Below the pieces are notes generated by a model that was not told the origin of the DNA, did not search any database, and worked only from the letters and a program-made list of their open reading frames with translations. Below, in pieces: positions 1-64,000 of a DNA stretch of 64,000 nt; the stretch's first letter is position 1; each line of letters starts with the position of its first letter. The stretch is from the NCBI GenBank assembly GCA_039819165.1, contig JBCBSM010000001.1:992001-1056000 (forward strand), read 5' to 3'. Position numbers and translations under genes: made by a program. This DNA is from Planctomycetota bacterium. GTDB lineage: Bacteria > Planctomycetota > Phycisphaerae > Phycisphaerales > UBA1924.

Positions 1-1
1 A

Positions 2-1822
<1,821 letters not shown>

Positions 1823-1885
1823 GCCGGTTCGCGAGGGCACAGGGCGGCCCCCGGGCCGCCAGGAGCGTCCCCTCCTTGGAGCAAG

Positions 1886-1925
1886 CCGGGGCCGATCCCA
1901 GCGATCGGCCCCGGTTTGTCTTTGG
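1886..1925 (+). terminator. Rho-independent terminator after the protease gene
   Basis: A perfect 12-bp stem (CCGGGGCCGATC at 1886-1897, complement at 1903-1914) with a 5-nt loop is followed by TTTGTCTTT. It lies 64 bases past the protease stop and before the SPFH gene. Confidence 0.88.
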
Positions 1926-1983
1926 GTTTTGATCGCAATCGGATGACGCCGAAGGCCAACAATGCCGGGAAGGGAGGATGCAC

Positions 1984-2922
1984 ATGGCTCCACGTCCGAT
2001 ATCCGAGGCCCGGCCCCAGCCGTCGAAGGCCACCAAGATCGGCATCGTCGCCGCGGTGGTGGTCGTCGCCGGCCTGATCATCGCCAGCCGCTGCTACCAC
2101 ATCGTGCCCGCGGGCCACGTCTCCGTAGCGACGTGGTTCGGCGAGGTGCAGGACGAACCCCTGGCCGAGGGGCTGCACTTCCCGGTCAACCCGCTGCTGA
2201 AGTTCCACCAGTTCGACGCGCGCCAGAAGACGCACATGGAGACGGCCGGCGTGCCGAGCCAGGACCAGCTCACCACGATGATCGACGTCTCGGTGCAGTA
2301 CCGCATCAAGGGGCCGATGGCGCCGGCGATCTTGCAGGACACCGGCACCGCGGAGCAGGCGCTCGAGGTGCACGTGATCCCGAAGGTCCGCTCGCTCATC
2401 CGCGAGCAGGGCAAGAGCATCGTCCGCGCCGAGGACTTCTTCCAGGAGACCACCCAGCAGCGCTTGCAGCAGCAGCTGCTCGCCGGGCTGCGCGAGTTCC
2501 TCGACCCCAAGGGCATCGAGGTGAACGACGTGCTGCTCCGCCAGATCGATCTGCCCCAGCGGCTCGTCTCGCAGATCGAGCAGAAGAAGGAGGCCGAGCA
2601 ACAGGCCGAGCGGCAGAAGGCCGAGCTGGAACGCTTCCGCACCGAGCAGGAGCAGACGGTGGCGCAGGCCGAGGCCGAGCGACGCGCGGCCGAGGAGGAG
2701 GCCCTGCGGCTCAAGGTGCTGGCGGACGCGCGGGCCTACGAGATCCAGAAGATCAACGAGGCCATCGCCAGCAACCCGGCGTACATCCAGCTCCAGGCAC
2801 TCGAGGCGCTGCAGGCCATCAGCAAGGATCCAGCCTCGAAGCTCTACTTCATGGACGGCACGAGCCCCAGCCCGCTGCCGCTGATGAACCTGGGCGAACC
2901 GCTGGCGGGCGGCGGGAACTAG
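1984..2922 (+). CDS. SPFH/band-7 (prohibitin-like) membrane protein
   Basis: About 312 residues. One N-terminal membrane segment (IGIVAAVVVVAGLIIAS) is followed by a band-7 domain containing PAGHVSVATWFGEV, LAEGLHFPVNP and a helix-rich stretch LPQRLVSQIEQKKEAEQQAE, typical of the prohibitin branch. The C-terminal part is a charged coiled coil, then an ISKDPASKLYFMDG tail. SPFH proteins form large rings on the membrane and often modulate membrane proteases or microdomains; the partner here is unknown. Two ATGs exist, at 1978 and 1984. AGGGAGG ends at 1977, which gives an impossible zero spacing to the first but 6 nt to the second, so 1984 is chosen. It is a single-gene unit flanked by terminators. 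Confidence 0.88.
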   Translation: MAPRPISEARPQPSKATKIGIVAAVVVVAGLIIASRCYHIVPAGHVSVATWFGEVQDEPLAEGLHFPVNPLLKFHQFDARQKTHMETAGVPSQDQLTTMIDVSVQYRIKGPMAPAILQDTGTAEQALEVHVIPKVRSLIREQGKSIVRAEDFFQETTQQRLQQQLLAGLREFLDPKGIEVNDVLLRQIDLPQRLVSQIEQKKEAEQQAERQKAELERFRTEQEQTVAQAEAERRAAEEEALRLKVLADARAYEIQKINEAIASNPAYIQLQALEALQAISKDPASKLYFMDGTSPSPLPLMNLGEPLAGGGN

Positions 2923-2947
2923 CCCTCGCGGGAATGAGAAGCTGAGT

Positions 2948-2980
2948 GGGGCCCGAGGCAATCTCGGGCCCCCTTCGTTG
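2948..2980 (+). terminator. Rho-independent terminator after the SPFH gene
   Basis: The stem GGGGCCCGAG (2948-2957) pairs perfectly with CTCGGGCCCC (2963-2972) around loop GCAAT and is followed by a short T-containing tail, 25 bases past the SPFH stop. Confidence 0.8.
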
Positions 2981-3200
2981 GTGGCCAGGACACCGGCGGC
3001 GCCGGGCGTCACGCGCTTAGGGCTGCTGCGGTCAGGCCCTGACCCGGTTCACGGTGCCGCCCTCGCACCGGGCCCGGCCACCAACGAGAGGGGCCGCTCG
3101 TCCTTGCCGCGGGCAACCCAGCACTCGCCGCGATCGTATGGCCGATAGTGGGCGTAGTCTCGGATCGATCCGGTCCTTGTCGAGCCGATTCGGAGCAGCG

Positions 3201-4454
3201 ATGACCCAGCACGGCGACGCACGCGAGCCCGGGGGCCTGCGGAGGCAGGTGATCGTCACCGCCATCCGCATGGGCTTCCTGGTGGCCTTCCTGACGGTCG
3301 CCTTGCTGTTCATCTTGCGGCCCTCCGACGCCGCCGCGGGCGCCAACGACCCCCGCTTCCACTGGGCGGTCACGCTCGCGCTGGCGGGCATCGTGGCGAT
3401 CGCGGCGATCGCGGCCGACCTGCTGACGCCCCGCAAGAAGATCGCCACGCTCGTGAGCATGTTCGTGGGGCTGGTGCTGGCGACGCTCGCGACGGTCATC
3501 CTCGGCGCAATCATCGACGTCGTCGTCCAGGCCTGGGACATCAACCGGCCGGAGTTTGCGGCTCTCGCGAAGGTGCTGCTGGGCATCAGCCTGGCCTACC
3601 TGGCGATCGTCACGGTGCTCCAGACCGAGGACGACTTCCGCCTCGTCATTCCCTACGTCGAGTTCAGCAAGCAGATACGGGGCCCGCAGCCGTGGCTGCT
3701 GGATAGCTCGGCGCTGGTCGACGGGCGCGTGGTGCCGCTGGCCGAGACCGGGCTGTTCCAGGCGCGGCTGATCGTCAGCCAGTTCGTGATCGACGAGCTG
3801 CAGCGGCTCTCGGACAGCAAGGACAAGCTGAAGCGCAACCGCGGCCGCGCGGGGCTCGACGCCGTCCGCCGGCTGCAGCGTTCGTCGGCCATCGAGGTCG
3901 TCGTCGAGACCGCGGGCCCGCACGCCGACGAGGTCGACCAGGCGCTCGTCGAGCTGGCCCGCCGCCTGCCGGCGACCATCGTGACCACCGACAGCGGCCT
4001 GGAACGGGCGGCGTCGATCCACGGCGTGCGCGTGCTCAACGTGCACGACCTGGCGCAGTCGATGCGGCCCAACGTCATGCCGGGCGAACAGGTCGAGGTC
4101 TACCTGCTGCGGGCGGGCGAGCAGCAGGGCCAGGCCATCGGCTACCTGGACGACGGCACCATGGTCGTGGCCGAGGACGGCGGCGAGCGCATCGGCGAGC
4201 GGGCGATGCTCACGGTCCGCAGCACGCTGCAGACCTCGGCGGGCCGCCTCGTGTTTGCGCGGTCGGCCGGCAGCGACGACGCCGAGGAGGCGGCGGCATC
4301 CCTCGACGCAACCCAGCCTCCGCCCGCGGCAGCCGCAACTCCGGGCGTGGAGGCGGACGAGGCCGCCGAGCCCGCCCGGGTGGACGCCCGCGGCCCGGGC
4401 CGGCCGGCGCGCACCCCGGCGCGGCCCCGCAGCGGCCGCAATCCGCGTCGCTAG
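3201..4454 (+). CDS. PIN-TRAM domain membrane protein (YacL-like)
   Basis: 417 residues. Four predicted membrane helices occupy roughly residues 15-180. A PIN nuclease-like domain follows, beginning at LLDSSALVDGRV (first acidic site) and including VSQFVIDELQRLSDS and IVTTDSGLERAA (further acidic residues). A TRAM-type RNA-binding segment lies around GEQVEVYLLRAGEQQGQAIGYL. This order, four helices then PIN then TRAM, is that of the YacL family, whose PIN acidic residues suggest RNase activity at the membrane; the substrate is not established. The last 60 residues are an Ala/Pro/Arg-rich disordered tail. Start ATG 3201 has GGAG five bases upstream; an in-frame extension to 3054 lacks family similarity. 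Confidence 0.86.
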   Translation: MTQHGDAREPGGLRRQVIVTAIRMGFLVAFLTVALLFILRPSDAAAGANDPRFHWAVTLALAGIVAIAAIAADLLTPRKKIATLVSMFVGLVLATLATVILGAIIDVVVQAWDINRPEFAALAKVLLGISLAYLAIVTVLQTEDDFRLVIPYVEFSKQIRGPQPWLLDSSALVDGRVVPLAETGLFQARLIVSQFVIDELQRLSDSKDKLKRNRGRAGLDAVRRLQRSSAIEVVVETAGPHADEVDQALVELARRLPATIVTTDSGLERAASIHGVRVLNVHDLAQSMRPNVMPGEQVEVYLLRAGEQQGQAIGYLDDGTMVVAEDGGERIGERAMLTVRSTLQTSAGRLVFARSAGSDDAEEAAASLDATQPPPAAAATPGVEADEAAEPARVDARGPGRPARTPARPRSGRNPRR

Positions 4455-4473
4455 GCGTGCCGCCGGTGAGCCG

Positions 4474-5286
4474 CTAGCCGCAGCCGTCATCGAAGAGGTC
4501 GATGAACTCCAGGAAGTCGAAGAGCGTGAACAGGCCATCGCCCGTGAAGTCGGCGAGCGGATCGCCGTCGAAGAACAGCCGCTGGTAGTCCAGGAAATCG
4601 AACAGGTCGAGGGCGCCGTCGGCGTTGATGTCGGCGCGGCAGGCCTGCGAGTACAGCACGTTGATGCCGGCCGTCGCCTGGGCATCGCCGGCCATCGTGG
4701 CCACGTTCGCCGACGCCTCGACCTGCAACTCGTATTCGCCGGGCGCGAGGTCGCCGGTCAGCACGAAGCCCTCCGGGTGCGTCGCCGCGCGGAACACGAT
4801 GGTGCCCCCCGATGCGCCTGGCGCCATGATTTCGCCCTCGCCGGAGACGCTCAGCGTGACCGACGTCGAGCTCGCCCCCCCGCCGCCCGACGGGACATCG
4901 AAGCGGCCCGAGAGCACGAAGGGGCCCTGCTCCGCCACACGAACCGTCAGCGTATCGGTAAGGAAGACACTCGAGCGGACGCCGGGATCGGCGATGGGCA
5001 TGCCCCGCGCGGTGAGCGTGGCGTCGGCCTCGAAGGTCAGGTCGCCCGCCGGCCCGGAGTCGATGACCGCGCCCGCCGTCGCGGTGCCGCCCGAGGATTC
5101 GCCGACGATCTCGAGGTCGACGAGGAAGGGCACGTATCCGGTCCCGAGCACGACCTCGCGCTCCGGGTCGGCGAAGAGGACGACCGACGCGGTCCGGCCC
5201 GCGGCGTCGATGGGTGCCTGCGCGGTGACGCTCGCGCACGCTACGGCGCACGCGCCGGCCGCCGCGAGAATGTGTGAACATGGCAT
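4474..5286 (-). CDS. Secreted protein with C-terminal dockerin-like module
   Basis: 270 residues. The N-terminus (MPCSHILAAAGACAVACASV, cleavage probably after TAQA) is a signal peptide. The body is beta-rich with no family I recognise. It ends in two repeats of the D-x-x-D-G / L-F-D-F-L type (DINADGALDLFDFL and DFTGDGLFTLFDFL), bracketed by a Cys in QACRAD and the terminal DGCG, the same architecture as in the protease at 2-1822. Start ATG at 5286 is preceded by AAGGAG with 8-nt spacing. It converges on the PIN-TRAM gene with a 19-base gap. Function unknown; export and tail-mediated attachment are inferred. Confidence 0.82.
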   Translation of the reverse strand: MPCSHILAAAGACAVACASVTAQAPIDAAGRTASVVLFADPEREVVLGTGYVPFLVDLEIVGESSGGTATAGAVIDSGPAGDLTFEADATLTARGMPIADPGVRSSVFLTDTLTVRVAEQGPFVLSGRFDVPSGGGGASSTSVTLSVSGEGEIMAPGASGGTIVFRAATHPEGFVLTGDLAPGEYELQVEASANVATMAGDAQATAGINVLYSQACRADINADGALDLFDFLDYQRLFFDGDPLADFTGDGLFTLFDFLEFIDLFDDGCG

Positions 5287-5508
5287 CTCTGCTGCTCCTT
5301 GGGCGCGACCCCGATTCGGGGGTTCACGTGCGTTGAGCTTACCACACGGCGCTGCGGGGTCGATGGGCTTTGCCGACGGGACTTTGGGCGTGCGCCGCTC
5401 TGAGGTCGCAACACGTTGGCGCGCAAGGTCTTGCGTTCTTTGTCCAGGATGTCCCAGGGTCCCCATCCCCGCGGATACCGGCGGCGATCTAGATACGATC
5501 AAAGACCG

Positions 5509-8500
5509 ATGAAGGCCCTGCTGAGCGACATCGACGCCCTCCGCGACGCCCTGCCGGCGGCGATGGCGTGGGACCGGCGACGCGTGCGCCGCGACCTGCG
5601 CGCCCTGCGGCGGTCGGTGCTGGATGGCGGCGACGCCGACGCCGACGCCGCCCGCGAGGCGATCGCTGGCCTCCGCGACCGCCTCGAGTCGTCGATCGAG
5701 CGGCGCGAACAGCGGGCCAGCCGGCTTCCGGCGCCGGACTTCGACCTCGACCTGCCCGTGCTCGAGGCCCGGGCGGACATCGAGGCGGCCATCCGCGAGC
5801 ACCAGGTCGTCGTGCTCTGCGGCGAGACCGGCTCGGGCAAGACCACGCAGCTGCCCAAGATCTGCGTCAACCTGGGCCGCGGGGCCGCGGGCATGATCGG
5901 CCACACGCAGCCCCGCCGCATCGCGGCGCGCAGCGTCGCCGGCCGCATCGCCGACGAGCTTGGCTGCGAGCTCGGCGGGCTGGTGGGCTACAAGGTCCGC
6001 TTCGACGAGAAGCTCGGCGACGAGACCGCCGTCAAGGTCATGACCGACGGCATCCTGCTGGCCGAAACGCAGCGGGATCGGCTGCTGGAGCGCTACGACA
6101 CGATCATCGTGGACGAGGCCCACGAGCGGAGCCTCAACATCGACTTCCTGCTGGGCTTCTTGAAGCGGCTGCTGCCGAAGCGCCGCGACCTGCGGGTGGT
6201 CATCACGAGCGCGACCATCGATCCCGAGCGGTTCAGCCGCCACTTCGAGGATGCGCCGATCCTCGAAGTCTCGGGGCGGACCTTCCCCGTCGAGATGCGC
6301 TACGAGCCCCCGCAGGCGGACCTCACCGACACGCGGGAGCTGGTGCGAGCCGTCGTCGACGGAGTCGGGGCGGCCTGCGCCGAGGGCCAGGGTGACGTGC
6401 TCGTCTTCCTGCCGGGCGAACGCGAGATCCGCGAGGTCGCCGACGCACTCGGCAGGCGCAAGGACGCGACGCGGACCATCCTGCCGCTGTACTCCAGGCT
6501 GTCGGCCGAGGAACAGCAGCGGGTGTTCCGGCCCGGCGGCGGCCGGCGCATCGTGCTGGCGACCAACGTGGCCGAGACCTCGATCACCGTGCCGGGCATC
6601 CGCTTCGTGGTGGATCCCGGGCTCGCGCGACTGAACCGCTACAGCCCGCGGACGCGCGTGCAGCGGCTGCCCATCGAGAAGATCAGCCGGGCGTCGGCCG
6701 ACCAGCGGGCGGGCCGCTGCGGCCGCGTCGGCCCGGGCGTCTGCATCCGGCTGTACGCCGAGGACGACTACGAGTCGCGGCCGCGGTTCACCGACCCCGA
6801 GATCCTGCGGACCAACCTCGCGGGCGCCATCCTGCAGATGAAGGCGCTGGGGCTGGGCTCGATCGACGACTTCCCGCTGCTCGAGCGGCCCGATCGCCGC
6901 GCCGTGCACGACGGCCTGGGCACCCTCCGCGAGCTGGGCGCCCTCGACGAAGAGCAGCGGCTTACCAAGATCGGCCGGGAGTTGGCGCGGCTGCCGATCG
7001 ACCCCCGCATTGGCCGCATCCTCATCGCCGGCGCGAAGGAGAACTGCCTCAACGAGGCGCTGGTGATCGCCTCGGCGCTCTCTGTGCAGGATCCCCGAGA
7101 GCGACCCTTCGACAAGAAGGAGAAGGCCGACGAGCTGCACGAGGAATTCGACCATCCCGACTCGGACTTCCTGGCGTTCTGGAACCTCTGGAACTTCGCG
7201 CACGACGGCCGCAGCCGCATCAGCACGGGCCGGCTGGGTCGGCTGTGCCGCGATCGCATGCTGTCCTTCACGCGGATGCGGGAGTGGCTGGACACGCAGC
7301 GGCAGCTCCGCGGGCTGATGGTCGAGCTGGGCTACCACGTCAACGCGAGCGACGCCCCCTATTCGCACGTGCACAAGGCGATCCTCGCGGGCTTCCTGGG
7401 CGGCATCGGCCGCAAGGGCGCGAAGCGGGAGTACGAGGGCGCGGACACCAAGTTCCACGTCCATCCGGGCAGCAGCCTCAACGGCGGGGACCACGAGTGG
7501 ATCGTCGCCGCCGAACTCGTACGGACTACGAAGCTCTACGCGCGCACGTGCGCGCGCGTGCGGCCGACGTGGATCGAGGAGGTCGCCGGCGAGCTGTGCA
7601 AGCGGAGCTACGACCACCCGCACTACCGCGAGACCACCGGCAAGGTGTACGCCCTGGAGCGGGTCACGCTATTCGGCATGGAGATCATCGCGAAGCGGCG
7701 GGTCGATTACGGCCGCATCAACCCGAAGGAAGCCCGCGAGCTGTTCATCCACCACGCGCTGGTGATCGGACAGCACAAGAGCGACGCGAAGGCCATCCGC
7801 GAGAACCGCGAGCTGGAGAACCGCCTCAAGAAGCTCGAAGAGAAGGCCCGCCGGCGGGACCTCGTCGCGAGTACCGAGCGGGTGTTCACCTTCTACGAGC
7901 AGCGCATCCCCGAGGAGATCTGGACGAGCGAGCGCTTCGAGACATGGCGGCGCAGGACGGAACGCGACGCGCCCGACGCGCTGCAGATGGCCCCCGAGGA
8001 CCTGCTGCTCAAGGACGTGTCGGCCATCACGCCCGAGTTGTACCCCGATCGCGTCGAGGTCTCGGGTGCGGGGCTGCCGCTGCGGTACCGCTTCGAGCCG
8101 GGCGAGAGCGACGACGGCGTGACCGCGGGCGTGCCCATCGAGGCCCTGGGTCGCATGCGCACGAGCGACCTGGACTGGCTCGTGCCGGGCCTGATCGCCG
8201 AGCGTGCGCGGGCGATGCTTCGCGGGCTGCCCAAGGCCATCCGGCGGCACATCGACGGCAACGCCGTGTCGGCCGCGTTCGTTCAGTCGCTCGGCGACGA
8301 CGCCCGGGACCGCGAGGACTCGCTGGCCGAAGCACTGGCGGACTTCGTGCAGCGGCAGACCGGGCTGGAAGTGGATCCCGCGGAGCTGGCGGCGGCGCAC
8401 GTGCCCGAGCACACGCGACCGAACATCCGCGTGCTGGACATATCCGGCACGCCGCTGGCCGAGAGCCGCGACCTCATGGAGCTCAAGCGGCGGCTGTCGG

Positions 8501-9483
8501 GACGTGTCCGCCGCAGCCTGCTGGCAGCCGACGACCGCTGGCCCGACCGGCAGAGCATCACCGAGTGGGACTTCGGCACGCTGTCCGAGGCGCTCGAGAT
8601 CACTCGGCCTGGCGTGCGCGTCGTGGCCTACCCCGCGCTGGTCGACGCGGGCGAGAGCGTCCGCACGGCCATGGTCGACCATCCCGAGGCCGCCGTCGCC
8701 ATCAACCACCGCGGCGTGCGGCGGCTGCTGATGCTCGCGGCACGGCGGGAGCTGCGACAGCAGGTCGAGAAGCTGCCGGTGATGGACGGCCTCGCGGCGA
8801 CCTACGCGGTGCTGGGCGCGAGCGGCGACCTCAGGAGGGACCTGCTGACGCTTGCGGCCGACCTGGCATTCCTGGGCGATCGCGAGTTGCCCCGGACGCG
8901 GGAGCAGTTCGACGCGGCGCTCGGTGCCGGGCTCGAACGCCTGGGGGCGGCGGCGGACGAGGCCGCCTCGCTGAGCGACGAGATTCTCGCGCGGGCGGTC
9001 CGCCTGCGGAGCCGGACCGAAGAGGGCGGCCCACCAGCGTGGGCGGCTCCGATGGCCGACATCGCCGAGCATGTTCTCGCGCTGACGCCGCCGGGATTCC
9101 TGTCGGGCACGCCGCTCGAGTGGCTCCGACGGCTGCCCCGCTACCTCGACGCCGACCGCCTGCGGCTGGACAAGCTCCGCAACGCGGGCCTGGAGCGGGA
9201 CGAGCGGCTGATGCGTTCGATCGCGGCGCACGCGGACCGCTGCCGCCGGGCGATCGCCGCGGGCCAGGATGCCCTCGACCGCTGCCCCGCGCTGGCCGAG
9301 TACCGCTGGATGTGCGAGGAGCTGCGGGTGTCGACCTTCGCCCAGGAGTTGGGCACGGTCCGGCCCGTGAGCGACGCGAGGATGGAGCGGCTGTGGCGGC
9401 GGGCGATCGAGGACGCCGCCACGCAGGTGCCCGAGGCCGCCGGCGTGTCGTGGTCGGCCGCCGACGAGACCGTGCCGGCGTGA
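5509..9483 (+). CDS. hrpA: ATP-dependent RNA helicase HrpA
   Basis: 1324 residues, close to the usual 1300 for HrpA. Walker A GETGSGKTTQLPK starts near residue 105, the DEAH box (DEAHERS) at 202-205, and the SAT motif VITSATID follows. Motif VI is QRAGRCGRVGPG. The helicase-associated region and the long C-terminal DUF3418-like domain (LGRMRTSDLDWLVPGLI onward) complete the family order. HrpA is a 3'-5' DEAH-box helicase acting on mRNA and on stalled or collided ribosomes in Escherichia coli. Start ATG 5509 is chosen because the upstream in-frame extension (from 5416) is not conserved-looking. The gene stands alone, converging on sppA. Confidence 0.95.
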   Translation: MKALLSDIDALRDALPAAMAWDRRRVRRDLRALRRSVLDGGDADADAAREAIAGLRDRLESSIERREQRASRLPAPDFDLDLPVLEARADIEAAIREHQVVVLCGETGSGKTTQLPKICVNLGRGAAGMIGHTQPRRIAARSVAGRIADELGCELGGLVGYKVRFDEKLGDETAVKVMTDGILLAETQRDRLLERYDTIIVDEAHERSLNIDFLLGFLKRLLPKRRDLRVVITSATIDPERFSRHFEDAPILEVSGRTFPVEMRYEPPQADLTDTRELVRAVVDGVGAACAEGQGDVLVFLPGEREIREVADALGRRKDATRTILPLYSRLSAEEQQRVFRPGGGRRIVLATNVAETSITVPGIRFVVDPGLARLNRYSPRTRVQRLPIEKISRASADQRAGRCGRVGPGVCIRLYAEDDYESRPRFTDPEILRTNLAGAILQMKALGLGSIDDFPLLERPDRRAVHDGLGTLRELGALDEEQRLTKIGRELARLPIDPRIGRILIAGAKENCLNEALVIASALSVQDPRERPFDKKEKADELHEEFDHPDSDFLAFWNLWNFAHDGRSRISTGRLGRLCRDRMLSFTRMREWLDTQRQLRGLMVELGYHVNASDAPYSHVHKAILAGFLGGIGRKGAKREYEGADTKFHVHPGSSLNGGDHEWIVAAELVRTTKLYARTCARVRPTWIEEVAGELCKRSYDHPHYRETTGKVYALERVTLFGMEIIAKRRVDYGRINPKEARELFIHHALVIGQHKSDAKAIRENRELENRLKKLEEKARRRDLVASTERVFTFYEQRIPEEIWTSERFETWRRRTERDAPDALQMAPEDLLLKDVSAITPELYPDRVEVSGAGLPLRYRFEPGESDDGVTAGVPIEALGRMRTSDLDWLVPGLIAERARAMLRGLPKAIRRHIDGNAVSAAFVQSLGDDARDREDSLAEALADFVQRQTGLEVDPAELAAAHVPEHTRPNIRVLDISGTPLAESRDLMELKRRLSGRVRRSLLAADDRWPDRQSITEWDFGTLSEALEITRPGVRVVAYPALVDAGESVRTAMVDHPEAAVAINHRGVRRLLMLAARRELRQQVEKLPVMDGLAATYAVLGASGDLRRDLLTLAADLAFLGDRELPRTREQFDAALGAGLERLGAAADEAASLSDEILARAVRLRSRTEEGGPPAWAAPMADIAEHVLALTPPGFLSGTPLEWLRRLPRYLDADRLRLDKLRNAGLERDERLMRSIAAHADRCRRAIAAGQDALDRCPALAEYRWMCEELRVSTFAQELGTVRPVSDARMERLWRRAIEDAATQVPEAAGVSWSAADETVPA

Positions 9484-9510
9484 GCAATACTCAAGCCAAG
9501 GATCTGGCGG

Positions 9511-10518
9511 TCACGGCAGATACAGGTAGTACGCGACGCCGGGCCGCATGCCCGTCGGCAGCCCGAGACTCGCGGCATCGACGCGGATCCCGCTGACCGA
9601 CGCGTCGGCCACCGCCATGGGCCTCGCGAGCGGCGCCTCGGCGTAGATCGTCTGCGGCGGCCCGCCCCGCGGCGCGTACCGAACCAGCGTCGCCGACTCC
9701 AGACCCGCGAGCTGCACGGCCTGCAAGAAGGCGGTCCGCACGCCGCCCAGCTCGTCGACCAGTCCGAGCCGCCTGGCGGTCTCGCCCGTGAACACCCGGC
9801 CATCCGTTAGCTCGTCCACCGAACCGGTGGCGAGGGCGTCGCGGCGCTGCACGACCAGCCCGCGGAACCGGCCGTAGTACTCGTCGACGAGGCCCTGCAG
9901 GATGCGGTAGTGGGCCGTCCGCACGGGCGCCAGCGGGTTGGCGATGTCCTTGTTGGGCCCGCTGGTGACGAAGCGGGACTCGACGCCGATCCTCTCGAGG
10001 CCCTCGCTGACGTTGAGCGAGGCCACCACGACGCCGATCGAGCCTGTGAGCGTGGTGGGCTCGGCGACGATGCGGTCGCCCGCGAGGGCGGCGTAGTAGC
10101 CGCCGCTGGCGGCGACCTCGCCCATCGAGATAACCACGGGCTTGCCGGTGCGCTCGCGGAACATGCGGATCTCGCGGTAGGCCATCTCGCTGGCGGCGAC
10201 GCTGCCGCCGGGCGAATCCACGCGGAGCACCACGGCCCGCACGCGGTCGTCGGCCTCGGCCATCGCCAGCTGCCGCCCGAGACTCGCCAGCGGCCCGGGG
10301 CGGCTGCCCAGCAGGCCCTCGTCGGGGGCGTCGACGATCACGCCGCGCAGCGGGATCAACGCGACGCGGTCGCGGCTGCCCTCCTCGCCCACGGCCAGCA
10401 CGGGCTGGGGGCGGAGCTTCTCGCGGCCCGAGCCCAGGCTGGCGTTCACGGAGATGCAGCCCGCCAGCATCGCCGAGGCGATCAGCAACGGGACGGCCAG
10501 GCGTGTCATTGCTCGCAT
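9511..10518 (-). CDS. sppA: Signal peptide peptidase SppA-type lipoprotein (S49 protease)
   Basis: 335 residues. The N-terminus ends in lipobox LAGC (Cys21), so it is a predicted lipoprotein. The S49 core shows VDSPGGSVAASE, then GEVAASGGYYAA with nucleophile Ser138, TTLTGSIGV, and SGPNKDIANP whose Lys190 corresponds to the general base in the short Bacillus-type SppA. It is a single-core (half-length) enzyme, not the duplicated E. coli form. SppA cleaves remnant signal peptides and other membrane peptides. Two starts are possible (10518, MRAM; or 10509, MTRL); neither has a strong Shine-Dalgarno sequence. It is divergent from rsmH, the two start regions being 68 bases apart. Confidence 0.92.
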   Translation of the reverse strand: MRAMTRLAVPLLIASAMLAGCISVNASLGSGREKLRPQPVLAVGEEGSRDRVALIPLRGVIVDAPDEGLLGSRPGPLASLGRQLAMAEADDRVRAVVLRVDSPGGSVAASEMAYREIRMFRERTGKPVVISMGEVAASGGYYAALAGDRIVAEPTTLTGSIGVVVASLNVSEGLERIGVESRFVTSGPNKDIANPLAPVRTAHYRILQGLVDEYYGRFRGLVVQRRDALATGSVDELTDGRVFTGETARRLGLVDELGGVRTAFLQAVQLAGLESATLVRYAPRGGPPQTIYAEAPLARPMAVADASVSGIRVDAASLGLPTGMRPGVAYYLYLP

Positions 10519-10586
10519 GGGCCACTGTAATCGGTCAGCAACTGGAAAGGACCGGCGGGGTTCCCGCGGAGGCTCAATCATCCTCC

Positions 10587-11528
10587 GTGGCCGAGCAGGA
10601 CGCATCCAGGGAACCCCGGCACGTGCCGGTCCTGCCACGAGAGGTCTTCGAGTTGCTCGGGCCGCAGCCGGGGGGCTGCTACGTTGACTGCACGGCCGGG
10701 CTCGGGGGCCACGCCAGCCAGGCGGCCGGGCTCGTGGGCCCGGACGGCACGGTGGTGCTGTGCGACCTCGATGCGGGGATGCTCGCCCGGGCCGAGGCCA
10801 GGGTCCGCGACGCCGCCGTGGGCTGCCGCGTGCTGGCGGTGCAGGGATCCTTCGCCAGGCTGCCCGAGCGGCTGGCCGAGTTGGGGCTCGCCGCCGACTG
10901 CCTGCTGGCCGACCTGGGCTTCGCCAGCCCGCACGTGGATGATCCGGATCGCGGCTTCTCGTTCCGCCGCGACGGCCCACTCGACATGCGGCTGGACCCG
11001 ACCTCGGGCCCGTCGGCGGCCGACCTGATCGCGACGGCGAGCGAGGCCGAATTGGCCGAGATCCTGTGGACGTTCGGGGAGGAGCGCAACGCCCGCCGCA
11101 TCGCGCGGAAAGTTGTGGCCTCCCGCGAGGCCGCGCCGATAGTCACCACGCGGGGGCTGGCGGCGTTGGTGCGATCCTGCACGAGGGGCGGATCGATCGA
11201 CGCGGCCACCCGCACGTTCCAGGCGCTACGCATCGCCGTGAACGACGAGCTGGGCTCGCTGTCCTCCCTGCTCGCGTCGATCGGTGACGCGGCCCGCCTG
11301 CCGAGCGGCTCGACTTGGGTGGCACCGGGGGCTCGCATCGCCATGATCTCCTTCCATTCGCTCGAGGATCGCCTCGTCAAGCGGGCCTTTGCCGACCTCG
11401 CCAGCAACGGCCTGGCCGAGCGGCTGACCCGCAAGCCCGCGACCGCCTCGGACGCCGAGGCCGCCGCCAATCGCCGAGCCCGATCGGCCAAGCTGCGGGC
11501 CGTCCGCCTATCGACTACGCGGAGCTGA
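10587..11528 (+). CDS. rsmH: 16S rRNA (cytosine(1402)-N(4))-methyltransferase RsmH
   Basis: About 313 residues. The SAM-binding motif is YVDCTAGLGGHAS, followed by LADLGFASPHVDDPDRGFSF, the insertion domain, AVNDELGSL and the diagnostic ISFHSLEDRLVKRAF. RsmH (MraW) N4-methylates C1402 in the 30S P site. The start is uncertain: the protein should begin shortly before HVPVLPREVFELL; GTG 10587 is used, while GTG 10623 would begin at VPVLPREV and an earlier GTG at 10503 would overlap sppA. It is the first gene of a rsmH-LysM-ftsL-ftsI run, with only 5 bases to the next start. Confidence 0.92.
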   Translation: MAEQDASREPRHVPVLPREVFELLGPQPGGCYVDCTAGLGGHASQAAGLVGPDGTVVLCDLDAGMLARAEARVRDAAVGCRVLAVQGSFARLPERLAELGLAADCLLADLGFASPHVDDPDRGFSFRRDGPLDMRLDPTSGPSAADLIATASEAELAEILWTFGEERNARRIARKVVASREAAPIVTTRGLAALVRSCTRGGSIDAATRTFQALRIAVNDELGSLSSLLASIGDAARLPSGSTWVAPGARIAMISFHSLEDRLVKRAFADLASNGLAERLTRKPATASDAEAAANRRARSAKLRAVRLSTTRS

Positions 11529-11533
11529 GGGGG

Positions 11534-12415
11534 ATGCCGGGCGTGACGCGGGAGCAGAAGCTCGCACTGGTGATCGGCTTCGCGGCGGTGATGCTGGTGG
11601 GCCTGCTCATCAGCGACCACCTCGCCGCGGTGCGATCGCAGTCGCTCGACGAGTTCAGCCCCGACGAATCGGTCGTGGTGCAGCCACCCCGCAACGAGAC
11701 GCCGAGGTCGCGGCGGGCGGTGGCCATCCCGCTGATCCCCGGGGACGGCACACCCGCGGCCGGGCCACGCCCCGACGCACCAGACCCCGAGACGCGGGCA
11801 ATCGAGCGGCCCGCACCCCGAGAGCAGACACCCCTCCGCGAGACGCTGCTCGAGCAGGCCACCGATCGGCTGGCTCGCGGCGCCGAGTCGTTCGCGCTGG
11901 GCGCGCGAGACCTGGCGGCCAACATCGCCGAGCTCGACGTGCGGGAGATGGCCCGGCTCGACCAGGCACCCGCGACGATCCGCGTCGCCGACGAGCCCGC
12001 GCCGGCCGAATCCGCGGATCGCGATGCCGATGCGCCGCCGGAGGAGCGGACCATAGACCACCGCGTTGCGAAGCTGGAGACCCTCAGCGGCCTCGCGCGG
12101 CGGTACTACGGCGACCCCAACGCCTGGCGGAAGATCGCCAGGGCCAATCCCGGACGCGTGGGCGACAACGGCTCGGTCCGCGAGGGCGTGACGCTGCGGA
12201 TCCCGGGCCCGATACAGGCGCCGCCGCCCGAGCGCGAGGCGACTGCCGCGTCGCAGACCTACACCGTCCGCAGCAACGACACGCTCAGCGAGATTGCCCA
12301 GAAGGTGCTCGGCACGATGCGGCGGCAGGACGAGATCCTCCGCCTGAACCAAGACGTCATCCGCGACCCCGACGACCTGCGGCCCGGCATGGTCCTCCGG
12401 CTGCCCAGCACGTGA
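11534..12415 (+). CDS. Membrane-anchored protein with two LysM domains
   Basis: 293 residues. A membrane helix sits at about residues 8-25 (KLALVIGFAAVMLVGLLIS), followed by a roughly 140-residue Pro/Arg/Glu-rich periplasmic linker. LysM 1 is around LSGLARRYYGDPNAWRKIA and LysM 2 around YTVRSNDTLSEIAQKVLG, ending PGMVLRLPST. LysM modules bind the glycan of peptidoglycan. Lying between rsmH and ftsI, it is probably a cell-wall-binding division or envelope-tether protein (inference). GAGG and G-rich sequence precede ATG 11534. Its stop TGA shares four bases with the next gene's GTG (GTGA, 12412-12415), suggesting coupled translation. Confidence 0.85.
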   Translation: MPGVTREQKLALVIGFAAVMLVGLLISDHLAAVRSQSLDEFSPDESVVVQPPRNETPRSRRAVAIPLIPGDGTPAAGPRPDAPDPETRAIERPAPREQTPLRETLLEQATDRLARGAESFALGARDLAANIAELDVREMARLDQAPATIRVADEPAPAESADRDADAPPEERTIDHRVAKLETLSGLARRYYGDPNAWRKIARANPGRVGDNGSVREGVTLRIPGPIQAPPPEREATAASQTYTVRSNDTLSEIAQKVLGTMRRQDEILRLNQDVIRDPDDLRPGMVLRLPST

Positions 12416-12756
12416 GCAACGGACCGAGGCCAACCGGCGGGGCCCTCGCGTGGAAGCTGGGCTGCTGCGCGGTCGCCATCGCCTGCATCTCGGTGACGCT
12501 GCTGGTCATCCGCCAGGCGCGGACGCAGGCGGCCCACGAGTTCGCCACGCTGAGGCTGCGGGTGCTCCGCTCGGGCGAGGACTCCGCCCGGCTGCGAGCC
12601 GACATCGCGCGGCGGATCGGGCCGGCGCAGCTGCGACGAATGCTCGACGAGATCGATGGCCCGGGCGCTCCGGTCGAAGGCCAACCACGGGTTCCAACAC
12701 CGCCGCTGGCGGGGATCGCTGCCGTGGCGTCGGCGGGTGCGGGCGATGGCGAGTAG
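12412..12756 (+). CDS. Small bitopic membrane protein, probable FtsL-like division protein
   Basis: 114 residues. One membrane helix (LGCCAVAIACISVTLLVI, about 16-33) is followed by a basic/acidic helical segment and a Pro/Ala-rich tail. Sequence identity to FtsL is not evident, but size, topology and position between rsmH and ftsI match ftsL in division clusters, and FtsL diverges rapidly. The GTG start overlaps the preceding TGA, and its own end overlaps ftsI by 11 bases. The coiled-coil part is shorter than in classical FtsL (inference). Confidence 0.6.
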   Translation: MSNGPRPTGGALAWKLGCCAVAIACISVTLLVIRQARTQAAHEFATLRLRVLRSGEDSARLRADIARRIGPAQLRRMLDEIDGPGAPVEGQPRVPTPPLAGIAAVASAGAGDGE

Positions 12757-14755
12757 AACCAGCGATCCATCGGCCGGCCGCGCCCGCTGGGTGGCCGCGG
12801 CCCTGGGCATTGGCGCGACGGCCTGGCTCGCCACGGTGCTCGTCCGCGTCGCGTGGCTGCAGATCGCCCCGCCCGAGCGGATCGACGCGGTGCTCGCCGC
12901 CCGCGAGCGGCAGCACACCATCCGCGTGCCCCGCGCCGACGTCGCCGACCGCCGCGGCCGGCCGCTCGCGGTCTCCCGCTACGTCCACCGGGTGTTCTTC
13001 GATCCGGTCCGCGTCGCCGAGGAGGTCGAGGCCGGCCGGATCACCGTCGCCGAGCTGTCTTCGGCGCTCGCGTGGATGACCGGCGAGGACGAATTCGACG
13101 TCGATCGGCGGGTGCGATCGGTGCTCCGCGAGAACGAGGCGCGGCAGCGCGAGGCCCGACGGGCGTCCACCGACGCGAACGCGATCGCCGACCCGATCAT
13201 CCGCTACGTCCGCGTGGGAGACCGCCTGGACGACGAGCGGCTGGCGATCGTCCGGGCGCATCCGCTCCCCGGCATCCACCTGGAGCGGGAGGCCATCCGA
13301 GACCGCGTGGGCGGCGACCTGGTCGCGCCCATCCTGGGCAAGATCGGCAGCGATCCCATGTACGACGAGGGCATCGAGCGGATGCTCCGCGCACGCCTGG
13401 AGGGCGAGCCCGGCACGATCACGTACACCCACGACGCGGGCGGCCGCGCCGTGTGGATCGGCGCGGGCGAGGCCGAGGCGCCGCGGGCCGCCGACGCGAT
13501 GCACCTGTCGATCGACCTCGAAATCCAGCGGATCGTCCGCGAGGAGCTGGACCGCGCGGTGGAGGACGCCGACGCTGCGGGCGGCCTGGCCATCGCCCTC
13601 GATCCGCGTACGGGCGAGGTCCTCGCGATGGCCGACGTGCTGCGGCCCATCGAGAACGAGCCGTACCCGTGGATCGACGGACGGCTGCCGCGGGAGGAAT
13701 GGCCCCGGCACGTGGACCTCACCGGGCGGTACGCCTTCGTACGGCCCGACCCTCGGCGAGAGGACGACCCGGCGATTGCGCGCAACCGGGTGATCGAGGA
13801 CGCCTACGAGCCGGGGTCGACATTCAAGGCCCTGGTGTGGTCGGCGCTCATCGACCACGATCCCACGCTGCTGGACGAGGTGTTCGAGGCCGCGCCCGGC
13901 GGCGTCACGATGATCGGCGGCCGCCGGCTGCGGGATACGCGGGCCAACGGCGAGCAGACCTGGGAGCAGGTGCTCGTCAACTCTTCGAACATCGGCATGG
14001 CCGCCGGCGTGCAGCGGATCCCGCCGGCGGATCTGCGGCGGACGCTGTCGGCCTTCGGCATCGGCGAGCGGACGCGGCTGAGCCTGCCCGACGAGGCGCC
14101 CGGACGGCTCCGCGGGCTGCGGGACTGGGGCGAGTACACGCACGTCTCGGTCTCGTTCGGCCAGGAGGTGCTGTGCACCGTCGCGCAGATCGCTCGGGCG
14201 TTCTGCGCGATCGCCCGCAACGGCGACGAGGCGGGCACGGTCCCCGCGCTGCGGCTGACGGCCGTGGGATTGGACGGCTACGACGGCCTGGTCGCCCGCC
14301 GCGCGGTCTCGCCGGCGGCGGCGCTGCGGACGCGCACGGCCACCCTGGGCATCATCGAGCGGCTCGACGCCAAGATGCGCGACGAGCGGCCGTTCTCGTA
14401 CCGCATGTTCGGCAAGTCGGGCACGGCCCAGGTCTCGCCCGAGAAGCCGCACGACTGGCAGCGGCTGCCGCCCGGCGCGAACGCCTACCTGCCCCGGCAG
14501 TACGTCTCGAGCTTCGTCGCGGGCGCGCCGCTGGGCGAGCCGCGGATCGTCGTCATGGTGAGCATCGAGGACCCCGGCCCCGACCTCGTGCGATCGAGGC
14601 AGTTCTACGGCTCGAGCGTCGCGGGGCCGTCCGTGCGGCGGATCGTCGAAAGGGTGCTGCCCTACCTGGGCGTGCCGCCCGACGCGGAGCTGGCATCCAG
14701 CGATGAGAGGCCCGAGGCCGCGGACGCGGCGAGCGCGTCGGCGAACGCCGAGTAG
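12746..14755 (+). CDS. ftsI: Division-type class B penicillin-binding protein (FtsI/PBP3)
   Basis: 669 residues. An N-terminal membrane helix (WVAAALGIGATAWLATVLV) precedes the pedestal domain with RADVADRRGRPLAVS. The transpeptidase domain shows all three active-site motifs: S-T-F-K with Ser358 (YEPGSTFK), SSN at 413-415 and KSGT starting at Lys557. The enzyme cross-links septal peptidoglycan. Start ATG 12746 overlaps the preceding gene by 11 bases. An insertion of charged residues lies between the pedestal and catalytic domains (around EDEFDVDRRVRS). Its final 94 bases overlap, tail to tail, the zincin gene on the opposite strand. Confidence 0.93.
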   Translation: MASRTSDPSAGRARWVAAALGIGATAWLATVLVRVAWLQIAPPERIDAVLAARERQHTIRVPRADVADRRGRPLAVSRYVHRVFFDPVRVAEEVEAGRITVAELSSALAWMTGEDEFDVDRRVRSVLRENEARQREARRASTDANAIADPIIRYVRVGDRLDDERLAIVRAHPLPGIHLEREAIRDRVGGDLVAPILGKIGSDPMYDEGIERMLRARLEGEPGTITYTHDAGGRAVWIGAGEAEAPRAADAMHLSIDLEIQRIVREELDRAVEDADAAGGLAIALDPRTGEVLAMADVLRPIENEPYPWIDGRLPREEWPRHVDLTGRYAFVRPDPRREDDPAIARNRVIEDAYEPGSTFKALVWSALIDHDPTLLDEVFEAAPGGVTMIGGRRLRDTRANGEQTWEQVLVNSSNIGMAAGVQRIPPADLRRTLSAFGIGERTRLSLPDEAPGRLRGLRDWGEYTHVSVSFGQEVLCTVAQIARAFCAIARNGDEAGTVPALRLTAVGLDGYDGLVARRAVSPAAALRTRTATLGIIERLDAKMRDERPFSYRMFGKSGTAQVSPEKPHDWQRLPPGANAYLPRQYVSSFVAGAPLGEPRIVVMVSIEDPGPDLVRSRQFYGSSVAGPSVRRIVERVLPYLGVPPDAELASSDERPEAADAASASANAE

Positions 14756-15705
14756 CGCTGCTGCAGATCGGGCATCGACGTCTGCGTGAAGTACGCGATC
14801 GTCGCGACGCCGAGTTCGTCGGCGGCCACGGCGACGAACCGCCGCGCCAGGCGGCCGTAGGCGGCGTCCTTGAGCAGCCGCTGCACGCCGGCGTGGAGCC
14901 GCTCGTCGCTCCGCAGGAAGAGCCCGAGCGACCAGAGCTGGGCGTAGTAGTCGATCGCCGACGGAGGATCCTCGGCCAGCAGCGTCGTGGGATCCGCGGA
15001 TACGAGTTCTGCGAGCGGACGCAGGCCGCCGCGGGCGTGGAGCGCCAGGAAATGGTCGCGGCGATCGGGATTGGCCTCTGGCACGAAGGCGTAGCGACCA
15101 TCACGCTCCACGAAGCCCTCAGCCAGCACGCCCGTCATCTCGTCGACCCACGTGGGCGGACGGTCCCGAAAACGGCGCTGCACGTACTGGTGCCAGCCCT
15201 CGTGGGCGGCGATCTTGAGGGTCAGCCGCCGATCACCGCCGGGGGGCGCGAACAGGACGGCTCGCCCTCCCGCCGCATAGCCGCCGACATCGATGGCCAG
15301 CAGCGGATCGGCCGACCGCGCGATCGACTGCGCAGTGAAGCTCGCCCATTCGTCCCGAGACGCGAACACGAAGACCGGCGGGCGGCCCGAGAGCGGCGGC
15401 AGCAGCGGCCGCCCGCCCTGCAGCCCCGCGACGCGTCGGTGCCGCGCGAGCGCCGCCTCGAGGAAGGCCGGCAGTTCGGCGAGCAGTTCGGCATCATCGA
15501 GCGTCGTCAGCAGCGTGTAGCTCGGGGTGACGACCTGCGTGCCCGGGCGACCCTGGTACTCCCAGGGCTGCTGCCGCAGGACGGCCGCGGCGCCCGTGGG
15601 CGGCGGCGGAGGCGACGCGCAGGCGGCCAGGAACGCCAGGACCGCGAGCGCAACGGAGAGCGCCGCGGCGAGTCCGGCCGTCGGCGTTGGCGCGCGACCG
15701 ATCAG
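14662..15705 (-). CDS. Lipoprotein with HExxH zinc-metallopeptidase motif (DUF1570-like), CTG start
   Basis: 347 residues if begun at CTG 15705. From that codon the frame reads M-I-G-R, then a hydrophobic segment ending in lipobox LAAC (Cys29), a Pro-rich linker, VVTPSYTLLTTLDD, VFVFASRDEW, and the zincin motif HEGWH at about 168-172 within AAHEGWHQYV, followed by WVDEMTGVLAEGF. No ATG, GTG or TTG occurs in frame before an internal GTG at 15369, which would remove the signal peptide and the N-terminal third. The CTG overlaps the valS stop (CTGA, 15702-15705) and has GGAG 8 bases upstream. Predicted outer-envelope peptidase, substrate unknown. Its last 94 bases overlap ftsI convergently. Confidence 0.8.
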   Translation of the reverse strand: MIGRAPTPTAGLAAALSVALAVLAFLAACASPPPPPTGAAAVLRQQPWEYQGRPGTQVVTPSYTLLTTLDDAELLAELPAFLEAALARHRRVAGLQGGRPLLPPLSGRPPVFVFASRDEWASFTAQSIARSADPLLAIDVGGYAAGGRAVLFAPPGGDRRLTLKIAAHEGWHQYVQRRFRDRPPTWVDEMTGVLAEGFVERDGRYAFVPEANPDRRDHFLALHARGGLRPLAELVSADPTTLLAEDPPSAIDYYAQLWSLGLFLRSDERLHAGVQRLLKDAAYGRLARRFVAVAADELGVATIAYFTQTSMPDLQQRYSAFADALAASAASGLSSLDASSASGGTPR

Positions 15706-18700
15706 CCCAGATGCTCCAGCGCCTCGCGCGTCGCGGCGAGTTGGGTCTTGACCTGCTCGAGCTGGTCCCGCGTCTGGTTGACGAGTTTCTCGGGCGCCTT
15801 CTCGGTGTAGCCGGGGTTGGACAACCGGCCCTCGAGCGTGGCGCGGGAGCCGTCGAGCTCCGAGACGAGCCGTTCGAGCCGCTCGCGTTCGGCCGACTGG
15901 TCGACCTCGTCGGCCAGGTTGCTCAGCCGCAGCTCGAGGTCACCGAAGGCGCAGGTGGCCGATGCGCCGTCGGGCTCGCTGGTGGTCACCTCGCCGAGTT
16001 CGGCCATCGTGCGGACGACGCCGGCCATGCCGTCGAGCGACTCGATCAGCTCAGCGGGTGCGTGCAGCGTGATGCCGCGGCGGGGCTTGACGTTGTGCTT
16101 GGCCCGCACCTCGCGGATGGCCGAGACCAGCCGGCGGGCGGACTCGACGGCCTCGATGGCGCCGCGGTCGATCCGCGCCGCGTCGCACGCGGGCCAGCCC
16201 GCGGTCGCGAGGACATCGCCCCGGCGGGACTGGGCCAGCTCGAGGCCGTCGAGCGTGGGCAGCGGGAACTCCGCGAGCCGCTCGTGCAGCGACTCGGTGA
16301 TGAAGGGCGTGACGGGGTGCAGCAGCCGCAGCATGGCCTCGAGGGCGACGCGGAGCACGCCCCGCTGCGCGGCGTTCTCGCGGATGGTCGGCTTGATCGC
16401 CTCGAGGTACCAGTCGCAGAAGTCCCGCCAGAAGATCTTGTACAGCAGCTCGGCGTAGGCGTGGAACTGGTAGCTGTCGATCGCGGCGTCGGCGGCATCG
16501 ATGGTCTCGAAGAGCCGGCCCAGCATCCAGCGATCGACCGGCTCGAGATCATCCCGGGCGATGCTCGCCGGCGGTGGATCGCACTCGCCCAGGATGCCCA
16601 TCGCGAACCGGGCGGCATTCCAGAGCTTGTTGCAGAAGTTGCGGCCGATGTCGAACTTCGGGCTGGTGTTGCGGCCGGTCTTCGCGTCGGCCTCCACCGG
16701 CATGCGGACGTCCTGGGTCTGCGTGGTCATGTGCGCCAGCGTGAAGCGCATGGCGTCGGTGCCGTGGGTCTCGATGATGTCCATCGGGTCGACGCCGTTG
16801 CCCAGGCTCTTGCTCATCTTGCGGCCGTCGCCGTCCTGGATCATCGCGTGGATGAAGACGTCGGCGAAGGGCGGGCGGCCCGCGCCGGGCTCCTGGCCGT
16901 CGCGGGTGGCGAAGTAGCGATTGAACATCACCATGCGGCTGACCCATAGCGTGATGATCTCGCGGGCGGTGCACAGCACGCTGGTGGGGTTGAAGGCCTC
17001 CAGCAGCCCGTCGAATTCGTCGCCCGCGATGGCCGGCTCGGGCCAGCCCATGGTGCTCAGCGGCCAGAGCGCGCTGCTGAACCACGTGTCGAGCACGTCG
17101 GGGTCGCGCTCGAAGCCAGCGTCCTCGAGGAGCTGCTCGAAGTCGATCGTGCCGTGCTTCTCGGTCTCCACGGCGCCAGGCCGCCGAACGCACACCACGC
17201 AGGCCAGATCCTCGCAGTCCTGGATCTCCTGCGGCTCGCGGAGGGGCACGCCCATGTCCGAGGCGCTGACGAGGTGGTAGAGGATGGGCGTCGTGCTGTC
17301 GTGGTCCCGCAGCTTCATCATGAGGTCGACCAGGCGATCCTGGCCCGAGCCCTCCTCGCCGATGAAGCTGCGGAAGGTGCCGAACTGCTTGGTCCACACC
17401 GGGATGCGGTGGCCCCACCACAGCTGGCGGCTGATGCACCAGTCCCGCAGGTTGTCGTGCCACTGCTCGTAGGTCCTGGCGTAGCGGGCGGGATGGAAGC
17501 GGACGGCCGAATCGGTCCGCACGCCGTCGCGGGGCTTGTAGCCCTCGCTCTCCCGCTGCTCGCGCACCAGCGCCCGCTGCGCGCTGCCGCGCAGCCGATC
17601 GTCGGTCACGCGGACGTACCACTGGTCGGTGAAGTAGGGCTCGATGGCGGCGTGGCTGCGGTAGCTGTGGCCGACCGAGTGGCGGTACGGCCGGGTGTCC
17701 TCGAGCAGGCCCCGCGCCTCGAACTCGCGGCAGACGAGCGTGCGCGCCTCCTCGCGGGGCTTGCCCAGGAACACGTGCGACGCATCGGCGCCGTCGGGGT
17801 CGGCCTCGCGCCAGCCGTGGGCGTCGCTGATGGAGGCGTCGGGCGCCATCACGTTGAGGATCGCCAGATTGTGCCGGCGGCCGATCTCGAAGTCGTTGGT
17901 GTCGTGCGCGGGCGTGACCTTCAGGAAGCCCGTGGCGTAGCGGGCCTTGGCGTCGTCCGACTCGGGGTCGGCCATCACCACGTAGTCGTCCTCGACGATG
18001 GGGATGACGCGGCCGACGATCGGCAGCTGGACGCGAAGGCCCCGCAGCGACCGCGCCCTGGGGTCGTGCGGATTGACGGCCACCGCGGTATCGCCCAGAT
18101 AGGTCTCGGGCCGCGTCGTAGCGACGGTGACCCACGCGGGCTGCTCGTCGGGGGTGCCGGCGGGCACGTCCGGATAGCCCCGGGCGGCCAGCTCGGACCA
18201 CGTGACCGGCTCGGTGTCCCCGGGATCGCCGGCGTTCGCGGGCGGATGCACCAGCGGGTAGCGGAGGTAGTAGAAGGAGCCAGCAATCTCCTTCATCTCC
18301 ACCTCGTCGTCGGCCAGGGCGGTGCCCGTCACGGGGTCCCAGTTGACCAGCCGCTTGCCGCGGTAGATCAGGCCGTCGCGGAAGAGGACGAAGAACGCCT
18401 CGCGGACCGCGCGAGCGCAGACGTCGTCCATCGTGAACCGCTGGCGGGCCCAGTCGCAGGAGGCGCCCATGGCCCGCAGCTGGTCGGTGATCTGGGCCTC
18501 GTAGTCGTCCTTGAAGGCCTGCACCCGGGCAATGAATTCGTCGCGAGAGAAGTCGGTCCGCCGCTTGCCCTCGTCCTGCATCAGCCGCCGCTCGACGACG
18601 GTCTGCGTGGCGATGCCGGCGTGGTCGGTCCCGGGGATCCAGGCGGTCTCTCGCCCGCGCATGCGGTGCACGCGAACGAGCACGTCCTGGATCGAGTTGT

Positions 18701-18887
18701 TCAGGGCGTGGCCCAGGTGCAGCCGGGCGGTGACGTTTGGCGGGGGTATGACGATCGCGTAGGGCGTGCGTTCGCCCCGCAGCACGGTCCGCGGATCGGC
18801 GGCGAATGCGTCGGCGGCGTCCCACCGCTCCCATGCCCGGGATTCGGCGGCCTTCGGGTCGTATTGCTTGGGAAGATCTGCCATCAT
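15702..18887 (-). CDS. valS: Valyl-tRNA synthetase
   Basis: 1061 residues, larger than the usual 880-950. The class I HIGH motif appears as HLGH in PPPNVTARLHLGHAL, the KMSKS loop as RKMSKSLGNGVDP, with the CP1 editing domain between and a C-terminal coiled coil ending EALEHLG. Val-specific motifs such as DVLDTWFSSALWPLSTMGW are present. Extra length lies partly between GHRIPVW and DVLDTWFS (about 17101-17400), roughly 90-100 residues where E. coli has about 35, including CEDLACVVC. The start is ATG 18887 or the adjacent 18884. It is divergent from the TPR gene and is followed, with a 4-base overlap, by the lipoprotein zincin. Confidence 0.95.
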   Translation of the reverse strand: MMADLPKQYDPKAAESRAWERWDAADAFAADPRTVLRGERTPYAIVIPPPNVTARLHLGHALNNSIQDVLVRVHRMRGRETAWIPGTDHAGIATQTVVERRLMQDEGKRRTDFSRDEFIARVQAFKDDYEAQITDQLRAMGASCDWARQRFTMDDVCARAVREAFFVLFRDGLIYRGKRLVNWDPVTGTALADDEVEMKEIAGSFYYLRYPLVHPPANAGDPGDTEPVTWSELAARGYPDVPAGTPDEQPAWVTVATTRPETYLGDTAVAVNPHDPRARSLRGLRVQLPIVGRVIPIVEDDYVVMADPESDDAKARYATGFLKVTPAHDTNDFEIGRRHNLAILNVMAPDASISDAHGWREADPDGADASHVFLGKPREEARTLVCREFEARGLLEDTRPYRHSVGHSYRSHAAIEPYFTDQWYVRVTDDRLRGSAQRALVREQRESEGYKPRDGVRTDSAVRFHPARYARTYEQWHDNLRDWCISRQLWWGHRIPVWTKQFGTFRSFIGEEGSGQDRLVDLMMKLRDHDSTTPILYHLVSASDMGVPLREPQEIQDCEDLACVVCVRRPGAVETEKHGTIDFEQLLEDAGFERDPDVLDTWFSSALWPLSTMGWPEPAIAGDEFDGLLEAFNPTSVLCTAREIITLWVSRMVMFNRYFATRDGQEPGAGRPPFADVFIHAMIQDGDGRKMSKSLGNGVDPMDIIETHGTDAMRFTLAHMTTQTQDVRMPVEADAKTGRNTSPKFDIGRNFCNKLWNAARFAMGILGECDPPPASIARDDLEPVDRWMLGRLFETIDAADAAIDSYQFHAYAELLYKIFWRDFCDWYLEAIKPTIRENAAQRGVLRVALEAMLRLLHPVTPFITESLHERLAEFPLPTLDGLELAQSRRGDVLATAGWPACDAARIDRGAIEAVESARRLVSAIREVRAKHNVKPRRGITLHAPAELIESLDGMAGVVRTMAELGEVTTSEPDGASATCAFGDLELRLSNLADEVDQSAERERLERLVSELDGSRATLEGRLSNPGYTEKAPEKLVNQTRDQLEQVKTQLAATREALEHLG

Positions 18888-18972
18888 GCAGGGCCGACGC
18901 GCGGGTCTGCGGCGAGTTATTCCGCCGTCTCGGGGGTGAAACCCGAGTGTAGCAAGCCGATAGTTGGGAGTG

Positions 18973-20073
18973 ATGGATGCACGCGATGAGGCCCGGCTCG
19001 CCCTGGATCGCCTGCCGTCCCGTTTCCCGACGGACGGCGACGCGCCGAAGCGTTCGGCGTGGGGATCGATCGCGGTGGGCACACTCTCGATCGGGCTGAT
19101 CGCGGCGCTGGCGGTGTTCTGGCAGACGGGCAAGCCCGGTCCGCTGGTCGCCTCCGCCGCCACGCCCAGTGCGCTGAGCGTGGAGGAGATCGACCGGACG
19201 ATCGAGCAGGGCCGCACGCTGATCGCCGACGGCACACCCGAGCAGGCCGTGCCCTTGCTCGAGCAACTCGTCGACGTAGTGCCGACGGACCGCGACTCCC
19301 GCGTGGCGCTGGGGCAGGCCTACCTCGCCGCCGGCCGCGACGACCAGGCCTACCAGCAGTTCGCCCAGACGCTGCGGGACGGCCCGCCCGATGCGCAGCT
19401 CCAGTTCGCCGCGGGCACGCTGGCCTCGAAGCTGGGCCAGCCCCGCGTGGCGATCGGCCACCTTCGGACGGCCCACGACGCCGACCCGAGCAACCCCGAC
19501 TACGCGCTGTTCCTGGGCCAGGCCGAACTGAAGGAGGGCCGCCTGGACCAGGCCCGCGCGGCGCTGGTGCGGTCGACGCACGCCCGCCCGGAGGATGCCC
19601 GCGCCTGGGGCATGCTGGCCGAGATCGCCCTCCGCGAGAATCGTCCCGAGATGGCGCTGCAGCACGTCGGCCGCGCTCGCCACCACGACCCCGAGAACGA
19701 CGCCTGGAAGATCATCCAGGCCCGGTCGCTCAAGCGGCGAGGAGAGGCCGCCCAGGCGACCGCGGTGCTCGGCACGCTCTCGGACCAGGCCAAGCTGTCC
19801 AAGCCCGTGGTGCGGCTCGCGGGCGAGTGCTTCGGGATGCTCAAGAGGCCCGACCAGGCGGCGGCGCTCTACCGCCTGGCGTCCGACGCGAAGCCTAAGG
19901 ACGGCGAGCTGGCCTTCGAGGCCGCCGTCTGGCTGGACAAGGCCGACCAGCGGCCCATCGCCCTGACCTACGCCAAGCGGGCGTTCGAGGCGGACCATCC
20001 CTCGGCCGAGGCCCTCGTCGAGAAGCTCAGCGACCAGCGCGAGTTCAAGGCCCAGCCCCGACCGGCGGGCTAG
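18973..20073 (+). CDS. Membrane-anchored TPR-repeat protein
   Basis: 366 residues. A single membrane helix (SIAVGTLSIGLIAALAVFW, about 29-47) is followed by consecutive TPR-like helix pairs (GTPEQAVPLLEQLVDVVP, GRDDQAYQQFAQTL, GRLDQARAALVRSTH, RPEMALQHVGRA and so on) up to the C-terminus. Such proteins scaffold periplasmic complexes; nothing here names a partner. The start is tentative: ATG 18973 gives the helix a short charged leader, with a TTG at 18964 as alternative. It is divergent from valS by 85 bases. A dispersed repeat element begins a few bases after its stop codon. Confidence 0.75.
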   Translation: MDARDEARLALDRLPSRFPTDGDAPKRSAWGSIAVGTLSIGLIAALAVFWQTGKPGPLVASAATPSALSVEEIDRTIEQGRTLIADGTPEQAVPLLEQLVDVVPTDRDSRVALGQAYLAAGRDDQAYQQFAQTLRDGPPDAQLQFAAGTLASKLGQPRVAIGHLRTAHDADPSNPDYALFLGQAELKEGRLDQARAALVRSTHARPEDARAWGMLAEIALRENRPEMALQHVGRARHHDPENDAWKIIQARSLKRRGEAAQATAVLGTLSDQAKLSKPVVRLAGECFGMLKRPDQAAALYRLASDAKPKDGELAFEAAVWLDKADQRPIALTYAKRAFEADHPSAEALVEKLSDQREFKAQPRPAG

Positions 20074-20080
20074 AGCATCT

Positions 20081-20169
20081 TCGAGTGCTCCGTCGCGGCC
20101 GTCCGGCCGCGACGCTCGCTCTCGTACGGCCTCGCCAGAGTGAATCCGGCGGGCCTGAACGAACGCACG
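20081..20169 (+). repeat. Dispersed 3'-UTR element, copy A
   Basis: Seven bases after the TPR stop codon begins an 89-bp segment that matches the element on the minus strand at 31666-31753, where it follows the response-regulator stop at nearly the same distance. By eye about 74 of 89 positions match with one gap. The best conserved parts are TCGAG-GCTCCGT-GCGGCC and GAGTGAATCCGGCGGGCCTGA. It codes for nothing evident and lies between convergent genes. Confidence 0.75.
20092..20113 (+). terminator. Hairpin within repeat copy A, possible bidirectional terminator
   Basis: GTCGCGGCCG pairs perfectly with CGGCCGCGAC around a 2-nt gap. There is no T-tract, so intrinsic termination is uncertain; its place between two convergent stops favours a transcript-end role. 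Confidence 0.4.
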
Positions 20170-20208
20170 TGCTGCGCCCGGATCGAATCGGCTCTAGGAC
20201 GAGTCGCC

Positions 20209-20991
20209 TCAGGCAAGCCAGCGGCCGCCGTCGAGGCGGACGACCTCCCCCGTGACGTACGTCGCCTCCAGCGCGAGCCAGCGGACGAGGCCGGCGGCGT
20301 CCTCGGGCGTGCCCGTGCGGGCCAGCGGCACGCGGGCCATGTAGCGCTCCTGGCCCGCGCTGTCGGACTCGTAGCCGTCCTCGGGCCAGGCGATGACGCC
20401 CGGCGCAACCGCGTTGATGCGGGCGTGCGGCGCCAGGTCCCGGGCAAGGGACCGCGTCATCTCGACGAGGGCGGCCTTGCTCATCGAGTACGCGTTGAAC
20501 CGCGACCGCGGGCGGCCCAGCACGTGCATGTCGGCCATGCACACGACCGCCCCGCCGCCGGGCATGGACGAGGCCATCAGCCGATCGGCCAGCCGCGCCG
20601 TGATCAGCAGCGGCGCAGCGGCGTTGACTGCGTACATCCGCATCACGTGCTCGGCATCCAGCGGCCAGGCACCGTCCAGCCCATCCTGGTGGCCCAGCGG
20701 GAACGGGGCGTAGACCGACGCGTTGTGCACCAGCACGTCGAGGCGGCCCGCGGCGTCGGCGGCCTCGACGCACGCATCGGCGGCGGCATCGGGCTCGGCC
20801 ATGTCGACCCGCGCAAGGTGGACCCGGGCCGCGTGCCGCCCGCGGAGCTCGCCCGCCAGCGCCTCGGCTTCGTCCTTGCTCGAGCGATAGGTCAGCACAC
20901 AATCGAGGCCCGCGCGTGCCAACTCGAGCGCGATGGCGCGGCCGACGCGGCGGGCCCCGCCGGTGATGAGTGCCACCGGGCGATCGCTCAC
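20209..20991 (-). CDS. Short-chain dehydrogenase of pteridine reductase type
   Basis: 260 residues, one Rossmann domain. The cofactor motif is TGGARRVG at residues 10-17, fitting the TGxxxRxG signature of pteridine reductases (PTR1/FolM) rather than the standard TGxxxGxG. The catalytic site likewise fits PTR1: Asp154 (MADMH) occupies the usual Ser position, with Tyr168 and Lys172 in YSMSK. NHAS-like VHNAS and the C-terminal GEVVRLDGG are conserved. The expected activity is NADPH-dependent reduction of a dihydropterin, for example dihydromonapterin or dihydrofolate (inference). The GTG start at 20991 overlaps the preceding TGA (GTGA). It is last in a five-gene leftward operon. Confidence 0.8.
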   Translation of the reverse strand: MSDRPVALITGGARRVGRAIALELARAGLDCVLTYRSSKDEAEALAGELRGRHAARVHLARVDMAEPDAAADACVEAADAAGRLDVLVHNASVYAPFPLGHQDGLDGAWPLDAEHVMRMYAVNAAAPLLITARLADRLMASSMPGGGAVVCMADMHVLGRPRSRFNAYSMSKAALVEMTRSLARDLAPHARINAVAPGVIAWPEDGYESDSAGQERYMARVPLARTGTPEDAAGLVRWLALEATYVTGEVVRLDGGRWLA

Positions 20992-21272
20992 GGCTCGTCT
21001 CGGCGGCGGCGATCATCGCCGGGTTCCTCGTCTGCGTCATCATCCGGCACGGCTGCCCGGCGGCCGGCCTCGGCCCAGGCATCGGGGATGTCGGACGTCG
21101 GCCGCCGTCGCTGCCCGCCGCGGGCGTTGGCGCGGCGCATCGCGGTCACCAGGGCGAGCAGCACCACGAGGGCCACGCCACCGAGCGCGAGCCCCAGCAG
21201 CGCCCACCAGCCCCGCAGCAGGTCGCTGCGTGGAGAGGCGGTCGCGACGAACTCGAGCACGGCGGGAGCCAC
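20988..21272 (-). CDS. Small single-helix membrane protein
   Basis: 94 residues. One membrane helix (WWALLGLALGGVALVVLLALVTAM, about 22-45) is followed by an Arg-rich then Asp/Glu-rich cytoplasmic tail. I do not recognise a family. The GTG start at 21272 lies 12 bases after the upstream gene's stop, and its stop overlaps the start of the pteridine-reductase-like gene, so co-expression is likely. Confidence 0.6.
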   Translation of the reverse strand: MAPAVLEFVATASPRSDLLRGWWALLGLALGGVALVVLLALVTAMRRANARGGQRRRPTSDIPDAWAEAGRRAAVPDDDADEEPGDDRRRRDEP

Positions 21273-21284
21273 GCCGCGAGGTTA

Positions 21285-21776
21285 TCACCCGGCCGATGCG
21301 AGGATCGGGGTCTCGCCGCCGCGTTGGCTGGTGGGACCGCCCGGCGCGGCGGCGACCTCCAGGCCCACGACGCGGACCTCGTTGCCGACGCGGATGATGC
21401 CAGCCCGCGCCCCGCTCTCGCGGAGCAACTCGACGGCCTGGGCGTCGTCGATGCGGCGCACCCGGGCGGTGTCGGCCGCCGCGAATTGGCGCGCGACGCC
21501 GTCCCTCGTTGACGCCCGGACGACTCGGACGGCGGAAGCCGGTGCTCCCCCTGCGGCCTCCGCGATCGTGCGCTCCGCGGTCGGCGGGGCGGCGGGCAGC
21601 ACGGAGGCAACGACGCCGGCGGCGAGTGCGACGACCATCGAGCCCAGCGCAACCTGCACGCCGCGGCGGCGGACGCCCCGCCGGCGGCTCGCCGCCTGCG
21701 CGAGCACGAGGATTTCGGCCTTGCGGCGGGCGAGCGTGTCATCGGGCTGCGTATTGCTGTGCTCTTGCGGAGTCAT
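21285..21776 (-). CDS. Putative anti-sigma factor (single-pass membrane protein)
   Basis: 163 residues. A basic cytoplasmic N-terminus (about 40 residues, TLARRKAEILVLAQAASRRR) precedes one membrane helix (VQVALGSMVVALAAGVVASVL) and a roughly 95-residue periplasmic domain with no named family. Its start ATG shares bases with the stop of the ECF sigma gene (ATGA, 21773-21776). Location directly downstream of an ECF factor and the topology are those of anti-sigma factors; no zinc-binding ZAS motif (HxxxCxxC) is visible, so the assignment is contextual. Confidence 0.6.
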   Translation of the reverse strand: MTPQEHSNTQPDDTLARRKAEILVLAQAASRRRGVRRRGVQVALGSMVVALAAGVVASVLPAAPPTAERTIAEAAGGAPASAVRVVRASTRDGVARQFAAADTARVRRIDDAQAVELLRESGARAGIIRVGNEVRVVGLEVAAAPGGPTSQRGGETPILASAG

Positions 21777-22363
21777 GTCTTGCCCTCCGATGGGTTCGAG
21801 TCGGTGTCCGCGCCCGCGCCGAGGCGGCGCACTCCACGGCGCACCAGCCCGTGCGCGGCGTTGCGGCTGATCCGCATGGCCCGCCCCACGGCCGCGAGGC
21901 TCAGGCCGTGGCCCACGTGCATGCGGACGGCCTGCCACTCGCGATCGCTGAGCTCCTGCATGGCGTCGATCATCTCGGCCTCCGGGGCTTCGGTCGGGCG
22001 TGGTCCGTCTTCGCGCTCATGGCCGGTGGAGCGCTCGCGCTTCCTTCGGGACGCTTCGGCGCGGAGCAGGTCGATGGCCGACGACGCGATCGCGCGGCGC
22101 ATCCAGGCCCCGACGGCGGCCCAGGTGTCGAGCCTCGGCATCCGCCGCGCGGCCCGCAGCATGGCGTCCTGCACGACGTCGAGGCAGAAGGCCTCGTCGC
22201 GGCCGGTAAGCCCGCGGGCGTCGAGCAGCGCACGATCGAAGACGTACTCGTACAGCTCGGCGAAGGCCTCGGGGTCGCCCCTCGCGATGCGCGCGGTGAT
22301 CGCCCGGGCGTGCTCGTCCGGGCGATCCTGGGGCGTCGGTGCGTCATGGTCGTGCTCGGGCAC
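21773..22363 (-). CDS. ECF-family RNA polymerase sigma factor
   Basis: 196 residues. Region 2 spans about 25-110 (GDPEAFAELYEYVFDRAL, LDVVQDAMLRAARRM, WMRRAIASSAIDLLR), and region 4 spans about 135-185 (ELSDREWQAVRMHVGHG, then helix-turn-helix LAAVGRAMRISRNAAHGLV). The linker is short and charged, as in ECF factors. GTG start at 22363 is preceded by GGAGG with 6-nt spacing. It is coupled to the putative anti-sigma gene by ATGA and lies 21 bases downstream of a secreted coiled-coil protein gene. Confidence 0.88.
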   Translation of the reverse strand: MPEHDHDAPTPQDRPDEHARAITARIARGDPEAFAELYEYVFDRALLDARGLTGRDEAFCLDVVQDAMLRAARRMPRLDTWAAVGAWMRRAIASSAIDLLRAEASRRKRERSTGHEREDGPRPTEAPEAEMIDAMQELSDREWQAVRMHVGHGLSLAAVGRAMRISRNAAHGLVRRGVRRLGAGADTDSNPSEGKT

Positions 22364-22384
22364 GCAGGCCCTCCGGCGGGATTC

Positions 22385-23386
22385 TTACCGGGCTCCGGCG
22401 GGCGGCTCGGCCTGCTGCAGCGCGGCGCGCAGGTCCGCGTTCTCGTCCTGGACACGGGCGAGCTTGCGCTCCAGATCGCTGACGGTGGCCACCAGCTGGC
22501 TCATGCGGCCGCGGAACTCGGCGATCTCGCCGTCGTGCTGCACCACCCGGCGCTCGGCCTCGAGCTGGGCGCTCTCAAGCTGCCGCCGCACTCCGGCGAC
22601 CTCATCCCGCAGCCGATCCGCGAAGAGCGCGCGGTCGCGCATCCGGATGGCCTCCTCCTGGGTCGTGACGCCCAGCAGCTGCATGATCTGGCCGCCCAGC
22701 TCCGCCCGGCGGTCGTCCTTGTTGTACGCGGCCGTGCGATCCAGGCTGTTCATGGCCTGCTCGATCGCACGGGCCTCGTTCTTGGTGACCCGGGCGAACA
22801 GCAGCTTGGTGTCCTCGTGGAACTGCAGCTCGGCGCCCGTCTCGCCGTTGATCTCGAGGCCGATCTGGATGGCGGTCAGCACGGCGTCGTCGGTGAGGCC
22901 GGTCTGCTGCTGCAGCAGGGGCGCAAGCGAATGGACGACGGTGTGGCGGGACCCCGCGGGCGTCCGCTGCTCGCCATCGGCGGCCGGGGGATCGTCGGCG
23001 TACATCGAGACCAGCAGCACGGGCGTCGGTCCGCCGGTGTTGCTGACCTCCCAGGTGGCCTCGCGGCCGTCGGGCAGCGTCGCCGGCACGGACTCGGACA
23101 GCGCCGCGATCGTGCGCAGGGCCGAGTAGACGTCGGCCTGCTCGAGCTGCACCGGCGGCACCCGCAGCGTGCCGGCCTCGGGGGCGTAGATGATGTTGAC
23201 CGGCGTGTCGCCAGAGGCCGCCCGGATCTGCGCGACCAGCTCGTCGAGCGAGCCACCCCCGAAATCGACCGACACGATCGGCATCTGGGTCAACCGCTGC
23301 GGGCGATCTTGGGCGGTCGCCGTGGATGGCGTTGCGAGCACCAGCCCGAGGGCGAGTGCGGCGGCGAGGAGCGTTCGGGTACGCAT
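22385..23386 (-). CDS. Secreted protein with C-terminal coiled coil
   Basis: 333 residues. A clear signal peptide (MRTRTLLAAALALGLVLATP, cleaved near TATA-Q) precedes a domain starting VSVDFGGGSLDELVAQIR, similar in style to secretin/TonB short N-terminal domains (STN-like: a first beta-strand, then NIIYAPEAGTLRVPPV); this is a weak resemblance only. The last 120 residues form a continuous coiled coil (ELGGQIMQLLG to DLRAALQQA). AGGAGG lies upstream of ATG 23386. It heads the operon with the sigma and anti-sigma genes, so it may report envelope state or belong to the regulon (inference). Confidence 0.65.
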   Translation of the reverse strand: MRTRTLLAAALALGLVLATPSTATAQDRPQRLTQMPIVSVDFGGGSLDELVAQIRAASGDTPVNIIYAPEAGTLRVPPVQLEQADVYSALRTIAALSESVPATLPDGREATWEVSNTGGPTPVLLVSMYADDPPAADGEQRTPAGSRHTVVHSLAPLLQQQTGLTDDAVLTAIQIGLEINGETGAELQFHEDTKLLFARVTKNEARAIEQAMNSLDRTAAYNKDDRRAELGGQIMQLLGVTTQEEAIRMRDRALFADRLRDEVAGVRRQLESAQLEAERRVVQHDGEIAEFRGRMSQLVATVSDLERKLARVQDENADLRAALQQAEPPAGAR

Positions 23387-23533
23387 GGGGTAATGCCTCC
23401 TGGGTGCGGGCCGCGTCGGCAGCCGGTGTGGTTCTCCGCAGCTAGAGACGGAGCCGATGGCCCGGCGCGTCGTGTCGGACGAAGAAATTCGCCCTAGACT
23501 CTGGTTCGCGCGACAGTCCCCAACGGAGCCCGC

Positions 23534-24638
23534 ATGCACTTCGAAGCCCACCAGCCGGTCATCGACGACCTCGAGGCGCGGATCTTGACCATCCGCGACT
23601 CTCTTTAACTACGACCAGAAGCACGAGCGGCTCGGCGAGCTCGAGGCCAAGATGGGCGATGCGGCGTTCTGGGACGATCCGGCGGCCGCCCAGGACGTCG
23701 TCGGCGAGCTGAAGCTTATCAAGGCCCAGATCGGCCCGGTCGACGACGTCGTGGGCGCCTTCGACGACGCCAAGGTCGCCTACGAGATGGCCCGCGAGGG
23801 CGACGACGCCGACCTGCTCACCGAAGCCGACGAGGCGCTGCACGCCATCCAGGGCCAGATGGAGAAGGTCGAGCTGCAGAGCCTGCTCAGCGGCGCGCAC
23901 GACCACCGCGACTGCTTCTTCACGATCTCGGCCGGCGACGGCGGCACCGAGGCCAACGACTGGGCCGAGATGCTGCTGCGGATGTACCTCTACTACTTCG
24001 AGAACATGGGCTGGAAGGTCGAAGAGGTCAGCAAGACCTTCGGCACCGAGGTCGGCGTCGACCGCGTGACGCTGCACATCAAGGGGCCGTTCGCCTTCGG
24101 CTACCTCAACTGCGAACGGGGCAGCCACCGGCTCGCCCGCGTCAGCCCGTTCAACGCCCAGGGCAAGCGGCAGACGAGCTTCGCCACCGTCGACGTCACG
24201 CCCGAATTCGAGGAGGCCGACGTCGAGATCCCCGACAAGGACCTGGAGATCACCTTCTTTGCGCGCTCGAGCGGCCCGGGCGGCCAGAACGTCAACAAGG
24301 TGGCGTCGGCCTGCCGCGTGGTGCACACGCCCACGGGCCTGATGTTCGTCGCCAGCACGCACCGCGACCAGCCGCAGAACAAGCGGCAGGCGCTCACGCT
24401 GCTGCAGGCCAAGCTCGAGCAGATCGAGGAGGAGAAGCGGCAGGCCGAGATCAAGGAGGCCGCCGGCGGCGACCTCGGCCGCGGGTGGGGCACCCAGATC
24501 CGCAGCTACGTGCTCTACGACAACCGCGTGAAGGACCACCGCACGAGCGTCGAGGCCAACCCCACCGAGGTGCTCAACGGCAAGATCGAGAAATTCATCG
24601 ATGCCGAGCTGAAGCGGCGGCGCTCGGAAAAGAACTAG
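23534..24638 (+). CDS. prfB: Peptide chain release factor 2 with programmed +1 frameshift
   Basis: The product is 367 residues, made by joining 24 codons from ATG 23534 to CTT (23603-23605) with the frame that resumes at AAC 23607. The RF2 tripeptide SPF appears in RLARVSPFNAQG and the hydrolysis motif GGQ in SGPGGQNVNKV, so this is RF2, not RF1. RF2 terminates at UGA and UAA. In frame zero the CTT is followed by TAA; ribosomes must slip +1 to read L-N-Y-D. The site sits exactly where most bacterial prfB genes carry CTTTGAC, but here the stop is UAA. The upstream gene on the other strand starts 147 bases away. Confidence 0.93.
23600..23609 (+). promoter_or_regulatory. prfB autoregulatory frameshift site, UAA variant
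   Basis: TCT CTT TAA C: slippery CTT followed by in-frame TAA and then C, as at canonical prfB sites apart from UAA replacing UGA. No AGGGGG-type internal Shine-Dalgarno sequence is seen in the 20 bases upstream, unlike E. coli. Removing one T restores an uninterrupted RF2 reading frame. Confidence 0.82.
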
Positions 24639-24659
24639 CGCGGAACGATCGAGGATGCC

Positions 24660-25625
24660 CTAGTAGCCGTAATCCGCGGCGGTCCCCCCGTCGTCCTCGG
24701 GCAGGGTGATCAGCCGCTGCAGGCCGACGGCGGCGTGCAGCGGCAGCGCGGTGAGCGCGAAGGTCACGATCCCGAGCAGCCACCACCGCTTGATCCGCGT
24801 CGCCAGCAGGCACGAGGCGAATAGCCCGATCGCCGCCAGGGCCGCCAGCGCGACGGGCCAGGGCGACGCCGCCCCGAGCGTGCGGGCGTGGACAAAGAGC
24901 GCCGCCGTCGCAAGCACGACAAAGGCGCCAAGGCCCCGGATGATCATGCGACCGGCCGAACGCTTGAGCACCACGCAGACCAACAGGGCCGAGGTCGCGA
25001 TCGCGATGAATGCGGCGTACTGCCTGGGCGGCACGTTGAGGGAGCTGAAGAAGAGGACGCCGGGCACCGCGACCAGCGCGATGGGCAGCACGAGCAGCGG
25101 CATCAGCCGGCCGTGCCGCTGGGTGGCATGCCGCAGCCCGCACTCGGCGAGCAGCACGGCAAGCCCGGTGATCGCGGCGTTGGCGGCGACCCAGCCCCAC
25201 AGCATGCCGGACGACTCGAACGCCGGCAGCGGCCCGAGTAGTCCCCAGTTGAGCAGGCCCGCGCCGAGCACCGAGACGACCAGCACGAACCACCACCGCG
25301 ACGGGCCGGCGGCGATGAGTGCGGCGAACACGCCGGCGAGCCCGAGCACCGCCGGGATGCGGTTCGCGACGTTGATCGGCCACCAGCCGTCGTAGGGCTC
25401 GAGCGTCCGCATCGAGAGCACGACGGCGGCGGCGAGCGCCAGGCCCGACGCCAGCAGCACGACCCGCTCGAGGACGCTCCGCGGCGCGAGCGGCTCGCCC
25501 ACGCCCTCGGGCTCGAGCGGCCCGCGGCGGAGGGCCAGCAGCGCGCCACAGACCGTGAGCGCGACGACGGCGATAGTGCCCGGCAGCACGCCGGCGATCA
25601 GGGCATCACGGACGAATGGGTTCAT
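24660..25625 (-). CDS. Polytopic membrane protein of unknown function
   Basis: 321 residues with about eight to nine predicted membrane helices, for example VLPGTIAVVALTVCGALLAL, VVLLASGLALAAAVVLSM, IPAVLGLAGVFAALIAAG, WWFVLVVSVLGAGLLNWGLL, LMPLLVLPIALVAVPGVLFF and WWLLGIVTFALTALPLHAAV. The C-terminus is acidic (PEDDGGTAADYGY). I recognise no transporter or enzyme signature. It lies 12 bases upstream of yceI on the same strand in reading order and is probably cotranscribed with it; it converges on prfB with a 21-base gap. Confidence 0.7.
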   Translation of the reverse strand: MNPFVRDALIAGVLPGTIAVVALTVCGALLALRRGPLEPEGVGEPLAPRSVLERVVLLASGLALAAAVVLSMRTLEPYDGWWPINVANRIPAVLGLAGVFAALIAAGPSRWWFVLVVSVLGAGLLNWGLLGPLPAFESSGMLWGWVAANAAITGLAVLLAECGLRHATQRHGRLMPLLVLPIALVAVPGVLFFSSLNVPPRQYAAFIAIATSALLVCVVLKRSAGRMIIRGLGAFVVLATAALFVHARTLGAASPWPVALAALAAIGLFASCLLATRIKRWWLLGIVTFALTALPLHAAVGLQRLITLPEDDGGTAADYGY

Positions 25626-25637
25626 GGAACGCCGGGG

Positions 25638-26291
25638 CTACTGCTCGATGCCCTGGAAAAAGACGATCAGGTCGACGCGATCGCCAAGCACGCCCTCCTG
25701 GATGTACTTGGTCATGCCGAAGTCCGAGCGATCGAAGCTGAGCCGCGCCTCGTAGCCCGACCGCTTGCCGCGGAACTCACCCTCGCCGGTGTGGGTGAGC
25801 GTAGCCGACACGGGCTTGGTCTGGCCGAGCAGGGTGAGCTTGCCCTCGACGGTCCAGCCGCCGTTGCCCGACGTGCGGAAGTTGGACGCCGTGAAGGTGC
25901 TGGTGGGGAACTGCCGCACGTTGAAGAAGTCGGCGGCGCGGAGGTGGCCGTCGCGGTCGGCGTTGCCCGTGGCGACCGAATCGGTGTTGATCGTGACGCT
26001 GAGCTGGCTGTTGGCAGGGCTGGCGTCGTCCATCGTCATCGAGCCGCTGATGCCGTGGAACATGCCGTAGAAGGGCGCAGCGCCGGCGTGGGTGATCTTG
26101 AAGATCACGCCCGAGTGCACCGAATCGAGCTGGTAGGAGGTCGTGCCGAGAGCCACGGACTCGGCCGGTGCCGGCGCGGACGACGCCGTCGCGGGCCCGG
26201 CGCCGAGGCCCGCCGTCGCAACGACGGCGGCGAGCGCCGCGGCTCCGGTGCCGATCATGCCAACGCCGCACAGAGTTCGGTTCAGTCGCAT
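25638..26291 (-). CDS. yceI: YceI-family periplasmic protein
   Basis: 217 residues. The signal peptide (GVGMIGTGAAALAAVVATAG) is followed by a lipocalin-like YceI domain beginning SYQLDSVHSGVIFKITHAG, with DRDGHLRAADFFNVRQFP and the C-terminal SFDRSDFGMTKYIQEGVLGD, all diagnostic of the family. YceI proteins bind isoprenoid-type lipids; the ligand here is unknown. GAGGAG lies 8 bases before ATG 26291. Downstream on the same strand is the polytopic membrane gene; upstream, 124 bases away, is the redoxin gene. Confidence 0.92.
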   Translation of the reverse strand: MRLNRTLCGVGMIGTGAAALAAVVATAGLGAGPATASSAPAPAESVALGTTSYQLDSVHSGVIFKITHAGAAPFYGMFHGISGSMTMDDASPANSQLSVTINTDSVATGNADRDGHLRAADFFNVRQFPTSTFTASNFRTSGNGGWTVEGKLTLLGQTKPVSATLTHTGEGEFRGKRSGYEARLSFDRSDFGMTKYIQEGVLGDRVDLIVFFQGIEQ

Positions 26292-26415
26292 CGTCGTGCT
26301 CCTCAATTGGTGCCCGTCATGGGTCGGTACATGAACTGGTTTGCGAGTCGATGACGCGGTGCGCGGGCATCGCATCCCGGGTCAGCGCGCCGGCTTGGGT
26401 CGAGCAACGCCCCGG

Positions 26416-27009
26416 TCAGCCCCAGTATTCCGGCTCGTTGCCGGGCTTCCACTTGATCGAGCATCCCGTGCTCGGCTGCTGGGCCGGGTTCTGCTCCTGG
26501 CCGGTCATGGCGGCCTCGATGGCCATCCGCAGGTCGTGCCCCGTGACGGGCTCGTCGTTGCCGGGGCGGCTGGCGTCGAGCTGGCCCCGGTACACCAGCC
26601 GCTGGTTGGCGTCGAAGACGTAGAAGTCGGGGGTGCAGGCGGCCCGGTAGGCCTTGGCGACCGATTGGTCGGCGTCGTAGAGGTACGGGAAGCTGAAGCC
26701 GTGCTCCTGGGCGACCTCGTGCATCCGCTCCGGCGCGTCATCGGGGTGGGTCTGGACGTCGTTGGGCATGATCGCCACGAAGCCCAGGCCCTTGGCGGTG
26801 CAGTCGCGGCCTAGGCGGCCGATCTCCTCCATGATGTGCTTCACGAAGGGGCAGTGGTTGCAGATGAACGCCACCACCAGCACCTTGGTCGTCCGGAATT
26901 CGTCCAGCGAGACGGGGGTACCCGGCTCGCGATTGCCCGACCAGTCCGCCAGGTTGAAATCGGGCGCTTCGGTGCCCAGGTCGAGCATCGTGGATTCGAC
27001 GGGTGGCAT
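26416..27009 (-). CDS. Thioredoxin-fold redoxin (AhpC/TSA-like) protein
   Basis: 197 residues, cytoplasmic (no signal peptide). The fold begins LGTEAPDFNLADWSG; the active-site segment FICNHCPFVKHI has Cys50 and Cys53 in a C-N-H-C arrangement, typical of the thioredoxin-family proteins related to TlpA/peroxiredoxin. The conserved cis-Pro segment is CTPDFYVFD. It ends with a Trp-rich tail containing GCSIKWKPG. The expected role is thiol redox or peroxide reduction; the substrate is unknown. GAGGAG precedes ATG 27009 with 8-nt spacing. It is divergent from rpsB. Confidence 0.87.
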   Translation of the reverse strand: MPPVESTMLDLGTEAPDFNLADWSGNREPGTPVSLDEFRTTKVLVVAFICNHCPFVKHIMEEIGRLGRDCTAKGLGFVAIMPNDVQTHPDDAPERMHEVAQEHGFSFPYLYDADQSVAKAYRAACTPDFYVFDANQRLVYRGQLDASRPGNDEPVTGHDLRMAIEAAMTGQEQNPAQQPSTGCSIKWKPGNEPEYWG

Positions 27010-27323
27010 GATGCGGGCTCCTCGCTCGATCGTGGATGTCTGATTCGGGGCGTGTTCGATGTGGCGGGCGGATGCTAGCGAGGGCCGGCGCGGGCGATGC
27101 GGCCTACGCTTCCTCTCGACGCCGCGATCCCGGCGTCGCGGCGGGTTTTCCCAGATGCGTGCCGGCCTGAGTGGTTGGTCGCCGCAGCCACGAACTCCCG
27201 CGTGGTTCTCACTGGCGGCCTCGGCCGCCACCGGAAGCGCCCTGGGCGGGGCGACGCGGGCCGGCTCGCCGGCCGCGGACGGATCTCGATCCCGCCGGTG
27301 CCGCTGCACGAAGGACACGCGTC
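27010..27323 (+). promoter_or_regulatory. Intergenic region with structured rpsB leader
   Basis: This 314-bp gap separates the divergent redoxin and rpsB genes and must hold both promoters; none is clear by eye. On the rpsB strand it contains three successive hairpins: CGCCGCGA/TCGCGGCG at 27120-27143 followed by GGTTTT (terminator-like), CCACG/CGTGG at 27188-27205, and TGGCGGC/GCCGCCA around CTCG at 27213-27230. AAGGA lies 10 bases before the rpsB ATG. An autoregulatory ribosomal-protein leader is possible but unproven. Confidence 0.45.
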
Positions 27324-28169
27324 ATGACCGACCAGCCCAGCAGTTCGCTCGTCAAGGACCTCATCGAAGCCGGCATCCACTTCGGCCAGCGCTCCAGCGC
27401 GTGGAACCCGAAGATGAGCCGCTACATCTACGACAAGCGCAACGGCATCCACATCATCGACATCAAGGAGACGGTCAAGGGCCTGCTGCTGGCCAAGAAG
27501 TACATCACCAACACCGTGGCCGAGGGCCGCGACGTGTGCTTCGTGGGCACCAAGCGGCAGTCCAAGGACATCCTGGAAGAGCGGGTCAAGGACGTAGGCA
27601 TGCACTGCGTCACCGAGCGGTGGCTGGGCGGCATGCTGACCAACTTCCGGACTATCCGCAGCCGGCTGAAGCGGCTCGAGGAGCTCGAGGGCATCGAGCA
27701 AGAGGACAACTTCGCCAGCTACTCCAAGAAGATGGAGAGCCAACTCCGCCGCGAGATGGGCAAGATCCGCCGCAACCTCGACGGCGTGCGGGCGATGGAC
27801 AAGCTGCCGGGCGCCCTAGTCATCATCGACGTCCGCCGCGAGATGACCGCGATCAAGGAGGCCCGCAAGCTGGGCATCCCGACGATCGCGCTGATCGATA
27901 CCGACGGGGATCCGGACGTGGTCGACATCCCCATCCCCGGCAACGACGACAGCATGCGTTCGGTCGACGTGGTGGTGCGGGAGCTGTGCAAGGCCATCGC
28001 CGAGGGCAAGCAGGGCCGCACCATCACCGACGCGACCAAGGCGGGCGACGCCCAGGCCGACGAGGCCCCGCAGCGACGCCGCAGCCGCAGGGCGCAGTAC
28101 GCGGCCGACGCACCCATCCCGGCTCCCGAGGAGCCCAGCGACGCCTCGCCGGCCGTTGCCGAGAGCTGA
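27324..28169 (+). CDS. rpsB: 30S ribosomal protein S2
   Basis: 281 residues. The S2 core is unmistakable: LIEAGIHFGQRSSAWNPKM, RNGIHIIDIKET, FVGTKRQSKDI, ERWLGGMLTNFRTI, and IPTIALIDTDGDPDVVDIPIPGNDD. The C-terminus is extended by about 40 residues that are Arg-rich then Ala/Pro-rich, beyond the usual length of about 240. S2 joins late in 30S assembly at the head-body junction. It is followed by tsf after 98 bases, the standard rpsB-tsf pair. Confidence 0.98.
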   Translation: MTDQPSSSLVKDLIEAGIHFGQRSSAWNPKMSRYIYDKRNGIHIIDIKETVKGLLLAKKYITNTVAEGRDVCFVGTKRQSKDILEERVKDVGMHCVTERWLGGMLTNFRTIRSRLKRLEELEGIEQEDNFASYSKKMESQLRREMGKIRRNLDGVRAMDKLPGALVIIDVRREMTAIKEARKLGIPTIALIDTDGDPDVVDIPIPGNDDSMRSVDVVVRELCKAIAEGKQGRTITDATKAGDAQADEAPQRRRSRRAQYAADAPIPAPEEPSDASPAVAES

Positions 28170-28267
28170 ACCGATTCCCGCGCCGCGTTCGATCGGCGCG
28201 CACGACGAGCGAACACACAAGCCAGCGCCGCCGTCGGGCGGCCGCTTTGGATCCGGAGACTAGAGCG

Positions 28268-29089
28268 ATGACGCAGACACAGGTCAGTGCCAAGGAGGTC
28301 ATGAAGCTCCGACAGCGGACGGGCCTCTCGATGATGGAGTGCAAGAAGGCCCTGGTGGAGGCCGAGGGCGACCACCAGCGGGCCGAGGACCTCCTCCGCA
28401 AGAAGCTCAAGGGCAAGATGGACACGCGGACCGAGCGGTCCGCGGGCGAGGGCCGCATCGCGGTGGCCGTCGAGGGCGACAAGGCCGCCATCATCGAGGT
28501 CCGCGCCGAGACCGATTTCACCGCCAAGAACGAGAAATTCGTGGCGATGACCGATCGCGTCGCCGCCGCCGTGCTCGCCCACGACGCGGGCGAGGTCGGC
28601 CAGCCCGACGACGCCGCCAAGGCCATCGACGAGCTGCGGATCTCCACGGGCGAGAACATCAGCTACGGCCGGGGCAAGGTGCTCCAGGCCGACGGTGCCC
28701 GCTACGCCAGCTACGTGCACCACGACGGCAAGACCGGTGCGCTGCTGCAGGTGCAGGGCGACGCGAGCGAGGACGTGCTCCGCGACGTGTGCATGCACAT
28801 CGTCGCAGCGGTGCCCACGCCCGCGGGCGTCCACGCCGACGACGTGCCCGCGGACATGGTCGAGAAGGAGCGGAAGTTCCGCCTCGAGCAGGCCATGGAG
28901 AGCGGCAAGCCCCAGGAGATCGCCGAGAAGATGGTCGAGGGCGGCATGCGGAAGTTCTTCGAGTCGGTCGCGCTCATCGAGCAGCCCTTCGTGAAGGACC
29001 CGGCCATCAAGATCAAGGACCTGGTGGGCTCGGGTACGACCATCCTGCACTTCGAGCGCTGGGTCGTCGGCGAGACCGGCGACGAGTAG
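28268..29089 (+). CDS. tsf: Translation elongation factor Ts
   Basis: 273 residues. The UBA-like N-terminal domain reads VMKLRQRTGLSMMECKKALVE, and the core contains ETDFTAKNEKF (the conserved TDF site that opens the EF-Tu nucleotide pocket). The C-terminal half carries the second subdomain ending EQPFVKDP and LHFERWVVGE. EF-Ts exchanges GDP for GTP on EF-Tu. GGAG lies about 10 bases before ATG 28268; the gene follows rpsB. Confidence 0.98.
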   Translation: MTQTQVSAKEVMKLRQRTGLSMMECKKALVEAEGDHQRAEDLLRKKLKGKMDTRTERSAGEGRIAVAVEGDKAAIIEVRAETDFTAKNEKFVAMTDRVAAAVLAHDAGEVGQPDDAAKAIDELRISTGENISYGRGKVLQADGARYASYVHHDGKTGALLQVQGDASEDVLRDVCMHIVAAVPTPAGVHADDVPADMVEKERKFRLEQAMESGKPQEIAEKMVEGGMRKFFESVALIEQPFVKDPAIKIKDLVGSGTTILHFERWVVGETGDE

Positions 29090-29110
29090 CACCCAGCCGG
29101 GAGCGTGCAC

Positions 29111-29680
29111 GTGGGCGAGCGGTACACCGTCCGGGCCAAGGTCTTCGACATTGCCCCGCAGTTCTACATCCGGGACGCCTCGGGGCAGACGGTGGGCTAT
29201 TGCCGCCAGAAGCTCCTCCGCTTCCGCGAGGAGGTCATCCTCTACACCGACCAGTCCAAGAAGGCCGAGCTGCTGCGGATCAACGCCCGCAACATCATCG
29301 ACTTCTCGGCCACCTACGACGTCAAGCTGCCCAACGGCACGCCCATCGGCTCGCTCCGCCGCAAGGGCCTCAAGTCGACCTTCATCAAGGACGAGTATCT
29401 CGTCTTTGACGGCGGCGAGAACCAGATCGCGACGCTCTCGGAGGACTCCGCCTGGCGGGGCATGCTGCGGCGGGCCAATGACCTGGCAGCCACGGTCTTC
29501 CCGCAGAAGTTCCACCTCCGCGACGACGCTGGCGCCGACATCGCCACCTTCCGCCAGCACTTCAATCCGCTGGTCTACAAGCTGAGCATTGCCGTGCATC
29601 GCGAGGACGAGCGGCTCGACGACCTGATGCTGATCTCGACGGGGGTGCTGCTCGCCGCCATCGAGGGCCGGCAGCGCTAA
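29111..29680 (+). CDS. LURP-one-related (tubby-like fold) protein
   Basis: 189 residues from GTG 29111. The beta-barrel pattern is that of LURP-one/scramblase-type proteins: YTVRAKVFDIAPQFYIRDAS, GQTVGYCRQKLLRFREEV, then SATYDVKLPNGTPIGSLRRK, FHLRDDAGADIATFRQ, and the final hydrophobic helix LDDLMLISTGVLLAAIEG. Biochemical function is unknown for bacterial members; relatives bind membranes. GTG 29105 is also possible, but GGGAG (29099-29103) gives a workable 7-nt spacing only for 29111. It follows tsf by 21 bases and may be cotranscribed. Confidence 0.78.
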   Translation: MGERYTVRAKVFDIAPQFYIRDASGQTVGYCRQKLLRFREEVILYTDQSKKAELLRINARNIIDFSATYDVKLPNGTPIGSLRRKGLKSTFIKDEYLVFDGGENQIATLSEDSAWRGMLRRANDLAATVFPQKFHLRDDAGADIATFRQHFNPLVYKLSIAVHREDERLDDLMLISTGVLLAAIEGRQR

Positions 29681-29701
29681 GGCCGGTCCAAGGGACGGCC
29701 C

Positions 29702-31612
29702 TCACCCAGCCCGTTCGAGCCGGGGCACGAGCACCGAGAGCAGCGTGACGTCGGCGGGCGTCACGCCCTCGAGCCGCGACGCCTGGCCGAAGGTGCCGGG
29801 CCGGAACCGCTCGAGCTGCTGGCGGGCCTCGGTCCGCAGCGCCGTCATCGCGGCGAAGTCGACGCCGGGCGGGATGCGGCGCCGCTCCATGTCGCGCAGC
29901 CGGCGGATTTCGGCCGCCTGCCGCCGGACGTAGGGCTCGTAGCGAATCTCGGCCGCGACCGTCCGCAGCACCCGGGGGTCGAGCGGGCGGCCGCCGGCGA
30001 GCGCCGCGGCGTCGGCCTCGAACCGCGCGTCGGTGTACGCCTGGGTGCGGAGCACGTCGCGCATCGGGCGGCCGTCGACGCGGGCGGCCAGCACGAGGCC
30101 GCGCACGTGCTCGAGTTCGCGGGCCCGGGCCTCGTATGTAGCACGCCGCTGCGCACCGATCGAGGTGGTTCCGAGCAGGCCAAGCTCCAAAGCGCGGGGC
30201 GTGAGGCGGTCGGCCGCGTTGTCCGACCGCAGCAGCAGCCGATGCTCGGCCCGGCTGGTGAACATGCGGTAGGGCTCGACGGGCGTCCGCGTGACGAGAT
30301 CGTCCATCAGCACGCCCGCGTACGCCTCGTGCCGCCCGAGCACGAAGTCCGCGTCGCGGCCCGAGGCGAGCAGCGCCGCGTTAACGCCCGCGATGAGCCC
30401 CTGCGCCGCCGCCTCCTCGTAGCCGCTCGTGCCGTTGATCTGGCCCGCGAGGAACAGCCCGCGGTACGCCTTGGCCTGGCCCGTCGCCTCGATCTGGTGC
30501 GGCCGGACCATGTCGTACTCGACGGCGTAGCCCCACCGGTGCACGTGCGCCCTGCCGCAGCCGGGCAGCATGCGGACGATCTCGGCCTGGACGTCCCGCG
30601 GCAGGCTGGTCGCGATGCCGTTGCAGTACACCCAGTCGGTCTCGAGGCTCTCGGGCTCCAGGAACACCGTGTGGCTCGTGCGCTCGGCGAAGCGATGCAC
30701 CTTGTCCTCGATGCTCGGGCAGTACCTGGGGCCGGCCGCGAGATCGCCGCGGAACATCGGCGCGCGATGCAGGTTCGCGCGCACGAGGTCGTGCGCCTCG
30801 GGCGTGGTCGCCGTCTTGCGGCACGGCGTGGGTTCGAGCACCGGGAATCGCTCGGCCGCAACATCGCCGATGCGCCAGCCCCGCTCGCGCGAGCCGCTTC
30901 GCGGCGTGAGCGCGCTGAACGGCTCGGGATCGTCGTCGGGCGGGTGCGTCTCCAGGCGGTCCCACTCGATGCTGCCCTTCGCCAGCCGAGGCGGCGTGCC
31001 GGTGCGCAGGCGGCCCAGCTCGAAGCCCATGTGCTCCAGCGTTGCCGAGAGGCCGACCGCGGGCGCCTCGCCGTCGCGGCCGCCCGGCGTGCGAACGTCG
31101 CCCGTGTGCATCAGCCCGCGCATGAACGTACCCGTCGTGAGCACGACCGCGTCGGCGTGCAGCGCTCGGGGAGCGCCGCCGGCGGACTCGATATGCACGC
31201 CGCGGACACGCCGGCCATCGAGCACGAATGCATCGACCGAGGCTTCGACGATCTCGATCTCGGGTCGCTGCTCGATCAGCGATCGGACGGCCCGGGCATA
31301 CGCCAGCTTGTCGCTCTGGGCGCGGGGTCCGCGGACGGCCGGCCCGCGGCTGCGGTTGAGCACGGCGAAGTTGATGCCCGTGGCGTCGGCGGCGAGGCCC
31401 ATGAGCCCGCCGAGCGCGTCGATCTCGTTGACGAGTTGGCCCTTGGCCAGCCCGCCGATCGCCGGGTTGCAGCTCATGACGCCGATGGTGTCGCGGCGGA
31501 GGGTGACCAGCGCGACCGACCCCGGCTCTCCCAGGAGGTTGGCCGCCGACCACGCGGCCTCAACGCCGGCGTGACCGCCCCCCACCACGATGACCCGGTA
31601 CTCGCTGGTCAC
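29702..31612 (-). CDS. mnmG: tRNA uridine 5-carboxymethylaminomethyl modification enzyme MnmG (GidA)
   Basis: 636 residues, the family length. FAD-binding VVGGGHAGVEAAW starts at about residue 8; other family blocks are SCNPAIGGLAKG, VLTTGTFMRGL, RTGTPPRL, CPSIEDKV, YDMVRPHQIEATG, LFLAGQINGTSGYEEAAAQG and TSRAEHRLLLR. MnmG works with MnmE to modify U34 of certain tRNAs. GTG 31612 is chosen because it places the Rossmann strand directly after the start; a longer frame to 31714 would run into the intergenic repeat. No clear Shine-Dalgarno sequence. The start lies downstream of the response-regulator gene on the same strand. Confidence 0.95.
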   Translation of the reverse strand: MTSEYRVIVVGGGHAGVEAAWSAANLLGEPGSVALVTLRRDTIGVMSCNPAIGGLAKGQLVNEIDALGGLMGLAADATGINFAVLNRSRGPAVRGPRAQSDKLAYARAVRSLIEQRPEIEIVEASVDAFVLDGRRVRGVHIESAGGAPRALHADAVVLTTGTFMRGLMHTGDVRTPGGRDGEAPAVGLSATLEHMGFELGRLRTGTPPRLAKGSIEWDRLETHPPDDDPEPFSALTPRSGSRERGWRIGDVAAERFPVLEPTPCRKTATTPEAHDLVRANLHRAPMFRGDLAAGPRYCPSIEDKVHRFAERTSHTVFLEPESLETDWVYCNGIATSLPRDVQAEIVRMLPGCGRAHVHRWGYAVEYDMVRPHQIEATGQAKAYRGLFLAGQINGTSGYEEAAAQGLIAGVNAALLASGRDADFVLGRHEAYAGVLMDDLVTRTPVEPYRMFTSRAEHRLLLRSDNAADRLTPRALELGLLGTTSIGAQRRATYEARARELEHVRGLVLAARVDGRPMRDVLRTQAYTDARFEADAAALAGGRPLDPRVLRTVAAEIRYEPYVRRQAAEIRRLRDMERRRIPPGVDFAAMTALRTEARQQLERFRPGTFGQASRLEGVTPADVTLLSVLVPRLERAG

Positions 31613-31665
31613 GGATGATCGTAGTGGGGAGCGCTCCCCTGACGCCGTCTGGATGCGGGAGTGCT

Positions 31666-31753
31666 CGGGCGTCCGCTCAGGCCCGCCGGATTCACTCCGG
31701 CGCGGCCGCAACAAAGCGAGTGTGCCGCCGGAGGGCCGCTACGGAGCGCTCGA
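31666..31753 (-). repeat. Dispersed 3'-UTR element, copy B
   Basis: On the minus strand this 88-bp segment starts six bases after the response-regulator stop codon. It matches copy A (20081-20169) at about 74 of 89 aligned positions, in the same orientation relative to the upstream gene. The core GAGTGAATCCGGCGGGCCTGA is identical in the two copies. Confidence 0.75.
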
Positions 31754-31759
31754 GAACTC

Positions 31760-32422
31760 CTAGATCGTGCTGGTGTCGTGCTCGGCGCAGTCGGTGGCCT
31801 CGGCGACGCCGACGGCGATGGCCATCTTCACCAGGCACGGCAGCGTCTGGGCCTTCATCTTGCTCATGACGCGGCTGCGATGGACCTCGATGGTCTTCTC
31901 GCTGAGGCCCAGCTTGGCGGCCACCTGCTTGTTGGCATAGCCGGCGACCACCAGCTCCATCACCTCGCGCTCGCGGGGCGTGAGCGATTCGAGCCGCTCC
32001 TGGATGCCCGAGACGCCCTGCACCGACTCGCGGCGCTCGGCGTCCAGCTCGATGCCGCGGGTAATCTGCTCGAGCAGCTCCTGGTCGCGGAACGGCTTCT
32101 CGAGGAAGTCGATGGCGCCGCGCTTCAGGGCCTGCACCGCCATGGGTACGTCGCCGTGACCGGTAATCATGATGACCGGCAGCTCGACGCCGCGGGCCTT
32201 GAGCGAATCGAGCAGTTCCATGCCGCTGGAGCCCGGCATGCGGACGTCCAGCACGAGGCAGCCGGGTGTCTCCGATTCGAACTGGTCGAGGAAATCATCG
32301 GCGTTGGGGAACGTCTCGACGTGCAGCCCCACGGATTCGACGAGCCAGCGGAGCGAGTCCCGCATGGACGGATCGTCGTCGACGATGAACACGGTCGCGG
32401 TGTCGGTCTGAACCTGGGTCAT
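31760..32422 (-). CDS. FixJ-type response regulator (receiver + LuxR helix-turn-helix)
   Basis: 220 residues. The receiver domain has acidic residues DDD at 15-17, phospho-acceptor Asp59 (LVLDVRMPG), Thr87 and Lys109 (LEKPF). The output domain is LuxR/NarL type (LTPREREVMELVVAGYANKQVAAKLGLSEK, written here in parts: LTPREREVMELV, GYANKQVAAKLG, KTIEVHRSRVM). The arrangement and VDDDPSMRDSL are characteristic of FixJ. GGGAGG precedes ATG 32422. It begins 3 bases after the histidine kinase stop, forming a two-gene operon with it. Target genes are not known; the divergent secreted hydrolase is a candidate. Confidence 0.92.
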   Translation of the reverse strand: MTQVQTDTATVFIVDDDPSMRDSLRWLVESVGLHVETFPNADDFLDQFESETPGCLVLDVRMPGSSGMELLDSLKARGVELPVIMITGHGDVPMAVQALKRGAIDFLEKPFRDQELLEQITRGIELDAERRESVQGVSGIQERLESLTPREREVMELVVAGYANKQVAAKLGLSEKTIEVHRSRVMSKMKAQTLPCLVKMAIAVGVAEATDCAEHDTSTI

Positions 32423-32425
32423 GGG

Positions 32426-33631
32426 TTACCTCCCGGAGGATCGGTGTGGATCGCGGGACTGCCCGCCGTTGAGGCGCGCCGGCAGCACCGGCAGACGCAG
32501 CTCGAAGACCGCGCCACCCCCCTGACGGTCGCGGGCGGTCATCGTGCCGCCGTGGACTTCCGCGATGGTCTTGCAGATGGAAAGCCCGAGGCCCATCCCG
32601 CGGGCCTTGGTGGAATAGAACGGCTGGAATAGCTTGCCCTTGTCGCCCGCCTTCAACCCCCCACCGTTGTCGGCCACGCGGAGGAACGCCATGCCGTCCT
32701 CGCCGACGCCCGTCTGGACCTCGACTCGGCCGTCTCGCACGCCCGCCTCGCGCACCGAATCGGCGGCGTTGCGGATCAAGTTGAGCGCGACCTGCTGCAT
32801 CTGGACGGCGTCTCCGCGAATATGCGGCAGATCTTCGCACAGCGCAATCCGCAGGTGCTGGCGCTTCGCCGAGGCACTTGCGACCGCGAGGTCAATGGCC
32901 TGTCGCACGGGCTGGTTCAGGTCGATCTCGCAGTACGAGGTCGACGACTGGGAGGCGAACGACCTCATGCGTCGGATGATTCCCGCAGCGAAGCTCGCGA
33001 GTTCGGCGCAGTCGCGGATGGCCTTCTCGAGCTGGGCGGAATCCATGTCGCCCCGCTCCAGCCGCCGCAGGCAGCCGTTCATGTAGTTCGAGATCGCGCC
33101 AAGCGGCTGGTTGAGCTCGTGGGCCATGCCGCTGGCCAGCTCTCCGAGCGAACTCAGCCGCCAGTTGTGCGCCAGCTCCTCGAGCTTCTCGCGATACTGC
33201 TGCTCGACCAGCTTCGACTCGGTGAGCGACTCGTGGGTGATCACCGCGTAGCGGCGGCCCTCGTAATCGAAGCCCGAGACCCGGACCTGGAACCAGCGCT
33301 GCCGCGTCGGGCTGTCGCAGGGATACTCCACGTAGGCCGCTTCTTGGCGGCCCGAGAGGACCGCTCGCAGCCCGCTGGCGACCTCGCTGGCTTCCGCCGG
33401 GCCATCGCCCGAGGCCGAATCACAGACTCCGAGGTAGTTCAGGCCCACCCCGGAGCTGGCGTTCTCGTAGCCGTTCTCCCGGCCGAATCGCCTCCACGCG
33501 GCGTTGACCGCCAGGATGACGCCGCGGTCGTCGAGGATGGCGACCTCCGAGGGCGCCGCATCCAGCGCAGCGGACATCAGGGCCTCGGGGTCGGCCGCCG
33601 GGTGGATGGTGGATGGAGACGAGCAGGTCAT
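32426..33631 (-). CDS. PAS-domain histidine kinase (FixL-like)
   Basis: 401 residues from ATG 33631. A PAS domain covers about residues 22-140 (SEVAILDDRGVILAVNAAW, RWFQVRVSGFDYEG). The dimerisation/phosphoacceptor helix carries His171 in GMAHELNQPLGAISNYM, an HPK4/FixL-type H-box. The ATPase domain shows NLIRNAADSV (N), VADNGGGL (G1) and GMGLGLSICKTI (G2). There is no membrane helix, so it is a soluble sensor. The PAS domain lacks an evident heme-ligating motif, so oxygen sensing should not be assumed. An extended start at 33700 is possible. It is transcribed divergently from the secreted hydrolase. Confidence 0.9.
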   Translation of the reverse strand: MTCSSPSTIHPAADPEALMSAALDAAPSEVAILDDRGVILAVNAAWRRFGRENGYENASSGVGLNYLGVCDSASGDGPAEASEVASGLRAVLSGRQEAAYVEYPCDSPTRQRWFQVRVSGFDYEGRRYAVITHESLTESKLVEQQYREKLEELAHNWRLSSLGELASGMAHELNQPLGAISNYMNGCLRRLERGDMDSAQLEKAIRDCAELASFAAGIIRRMRSFASQSSTSYCEIDLNQPVRQAIDLAVASASAKRQHLRIALCEDLPHIRGDAVQMQQVALNLIRNAADSVREAGVRDGRVEVQTGVGEDGMAFLRVADNGGGLKAGDKGKLFQPFYSTKARGMGLGLSICKTIAEVHGGTMTARDRQGGGAVFELRLPVLPARLNGGQSRDPHRSSGR

Positions 33632-33949
33632 GGGCACGTTCCGTGGTTTCCCGTATAAATCCAACCACTCTGGGACATCGGGCAATCCAATTCGGCGCAT
33701 AACGGCGGGAAAATGGCCGCACGAATACGGGATATTACCTATTTTTGGCCACTTTTGGGAGATCTCGAGGGTTGGGGAGAAGGTAACGGATGGAACCCCG
33801 GGCGGCTAGCCGGTGTACCGATTGGTCCCAGAACTTGACCACACCGGCCACTTTGGGCCGTTTTTGCAGACCGTTCGGCGGTATTGCTGGTAGACTGGAC
33901 CTCGACCGAGAGACCGTAGAAGCCCACGAGGCGTGATAGGAGAGATCCC
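33632..33949. promoter_or_regulatory. Divergent intergenic region with three CCACTnTTGGG-like sites
   Basis: This 318-bp gap between the kinase and the secreted hydrolase is visibly richer in A/T than its surroundings. It contains CCACTCTGGGA (33665-33675), CCACTTTTGGGA (33749-33760) and CCACTTTGGG (33848-33857), all on the same strand, and a TAGACT -10-like hexamer at 33891-33896 upstream of the hydrolase. The three similar sites could be operators; the regulator is unknown. Confidence 0.45.
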
Positions 33950-36157
33950 ATGAGCGAGAACCCCCGTCGGGCGGCCATCTTGGCTGCCGCGGCAGGACTG
34001 GTGTTTGCCGCCACCGCGAGCGCCCAGTCCTCGTGCCCCGCCGATCTGGACGGCGACGGCGAACTGACCGTCTTCGACTTCCTGGAGTTCCAGAACCTCT
34101 TCGACGCCGGCGATCTCCGAGCCGATTTCGATGGCGACGGCGAGTTGAACATCTTCGACTTCCTGGCCTTCCAGAACGCCTTCAACGACGGCTGCCCGGA
34201 GGACCCGATCTCGATCGAGCTGGCCAGCGTTGATCTGCCGGCCTTCCCGTTCGCCGACTTCGTCGAGACCTTCGACGAGGGTGAGGCGATCACCATCTCG
34301 ATCGATCCCTCCAAGGTCACCATTCCGAGCGGCCTCGTCGACGTCTACCTCGTCGAGGACAAGACCGCCTCGGAGTGGGCGAGCGACCCGACCCTGACCG
34401 ACGCCCGCGGCTTCCCGCAGCCGTCCAACTTCAGCGGCGGCGCCTCGACGGCGGACAACCAGGTCGCCCAGGGCGGCGTGGGCTTCCTGAACGCCGACGC
34501 CGGCGAGAACATCGGCGTGCCCTACGACGTGGTCGTCGACGTCGACGGCAACGGCGAGCTGAGCGACGGCGACTTCATCGACGGGCTCGATGAGGTCGGC
34601 TTCTGGCTCTTCAAGGACCTGACCACCTCCGGCCCGGCCGCCACCACCCGCGTGAGCACCTACACCGCCACGTTCCCGGGCATCCCCTCCAGCCGCGACG
34701 AGCAGCGGCTGACCTACCCGACCGACATCGCGACCCGCGATAACGTGCCGGTGGTGATCATCGCGCACGGCAACGGCCAGCAGTACGTCTGGTACGACTA
34801 CATGCACGACCACTTCGCCAGCCACGGCTTCGTGGTCATGAGCCACCAGAACGACACGGTGCCGGGCATCGAGACGGCCAGCGAGACCATCCTACGCCAC
34901 ACCGACTACTTCTGGGGCAACCTGGACACCATCGCCGGCGGCGTGCTCGAGGGCCGGCTCGATAAGAGCAACACGAGCTGGATCGGCCACAGCCGCGGCG
35001 GCGAGGGCGTCGCCCGCGCGGTCGACAAGATCATCGACGGCATCTACACGCCGGTGAACTACTCGCTGAGCGACCTCAACTTCGTGTCGAGCATCGCGCC
35101 GACCGACTTCCTGCTGACCTCGCGTTCGAACCCCCACGGCGTCAACTACCACCACATCGCCGGCGCCGGCGATGGCGACGTCAACGGCGGCCCCACCTCG
35201 CCCATCGTGCAGTACTTCGCGCTCTACGAGCGTGCCAACGACGGACCGGGCGACGAGCAGCGGACCAACACGTACATCCACGGCGCCGACCACAACGACT
35301 TCAACTGCTGCGGCTTCAACGACTACACGGGCCCCGCGGCGCTGCAGATCGGCCGCGCCGAGGCCCAGCAGGCCGCCAAGATCATCTGGCTGGTGCTCAT
35401 CCAGAACGCCGCCCGTGGCAACGAGGCGGCCATGGAGTACATGCAGCGCCAGTGGGAGTCGACCAACCCCGAGGGCGTCCGCGACACGACCATCGTTGAC
35501 CTGGAGTTCAAGGCCGCCTTCGACCTGACCGAGAAGACGATCATCGACGACTTCCAGAGCCAGCCGTCGGCCAACGTCGCCAGCTCGACCGCGGCGATCA
35601 CCTTCAACGTCTCGAACGTGACCGAGGGCCGCATCGACGACGGCAACACCTCGTTCACCTGGACCTCCAGCGACCCGATGAACGGCATGACCCGCGGCAA
35701 CAACGGCGGCGACCAGACCCGCGGCGTCGTCTTCGACTACAACAGCGACCGCTTCTTCGAGTATGAGCTCCCCGGCCTGCCGGTGTTCACCGACTTCACC
35801 GAGTACGAGAAGCTCTCCTTCCGCGTCTGCCAGGGCACCCGCCACCCCGAGACCACCGCGGTCACGGGCGACCAGACCTTCACCGTCACGCTCCGCGACA
35901 GCTCGGGCGGCACCAGCTCGATCAACGTCGGGGTGTACGGCGGCGGCGCCGAGGAGCCCTTCCCCCGCACGGGCGCCGGCTCGGGCGCGGGCTGGGGCAA
36001 CGAGTTCGAGACCATCCGCATCAACATCGAGGACTTCGTCCGCGATGGGGTGGCCCTCGACCTGGAGAACATCGAGGCCGTCCGCTTCGAGTTCGGTCCG
36101 TCCTTCGGCACGCCCCGGGGCCGCATCGGCTTCGATGACCTGGAGCTGCTGAAGTAG
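33950..36157 (+). CDS. Secreted alpha/beta hydrolase with N-terminal dockerin-like module
   Basis: 735 residues. A signal peptide (AAILAAAAGLVFAATASA) is followed at once by two D-x-D-G-D-G / VFDFLEFQ, IFDFLAFQ repeats bracketed by SSCPAD and DGCPED, the module found at the C-termini of two other proteins in this window. The hydrolase domain follows: oxyanion region VVIIAHGNGQQY, nucleophile elbow GHSRGG with Ser348, and probable catalytic His448 in HGADHND. The last 200 residues form a jelly-roll-like beta domain ending in IGFDDLELLK. Overall it resembles PET-hydrolase/lipase-like secreted esterases, but the substrate is unknown. AGGAGAG precedes ATG 33950. Confidence 0.83.
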   Translation: MSENPRRAAILAAAAGLVFAATASAQSSCPADLDGDGELTVFDFLEFQNLFDAGDLRADFDGDGELNIFDFLAFQNAFNDGCPEDPISIELASVDLPAFPFADFVETFDEGEAITISIDPSKVTIPSGLVDVYLVEDKTASEWASDPTLTDARGFPQPSNFSGGASTADNQVAQGGVGFLNADAGENIGVPYDVVVDVDGNGELSDGDFIDGLDEVGFWLFKDLTTSGPAATTRVSTYTATFPGIPSSRDEQRLTYPTDIATRDNVPVVIIAHGNGQQYVWYDYMHDHFASHGFVVMSHQNDTVPGIETASETILRHTDYFWGNLDTIAGGVLEGRLDKSNTSWIGHSRGGEGVARAVDKIIDGIYTPVNYSLSDLNFVSSIAPTDFLLTSRSNPHGVNYHHIAGAGDGDVNGGPTSPIVQYFALYERANDGPGDEQRTNTYIHGADHNDFNCCGFNDYTGPAALQIGRAEAQQAAKIIWLVLIQNAARGNEAAMEYMQRQWESTNPEGVRDTTIVDLEFKAAFDLTEKTIIDDFQSQPSANVASSTAAITFNVSNVTEGRIDDGNTSFTWTSSDPMNGMTRGNNGGDQTRGVVFDYNSDRFFEYELPGLPVFTDFTEYEKLSFRVCQGTRHPETTAVTGDQTFTVTLRDSSGGTSSINVGVYGGGAEEPFPRTGAGSGAGWGNEFETIRINIEDFVRDGVALDLENIEAVRFEFGPSFGTPRGRIGFDDLELLK

Positions 36158-36183
36158 GAATTCCAACGCTGATGAGGAAGAGT

Positions 36184-36203
36184 CGCCACGCCTAGGCGTG
36201 GCG
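36184..36203. repeat. Perfect 20-bp palindrome
   Basis: CGCCACGCCTAGGCGTGGCG is self-complementary over all 20 bases. It lies 26 bases past the hydrolase stop and 44 bases before the next start. It could be an operator or an mRNA hairpin; no T-tract follows. Confidence 0.6.
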
Positions 36204-36247
36204 CACCTGAACGACCCAAACCGACCAACCATCGGAGTCAGAGAGCC

Positions 36248-36874
36248 ATGAAGTTCCTGAACATGACCATCGCCGCGAGCGCCGTTGCCGCCGTCGTGAC
36301 CGCCGCTCCGCCGCAGCTTCCCGCCACGCCGGCGCCCGTCGCCGACATCGTCTTCGCCCAGCCGTTCACCCTCGACGAGGGCGAGCGGAGCACCTGGCGC
36401 AAGGACAAGCCCATGGTGGATAGCGGCTACATCGTCGTCCTCAAGGTCAACCCCGACCTGGTGTACCCCCGCCAGACCGCCGAGCCCGTGCTCTACATCG
36501 GCGACACCACCGCGCAGCGGATGAACGTCGGCTACCGCTCGGGCCACGTCGTGGCCATCGTCGGCGCCGAGATCGCCGGCGACGACGCCATGGACCTGTC
36601 CAAGGTCAAGATCTGGTTCGGCACGCCCGAGCTGCCCGAGCGGGTCGATCCGGCTCGCATCGCGCAGGAGTCGGGCTTGGCCGACGAGGCCGGCATCAAG
36701 CCGTTCTCGCAGCAGAAGATCGACGCGCTGCTCGCCCAGAACGAGACCCTCGAGGAGGCCAACATGAATGGCATCCTCGATGACGTCGCCGGCCTGATCC
36801 GCCGCTTCAGCCCGCAGGAGGAGAGCCTCGCCGACGGCCTGGACGCGAGCTCGGGCAGCAGTTCCGGCAGCTGA
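36248..36874 (+). CDS. Secreted protein of unknown function
   Basis: 208 residues. A signal peptide (MTIAASAVAAVVTAAPP) precedes a compact mixed domain: VLKVNPDLVYPRQTAEPVLYIG, then VVAIVGAEIAGDDAMDLSKVKIWFGTPELPE. The C-terminal third is helical and ends in a Ser/Gly tail. I do not recognise a family. The segment LYIGDTTAQRMNVGYRSGHVV hints at a beta-sheet ligand-binding domain but no more can be said. GAGAG precedes ATG 36248. It follows the hydrolase by 90 bases and is closed by a strong terminator, so the two may form one unit. Confidence 0.6.
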   Translation: MKFLNMTIAASAVAAVVTAAPPQLPATPAPVADIVFAQPFTLDEGERSTWRKDKPMVDSGYIVVLKVNPDLVYPRQTAEPVLYIGDTTAQRMNVGYRSGHVVAIVGAEIAGDDAMDLSKVKIWFGTPELPERVDPARIAQESGLADEAGIKPFSQQKIDALLAQNETLEEANMNGILDDVAGLIRRFSPQEESLADGLDASSGSSSGS

Positions 36875-36912
36875 TCAAACTCGCCCGCGAGGCGACATCC
36901 CCAGCACCAATC

Positions 36913-36950
36913 CCACGCCCCCGGCCTCATGCCGGGGGCGTGGTCGTTTG
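36913..36950 (+). terminator. Rho-independent terminator
   Basis: A perfect 13-bp stem (CCACGCCCCCGGC, 36913-36925, with its complement at 36931-36943) around loop CTCAT is followed by TCGTTTG, 38 bases past the secreted-protein stop. Confidence 0.88.
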
Positions 36951-37001
36951 ATGCGTGCCAAAGTTCGCTGCAGGCCCGGCTTGGCCGCTAACGCAGGTGA
37001 A

Positions 37002-40000
37002 TTAGCCGTCGTCCTCGAACCGCTTGCGTGCGCGACGCTTGGCAGCCAGCAGGCCGCCCTCGGCCGCGTCGTCCTTCTTGGGAGCCACACGCTCGACCTT
37101 GGGCGAGGCCTGCTCCCGGCGTTGCTGGTTGGCTGCTCGCTCGGCCCGGGCGCGGAGGATCCGCTGCTGGGCCTCGAAGGCGATGCGCTGGGCGTCCTCG
37201 TCGGTAGCGGCAACGTCTACGGCGGTGCGGGTCCGCTGCACGCGGCTGGTCGCGCGGGCGCCGCCGCGGCTGCGGATGGCGCCCACGCTCGCACCCGCGG
37301 CGCTACCCCGCTGCCGAAGGCCCCGGGTCGCTCGCAGCCAGTCGGCCCCGAACGCCGAGCTGAGCAGCCGGTCCCATGCCACGCGGCGGGTGCCAACGTC
37401 TAGGAGGAGCACGGCGAGGGCCCAGGCCAGCAGCGTCCGCCACAGCGGCGTGCGGGCCTCGATGGGGCCGATGTCCCCGCGATCGAAGAGCAGCTCGGCG
37501 TCGCCCGGCGTGAGCACCCGGCCGCCCGTCTGCTCGGCCAGTGCGCGAAGCAGGCCCGCGTCCGACGAGAGCGCACGGAACTCGCTGCCGCCGCTGACCG
37601 TCACGCCCGCGAGCATGGGCGGCAGCGGCCGGCCGTCCTGCGTGCCGCGGACCACGAGCACGTACGAGCCGGGCTCGTCCGCGTCGACGGCGGCCTCGTA
37701 GGCCCCCGGACCGACCTGCGACAGCGCGGCCTGGCCGACCTGGCCCGACGAGCCGTAGACCGTGACGCCGCCTCGAACGAGATCGAGCGGCACGCCGTCG
37801 TCGTCGGCGGCGTTGAGCTCGGTGCGGATCAAGCCGTCCTCGTGCCGCACGCGGAGGTCGAGTCCCGAGTCCTCGACCGAGCGGCTCATGGCGCGGGCGA
37901 GCTGGCCCCAGAACCGCTGGTAGCCCGGCCAATCCACCCAGCGAGAGGCCCACTCGTGCGCATCGCTCGTGAAGGCCGCCACCTGGCCCACGCCGACGTT
38001 CCAGTGCGCCAGCAGCGGCTCGCCGCGGCGGGTGGCCATGGCCAGCGTGACCGACGCGTCCTCGCGGGGGCGTGTCAGGTTGACGCCGCCGAGCCTCGGC
38101 AGCTGCGTCAGGCCCGCCGTCACCGCCGAGGGCGCGGGCAGCACGACGGGCGTGATCGCCCCCTCGCGGACCAGCGGCGTGCGGGCGACGCGGACCTCCT
38201 TGAGGAAGACGCGGGGCAGCACGTTGGGATTGATGACGTGGTAGTACGAGCCCTGGGCCGCGTCGGCCACCTGCTCCATCGTGCCCAGATCGGCGCCGTC
38301 CCCCACCGCGATGGTCGAGACGGTGACGCCGTCGCGGTGGATGTCCTCGGCGATGCCCGCCAGCTGGTCGGCGTCCATCGCGCGGCCGTCGGACAGCACG
38401 ATCATGTGCTTGACCTTGGCGTCGGCGGCGGCGAGCTGCTCGGCGGCCAGCCTCATGGCCGGCGCGATGCGCGTGCCGCCGCCCGAGCGGATGCCTCGGA
38501 TGGCCGCCGCTGCGCGATCGGGATCGTCGTTGGGCCCCATGGGCAGCACCAGCTGCGTCGCGCTGTTGAACGACACGACGCACACGCGGTCACTGGGATC
38601 GAGGGCCGCCACCGCGATCGCCGCCGCCTCGTTGGCGATGTCCTGCTGCGAGCGGGCCGAACCCAGCACGCCGCGGCGCATGCTGCCGGAGCTGTCGAGC
38701 ACGATGGCGATGGCGATCTCGGGCGTGACGGCCCGCTGGGGCAGATCCAGGTGCAGCGGCAGGATGGGCTCGAGCGGCGATCCCCGCCAGCCGCCCGCGC
38801 CGAACGAGCGCGGCCCGCCCACCATCACGAGCCCGCCGCCCATCTCCGAGACGAACGTCGCCAGCGCCCGCTGCGTGCCGCGGTCGATCTCGTCGGCCGC
38901 GACGCCCTGCAGGATGACCAGGTCGAAGGCCTCGAACTCGATCAGGTCGCTCGGGATGCCGACGGGCGGCCGCAGCTCCGCGGTCAGCCCCGCGTCGGAC
39001 AAGGCGCGGCCGAGCAGCGCCCCGGGGCCGTCGGGCGCCGCGCCGCTCACGCCGTCGACGACGAGCACCGAGCCATCGCCCGGCGACAGCGTGAAGGCCG
39101 ACCCGGTGTTATTCTCCAGGGCGGTGTCGGCCCGGATGCCACCGCGCTCTTCGGGCTCGAAGACGGCCCGGAAGCGGTGCACCCGGCCCGGCGGCAGCTC
39201 GACCTCCACCAGTTCGACGCTGCGGCCGGCATCGAGCAGCACGCGACGCCCGGTGCCCGGATCGGCGCCGTTGGCGTCGACTTCGCGATCGTTGAGCGTC
39301 AGCCGCAGCACACCGGCGGCCGGCGCGGTCGCGCGGAGGCCGACCCGCACGAGCACCGTCGCGCCCGACGCGGTCCGCGGCGGCGCATCGACGAACTCGA
39401 CCGAGACCTCCCGTTCGACCCGGTACTCGATGGGCAGCACGTCGATCGGCAGACCGCCGCGGGCGCCCTCGCCTAGCAGCCGCGCCCGAGCGAGGTCCTC
39501 GGCAACGGCGAGGGCGTCGCCCTGTGTCTCGTTGCCGTCCGACAGCAGCAGGATGCGGCCCGCACTATCCGCCGGGATCATTGCGGCCGCGAGCCGAAGC
39601 GCCGCAGCGATGTCCGTTCCGCCCGAGCCCACCTGGGGCAGCGGGCGATCGGCGATGTCGCTCCGCGTCGGTGCGGCCACGGGCTCGGTGCCGCGGGCGA
39701 ACGCCACGACGCCCAGCAGGTCCTCGTCGTCGCGCGCCGTGGCCGCCGATTCGAGGAACGCCCGGATCCGCTGCGCCGCGCCCTGCCCGTCCGCGCCGCC
39801 GTAGCGATCTACGGAGGCCGAGACGTCCACCGCGGCCACGACGGCGAGTCGATTGGTCTCCTGCACCGAACTCGCGCCCGCGAGACCCGCCGACAGCAGC
39901 GCGATGAGCACGAGCCGGGCGACCGCCGCGGAGACGCGCCGCGATGCGGTCATCGACACGAACCGCCGGTACGCCACGTAGCCCAGCGGCGCCGCGAGAA

Positions 40001-40046
40001 GGAGCAGCATCAGCCACCACGGGTTGTCCCACGCAAGGCCCATCAT
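37002..40046 (-). CDS. Large membrane protein with two VWA domains and a glutamine-amidotransferase-like domain
   Basis: 1014 residues. Two N-terminal membrane helices (WWLMLLLLAAPLGYVAY; AAVARLVLIALLSAGLAG) precede a VWA domain with MIDAS residues D74-S76-S78 (DVSAS). A beta domain and then a class-I-amidotransferase-like segment (FDLVILQGVAADEID, GGGLVMVGGPRSFGAGGW) follow. A second VWA domain has MIDAS D-S-S-G-S starting at Asp451. A further membrane helix (LWRTLLAWALAVLLLDVG) precedes a basic C-terminal tail. This layout is common in planctomycete Bat/MoxR-associated clusters; the role there is not settled. It follows the DUF4175-like gene by 10 bases in one operon; no MoxR gene is in view. 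Confidence 0.8.
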   Translation of the reverse strand: MMGLAWDNPWWLMLLLLAAPLGYVAYRRFVSMTASRRVSAAVARLVLIALLSAGLAGASSVQETNRLAVVAAVDVSASVDRYGGADGQGAAQRIRAFLESAATARDDEDLLGVVAFARGTEPVAAPTRSDIADRPLPQVGSGGTDIAAALRLAAAMIPADSAGRILLLSDGNETQGDALAVAEDLARARLLGEGARGGLPIDVLPIEYRVEREVSVEFVDAPPRTASGATVLVRVGLRATAPAAGVLRLTLNDREVDANGADPGTGRRVLLDAGRSVELVEVELPPGRVHRFRAVFEPEERGGIRADTALENNTGSAFTLSPGDGSVLVVDGVSGAAPDGPGALLGRALSDAGLTAELRPPVGIPSDLIEFEAFDLVILQGVAADEIDRGTQRALATFVSEMGGGLVMVGGPRSFGAGGWRGSPLEPILPLHLDLPQRAVTPEIAIAIVLDSSGSMRRGVLGSARSQQDIANEAAAIAVAALDPSDRVCVVSFNSATQLVLPMGPNDDPDRAAAAIRGIRSGGGTRIAPAMRLAAEQLAAADAKVKHMIVLSDGRAMDADQLAGIAEDIHRDGVTVSTIAVGDGADLGTMEQVADAAQGSYYHVINPNVLPRVFLKEVRVARTPLVREGAITPVVLPAPSAVTAGLTQLPRLGGVNLTRPREDASVTLAMATRRGEPLLAHWNVGVGQVAAFTSDAHEWASRWVDWPGYQRFWGQLARAMSRSVEDSGLDLRVRHEDGLIRTELNAADDDGVPLDLVRGGVTVYGSSGQVGQAALSQVGPGAYEAAVDADEPGSYVLVVRGTQDGRPLPPMLAGVTVSGGSEFRALSSDAGLLRALAEQTGGRVLTPGDAELLFDRGDIGPIEARTPLWRTLLAWALAVLLLDVGTRRVAWDRLLSSAFGADWLRATRGLRQRGSAAGASVGAIRSRGGARATSRVQRTRTAVDVAATDEDAQRIAFEAQQRILRARAERAANQQRREQASPKVERVAPKKDDAAEGGLLAAKRRARKRFEDDG

Positions 40047-40056
40047 CGCGGCGGCC

Positions 40057-42525
40057 TCACCGCGATCCGCCTTCGGCCGGCGCGGCCTCGGCGGGCGCCG
40101 GCGCGAACTGCTCGGCGTACCGGCGGAAGACGCGGCGGATCAGCTCGCTCCGCCGCCGCGGCACGCGCTCCTGCTCGATGGCGTCCTGGGCGCCGCGGGC
40201 GGCCCGCCGCACGTCCCGCGCTATGCCCTCGACCGGACGGCCCGGCGTGTCGCGGCCCTCGCCGAACCACTCGGCGACGGTCTGCATCGCGTCGGCCTCG
40301 CCGGGCTCCTCGGGGCGGGCGTCGACGATCTCCTGCTGCCACGGATTCGTCGCAGACGGCGGCGCACCAGATCGCTGGTCACCGTCCGCGCCGCCCGGAG
40401 CGGCACCACCACCGTCCGGCCGCCCGCCGGCATCATCGGCCGGCGCATCCTGCTGCTGGTCTTGCTCGCGGAGCCGCTCGAGCAATTCCCGCTGCTCGTC
40501 GGGCGACATGCGATCGAAGGCCTCGCGGGCCCGCCGGCGGAGATCCTCGGCCTGCCGCTGCCGCTCCTGGGCCCGCTGGGGCCGCTCGGCCAGGTCCCGC
40601 AGCCGATCCGAGAGGCGACCGCCGCCCTCGCCCTGCTGACCCTCTTGATCTCCTTCACCGTCCTGGTCGGACTCTGCGCCGTCCGAGGGCTGCGATGCGT
40701 CCGGCCGCTGCGTGGGCGTGCCGCTCGGACTTTGCTGCCCCTGCTGCCCGGGCCGCTCGCCGGAGGCATCCTGCGCCTCGCCGGGCTCGCTGGGCGATTC
40801 GGATTGCGACGCGCCATCCTGGGCTTGATCCGCGATGGTCTCGTCGGGAGCGGCTTGGTCCGGATTTGGCTGACCGGGATCCTGCTGCGCCGGATCGGCT
40901 TGTGATGGATCCGGCTGCTGCGCTCCCGCCGGCTGCGAACCGGGTGATTGCTGCGGCGCCCCTTCACTCGCGGTCTCGCTCGATTGCTCGCCCTGCTGCG
41001 CGTCCGGTTGGCCACCTTCGGTCTGCTGGCCGGGCCGCTCGCCCTGCCGCTGCTCGCCCGGTTGTTCTGCCGGTCGCTCGCTTGCTTGCTCGGACGGCTC
41101 TGCGCCCTGACGCTCGCCGGCCTGCTCGCCTTGCTGGGTCTGCTGCCCCTGCTGGGATTGCTCGCCGCTCCGCTCCTGCGATTGCTCGGACTGGGGCGGC
41201 TCGGCTCCGGGATCCCGCGGGGCGGCCGGCTCGCTCCCCTGATCGGGTCGCTGGTCGGGCGGCTGCGCACCGTCGGGCGGTGTCTCGGCCGGATCCTGGA
41301 TCTGGTCGGCGGCCTCCCGCAGGGCATCGCTGAGGTCTTGTGCGCCCTCGGGTCGATCGGGCCGCGGGGCCTCGTCGCTGGATGAGCCGGCGTCCTCCTC
41401 GGCGGGATCGCCGGGCGGGGTCGCCGGCGTGTCGCCGGCCTCCGGCGGGTCCGAAGGCGCCTCGCCTGCGCGGTCCTGCGTCGCTTGGGCGGCCCGCTCG
41501 ACCTGGTCGGCGAGATCGCGGAGCGACTCCGCCGCCCGATCGCGGTCGGGCTGCGGCGCGGTCCCGTCGGCGGCGGCCGACTGCTCCAGCTGCTCGGCGA
41601 CCTCCGCCGCCCGCTGCAGGTCGCCCCGCTGGAGCGCATCTTCCAGGCGGTCGGCGAGTTCGGACAGCGAGCCCTCCTCGGCCGGCGGCTCCGGCGTGTC
41701 GCGGCGCTCGAGTCGGGAGAGCGCATCGCGGAGGGCCTGGTCCTCATCGAGGTCGCGCTGCGAGGACTCCTCGATCGCGTCGGCGACCTCCGCCGCCGCA
41801 GACGCCGCCTCGGTGGCGGCGGCCGCCGGGTCCGCGCCGGCGGCCAGCTCGTCCTCGATCTCGCGGAGCCGCTCGAGTTGCTCCTCGATGCGGGCCCGCT
41901 CGGCGGGATCCTCGTCATCGGCGGGCAGGTCGACGACGCGGTCGGCCAGGCCGCGGACCTCGTCTTGCACGGCCTGGCGTTGCTCCTCGCTGGCCACCGT
42001 GCGGACCCGCGGCGACGGTCCCCACGGCGGCAGGTAGGCCGCCAGCAGGAACGCCCCCGCGACGAGTGCGGGCCAGGCGAGCCAGCCGCGGCCGAGCCGA
42101 ACCGGCGCGACCTCGGCGGCGCGGACCGATGTCGCCCGCCCTTCGGCCTCCCGCACGGCCAGGGCGGCGAAGCCGGCATCCTCGCCGGCATCCGCGGACA
42201 GCTGCCAGGCGTTGCTGATCGTGTCGGGCAGCCCGGCGTGCGCGTCCGCCGCGGCAGCCGCGTGCTCGGGCCGGACGTCCGCCAGGGCCGCGATCGCGAC
42301 GCCCGCGGCAACGCCGGCGGCCACGACGCCGGCCACTGCGACCCACGCCCAGGGTGCCTCGCCGAGCCATCGCGACGCCGCGACGAGGCCCGCCGAGGCA
42401 CCGCCGGCGATCGCGAGGGACCAGGCCACGCGGTCCAGGGCGATCCGCAGCCGCCACCTCGACCGGATCCGCCCGATGAGGCGGGTCGTCTGTGCGTCGG
42501 CTCGTGGTTCGGTGCTGCGTCCCAT
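40057..42525 (-). CDS. DUF4175-like membrane protein with long Gln/Glu/Pro-rich region
   Basis: About 822 residues from ATG 42525 (42585 also possible; neither has a Shine-Dalgarno sequence). Three membrane helices lie in the first 200 residues (ALDRVAWSLAIAGGASAG; AWVAVAGVVAAGVAAGV; WLAWPALVAGAFLLAAYLPP). Acidic coiled coils follow (AERARIEEQLERLREIEDEL), then roughly 300 residues of Gln/Glu/Ser/Pro/Gly-rich low-complexity sequence, and a helical C-terminus with NPWQQEIVDARPEEPGEA. The pattern resembles DUF4175-type proteins that accompany VWA proteins. Function unknown. It is translated ahead of the VWA gene with a 10-base gap and is divergent from trpD. Confidence 0.68.
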   Translation of the reverse strand: MGRSTEPRADAQTTRLIGRIRSRWRLRIALDRVAWSLAIAGGASAGLVAASRWLGEAPWAWVAVAGVVAAGVAAGVAIAALADVRPEHAAAAADAHAGLPDTISNAWQLSADAGEDAGFAALAVREAEGRATSVRAAEVAPVRLGRGWLAWPALVAGAFLLAAYLPPWGPSPRVRTVASEEQRQAVQDEVRGLADRVVDLPADDEDPAERARIEEQLERLREIEDELAAGADPAAAATEAASAAAEVADAIEESSQRDLDEDQALRDALSRLERRDTPEPPAEEGSLSELADRLEDALQRGDLQRAAEVAEQLEQSAAADGTAPQPDRDRAAESLRDLADQVERAAQATQDRAGEAPSDPPEAGDTPATPPGDPAEEDAGSSSDEAPRPDRPEGAQDLSDALREAADQIQDPAETPPDGAQPPDQRPDQGSEPAAPRDPGAEPPQSEQSQERSGEQSQQGQQTQQGEQAGERQGAEPSEQASERPAEQPGEQRQGERPGQQTEGGQPDAQQGEQSSETASEGAPQQSPGSQPAGAQQPDPSQADPAQQDPGQPNPDQAAPDETIADQAQDGASQSESPSEPGEAQDASGERPGQQGQQSPSGTPTQRPDASQPSDGAESDQDGEGDQEGQQGEGGGRLSDRLRDLAERPQRAQERQRQAEDLRRRAREAFDRMSPDEQRELLERLREQDQQQDAPADDAGGRPDGGGAAPGGADGDQRSGAPPSATNPWQQEIVDARPEEPGEADAMQTVAEWFGEGRDTPGRPVEGIARDVRRAARGAQDAIEQERVPRRRSELIRRVFRRYAEQFAPAPAEAAPAEGGSR

Positions 42526-42627
42526 AGCGTCCGCGGGGGCGTCGCGCTCTCGCGCCAGGTCGACGCCGTGCCGCCTCCGGTCCATACGCACGCGGGGGCC
42601 CCGCGGTGCGTCTGGTACTGTATCGGC

Positions 42628-43674
42628 ATGGATGCGCACGACGTGCTGGGCCGGCTCTGCGCCGGGTCGACCCTCGGGGAGGAGGAGGCCTACCACGCCT
42701 TCGGGTTGCTCCTAGGCGGCGAGCTGGACGACGCCCAGATCGGCGGGCTGCTCGCGCTGATCCAGGCCCGCGGCGCCACCGTCGACGAGCTGGTCGGCGC
42801 CGCCCGCGTGATGCGCGAGAAGGCCGCGGCCGTAACGCCCGACGGCGCGCCCGAGGGCACGGTCGTCCTGGATACCTGCGGCACGGGCGGAGCGCCCAAG
42901 ACGTTCAACATCTCCACCGCGTCGGCCATCGTCACCGCGGCGGCGGGACGCGGCCGCATCCTGGTCGCCAAGCACGGCAACCGCAGCCGATCGGGCCGGG
43001 GGTCGGCCGAGGTCCTTAGCGAGCTGGGCGTGAACGTCGATGCGCCGCCCGCGGTGCAGGGGCGGTGCCTGGGCGAGGCGCACGTGTGCTTCTGCTTCGC
43101 GATCCACCACCACCCCGCCGCGCGGCACGCCGCCGGGGCCCGCCGGAGCCTGGGCTTCCCGACGATCTTCAACGTGCTCGGCCCGCTCACGAATCCGGCC
43201 GGCGCGCCGCGGCAGCTCATGGGCATCTACCACGCCGATCTCGTCGAGCCGCAGGCCCGGGCGCTCGCGCGGCTCGGCGCCGAGCGCGCCATGGTCGTGC
43301 ACGGCCGCGACGGCATGGACGAGGTCTCGACCACCGGCCCGACCATCGTGGGCCGCGTGGAGGGTGGCACGGTGACCATGGACGAGATCGACGCGGCCGA
43401 CTACGGCCTGCCGAGAGCGACGCTCGACGACCTGCAGGTGCCCGACCTGCGGAGCGCGGCGGACGTCGTCCGCGGCGTGCTCGAGGGCGAGCGGGGACCC
43501 AAGCGGGACGCGGTGGTCGCCAACAGCGCGGCGGCGCTGCTGATCTGCGATGCGTGCGACACGATGGAGGCGGGGATCGAGCGGGCCGAGGCGGCGATCG
43601 ACTCGGGCGATGCGCTGCGGACCCTGGGCAGGCTCGCCGAGCTCTCGCAGGCGAGTGAGAACGGCGCCGGCTAG
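42628..43674 (+). CDS. trpD: Anthranilate phosphoribosyltransferase
   Basis: 348 residues, the normal length. The PRPP/anthranilate site is shown by LDTCGTGGAPKTFNIST, AKHGNRSRSGRGSAEVLSELGV, and FNVLGPLTNPA; DGMDEVSTTGPT carries the metal-binding Asp/Glu segment. The enzyme attaches phosphoribose to anthranilate in tryptophan synthesis. It stands apart from other trp genes here. The final CTAG is shared with the stop of the convergent kinase gene (43671-43674). An N-terminal extension into the 42-kb antisense frame is rejected. Confidence 0.96.
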   Translation: MDAHDVLGRLCAGSTLGEEEAYHAFGLLLGGELDDAQIGGLLALIQARGATVDELVGAARVMREKAAAVTPDGAPEGTVVLDTCGTGGAPKTFNISTASAIVTAAAGRGRILVAKHGNRSRSGRGSAEVLSELGVNVDAPPAVQGRCLGEAHVCFCFAIHHHPAARHAAGARRSLGFPTIFNVLGPLTNPAGAPRQLMGIYHADLVEPQARALARLGAERAMVVHGRDGMDEVSTTGPTIVGRVEGGTVTMDEIDAADYGLPRATLDDLQVPDLRSAADVVRGVLEGERGPKRDAVVANSAAALLICDACDTMEAGIERAEAAIDSGDALRTLGRLAELSQASENGAG

Positions 43675-45917
43675 TCGGCCTCGAGGCTTCGGATGGCGCT
43701 GGCGAGCTTCTTGCCGCGCTCGCCCCGCACGATCAGCCGGGGCTCGGGCACGTTGGGGTCCGCCTCGCTGGCGGCGATCCAGTAGACGCCGTCGGTCTTC
43801 TTCTGGCCGGCGACCCAGCCCTTGGCGGCATCCCAGCCCTTCGTCGACCGAAGGTCCTTGAGGCCCAGCGTCCGCCGCAGGTCGGCGATCATGGCGCCGA
43901 TGGTGTCCTGGTCCTTGCGGGCGGCATCGTGCAGGTCGAGCACCTCGACGCCCGCCTGCCGCAGCGCCGACAGCCGCGTCTCGATGGCGTGCCGCGACTC
44001 GGGCGACAGCGCAGTCGCGTCGCGGACGACCAGCAGCGTGCCGTCGAGCCGCTCCTTCGAGGACGCAAAGTGCTCGAGGATCGCGGCCGGGGAGGGCGCG
44101 CTGCGCGGCCCCTGGGCGGAGGCGTGCTCCTGCGCGGCCTGCGGCGCGTAGGGGTCGTAGAACGAGTTGTTGGCCCGGTCCATCGCGGGCCGCAGCACCA
44201 GCAGGCCGACGCCGATGACCGGCATGACGATGAGGACGATCGCCAGGCCGATGCCGAAGCCCCCGCCCCGCTGCTTGCCCCGGGGCGGCGCACCGTGTGC
44301 CACGCGTCCGACGCGGCGATCGTGGGCGCGCCGCTGCGTCGCGCGGGCGCGGCCGCGGGCGTCGGCGACCTGCTCGCGGGCGGTCTTGCGGGCCGACACC
44401 GGCGTCGCGGCGCGGGCAACGACGACCGGTTCCGCGGGTGCCGCGGAGGCCTGCACTGCGGGGGCCGCGTCGTCCACGGCGAAGCTCCCCGTCCACCAGT
44501 TGAGCATGCGGACCCGCGAGCGTCCCTTCGCGGGCTGCGCAGGGGCCTCGGACTCGTCGGCGGGCGGGGCGTACGCGGCCCGCTGGACCACGGGCTCCTC
44601 GGCCCGGGCCTCGGGCTCGGCGGACGCGTGCTCGACCGCGTCGACGGTGCCCCGCATGCTGGGCAGCTGCGCGGGCTTGACCGCGAAGGCATCGTCGGCC
44701 GCCAGCACGAAGCGCACGTCCTGGAGCATCTCATCGGCCGAGCGGTACCGCTTGTCGTAGTCGGTCATCGCACGGCGGACGATCCACCGCACACTCTCGG
44801 GGCAGCGCTGCGAGATCTGGCTCAGCCCGCCGTGCGCGGGGAAGCTGTTCTCGACCACCGAGTAGAGCACCGCGCCGACGGCGTACACGTCGAACTTGGC
44901 GCCATCAACCTCGTTGACCTTCACGCCCCGCAATGCCATCCGCACCATCTCGGGATCGCGGAAGTACTCGGTGCCGTGCGTGGTCAGCGTCATGGCCGAC
45001 CGCAGGTGGGTGATGAGCCCGAAGTCGACGAGGCGCGCCTTGTCGCCGTCGACGATGACGTTGTCGGGCTTGACATCCTTGTGCCACAGGCCGCCGGCGT
45101 GGTAGCCCGAGAGGGTCTCGAGCAGGTCGGCGGTGTAGCCCAGCGCGGCGTCGAGGTTCGCGTCGGTCAGGCCGCGGTTGCCCGAAACGGCGTGCAGCCG
45201 CTGGGTCAGCCGGGTGAGGCTCTCGCCCGGCGCGTACCGCATGACGTAGTGGAAGCGGCCCTCGGTCAACTCGTGCTCGAGCACCAATCCGAGCTTCTTG
45301 GCCGAATCCAGCGACCGGCTCTCGCGGACGATCTGCGGCAGGCTCGAGCCCTCGCCCAGCCCGAAGGCCTTGATGACGACCTTCTCGACGTCGTCGATGC
45401 CGCGGCGCTCGAAGGCCGCACGCTTGGAGGCATCGGGCACGGCAATGTACAGCTTGCCGCCCGAACCGCCGCCCGGCAGCGAGCCGACGATCTCGTAGCC
45501 GTCGAAGCGACCGACGCGACGGGACGGCTTGTCGGGGCCCGGCGCGGCGGCCATCAGATCGGGAATGCGGCGCTCGAAGCCCTCGGTCAGCGGCGTCAGG
45601 CACAGCAGCTCGGCGGGATGGCCGATGAGCACGCGGTAGATGGCCGCCCCCAGCGTGCGGATCTCGTCGCTCACGCCGCGGCCGTAATGGCCCACCTTGG
45701 ACCAGTGGGCGATGACGATGTTGGCCACGACCAGGATGCTCAGGATGGGCACGGTGATGAGCACGCCCAGGATGCGGAGGATGTCGCTCAGCTCGCCCAC
45801 GATGAAGCCGCCCAGCTTCCGCAGCACGAACGCGAGCGCCTTGAAGGCGTAGATGATCGCGATGATCGCGGCGGGGATGATCAGGACCAGGGCCAGGATC
45901 GTCAGCAGCGGTGACAT
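43671..45917 (-). CDS. Membrane serine/threonine protein kinase
   Basis: 748 residues. Unusually the membrane part comes first: two helices (LLTILALVLIIPAAIIAIIY; ILGVLITVPILSILVVANIV) precede the kinase. The kinase domain has Gly-rich loop GSLPGGGSGGKLY, VVIKAFG with the ATP Lys, catalytic HKDVKPDN (HKD instead of HRD, Asp281) and VDFGL. After an Ala/Pro-rich linker comes a third helix (GIGLAIVLIVMPVIGVGLLVL), then a roughly 160-residue C-terminal domain of unknown fold. GGAGG lies 8 bases before ATG 45917. The ECF sigma gene lies 48 bases upstream on the same strand, so the kinase may control that sigma factor (inference). Confidence 0.85.
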   Translation of the reverse strand: MSPLLTILALVLIIPAAIIAIIYAFKALAFVLRKLGGFIVGELSDILRILGVLITVPILSILVVANIVIAHWSKVGHYGRGVSDEIRTLGAAIYRVLIGHPAELLCLTPLTEGFERRIPDLMAAAPGPDKPSRRVGRFDGYEIVGSLPGGGSGGKLYIAVPDASKRAAFERRGIDDVEKVVIKAFGLGEGSSLPQIVRESRSLDSAKKLGLVLEHELTEGRFHYVMRYAPGESLTRLTQRLHAVSGNRGLTDANLDAALGYTADLLETLSGYHAGGLWHKDVKPDNVIVDGDKARLVDFGLITHLRSAMTLTTHGTEYFRDPEMVRMALRGVKVNEVDGAKFDVYAVGAVLYSVVENSFPAHGGLSQISQRCPESVRWIVRRAMTDYDKRYRSADEMLQDVRFVLAADDAFAVKPAQLPSMRGTVDAVEHASAEPEARAEEPVVQRAAYAPPADESEAPAQPAKGRSRVRMLNWWTGSFAVDDAAPAVQASAAPAEPVVVARAATPVSARKTAREQVADARGRARATQRRAHDRRVGRVAHGAPPRGKQRGGGFGIGLAIVLIVMPVIGVGLLVLRPAMDRANNSFYDPYAPQAAQEHASAQGPRSAPSPAAILEHFASSKERLDGTLLVVRDATALSPESRHAIETRLSALRQAGVEVLDLHDAARKDQDTIGAMIADLRRTLGLKDLRSTKGWDAAKGWVAGQKKTDGVYWIAASEADPNVPEPRLIVRGERGKKLASAIRSLEAD

Positions 45918-45965
45918 GCCGGATGCCTCCTCCTCCGCGCCGGGCCTCCGTCGCCCGGCGGGGGG

Positions 45966-46721
45966 TCAATCCTCGACGGCGGCCTGCTCGTCCAGCCGGC
46001 GGAGCTCGGCCTGCCGGTGGTAGATCTCGCAGATCGCCTCGTCGAAGAGGTCGTCGTCCGCCTTGGTCGGATTGAAGTCCAGCCCGTTTCGCGCCGCCTC
46101 GCCCAGCTCGTCGGCGGTGAAGCTGAACTGCTCGACCATCATCCGCGCACGATCTCGGACCATGCCCCGCACCTTCGCCAGCCGGCGGCTCACCGTCGGC
46201 TCGCTGACGCCCAGCTGGGCGGCCACGTCCCGGCCGCTGAGCCCGTCGAGCACCCGCATCCGGTAGATCGAGAAGTCCATGAACTCGGCCTCGCGTTCCA
46301 CGGCGCGGAGGGCGGCCTCGATCTTGGCGCGGAACACCGCCGCCTCGTAGGCCGCGTCGGCGCCCACCGTCGAGGGCACCGTCGCCCACCGTTCGTCGAG
46401 GGCAACGGCCTTCTTGCCCGAGCCCCGCTTCTGGGCCATCCGCCGATCGATCTCGTCGCCCAGCACGTGCTTGGCGATCGCCAGCAGCCACGTGCTGAAG
46501 CGGGCCCCCCGCGCCGGGTCGTACCGCTCGATCGAGTCGCTGAGCGCCGCGAGCGTCTCCTGGGACAGATCGCGGACGGTCTCGGCGCCGATGCGGCCCT
46601 TGCCCCAGCGGGTGAGTTGCAGGCGGACGACCGGGCCGAACGTCTCCCAGAGCTCGAACCAGGCGGCCTGGTCGTTGTCCCGCAGCCGCCCGATAAAGCT
46701 GGTCGTCACAGCGCTGAGCAT
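45966..46721 (-). CDS. ECF-family sigma factor linked to a Ser/Thr kinase
   Basis: 251 residues, longer than a minimal ECF factor. Region 2: TSFIGRLRDNDQAAWFELW, DLSQETLAALSDSI, FSTWLLAIAKHVLGDEIDR. Region 4: FSIYRMRVLDGLSGRDVAAQ followed by GVSEPTVSRRLAKVRG. About 70 extra residues follow region 4 (FTADELGEAARNGLDFN onward), often the regulatory part in kinase-associated ECF groups. GGGGAGGAG precedes ATG 46721. No anti-sigma gene adjoins; the next gene is the membrane kinase, suggesting control by phosphorylation rather than by an anti-sigma factor (inference). Confidence 0.87.
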   Translation of the reverse strand: MLSAVTTSFIGRLRDNDQAAWFELWETFGPVVRLQLTRWGKGRIGAETVRDLSQETLAALSDSIERYDPARGARFSTWLLAIAKHVLGDEIDRRMAQKRGSGKKAVALDERWATVPSTVGADAAYEAAVFRAKIEAALRAVEREAEFMDFSIYRMRVLDGLSGRDVAAQLGVSEPTVSRRLAKVRGMVRDRARMMVEQFSFTADELGEAARNGLDFNPTKADDDLFDEAICEIYHRQAELRRLDEQAAVED

Positions 46722-46996
46722 CGTCGCTCCTCCCCTGGGCTCGGCCCGGATCGCCATCCGGGGTGCGGCCTGGGTTGCCTCCATTATGACGCCCCGAAGG
46801 CCCCGGCCGGTTCGGCCCGAGGCGTCGATCCTCGCCGGCTTCTTGGGAAGCGGGCCGCACGACTTGCCCCTGGTGTGAAATCCGGCGGGTCCGGCTCCCA
46901 ATCACGGTGGCGTCAGGGCGTCGGGCCGCGTGGAAGGCCGACGCCGGCCGCCGGGACCAAGCCAACCCCCGGGGGAAAGCTAAGGAGGTCGTCACG

Positions 46997-47917
46997 ATGC
47001 CAGTGATCAAGACTCTCGTTCGTGTAGGCGTGATCGGCACCCTGGTCGGCGGTGGTCTTCTCGCCGTGGCCGGCCCGGATCGAGTCGGCGCCGCGCTCAG
47101 CCAGGCCCGCGATCGCGTCAACGACGCCATCGACAGCAACATCGATGATCCGGTGAAGATGCGGGCCCAGCTCCGCAAGCTCGAGGCCCAGTACCCCGAG
47201 CGGATCGCCCGGGTCCAGCAGGATCTCAACAGCCTCGACCGCCAGGTCGTCGGCTACGAGCGCGAGCTGGCCGTCGCCAACCGCGTGGTCGAGCTCGCCC
47301 ACGAGGACCTCGCGCAGATGCACGGCCTCTTCGACCAGGTCGAGACCGCGCAGGCCAGCGCCCGCCCGGGCACGATCGTCCGCGTCCGCTTCGGCGGCGA
47401 GAGCATGGACCTGGACACCGCGCAGGCCCGGGCCGTGCAGATCCAGAAGACCAAGGAGGCGTACGCGGTGCGTGCGCAGGACATCGCCCGGGACCTGGAC
47501 CTGCTGGGCCGCCAGCGGGAGCGGCTCGTCGAGCTGCGGGACAAGCTGCACGCCGAGCGCGCCGACTTCGAGGCCCAGCTCTGGCAGCTCAACCAGCAGA
47601 TCGATGCCATCGCCCGCAACGAGCGGATGATCGACATGATGGAAGCCCGCCAGAAGACGCTGGACGAGCTTGGACCCTTCGAGGCCAACAGCGCACAGCA
47701 CGTCTTCGAGCGCATCGCCCAGACGCGGCACGAGCAGGAGCAGCGGCTCGAGCAGCTCGATCGCCGCCGCGAGCGGCTGAGCTACGAGGACCAGGCCAAG
47801 CTGAGCCTCGAGGGCTCCGCTCCGCGGCAGGTCATCGAGCTGGGTGCGCCGGTCCTCGAGCTGCCGCAGGTCGAGGTCGACCAGCAGCCCAAGGCCACCG
47901 GCCGGAAGGTCTTCTAG
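46997..47917 (+). CDS. Exported or membrane-anchored coiled-coil protein
   Basis: 306 residues. An N-terminal hydrophobic segment (LVRVGVIGTLVGGGLLAVAG) could be a signal anchor. From residue 40 to 280 it is almost wholly heptad-rich coiled coil (RAQLRKLEAQYPERIARVQQ; DLLGRQRERLVELRDKLH; RQKTLDEL), interrupted by VRFGGESMDLDTAQARA. It ends in a Pro/Val tail. No family is recognised. The Shine-Dalgarno sequence is the best in the window: TAAGGAGGT with 7-nt spacing to ATG 46997, implying high translation. It is divergent from the kinase-linked sigma factor across 275 bp, so it is a natural candidate target of that factor (inference). A strong terminator follows. Confidence 0.72.
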   Translation: MPVIKTLVRVGVIGTLVGGGLLAVAGPDRVGAALSQARDRVNDAIDSNIDDPVKMRAQLRKLEAQYPERIARVQQDLNSLDRQVVGYERELAVANRVVELAHEDLAQMHGLFDQVETAQASARPGTIVRVRFGGESMDLDTAQARAVQIQKTKEAYAVRAQDIARDLDLLGRQRERLVELRDKLHAERADFEAQLWQLNQQIDAIARNERMIDMMEARQKTLDELGPFEANSAQHVFERIAQTRHEQEQRLEQLDRRRERLSYEDQAKLSLEGSAPRQVIELGAPVLELPQVEVDQQPKATGRKVF

Positions 47918-47984
47918 CGCCAGCTAGCGACAGGCGAACCCCGCGCGGCACCGCGCCGCGTGGCTCGCCGGCCCGACTCCCACC

Positions 47985-48024
47985 CAGGGGCTCCGGAGCG
48001 AATGCGCCGGGGCCCCTGTCTTTG
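47985..48024 (+). terminator. Rho-independent terminator after the coiled-coil gene
   Basis: CAGGGGCTCCGG (47985-47996) pairs with CCGGGGCCCCTG (48007-48018) over 12 positions with one G-T wobble, followed by TCTTTG. Confidence 0.82.
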
Positions 48025-48066
48025 ATGAAGTTCGGCGTGCAAGCGGCCGATAGGCTCACGGATTCC

Positions 48067-48072
48067 TATAAT
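48067..48072 (+). promoter_or_regulatory. Perfect -10 hexamer upstream of mreB
   Basis: TATAAT stands out in this GC-rich sequence, 27 bases before ATG 48099. No good -35 hexamer is seen at the expected spacing, so the promoter call is tentative. Confidence 0.5.
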
Positions 48073-48098
48073 CTCACGCCTGCCGCACGCCGGGGCCG

Positions 48099-49229
48099 AT
48101 GGATCGCCCCATGCGGAGCATCCGTCGCAGCGCGATCGCGGCGGCCGGCCAGGAGGGCGACGCCCCGGTGCGGTATCTCGACCGGCTGACCAGCTTGTTC
48201 AGCGTGGACATGGGCATCGACCTGGGCACGTGCAACACCCTGGTTGCCGTCCGCGGGCAGGGCATCGTGCTCAACGAGCCCAGCGTGGTCGCCGTGCGCA
48301 AGGGCACCAACGAGGTGCTCAAGAACGGCCAGGCCGTCGGCTGGGTCGCCAAGGAGATGCTCGGCAAGACGCCCGGCTCGATCGCGGCGGTCCGTCCGCT
48401 CAAGGACGGCGTGATCAGCGACTTCCAGATCACCGAGGCCATGCTCGGCTACTTCATCCGCAAGGTAAACCAGCTGACCCGCAACTGGGGCTTCGTGGGG
48501 CCCCGCGTGGTCATCAGCGTGCCCAGCGGCATCACCGCGGTCGAGAAGCGGGCGGTGTTCGATTCTGCCGAGCACGCCGGCGCTCGCCGCACGTACCTGC
48601 TCGAAGAGCCCGTGGCGGCGGCCATCGGCGCGGGCCTGCCGGTCGCCGAGCCCACCGCGTCCATGATCGTTGACATCGGCGGCGGCACGACCGAGGTCGC
48701 CGTCATGTCGCTGGCCGACATCGCCGTCTGCGAGAGCGTCCGCATCGCGGGCGACGACATGGACGAGGCGATCATGAACCACATGCGCCGAACTTACAAC
48801 CTCATGATCGGCGAGCAGACCGCCGAGCGGATCAAGATCGAGATCGGATCGGCCGCCGGCATGCAGGACGAGAGCACCGTGGAGGTGCGCGGCCGGGACA
48901 TGATCAGCGGCCTGCCCCGCAAGGCGACCATCACCAGCGAGGAGATCCGCGAGGCGCTCAACGAGCCCATCGGCCAGATCATCGAGACCGTGACCCGCAC
49001 GCTCGAGAAGATCGAGCCCGAGCTGGCCGCCGACCTCGTCGAGAACGGCATCATGCTCGCCGGCGGCGGCGCCCTGCTCCGCGGCCTTCCCGACGTGCTC
49101 CGAAAGGCCACCGGGCTCAATTGCCAGCTCGCGGAGGATCCGTTGACGTGCGTCGCCCGCGGAACGGCGATCTACCTCGAGCACATCGAGGAGTGGAAGG
49201 CCACGCTCGAGAACGACATCGACGTCTAG
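48099..49229 (+). CDS. mreB: Rod-shape determining protein MreB
   Basis: 376 residues, about 30 longer than E. coli MreB because of an N-terminal extension (to about residue 35) before FSVDMGIDLGTCNTLVAV. The actin-fold signature blocks are present: phosphate 1 IDLGTCNTL, VPSGITAVEKRAV, phosphate 2 MIVDIGGGTTEVAV, and adenosine site LAGGGALLRGLPDVL. MreB filaments guide lateral wall synthesis. ATG 48111 is an alternative start; neither start has a clear Shine-Dalgarno sequence. It is followed by mreC after 61 bases. Confidence 0.97.
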   Translation: MDRPMRSIRRSAIAAAGQEGDAPVRYLDRLTSLFSVDMGIDLGTCNTLVAVRGQGIVLNEPSVVAVRKGTNEVLKNGQAVGWVAKEMLGKTPGSIAAVRPLKDGVISDFQITEAMLGYFIRKVNQLTRNWGFVGPRVVISVPSGITAVEKRAVFDSAEHAGARRTYLLEEPVAAAIGAGLPVAEPTASMIVDIGGGTTEVAVMSLADIAVCESVRIAGDDMDEAIMNHMRRTYNLMIGEQTAERIKIEIGSAAGMQDESTVEVRGRDMISGLPRKATITSEEIREALNEPIGQIIETVTRTLEKIEPELAADLVENGIMLAGGGALLRGLPDVLRKATGLNCQLAEDPLTCVARGTAIYLEHIEEWKATLENDIDV

Positions 49230-49290
49230 ATTCGCACGCTCAGACCCCGGCGTCCGACGCTCTGCACCGGCGGGCGCACAGGCCGACGCC

Positions 49291-50202
49291 ATGGCTGGAC
49301 CACTCTCCAAGCGACCGAGCGCACGCACCCTGCTGCGGGTGACGCTCGTGCTGCTGGCGATCATGGCCGTCGCGCCCATGCGCTACACCCGATGGACGTC
49401 GGCCTTCTCCGACCTCGCGCTCACGGTGACGGCGCCCGTCAGCCACGCGATCAAGTGGGTCGCCGATCCGCTGACCAGGCCGCTCCGCCCCGGGGCCGAT
49501 CCGGCGCTCGCCGAGCAGTACAAGCAGGAGCTGGACGCCAGCCGCAAGCGGGCGCTCGACCTCGAGGTCCGCGTCGAGGAACTGGAGGCCCTCGTGCTCG
49601 AGCTCCAGCGGGGGCTCGCGCTCACGCCCGACGTGGACATCCGCCAGGTCGCGGCCCCGGTCATCGGCCGGCTGAGCGACCCGGCCAGCATCGACCTGCA
49701 GGTGCGGGCCGGCAGCGGGCGGGGCGTGGTGCCCAACGCGGTGGCCGTGGTCGAGGGGTTGCAGCTGCTGGGCCGCGTCGAGCGGACCACCGCGGCGTGG
49801 TGCATCGTGCGGCCGATCACCAGCTCGGCCGCCGGGGGCATCGACGCCGTCGTGCTCACGGGGGAGGATCTGGCCAGTGGCGTGGCGTGCCGGCTCGAGC
49901 CCACGGGCGACGGCCTGCTCCGCGGACCGGCCACCTGGGTGTTCGAGCCCAGCCGCCAGGGCCCCGTCGAGCTCGCCGCGGGGCTGACCGTCCGCCTGCG
50001 GGACGACACCTGGCCCGGCAGCGCCCAGATGCTCGTGCTGGGCGAGGTCGTTGCGGTCGAGCCGGCGGCCGACGAGCCCACGAGGACCATCGTGACGGTG
50101 TCGCCGCTGGTGCCGCTGGAGCGGGTGAGCGAGGTCGTGCTCCGCGTGCCGCTCGACCCGACCGAGGACGAGACGGTCGGGGACGTGGAGGGCGGCCCGT
50201 GA
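49291..50202 (+). CDS. mreC: Rod-shape determining protein MreC
   Basis: 303 residues. One membrane helix (LLRVTLVLLAIMAVAPM, about 14-30), a coiled coil (LEVRVEELEALVLELQ, about 90-110) and then the paired beta-barrel periplasmic domain with APVIGRLSDPASIDLQVRAG, GVVPNAVAVVEG, and VVVEPAADEP-like VVAVEPAADEPTRTIVTV. This is the MreC order. It links MreB/MreD to wall synthases. Its stop overlaps the GTG of mreD (GTGA, 50199-50202). Confidence 0.9.
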   Translation: MAGPLSKRPSARTLLRVTLVLLAIMAVAPMRYTRWTSAFSDLALTVTAPVSHAIKWVADPLTRPLRPGADPALAEQYKQELDASRKRALDLEVRVEELEALVLELQRGLALTPDVDIRQVAAPVIGRLSDPASIDLQVRAGSGRGVVPNAVAVVEGLQLLGRVERTTAAWCIVRPITSSAAGGIDAVVLTGEDLASGVACRLEPTGDGLLRGPATWVFEPSRQGPVELAAGLTVRLRDDTWPGSAQMLVLGEVVAVEPAADEPTRTIVTVSPLVPLERVSEVVLRVPLDPTEDETVGDVEGGP

Positions 50203-50759
50203 ACTGGATCGCCTTCGGCGTCGTTGGCTACGGGCTGCTGGGCATCGAGCGGGGCGCCCGCGATGCGCTGGCGATCGGTCCGGTGCAGCCCAGCTTCCTG
50301 CTGCCGCTGGCGGTGTACGTCGCGCTCAGTGCGCCACCGGTGCAGGCGCTCTGGGCCTGCCTCCTGATCGGGTTGGCGATCGACCTGACGGGCCCGTGGT
50401 CGGCGAGCGCCGGCGGCGTGCAGCCGCTCATCGGTGCGCACGCCCTGGGCTACGTGCTGCTCGCGCAGCTCGCCCTGATGGTCCGCGGCAAGCTGGTGCG
50501 CAACCACCTGGCGACCATGGCCGTCCTCGCCTTCATCGGGGGAATTGCGATCAATATCGTTGTCGTCGCGCTGCTCGCCCTGCAGCGGTTGTACGGCTCG
50601 GGTATCGCAACCGAACCGCTCGAGCGCCTCGTGGTCCAGCTCGGTGCATCGGCGTACACCGCGTTCCTGGCGGTCCCCATGGGCTTCGCGCTCGCCGCCA
50701 TGGCGCCGCTCTTCGGCTTCCAGAGCACCGCGCCGCGGAGCTGGATGCGGCGGGCGTGA
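50199..50759 (+). CDS. mreD: Rod-shape determining protein MreD
   Basis: 186 residues, five to six membrane helices (FLLPLAVYVALSAPPVQALW; ALWACLLIGLAIDLTGPW; ALGYVLLAQLALMV; TMAVLAFIGGIAINIVVVAL; YTAFLAVPMGFALAAMAPLF). IGLAIDLTGP is the recognisable MreD segment (GLLLDLxxG type). Position after mreC settles the call. The GTG start 50199 has GGAGG at 7-nt spacing inside mreC. No rodA or pbp2 gene follows, unlike in many mre operons. Confidence 0.88.
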   Translation: MNWIAFGVVGYGLLGIERGARDALAIGPVQPSFLLPLAVYVALSAPPVQALWACLLIGLAIDLTGPWSASAGGVQPLIGAHALGYVLLAQLALMVRGKLVRNHLATMAVLAFIGGIAINIVVVALLALQRLYGSGIATEPLERLVVQLGASAYTAFLAVPMGFALAAMAPLFGFQSTAPRSWMRRA

Positions 50760-50811
50760 CCCTGCGCTCTCCGATACCGTGGCTTCCAGACCCCGCCCGG
50801 AGACCCGACGC

Positions 50812-51933
50812 GTGGAACTGACGCTCTTCGACGACGGCAACGGCAAGCTGGCGCCCATCACCGATCTGCGGCCGGCCTTCGGCATCCGCATCGGCGCGTT
50901 CACCACGCTCGAGCGATGGACTCACGCGGGCCACGCCGTAGTCGGCCTGCGCGTCCCCAAGCGGGACGCGGCGCTCGCGACGTCGCGGCACGGCGACCTG
51001 GGCGTCAACGACGACGCCGCGGGTGCGGTCTTCGTGAACGGGCGGTGGCCATTGGGTGCCGAGCACGCGGAGGCCCTGGCCGGCCTCGCGGACGGCGAGG
51101 GCCTTGCGGCGGGCGACGATCTGCTAGCGGTCCGCGTGCCCGAGAGCGGGCGCTTCGTGGCCGATATCGCCGCCTGGCGCTGTGCACCACTGGACGCGCA
51201 GCTGCTCGATCGGCCGTGGCACGTGCGTTCGCTGCGGGATGCGTGCCTGGCGCACGATCTCCGCGCGCTCTCGCCGATGGGCGCCGCGACGGTGCACCCG
51301 AGCGCCCGCATCGCCCCCACCGCCGTGCTGGACGCCGGCGGCGGGCCGATCTACATCGCCGAGGGCGCCCGTGTGTCGCACCACGCCATCATCATCGGGC
51401 CGGCGTATGTCGGCCCGGGGTCGACGGTGCTCGAGCAGGCCCGCATCCGGCCGGGCACCGCGATCGGACCGGCGTGCAAGGTCGCCGGCGAGGTCGGGGG
51501 CACCATCTTCCAGGGCTTCGCCAACAAGGCGCACGACGGCTATCTCGGCGATTCGTTCGTCGGCGAGTGGGTGAACCTCGGCGCGGGCACGACCAACAGC
51601 AACCTTCTGAACACGTACGGCGAGATCGTCGTCGACCGCCAGCGCACGGGCGAGACCTTCCTCGGCTGCACGCTGGGCGACCACGTGAAGACCGCCATCT
51701 GCACCCGCATCATGACCGGCGCGATCGTGGGCACGGGCACCATGTGGGCCACCGGCCGCCCGATCGCGGGCCGCATCGAGGCCATGCGGTGGGCCACCGA
51801 CGCGGGCGAGAAGCCCTACCGCATCGAGCGCTTCCTGGAGGTAGCCCGCGCGGCCATGGCCCGCCGCGATCGCGAGCCGAGCGAGGCCGAGATCGACCGG
51901 CTGCGGTCGCTCGCGGATCGAGGAGTGCCCTAA
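50812..51933 (+). CDS. GlmU-like putative sugar nucleotidyltransferase with left-handed beta-helix
   Basis: 373 residues. The N-terminal half (LTLFDDGNGKLAPITDLRPA, then IRIGAFTTLERW) matches the divergent nucleotidyltransferase domain of the GlmU-related putative sugar nucleotidyltransferase family. The C-terminal half is a hexapeptide-repeat beta-helix (HPSARIAPTAVLDAGGGPIY; GSTVLEQARIRPGTAIGPAC; GAIVGTGTMWATGRPIAG). The family is predicted to make or acetylate sugar-nucleotides; activity is not proven. GTG 50812 follows GGAG with 9-nt spacing; GTG 50779 is an alternative. It lies 52 bases after mreD and may be cotranscribed, linking it to envelope sugar supply (inference). Confidence 0.82.
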   Translation: MELTLFDDGNGKLAPITDLRPAFGIRIGAFTTLERWTHAGHAVVGLRVPKRDAALATSRHGDLGVNDDAAGAVFVNGRWPLGAEHAEALAGLADGEGLAAGDDLLAVRVPESGRFVADIAAWRCAPLDAQLLDRPWHVRSLRDACLAHDLRALSPMGAATVHPSARIAPTAVLDAGGGPIYIAEGARVSHHAIIIGPAYVGPGSTVLEQARIRPGTAIGPACKVAGEVGGTIFQGFANKAHDGYLGDSFVGEWVNLGAGTTNSNLLNTYGEIVVDRQRTGETFLGCTLGDHVKTAICTRIMTGAIVGTGTMWATGRPIAGRIEAMRWATDAGEKPYRIERFLEVARAAMARRDREPSEAEIDRLRSLADRGVP

Positions 51934-52056
51934 TCTGGGCCCGATCCGCCGAGTGGACGCAACGGAACCGCAACGCCGGGCCATCCGCCGCACCTACGCT
52001 GGCAGCGGCCGCGGGAGGCGCGGGCCGACGCGCACCCAAGAGAGAGGAATCGAGCC

Positions 52057-52656
52057 ATGCCTTCGATGCACCGCGTTGCCATCACGATGGGCGGTTTCGC
52101 CGCCCTCGCCGCCGCCGCACAGGCCCAGATCGCCTGGGACGAGTCGGTCTCGGGCGACATCTCGGGCGATCCCGACGCTCCCACCGCGATCACGCTGGGC
52201 CTGGGCAGCAACATCATCACGGGCCAGGTGTTCGCCTCGGACGACACGCGGGACTTCGTCACCTTCACCATCCCCGATGGCCAGGCACTGGGCGAGCTGC
52301 GGCTGCTCGAGTACTTCGACATCACCAGCGGCGATCCCGGCAACCGCGGCTTCCACGCGATCAACGCCGGCGCGACGAGCTTCATCCCCGGCCCCGATAC
52401 GGCCGCCTTCTTCCTGGGCGGCGATCACCTCGACCCCGCGCCGGCCGGCACCGATCTGCTCCCGCTGCTGGCGGCGGCCCCGCTGGCGGGCACCGGCTTC
52501 GACACCCCGCTCGGCCCGGGCACCTACAGCTACGTCGTGCAGCAGACCGGCCCGGAGGTTACCGGCTACAGCATCGATCTGGTCGTGATCCCCGCGCCGG
52601 CGACGCTGGCGGGGCTCGGCGTCGCGGGGCTGCTGGTGGGCCGACGCCGCCGCTAG
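52057..52656 (+). CDS. PEP-CTERM-like secreted protein
   Basis: 199 residues. A signal peptide (VAITMGGFAALAAAAQA) precedes a beta-rich ectodomain (TFTIPDGQALGELRLLEYF; GTYSYVVQQTGPEVTGYSID). The C-terminus has a sorting-signal layout: VIPAPATLAG (PAP in place of PEP), a short hydrophobic helix, then GRRRR. PEP-CTERM tails are processed by exosortases and usually go with exopolysaccharide-producing bacteria; no exosortase is in this window. GAGAGGA lies about 9 bases before ATG 52057. Confidence 0.82.
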   Translation: MPSMHRVAITMGGFAALAAAAQAQIAWDESVSGDISGDPDAPTAITLGLGSNIITGQVFASDDTRDFVTFTIPDGQALGELRLLEYFDITSGDPGNRGFHAINAGATSFIPGPDTAAFFLGGDHLDPAPAGTDLLPLLAAAPLAGTGFDTPLGPGTYSYVVQQTGPEVTGYSIDLVVIPAPATLAGLGVAGLLVGRRRR

Positions 52657-52693
52657 CGCACCGTGCGTCGCGGGTGGACCGTGCCCACCAGGC

Positions 52694-53686
52694 TCAGAGC
52701 CAGCGCGCCCATTTGAGCACGCCGATCTCGAGCGCGACGAACAGCAGGCCGACGCCGCACCAGAAGGCGAAGGCCCACGGCTGCGTCGTGAACGGCACGC
52801 CCGCGACGTTGATGCCCAGCACGCCCGTCAGGAAGCCCAGCGGCAGGAAGACCGCGCTGATGATCGCCAGACCATAGAGCCGGCGGTTCAGCCGCTCGGC
52901 GTCCTGCCCCGAGAGTTCCTGCCGGGCGGTCTCGGCGCGGACACCGTGCAGCTCGAGGTCCTCGGCGACGCGGGTGGCTCGATCCGCCAGTTCCTGGATG
53001 GCTCGGGCCGCGTCGGCGTCGATGAGCGACCTGGGCGCCGCGTTCAGCTCGGTGAGCGCGTCCCGCAGCGGCACGACGTACCGCCGCAGCACGAGCGTTC
53101 GGAGCCGCAGGTCCGTCGCCTCGCGACGGGTGGCCTGCTCGCCGTCGTCCATGACGCGCTCGAGCAGCTCGTCGACGGCCTCGCCGACATCGACAACGGT
53201 CGGCGCCATGCGATCCAGCAGCCGCTCGAGCAGCATGACCAGCAGCGCGCCGGCGTTGGGGACGGCTTCGTTGTCGGGCGGCAGCAGCGCCTTGGCGAGA
53301 TCCTCGGCCGCACGGAGCCGGCGGAGCACCACCGTGGTCAGCCGGCCTGGTTCGAGCCACGCGCGGATCGACACCATGTCCTCGGGCCTGGCGCCCTCGG
53401 CCAGGTTCACGCCGCGGCCGATGAACAGCACGCCCTCGGGCCGCACCACGCACCTGGGGCGGGTCTTGACGATGAGCATCGCGTCGGCGACCTCGGGCGG
53501 CGTGGCGTCCTCGATCCACCGCTGCGCGGCCTTGCGGTTGTGGTCGAGGTGCAGCCAGACCCAGGGCTGGGGTCGCCACTGTTCGAGGAAGAGTTCGATG
53601 GGCTCACCGGGCATGCGGGCCACGCCCGCGGGCGACGCCGCCAGCAGCACGCCCGGCTCGCGGGCCATGGGCTCGAAGGTGATCAC
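52694..53686 (-). CDS. CorA/ZntB-family divalent cation transporter-like protein
   Basis: 330 residues. The family order is present: N-terminal alpha/beta cytoplasmic domain (WVWLHLDHNRKAAQRWIED), long helices (ALTELNAAPRSLIDADAARA; ETARQELSGQDAERLNRRLY), then two C-terminal membrane helices (GLAIISAVFLPLGFLTGVLG; AFAFWCGVGLLFVALEIGVL). The pore motif normally GMN (CorA) or GVN (ZntB) reads GIN (TGVLGIN). Ion preference cannot be inferred. The GTG start 53686 overlaps the stop of the MscS-type gene (GTGA), so the two are translationally coupled. Confidence 0.87.
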   Translation of the reverse strand: MITFEPMAREPGVLLAASPAGVARMPGEPIELFLEQWRPQPWVWLHLDHNRKAAQRWIEDATPPEVADAMLIVKTRPRCVVRPEGVLFIGRGVNLAEGARPEDMVSIRAWLEPGRLTTVVLRRLRAAEDLAKALLPPDNEAVPNAGALLVMLLERLLDRMAPTVVDVGEAVDELLERVMDDGEQATRREATDLRLRTLVLRRYVVPLRDALTELNAAPRSLIDADAARAIQELADRATRVAEDLELHGVRAETARQELSGQDAERLNRRLYGLAIISAVFLPLGFLTGVLGINVAGVPFTTQPWAFAFWCGVGLLFVALEIGVLKWARWL

Positions 53687-56600
53687 GCCTGCTCCAGCAC
53701 GCGGGCGTCGATGCCCTCGCCGTCGCCGGCCTTGCGGACGATGTCGGCCAGCGGCCCGATCGACCGCACGTGCAGGTCGCGCTGCGGGAAGGCGATCTCG
53801 ATGCCCAGCTGCTTGAAGCGCTCGGCGACGCGGGCGTGCAGCTCGGTGCGGGTGTCCAGGAAGTAGTCGAAGTGCTCGATGTACACCCGCAGCTCGAAGT
53901 TGAGCGTGCTATCGCCGAAGCCCATGAACAACGCCCGCACGCGGGGCTCGCGCATTACGTGCGGCTGGCTCTGGCCGATGTCCAGCAGCGTGCGGGTGAC
54001 GATCCTGGGATCGGTGCCGTAGGCGACGCCCACCGGCACGTCGACGCGAACGCTGGGATCCGACAGCGTCCAGTTGATGAAGCGGTCGGTGATGAAGACC
54101 TTGTTCGGGATGACCAGCTCGCGGAGCTGCCAGTCCTGCACGGTGGTTGCCCGCATGCGGATCTTGGTCACCTTGCCGCTGGTCTGGTCGACGGTGACGG
54201 TGTCGCCGACGCGGACGGGCCGCTCGACGAGGATGATCAGCCCCGAGATGAAGTTGGCGAAGATCTCCTGGAGCCCGAAGGCGAGTCCGAAGGTCAGCGC
54301 GGCGGCGAGCCACTGCACCTGCGACCAGCCGATGCCTAGCGCCCCGAAGCCGATCAGGATGCCGATGATGCCCAGCATGTACCGCAGGATGGCCGAGATC
54401 GCGAACCGCGCGCCCGCGTCGAAGGGCAGCCGCTTGAGGACCGTGATCTCGAGCAGGCCCGGCAGGTTGCGGGCCAGGACCCAGGTCAGGATGATGACGA
54501 TGAGTGCGCCGCCCACGTCGGCCAGCGTGATGACGCCGATGGGCTCGGACTCGCCCGAGCCACCCGCCGAACCGAGCCCGGGGAACAGCGTGGGCGAGGC
54601 GTCGGCGGCGGCCTGCTCCTCGCCGTCGGCCTGGTCGAGCAACTGGGCGACCTCCGCGCCGAGCAGCTCGGAGTTGGCCCGCTCGGGCACGAGATCCACG
54701 GTGGGCCAGATCTGCACCCGCTCGAACATCCGCAGCGCCGGCAGCTGCTCCACCCACAGGGCATACATGCCGATGACCACGCCCAGCACGACGAAGGCGG
54801 TCACTACCCGGCGGGTCTGGGCGTCGACGTCGGCGGCGTCGAGCTCCCGCTCGATGTCGGCCTCGGCGGGCCGCTCGCCCTCGCCCTCCTGCCCGCCCTC
54901 GCGCCGCTGGCGGGCCCGCTCGACGAGCAGCCGGCGCCGTTCGATGAACAGCCAGCGGAGCACCAGCGAGTGCACGACCGTGACGGAGACGACGAGCCAC
55001 ATCGTGAAGTGCAGCCGCTCGTCGAGCTCGACGGCGGTGTAGAAGTAGCCCAGCGCCGCCAGGGCCGCGAGCACCAGGGGCGTGACCGCGAGCACCGGGA
55101 ACCATACCCAGCGCAGGCGGCTCGACAGGCTGCCCGGCTTGCGGACCAGGTGATTGCGAACGAAGGGCCGCCACGGCGCGAACACGCCGATGTAGAGCAC
55201 CGACAGCCCGACCATCGCCAGGACGAACAGCACGCGGCCCAGCGCGTTGTTGAGGTCGGCATCGGGCTGCGCGTGCAGCGCCACGATCGCGACGGCCAGC
55301 GGCAGGCCCACGACCTCGCTCACCAGGATCCAGCGGCGGAACTGCAGGAGGCCGTCGCGGCGCCAGCGGAAGTGGGCGTCGGCCAGGCCGTCGGGCCGCG
55401 AGCCCTGGCGGACGAACTCGGCCACGAAGGCGAAGACCGCCGCCGCCTCGAAGCCATCGGCGAGCGCGCGGGCGAGCTCGTCCTCGGGCACCGCCAGCAG
55501 AACCCCCGCCAGCAGCAGCGTGAGCGCGGGCGGCAGCGCCATCAGCACCGTGACGGGGATGGCCCGCACCGTGAGCGCGAAGCTGTCCGTGCTGAAGCGT
55601 CGGACCCGGCCCGCCAGCGTGGAGAGCTCCCGCTTGGCCATCCGCTTGAGCACGAAGGCGATGGGCACCGCCAGCGTGAGCAGCACCGCCGGCACCGTCG
55701 GCCGCAGGTCCTGGGCGATGCCAAGCCACGCCGATCCGATGGGACGCGAGCGCCCATCGGGCCCGATGCCGCCGGTGAGCCAGGCGACGCCGTCGGTCAG
55801 ATCGCGGGGCCTGGGCACGGGACTGCCCGGCACGCTCCGCGTCCACAGGATCCGCTCCTCGATGAAACTCCGCAGCTCCCGCGAGGTCTCGCGGAGTTGC
55901 ACGAGCGAGACGAGCAGGTTGGTCGCCTCCTCGAGATACTCGCCGTACTCATCCCGCAGCGAGCCGAGCACCTCGACGTGCGACTGGACGATCTCCTGGA
56001 CGCCCGCCTGGGCCTGCGGGCTCGCGTCGCGCGCCAGCCGCTGCACGGAGGCCTGCACGTCGCCGTATCGGTCGAGCCGCTCCTCGACGCCGATGAGCTC
56101 GAACTGGGCGTCGCCGATGCTCCGCTCCAGCCGGTCCAGATCGGCCTGTTCGACCCGCGGGATCTTGCCGAGCTCGGTTCGCAGCAGCAGGCTGACGGCG
56201 TCGGTCAGCCCGGTGGCGCGGACTCGGGCCGCGGTGTTGCGCGCCCGCACCTGCAGCTCCTGCAATTCGCGGGCGCGGTTGAGCGAGCGCTGCTGCACGC
56301 GGGCCAGCCTGGCCACGATGCCGTCGGGTCCGGTCCGCTTCTGCGTCAGGGCGCGGGTGTCCTCGAGCACCTCCTGGACACCCGGGATCTCGAGCGCCGG
56401 CCGCAGCCGATCCTGCTCCAGCTGCCGATCGGCCTCGCGGCGCTGGGCCTCGGCCTCCCGCGTGCGGAGCTGGCCCTCGAGCTTCTGGAGCTCCTCGACC
56501 AGGCGGCCTAGCAGCTCGGCCCGCCGCTGAGCGCTCGACCGCCGAAGCGGCAGCAGCTCCCGCCGGGCGGCGTAGCTCGCGGCCGTGGCCCGCAGCCGCT

Positions 56601-57198
56601 CCACTTCGGCGCGAGCGGCGGCCCGTTCGGCCCGCTTCTGCAGCCGCGTCGCCTCGATCAGCGGCTCGGAGCCGGTCAGCCCCGCGATCTCCAGTTCGAG
56701 CTGCTCGATGCGGGACTCGAGGTCGGCGATCCGCTGGGGCGCCTCGGCCTCGAAGGTCTGGCGGAGCGTGGCCTCGCCCTGCAGCCGGCCGACCTCGGCC
56801 TGCACCGCCTCGAGTTCGGTGGTGGCGGCCTCGAGCTGGCTGCGCACGCCCGCGACGGTCGGCTGGGGGTCGACGCCCAGGGGCAGCGGTTCGGGCGGCT
56901 TCGCTAGCGATTCGGCCAGCTCTCGCATGGCCTCCGGGGCCGCGTCGGCGGCGGCCCGCTGCTGGGCCCGCTCGGCCTCGGCTGCATCGGCCCGCTGCAG
57001 GGCCTCCAGGGCCGACCGCAGCACGCCGGTGACCCGCTCGATCTCCTCGGCCGACAGGGCGGTGTTGGCCTCGACTGCCGAGATGCGGCCGCGGATCTCG
57101 TCCGCCGCGGGCGCAGCGAGCGGATCGGCCTCCTGGGCGAACCCGAGGCTCAGCGGGAACAGCAGCAGGCACAGCAGCACGGCTCGTGGGGACGCCAT
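53683..57198 (-). CDS. Large MscS-family mechanosensitive channel (MscK-like)
   Basis: 1171 residues. A signal peptide (AVLLCLLLFPLSLGFA) is followed by about 400 residues of periplasmic coiled coil, then roughly 10-11 membrane helices, and the MscS core near residues 900-1150. The pore helix contains LAAALTFGLAFGLQEIFANF and the beta domain VERPVRVGDTVTVDQTSGKV, diagnostic for MscS. Size and layout match MscK/KefA channels, which gate on tension and, for MscK, ionic conditions. A Ser/Gly-rich, Asp/Glu-rich insertion (EEQAAADASPTLFPGLGSAG) precedes the last helices. It is coupled to the CorA-like gene. Confidence 0.9.
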   Translation of the reverse strand: MASPRAVLLCLLLFPLSLGFAQEADPLAAPAADEIRGRISAVEANTALSAEEIERVTGVLRSALEALQRADAAEAERAQQRAAADAAPEAMRELAESLAKPPEPLPLGVDPQPTVAGVRSQLEAATTELEAVQAEVGRLQGEATLRQTFEAEAPQRIADLESRIEQLELEIAGLTGSEPLIEATRLQKRAERAAARAEVERLRATAASYAARRELLPLRRSSAQRRAELLGRLVEELQKLEGQLRTREAEAQRREADRQLEQDRLRPALEIPGVQEVLEDTRALTQKRTGPDGIVARLARVQQRSLNRARELQELQVRARNTAARVRATGLTDAVSLLLRTELGKIPRVEQADLDRLERSIGDAQFELIGVEERLDRYGDVQASVQRLARDASPQAQAGVQEIVQSHVEVLGSLRDEYGEYLEEATNLLVSLVQLRETSRELRSFIEERILWTRSVPGSPVPRPRDLTDGVAWLTGGIGPDGRSRPIGSAWLGIAQDLRPTVPAVLLTLAVPIAFVLKRMAKRELSTLAGRVRRFSTDSFALTVRAIPVTVLMALPPALTLLLAGVLLAVPEDELARALADGFEAAAVFAFVAEFVRQGSRPDGLADAHFRWRRDGLLQFRRWILVSEVVGLPLAVAIVALHAQPDADLNNALGRVLFVLAMVGLSVLYIGVFAPWRPFVRNHLVRKPGSLSSRLRWVWFPVLAVTPLVLAALAALGYFYTAVELDERLHFTMWLVVSVTVVHSLVLRWLFIERRRLLVERARQRREGGQEGEGERPAEADIERELDAADVDAQTRRVVTAFVVLGVVIGMYALWVEQLPALRMFERVQIWPTVDLVPERANSELLGAEVAQLLDQADGEEQAAADASPTLFPGLGSAGGSGESEPIGVITLADVGGALIVIILTWVLARNLPGLLEITVLKRLPFDAGARFAISAILRYMLGIIGILIGFGALGIGWSQVQWLAAALTFGLAFGLQEIFANFISGLIILVERPVRVGDTVTVDQTSGKVTKIRMRATTVQDWQLRELVIPNKVFITDRFINWTLSDPSVRVDVPVGVAYGTDPRIVTRTLLDIGQSQPHVMREPRVRALFMGFGDSTLNFELRVYIEHFDYFLDTRTELHARVAERFKQLGIEIAFPQRDLHVRSIGPLADIVRKAGDGEGIDARVLEQA

Positions 57199-57331
57199 CG
57201 GCCCGGATGCTACGCGAGGGAGCGCCGCCCATGCCGCTCAAGACGCCAGCGGTCCGCAGCACGTCGCGAGAACGCACCACCGGATGGCTCCGCTAGACTG
57301 GCCCGCGGGGCGATGCACCAAGGAGCGCACG

Positions 57332-57817
57332 ATGCAGGCCAAGCCGCACGCCGAACACGCATGGCTCGAGCAACTCCTGGGCGAATGGACGTGCGAGAGC
57401 ACCTGCCCGCCCGCCGCCGATGGGCAGCCCGAGGTTACCCGCGGAGCCGAGGTCGTCCGCTCGCTCGGCGGCCTGTGGGTTGTCTGCGAGGGCCGCGGCG
57501 ACGTGCCGGGCGCCTCGGACGCCCGCTGGACCATGACCCTGGGCTACGACCCGCGGCGGAGCCGCTTCGTGGGCAGCTGGTTCGGCTCCATGCTCACCAA
57601 CATGTTCGCGTACGAGGGCACGCTCGACGACGCCGAGCGTGTGCTGACCCTCGAGACGACCGGCCCGGATTTCGAGGACGCCTCCAAGCCCGACCGTCGC
57701 TACCGCGACGTCATCGAGGTGCGCAACGCCGACGAGCGGACGCTGACCTCGCAGATGCTCACCGACGCCGGCGAGTGGGCGGAGATGATGCGGGCGACCT
57801 ACCGGCGCACGACCTAG
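57332..57817 (+). CDS. DUF1579 family protein
   Basis: 161 residues, cytoplasmic. The lipocalin-like pattern of the DUF1579 family is clear: HAWLEQLLGEWTCEST, VVRSLGGLWVVCEGRG, TLGYDPRRSRFVGSWFGSM, and YEGTLDDAERVLTLETTGP. Biochemical function is unknown. AGGAG lies 6 bases before ATG 57332. It is divergent from the MscS gene and upstream of polA. A partial copy of the dispersed 3'-UTR element follows its stop. Confidence 0.88.
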   Translation: MQAKPHAEHAWLEQLLGEWTCESTCPPAADGQPEVTRGAEVVRSLGGLWVVCEGRGDVPGASDARWTMTLGYDPRRSRFVGSWFGSMLTNMFAYEGTLDDAERVLTLETTGPDFEDASKPDRRYRDVIEVRNADERTLTSQMLTDAGEWAEMMRATYRRTT

Positions 57818-57866
57818 CCATCGCACAATCCGCGGCCGTTGCATGCCCACCGTCGCGAGCGGGGTC

Positions 57867-57891
57867 GCTCCGGAGCGGCCCTACTCGCTCT
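57867..57891 (+). repeat. Partial copy C of the dispersed 3'-UTR element
   Basis: A 25-bp stretch after the DUF1579 stop resembles the inner part of copies A and B: GCTCCGGAGCGGCCCT followed by ACTCGCTCT, where B has GCTCCGTAGCGGCCCT and, after a 10-base insert, ACTCGCTTT. The conserved GAATCCGGCGGG half is missing. Confidence 0.4.
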
Positions 57892-57904
57892 AGCATCGCC
57901 CGCC

Positions 57905-60808
57905 ATGAAGACGCTCTACCTGATCGATGGCTACGCCCAGTTCTTCCGGGCGTACCACGCCATCCGCACGCCCATGACCAGCCCGGTCACCAAGGAGCCC
58001 ACCAACCTGACCTTCGGCTTCGTGGGCATGCTGCTCAAGCTGCTGCGGGGCAAGGACGGCGGCGCGGGCCGCGTCGGCGATCGTCCCGACTACGTCGCGG
58101 TCGCCATCGACGTCTCGGGCGATACCGAGACCTTCCGGTCGGAGATCTACCCCGAGTACAAGAAGAACCGCCCGCCGCCGCCCGAGGATCTGCCGCAGCA
58201 GGTCGAGCGGTGCCTCGAGATCCTGGGGGCGATCGGGGTCCCCGTGCTGGGCGCCGCGGGCTACGAGGCCGACGACGTCGTCGCCACGCTGGCCCGCACG
58301 CAGGCCGGCAGGGCCAACATCCGCACCGTCAGCAAGGACAAGGACCTCAAGCAGCTGCTGCACCCGGCGGGCGACGGCGATCGCGGCGCCTTCGAGCTCT
58401 ACGACGTGCACAACGACGAGGTGATCACCGCCGACTCGCTGCGGGAGGAGTTCGACGTCACGCCCCAGCAGTGGCGGGACGTCCTCGCGCTCGCGGGCGA
58501 TACCGTCGACAACGTGCCGGGCGTCGAGGGCGTGGGCCCCAAGACCGCCGCCAAGCTGATCGCCGAGTGGGGCTCGCTCGAGGAGCTGCTCGCCAACGCC
58601 GACAAGATCAAGGGCAAGCGGGGCGAGCGGATCCGCGCCGCGGGCGACCTGCTGGAGCAGAGCAAGACCCTCGTCACCCTCGTCGACGACGTCGAGGTCG
58701 ACTTCGATCTCGACGCGGCCGCCTTCGATGCACTGCGGCCCGAGCAGCTCCAGCCCTTCCTCAAGGAGCTGGGCTTCAACCGCTACCAGGACGAACTCAA
58801 GAAGCTGCTGGGCGACGACCCCGAGGCGGTCGCCGACATCGAGGCCAAGCCGACCCCGGCGCCCGACACAACGAAATCCGACGCCGGCCAGGGCAGCCTG
58901 TTCGATCGCCCGATCGACGACGATGCCGCGCAGGACGGCAGCTACACCATCGTCCGCACCAAGAGGCAGCTCGCCGCCGTCCGCAAGGCCATGAAGGCCG
59001 CCGACATGATCGCCGTGGACACCGAGACCACGTCGCTCCGCGCCATGGAGGCCGACCTGTGCGGCCTGAGCGTCGCGGTCGAGGAGGGGGCCGCCTGGTA
59101 CGTGCCCGTCCGCTCGCCCGAGCCCAAGGAGCATCTCGACGAGGGCACGGTGCTCGATGCGCTCCGCCCGATCCTGGAGGACGCCGATAGGCCCAAGACC
59201 GGGCACAACCTGAAGTACGACGTGCTGGTGCTCCGCCGCGCGGGGGTGGAACTCGCGGGCGTCGCCTCCGACACGATGATTGCCAGCTACCTCATCGATG
59301 CGTCGCGGTCGTCGCACTCGATGGACGCCCTCTCGCTCGCGCTGCTGGGCCGCGAGAACATCTCGATCAAGACGCTCATCGGGACCGGCAAGAAGCAGAA
59401 GCGCTTCGACGAGGTGCCCCTCGAGCAGGCCGGCGAGTACGCCGCCGAGGACGCCGACGTGTCGCTGCGGCTGCACGCCGCGATGGCGCCCGAGCTGGAC
59501 CGCATGGGCCTGCGCGCCCTGTACGACGACGTCGAGATCCCGCTGCTGTCCGTGCTCGCCGAGCTGGAGTGGAACGGCATCCGCGTCGATCCGAGCGAAC
59601 TCGAAACGCAAGAGCAACGCCTGCAGGGCCGCATCGATGAACTCAAGGGGCAGCTCCAGGACGAGGCCATGGCCGCCTGCGGCCGCACCTTCGAGCCCGA
59701 CTCGCCCAAGCAGCTGGCCGGCGTCCTGTTCAACAAGCCCGACGCGGCCGACCCGGGCCTGGGCATCAAGCCGCTCAAGCGGGGCAAGACAGGTCCCTCG
59801 ACCGACGCCGAGGTGCTCGAGAAGCTGGCCCAGGACGCGAGCATCGAGTCGCCCATCCCGCAGCTCATCCTCGAGTACCGCCAGCTCAGCAAGCTCGTCA
59901 ATACGTACCTCGTCAGCCTGCGCGAGGAGATCAACGCCGAGACGGACCGCATCCACGCGAGCTTCAACCAGACCGTGGCCGCGACCGGACGGCTGTCGTC
60001 GAGCGATCCCAACCTCCAGAACATCCCCATCCGCACCGACGTGGGCCGCGAGATCCGCCGGGCGTTCGTCGCGCCCGAGGGTCGCGTGCTCATCAGCGCG
60101 GACTACTCGCAGATCGAGCTGCGGATCCTGGCGCACCTGTCCGGGGACCCGGCGCTCGTCGAGGCCTTCGAGGAGGGCCGCGACATCCACGCCGCCGTCG
60201 CCTCGCAGATCCACGGCGTGCCGCTGGGCGAGGTGACCAAGGAGCAGCGCAATGGCGCAAAAATGGTCAACTTCGGCATCGTGTACGGCATCACCGCCTT
60301 CGGGCTCGCGCGCCGGCTGGGCATCGGCAACACCGAAGCGGGCGAGATAATCGACGGCTACAAGAAGCGATTCGCCGGCATCACGACCTTTCTCGAGGAG
60401 TGCGTCGCCCAGGCGAAGGACCAGGGCTACGTCGAGACGATGCTCAAGCGGCGGCGGCCGATCCCGGACATCGAGGCCAGGAACCCCGCGCGGCGCTCGC
60501 TGGCCGAGCGGATGGCGATCAACTCGGTCGTCCAGGGCAGCGCCGCCGACCTCATCAAGCTGGCGATGGTCGACCTGCACCGCCGGCTGAGCCCGCACGC
60601 CGACGCGCTCCGCGGCGGCAGGCCACCCGAGATCGACGGCGTGCGGATGCTCCTACAAATCCACGACGAGTTGGTGTTCGAGGCCGACGAAGCGGACGCC
60701 GAACCCGCTCGCGACCTGATCGTCGACCGCATGCAGAGCGCCATGAACCTGCGCGTGCCGCTGGTGGTCGACGCGAGCATCGCGGGCAACTGGTACGAGG
60801 GGAAGTAG
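57905..60808 (+). CDS. polA: DNA polymerase I
   Basis: 967 residues with all three domains. The 5'-nuclease domain is at about 1-300 (YLIDGYAQFFRAYHAIR; YEADDVVATLA; GDTVDNVPGVEGVGPKTA). The 3'-5' exonuclease domain is at about 345-540 with exo motifs DTETTS, GHNLKYD and YAAEDADVS intact, so proofreading is predicted. The polymerase domain is at about 560-967 with DYSQIELRILAHLSGD, O-helix KMVNFGIVYGITAFGLA and QIHDELVFE. It fills gaps and removes primers. An acidic linker (DDDAAQDGS) joins the first two domains. ATG 57905 is chosen by homology; the next gene starts right after the stop. Confidence 0.98.
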   Translation: MKTLYLIDGYAQFFRAYHAIRTPMTSPVTKEPTNLTFGFVGMLLKLLRGKDGGAGRVGDRPDYVAVAIDVSGDTETFRSEIYPEYKKNRPPPPEDLPQQVERCLEILGAIGVPVLGAAGYEADDVVATLARTQAGRANIRTVSKDKDLKQLLHPAGDGDRGAFELYDVHNDEVITADSLREEFDVTPQQWRDVLALAGDTVDNVPGVEGVGPKTAAKLIAEWGSLEELLANADKIKGKRGERIRAAGDLLEQSKTLVTLVDDVEVDFDLDAAAFDALRPEQLQPFLKELGFNRYQDELKKLLGDDPEAVADIEAKPTPAPDTTKSDAGQGSLFDRPIDDDAAQDGSYTIVRTKRQLAAVRKAMKAADMIAVDTETTSLRAMEADLCGLSVAVEEGAAWYVPVRSPEPKEHLDEGTVLDALRPILEDADRPKTGHNLKYDVLVLRRAGVELAGVASDTMIASYLIDASRSSHSMDALSLALLGRENISIKTLIGTGKKQKRFDEVPLEQAGEYAAEDADVSLRLHAAMAPELDRMGLRALYDDVEIPLLSVLAELEWNGIRVDPSELETQEQRLQGRIDELKGQLQDEAMAACGRTFEPDSPKQLAGVLFNKPDAADPGLGIKPLKRGKTGPSTDAEVLEKLAQDASIESPIPQLILEYRQLSKLVNTYLVSLREEINAETDRIHASFNQTVAATGRLSSSDPNLQNIPIRTDVGREIRRAFVAPEGRVLISADYSQIELRILAHLSGDPALVEAFEEGRDIHAAVASQIHGVPLGEVTKEQRNGAKMVNFGIVYGITAFGLARRLGIGNTEAGEIIDGYKKRFAGITTFLEECVAQAKDQGYVETMLKRRRPIPDIEARNPARRSLAERMAINSVVQGSAADLIKLAMVDLHRRLSPHADALRGGRPPEIDGVRMLLQIHDELVFEADEADAEPARDLIVDRMQSAMNLRVPLVVDASIAGNWYEGK

Positions 60809-62518
60809 ATGCCGCGGATGACCAACCTCGCCAACGCTGTCGCTGCCGTGGTCTCTACTCTGGCGGCGTGCTGCGCGGCGGCATTCGCGGGCCCGGACCA
60901 CATCTACTACAACGCCAACGCCTACACCATGGACGCCGACCGCCCGCGTGCGTCGGCGATCGCGATCGAGGACGGCCGCTTCATCGCCGTCGGGTCGGAC
61001 GCCGAGGTGCTGCCACTGGCCGACGCCGGCACCGAGCTGCACGACCTGGGCGGCCGGACCGTGCTGCCCGGGCTCATCGACGCCCACGCCCACCTCGCGG
61101 GGCTGGGCCAGCTCGAGACCGGCGTGGTCGACCTTGCCGGCACGACCAGCTACGCCGAGGTCATCGAGCGCGTCCGCGCCCGCGCCGCAACGACGCCCGA
61201 TGGTGCGTGGATCATCGGCCGCGGCTGGGACCACGAGAGCTGGCCGGTCCGCGACGGCCGCCGAGAGCTGCCCCGCCACGGCGAGTTGTCGGCCGCCGCG
61301 CCCGACCATCCCGTGTGGCTGTCCCGCGTCGACGGGCACGCAGCGCTGGCCAACAGCGCCGCCATGGACGCCGCGGGCATCACCGCCGACACCAGCAGCC
61401 CCGAGGGCGGCGAGATCATCCGCGATGAGGGCGGCCTGCCCACGGGCGTCTTCGTCGACAACGCCGAGTCGCTCGTGCAGCGGGCGATCCCCGCGTCGGC
61501 CCTGCCCTCGCCGCGCGAGACCATCCTCGCGGCGCAGCGGATGTGCTTCGCCGTCGGCCTCACGGGCGTGCACGACATGGGCGTGCACCCAAGGACCATC
61601 GAGCTCTACCGGGACATGGCCGACGCAGGCGAGCTCCGCCTCCGGATCTATGCGCTCGTGTCGGGGCCGTACGCGATACGCCACTTCGAGCAGAACGACC
61701 CACTCATCGGCGACGTCGTGACGGCGCGGGGCACCAAGCTGTACGTCGACGGCGCGATGGGCTCCCGCGGGGCATGGCTGCTCGAGCCCTACGCCGACAG
61801 GCCGACCGGCCCCGATGGCGAGCCGTACGCCGGGCTGGCCGTCAGCGATCCCTCGCTCATCGAATCTGTCGCGGCCCACGCATTGGAGCGTGGCTACCAG
61901 GTGTGCACGCATGCCATCGGCGACCGCGCCAACCGCGAGGTGCTCGACGCCTACGAGCGTGCAGCGGCCTCCGAGGATGCCGATCTGCCCACGGCCCGCT
62001 TCCGCATCGAGCACGCCCAACTGCTGCACCCGAGCGACATCGACCGCTTCGCGGCGATGGGCGTCATCGCGTCCATGCAGCCCACCCACTGCACCAGCGA
62101 CATGCGGTGGATCGACGCCCGCGTCGGCTCCGAGCGGGCCCGCGGCGCCTACGCGTGGGCCAGCCTGCTGCGCACCGGCGCGGTCATCGCCGGCGGCAGC
62201 GACTTCCCCGTCGAGAGCCACAACCCGTTCCTTGGGCTCTATGCGGCCGTCACCCGGCAGAACCTCGCGGGCTCGCCCGACGGTGGCTGGCTGCCCGGCG
62301 AGCGGATGACCCGCGAGGAGGCGCTCCGTTCCATGACGCTGCACGCCGCCCGCGCCGAGTTCGCCGAGGACCGCAGGGGCTCGATTGCGCCCGGCAAGCT
62401 CGCCGACATGATCGTGATTGACACCGACGTGATGACCTGCGAGCCGCGAGGCATCGCGGATGCCCGGGTGCTGCGCACGATCGTCGGCGGCGAGGTCGTC
62501 TTCGAGACCGCGCCATGA
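60809..62518 (+). CDS. Exported YtcJ-type amidohydrolase
   Basis: 569 residues. A hydrophobic leader (AVAAVVSTLAACCAAAFA) suggests export or lipidation. The metal-dependent hydrolase core has GGRTVLPGLIDAHAHLAGLG (HxH), VSVDGAMGSRGA-like YVDGAMGSRGAW, CTHAIGDRAN (His), RIEHAQLLHPSDI (His), and GSDFPVESHNP (Asp). It ends with the typical GKLADMIVIDTDV barrel-return segment. YtcJ-like enzymes hydrolyse amide or urea bonds; the substrate here is unknown. It starts directly after the polA TAG and overlaps the acetyltransferase by 4 bases (ATGA). Confidence 0.9.
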   Translation: MPRMTNLANAVAAVVSTLAACCAAAFAGPDHIYYNANAYTMDADRPRASAIAIEDGRFIAVGSDAEVLPLADAGTELHDLGGRTVLPGLIDAHAHLAGLGQLETGVVDLAGTTSYAEVIERVRARAATTPDGAWIIGRGWDHESWPVRDGRRELPRHGELSAAAPDHPVWLSRVDGHAALANSAAMDAAGITADTSSPEGGEIIRDEGGLPTGVFVDNAESLVQRAIPASALPSPRETILAAQRMCFAVGLTGVHDMGVHPRTIELYRDMADAGELRLRIYALVSGPYAIRHFEQNDPLIGDVVTARGTKLYVDGAMGSRGAWLLEPYADRPTGPDGEPYAGLAVSDPSLIESVAAHALERGYQVCTHAIGDRANREVLDAYERAAASEDADLPTARFRIEHAQLLHPSDIDRFAAMGVIASMQPTHCTSDMRWIDARVGSERARGAYAWASLLRTGAVIAGGSDFPVESHNPFLGLYAAVTRQNLAGSPDGGWLPGERMTREEALRSMTLHAARAEFAEDRRGSIAPGKLADMIVIDTDVMTCEPRGIADARVLRTIVGGEVVFETAP

Positions 62519-63129
62519 CGGCGCCCGAGCCATGGTCGCAGCCCGAGCGCTGGCCGCTGCCCATCGAGACCGAGCGGCTCGTGCTTCGGGCGCCGACGCA
62601 CGACGATGCCCCGGCGATGTTCGCCGCGATCGAGGCCAGCCGCCCCAGCCTGCACCCCTGGCTGCCCTGGCCCAAGACCGAGAACCACAGCCTCGCGCAG
62701 ACGCACTACACCATCGAGACGTTCGCCCGCCAGCGCGCCGAGAGCCCGACGCCGCACCTGCACCTGGCCATCTTCGACCGGGCGAGCGGCGCATACCTGG
62801 GCGGCACCGGGCTTCACACCTTCCGCCCCGACGCCCACCAAGCCGAGACCGGCTACTGGATCGCCCAGGAGCACCGCCAGCGCAGCATCTGCACCGAGGC
62901 CGTCATCGGGCTGACGCGGGCGTGCTTCTGCGCGCAGGCCGAAGGCGGTTTCGGACTGCGGCGAATCGAGATCTGCTGCTCGGCGCACAACGCGGCGTCG
63001 GCAAGGGTCGCGGACCGGGCGGGCTACGCGGCCGAGGGACGGCTGCTGGCGCATCGCTGGGTCGATGGATACGGCTGGAGCGACACGCTGATCTTCGCGG
63101 CGCTCGCCGGCACCTGGAGCACGCCATGA
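62515..63129 (+). CDS. GNAT acetyltransferase (RimJ/RimL-like)
   Basis: 204 residues, one GNAT domain. ETERLVLRAPTHDDAPAMF is the usual N-terminal strand-helix of the RimJ/RimL group, and GYWIAQEHRQRSICTEAVIGL carries the acetyl-CoA loop in a slightly divergent form (Q-R-S-I-C for Q/R-G-x-G-x). The C-terminal RIEICCSAHNAASARVADRA is conserved. The acceptor may be an N-terminal amine or a small molecule. It is coupled by ATGA to the amidohydrolase before it and to prmC after it. Confidence 0.88.
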   Translation: MTAPEPWSQPERWPLPIETERLVLRAPTHDDAPAMFAAIEASRPSLHPWLPWPKTENHSLAQTHYTIETFARQRAESPTPHLHLAIFDRASGAYLGGTGLHTFRPDAHQAETGYWIAQEHRQRSICTEAVIGLTRACFCAQAEGGFGLRRIEICCSAHNAASARVADRAGYAAEGRLLAHRWVDGYGWSDTLIFAALAGTWSTP

Positions 63130-64000
63130 CCACCGCGGCGCCCCAGGCGTGGACCACGCGGCGATTGCTTGCGTGGATCGGCGGCAAGCTCCGCGAGCGT
63201 GACATCGACGACGCCAGGCTCTGCGCCGAAATGCTCGTAGCCCACGTCCTCGGATGCGAGCGGCTCCGGCTGTACATGGAGGCCGACAGGCCCGCATCGG
63301 CCGACGAGCTGGCGATGCTCCGCGAGCTGGTGCGGCGGGCGCTGTCGCACGAGCCCGTGCAGTACCTCGTGGGCGAGGCCTCGTTCTACGGCATCTCGTT
63401 GCTCGTTGATCGCCGGGTGCTGATCCCCAGGCCCGAGACGCAGACGCTCGTCGACGAGGTCGTCGCGGCCATCAAACCGATCGCCGCGCCGCGCGTGGCC
63501 GACGTGTGCACGGGCACCGGGTGCGTGGCGATCGCGGTGGCGAAGCAGGCGCCGCACGCAGTCGTCAATGCGGGCGACATCGACGACGACGCGCTCGCGG
63601 TCGCGGGCGACAATCTGGAGCGCACGGGCGTGGCCGACCGCGTGTCGCTGCACGCGGGAGACCTGCTCGGGGCCCTGCCGGAGGACTCGACCTACCACGC
63701 CATCGCAGCCAATCCGCCCTACATCCCCGACGATGAATGGGCCGGTGTCGCCGCCAACGTCCGCGACTTCGAGCCCGAGCACGCGCTGCGAGGCGGCGTA
63801 GACGGCATGGATCTGGTCCGGCGGCTGATTGACGACGCGCCGCAGCGGCTCGAGCCCGGCGGGGTGCTTGCGATCGAGGTGGCCTCGACGCGGGCGGCAC
63901 TCGCGCTGGAGATCGCCGAGGCGAGCGGCCGGTATGCAGAAGCGCGGATGGTTCGCGATTTTGCGGGCCGGCCCCGGGTGCTCGTGGCGCGGCTTGGCTA
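63126..64000 (+). CDS. prmC: Release factor glutamine methyltransferase PrmC (3' end at window edge)
   Basis: 291 codons are present and the last two bases (TA) may begin the stop codon, so the protein is probably complete or within a residue of it. The N-terminal helical domain reads DARLCAEMLVAHVLGCERL and SHEPVQYLVGEASFYG; the methyltransferase domain has RVLIPRPETQTLVDEV, VADVCTGTGCVAIAVA (SAM), and the catalytic NPPY in AANPPYIPDDEW. PrmC methylates the GGQ glutamine of RF1 and RF2; prfB is in the same window. ATG 63126 overlaps the acetyltransferase stop (ATGA). Confidence 0.93.
   Translation, partial: MTTAAPQAWTTRRLLAWIGGKLRERDIDDARLCAEMLVAHVLGCERLRLYMEADRPASADELAMLRELVRRALSHEPVQYLVGEASFYGISLLVDRRVLIPRPETQTLVDEVVAAIKPIAAPRVADVCTGTGCVAIAVAKQAPHAVVNAGDIDDDALAVAGDNLERTGVADRVSLHAGDLLGALPEDSTYHAIAANPPYIPDDEWAGVAANVRDFEPEHALRGGVDGMDLVRRLIDDAPQRLEPGGVLAIEVASTRAALALEIAEASGRYAEARMVRDFAGRPRVLVARLG

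Follow-up and report, generated by a model that had tools for sequence, protein, structure and literature searches.

A predicted, conserved hairpin in the place of the internal Shine-Dalgarno sequence at a prfB frameshift site with UAA

How does a ribosome change frame at a prfB site that lacks two of the usual features of such sites? The prfB site is the standard example of +1 frameshifting stimulated by a Shine-Dalgarno (SD) sequence and is described as almost invariant. In the 64,000-nucleotide stretch of DNA analysed here (the window), prfB shares with E. coli and most bacteria (AGGGGG UAU CUU UGA C) the short ORF1, the CTT, the stop followed by C, the RF2 body in the +1 frame and the position in the gene, but its stop is UAA, it has no SD-like stimulator and a conserved hairpin lies directly upstream. 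The site works like the known prfB frameshift, minus UGA and the SD. Order, class, genus and family below refer to the taxa of the window's own genome. The features of the locus are as follows.

23525..23528, + strand: GGAG, SD-like sequence of the start site (from the sequence), 5 nt upstream of the prfB ORF1 ATG; not a frameshift stimulator
23534..23608, + strand: prfB ORF1, 24 codons and then the in-frame stop TAA
23573..23575, + strand: GAG, optional outer extension of the stem, pairing with 23599-23601 across a G.A mismatch
23577..23583, + strand: left arm of the predicted hairpin, CGCGGAT, from folding and comparison of relatives
23584..23590, + strand: hairpin loop, CTTGACC, variable among relatives at third codon positions
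23591..23597, + strand: right arm of the hairpin, ATCCGCG, ending 5 nt before CTT, roughly at the SD position of other bacteria
23600..23602, + strand: TCT, the codon that occupies the E site once CTT has entered the P site; present at 46 of 55 sites of the order
23603..23609, + strand: shift site CTT TAA C (slippery codon, stop and +4 C), read from the sequence
23607..24638, + strand: RF2 body in the +1 frame, ending at TAG; above the cut-off of TIGR00020

The frame layout can be read directly from the DNA. Translation from the ATG at 23534 gives MHFEAHQPVIDDLEARILTIRDSL and then the stop, with CTT at 23603-23605, TAA at 23606-23608 and C at 23609; the +1 frame stays open from 23607 up to the TAG at 24636-24638. 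The RF2 body scored 382.9 bits against NCBIfam TIGR00020 (cut-off 370) and far under the cut-offs of the RF1 models, confirming the original prediction of a prfB frameshift site at CTT TAA C with RF2 in the +1 frame. The earliest ATG, GTG or TTG of the RF2 frame is at 23652, so a slip is required for reading L-N-Y-D. As expected of a prfB frameshift gene, a short ORF1 precedes an RF2 body that lies in the +1 frame, and the CTT T slippery sequence and the C after the stop were invariant in the 55 aligned sites of the order. Two hallmarks are missing: the RF2-specific stop UGA, in place of which the window has TAA, and an internal SD-like stimulator just 5' of CTT. At seven loci (L124, L125, L127, L148, L151, L154, L157) TGG stands in place of TCT before CTT, with the hairpin or GGGA retained.

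To place the stop codon among relatives, we used a sample of 60 relatives and the window's own genome, which held 60 RF2 loci: 55 aligned frameshift sites, one at a contig end and four uninterrupted genes. The contig-end locus (L019), omitted from the alignment since the end lay too near the site, has a whole hairpin and the stop TGA. TAA was found at 38 of the 55 aligned sites and TGA at 17, in line with the prediction that UAA replaces UGA here. All seven genus members (the window's genome and six others) carried TAA, as did 23 sites in the rest of the family, against four with TGA; other families of the order were mixed, and one of them, f4, had TGA at 6/6 sites. An exact arm-plus-site pattern, searched in 241 genomes of the order, identified TAA in 98 and TGA in 65; the remaining 78 matched neither version, their genes being spelled otherwise, uninterrupted or missing. 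No genome appeared in both lists, and the backwards control gave one match. Among the sites read outside the order TAA was rarer: one of 58 in the rest of the class had it, and none of 15 beyond the class. A gene tree built from 126 distinct full-length RF2 sequences required at least 15 switches between TAA and TGA, and the stop can differ between species within one genus (g77, g18); switching looks nearly neutral. Among the 120 contexts listed by the pattern search described below, TAA accompanied 1 of 31 G arms, 39 of 68 C arms and 2 of 21 T arms at the wobble base, a relation confounded with ancestry.

UAA at the prfB slip site is a known variant, unusually frequent in this order. As far as the available text of Prince et al. 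(2025; PMC12421855) goes, TAA occurs in 1.4% of 8,164 frameshift prfB genes and TAG never, TAA is said not to be broadly fixed in clades and the SD is described as hyper-conserved; the consensus given in the GeneTack text (PMC3711429) is YTT_TRA_C. The TAA sites of Prince et al. resemble ours in having CTTTAA as the premature stop, but here TAA is found in 98 of the 163 order genomes that have this arm and site and in 7/7 genus members, and the SD is gone. Since UAA has already been described and TAA/TGA changed so many times, the rewired loop special to this lineage that had been put forward is not needed.

The original prediction had further noted no internal SD, and this held across the order. 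No AGGGGG-like stimulator was apparent: at the 55 order sites the predicted anti-SD pairing of the 15 nt before CTT had a median of +0.4 kcal/mol, compared with -10.7 kcal/mol for E. coli-type AGGGGG. A covariance model was also built from the order. Median SD energies were -4.0 kcal/mol for model matches in other orders and -5.4 outside the class, and median hairpin energies were -13.4 in this order, -13.4 in other orders, -12.4 at class sites without a model match and -5.5 outside the class, all of these medians including one locus (L176) taken at a wrong CTTTGAT, its true site being AAGGAC TCT CTT TGA C. SD loss in the order is thus seen from the sequences. In most other-order sites GGGA lies within the right arm and could still serve as a weak SD. 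An altered anti-SD was ruled out: the 3' end of the genome's own 16S rRNA, GGATCACCTCCTTTC, retains the normal CACCTCC. A normal anti-SD, together with the GGAG at the prfB start (23525-23528), indicates that SD use as such has not been lost.

The original prediction had also offered unusually efficient slippage, which may apply, but the sequences point to a specific substitute stimulator, an upstream hairpin at 23577-23597 that was absent from that prediction. The 7-bp hairpin CGCGGAT(CTTGACC)ATCCGCG, with the optional outer GAG/CTC, was predicted to fold at -14.5 kcal/mol (z -3.89), with 0 of 200 shuffles as good. It was retained in a 140-nt fold, the total energy of which was unexceptional (z -1.24). 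Relatives share a block in which the nucleotides themselves are conserved, GAGGCGCGGAT NNNNNNN ATCCGCGACTCT CTTTRAC. When the ten-pair structure was laid on 51 distinct order sequences, 98.4% of cells were paired, and shifting it by as many as 3 columns left at most 47.5% paired. At two pairs both partners had changed in compensation, in one sequence each. In the outer extension, the outermost pair failed in five of these sequences and the middle pair in one. All seven stem pairs formed at 53 of 55 order sites and at 37 of 40 model matches in other orders, and none of 14 sites outside the class formed more than four. Prediction and covariation (below) both support a stable hairpin adjacent to the E site, with 5 nt between the 7-bp stem and CTT. 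Rfam gave three matches, the best at E 0.4 and far below gathering scores, and a known Rfam element was rejected. The loop itself contains a stop in the RF2 frame (TGA or TAA, at 23586-23588 in the window), which might block ribosomes arriving in that frame; 47 of the 55 sites in the order have it, but only 10 of the 40 model matches read from other orders.

Covariation was evaluated on two samples. The first comprised 113 class sites, namely the 55 order sites, 40 chosen by the covariance model and 18 chosen for not matching it. Because such a model prefers paired sequences, a fairer test was a pattern search of named genomes in which bases 17/35 and the loop were free and the other stem bases fixed; it returned at least 120 contexts, with 80 titles listed, mostly of Phycisphaerae, Phycisphaerales, Phycisphaeraceae or Planctomycetota MAGs, and many of these agree with the Phycisphaerales named in the original prediction. 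Among the 120 listed contexts pair 17/35 formed in 119 (20,000 shuffles: mean 71.7, maximum 89), as G-C in 67, C-G in 30, G-U in 18, A-U in three and U-G in one, the remaining context having A.C. Positions 17 and 35 are the third bases of Ala GCN and Arg CGN codons, and changes there are therefore silent. In the 113 class sites 17/35 formed in 107 (5,000 shuffles: mean 57.9, maximum 77) and the second wobble pair, 20/32, in 104 (shuffled mean 95.3, maximum 102). The order alone showed no covariation beyond shuffles: its stem hardly varies, and shuffles of the 55 sites also reached 55/55 at both wobble pairs. Neither did the 18 class sites without a model match (12 versus 10.9, and 9 versus 7.9). 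The RF2 tree (126 sequences) showed no fewer than 5 changes in column 17 and 12 in column 35; it separated three independent C/G swaps of 17/35, all in step and in the same direction, a number too small for a sign test (p 0.25, with 2-3 usable pairs).

Codon use gave evidence of the same kind. In 28 full-length genes of the order the third base was a single letter in 93-100% at stem codons and 61-75% at loop codons; in these genes 14 conserved Ala codons averaged 64% (maximum 89%) and 16 conserved Arg codons 61% (maximum 82%). Against synonymous shuffles, sites of the order had a median folding-energy z of -2.09, with 4 of 39 in the best 1%; for other orders the median was -1.93, with 8 of 38 in the best 1%. 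Folding energy discriminates weakly here because R-I-x-x-I-R nearly writes four of the seven pairs. Taken together, the counts support selection on pairing; covariation shows a structure, not its function.

How the hairpin is distributed relative to the interruption of prfB was then apparent from the model matches. Of 397 class genomes 247 had a match: 88 of the 98 that belong to the order and 159 of the 299 that do not (the order total of 98 was counted from the listing, and 130 further unmatched genomes were taken as outside the order). The hairpin is linked to FRAMESHIFTING: 10 of the 98 order genomes lacked a match, and in all ten prfB was uninterrupted (G049, G053, G057, G391, G192, G222, G232, G270, G291, G420). 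Twelve uninterrupted genes retained 2-6 of the 7 stem pairs, with pairs 16/36, 17/35 and 20/32 forming in two, six and seven of them; another uninterrupted gene, L160, lies outside this set. Frameshifting has been lost repeatedly in the order, each time with an uninterrupted prfB (L015, L058, L059, L062, L302-L308). Relatives with an uninterrupted gene had been named as a check on the frameshift; the interruption with TAA held in 7/7 genus members, and the uninterrupted genes that do exist in the order are separate losses. In G026 nothing reached the RF2 cut-off, and two genome searches at E 1e-60 left 7 of 130 and 6 of 109 genomes unmatched.

Beyond the order, the loci that we read came from three sets: 40 of the 159 model matches in other orders, 20 unmatched genomes of the class and 20 genomes outside the class. 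The class genomes without a match had interrupted genes in 18 of 20 cases, nine with 6-7 pairs and nine with five or fewer; these nine broken stems mostly carry GGGA or AAGGA, and AAGGAC was found in three of the genomes. Outside the class 15 of the 20 genes read were interrupted, with TGA in 15/15, and most had an AAGGA-, AGGGA- or GGGGG-like SD and lacked this stem (1-4 of 7 pairs in 14 interrupted sites, L176 left out). A phylum sample gave 14 model matches in 294 genomes, 13 of them in the order. The sampled lineages suggest a path from AAGGAC or AGGGAC outside the class, through CGGGAC within the arm at most other-order sites, to CGCGAC and the hairpin alone in this order.

Some records depart from this distribution. 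A genome of the same phylum but outside the class (G685, locus L100) accounts for the one match of the phylum sample that falls outside the order, a weak one: a 5-bp hairpin with C-G at the second wobble pair beside CTTTGAC, which is either an outlying relative or of separate origin. Two frameshift sites in class family f16 (L145, L149) lack the standard stem, but hairpins of -12.4 and -13.8 kcal/mol are predicted there at other positions. The interrupted prfB of L162, a locus outside the class, carries CTTTGAC with neither an SD-like sequence nor a predicted hairpin in the 33 nt upstream, and a site may thus manage without either. Several records with the motif are titled Singulisphaera, Isosphaera or Actinomycetota (L181, L207, L254 and others) and one stands under Leptolyngbyales; they are probably mislabelled metagenome bins.

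We consider it probable that prfB undergoes a genuine programmed +1 frameshift here and that a cis-acting RNA hairpin, in place of an internal SD, stimulates it. Counted from CTT as the P-site codon, the right arm spans -12 to -6, the region expected for an SD helix on the ribosome. We infer the following course. Ribosomes translating ORF1 would open the hairpin; with CTT in the P site and the stop in the A site, it would refold behind the ribosome in the space of the SD:anti-SD duplex. When release factor is scarce, the strained peptidyl-tRNA would slip from CUU to UUU and AAC would be read, giving full-length RF2; when it is plentiful, termination would yield a 24-residue peptide. UAA is read by RF1 and RF2, and UGA by RF2 alone. 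Given these codon specificities, a loop with UAA would respond to RF1 as well as RF2, sensing their sum, and the UGA loop of sister lineages would sense RF2 alone. An absence of RF1, which would make UAA an RF2-only codon, was ruled out: besides prfB, the window's own genome yielded one gene with a PCRF domain, which is RF1-like and has RF1 models as its best match, at 353.9 and 367.6 bits, below the NCBIfam cut-offs of 423.25 and 400.

A synthetic parallel supports the proposed role of the hairpin. In the text available from Huang, Cho and Chang (2018; PMC6321510), an upstream hairpin placed before CUUUGA gave ~60% of the +1 stimulation of an SD on 70S ribosomes, an effect seen only without RF2 and termed functional mimicry of the SD duplex. 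The likeness to the window lies in a hairpin upstream, next to the E site, in place of the SD:anti-SD duplex on 70S ribosomes; their stem is a designed one of 12 bp in a reporter, whereas that described here is natural, of 7 bp, and conserved with compensatory changes across a bacterial class. By this analogy, the window motif is what a natural version of their hairpin would look like. In the open-licence PMC literature we recognised no account of a natural hairpin upstream of the prfB slip site, which leaves absence from print unproven. In the main text of PMC12421855 the terms 'hairpin', 'secondary structure' and 'Planctomycet' are absent and 'stem-loop' appears only in a dnaX reference.

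Could the interruption or the palindrome be spurious? A sequencing error or a dead gene is scarcely credible: the identical CTT TAA C in 7/7 genus members, and TAA at 38/55 aligned order sites, rules out a base-call error, the RF2 body is intact and above the RF2 cut-off, and the single further gene with a PCRF domain that the genome yielded is RF1-like. It is also very unlikely that protein constraint or codon bias alone produced the palindrome as a by-product of the peptide E-A-R-I-x-x-I-R-D-S-L. Arg-Ile and Ile-Arg codons do give CGNAT and ATNCG, so that four pairs come almost free, and the 12 uninterrupted genes keep 2-6 of 7 pairs. However, the wobble pairs formed in only six and seven of those 12 genes, the wobble bases of the stem are far more fixed than elsewhere in the gene, and 17/35 is paired in 119 of the 120 listed contexts and 107 of 113 class sites. 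Constraint alone was rejected, as these wobble-pair counts speak strongly against it.

Two other readings accept both the frameshift and the stem, and we hold each of them to be unlikely, to a similar degree. In one, the hairpin is real and has another purpose, such as mRNA stability, ribosome pausing or binding of RF2 or another protein, and CTT TAA C slips without a stimulator. Covariation, which shows structure and not function, would be compatible with this, as would L162 and the weak slippage of CUUUGA in vitro even without stable flanking structures that the text of PMC6321510 describes. The fixed distance from the shift site, at the SD position, argues against it, as does the absence of the motif from 10 of 98 order genomes, all ten with an uninterrupted prfB. 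The other reading makes rewired feedback the main novelty, with a UAA loop sensing RF1 plus RF2. It finds support in the exact-pattern counts (TAA 98, TGA 65 of 241 order genomes) and in the presence of an RF1 gene, but TAA is known elsewhere, TAA and TGA have interchanged at least 15 times on the RF2 gene tree and can differ between species of one genus, and the missing SD is left unexplained.

A hairpin as the frameshift stimulator remains the reading that we prefer. We know of no earlier natural case of an upstream hairpin driving +1 frameshifting in bacteria. On balance, though with less assurance than for the hairpin as stimulator at this site, we favour the view that the class has replaced an rRNA-dependent stimulator by a self-contained mRNA hairpin, the first such natural case known, along a path from an SD-like sequence through a CGGGAC arm to the CGCGAC hairpin alone, with UAA common and the loop hence reading RF1 plus RF2. 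The novelty seems to lie in the natural hairpin in the place of the SD and in the high frequency of TAA in the order, UAA itself being already documented. If this is true, searches for recoding sites by SD plus CTTTGA could miss whole clades, and prfB genes in such clades may be miscalled as broken or truncated. The essential element would then be a duplex at the mRNA exit, whether or not rRNA takes part in it, and these bacteria would offer ready-made natural variants for testing the exit-duplex idea.
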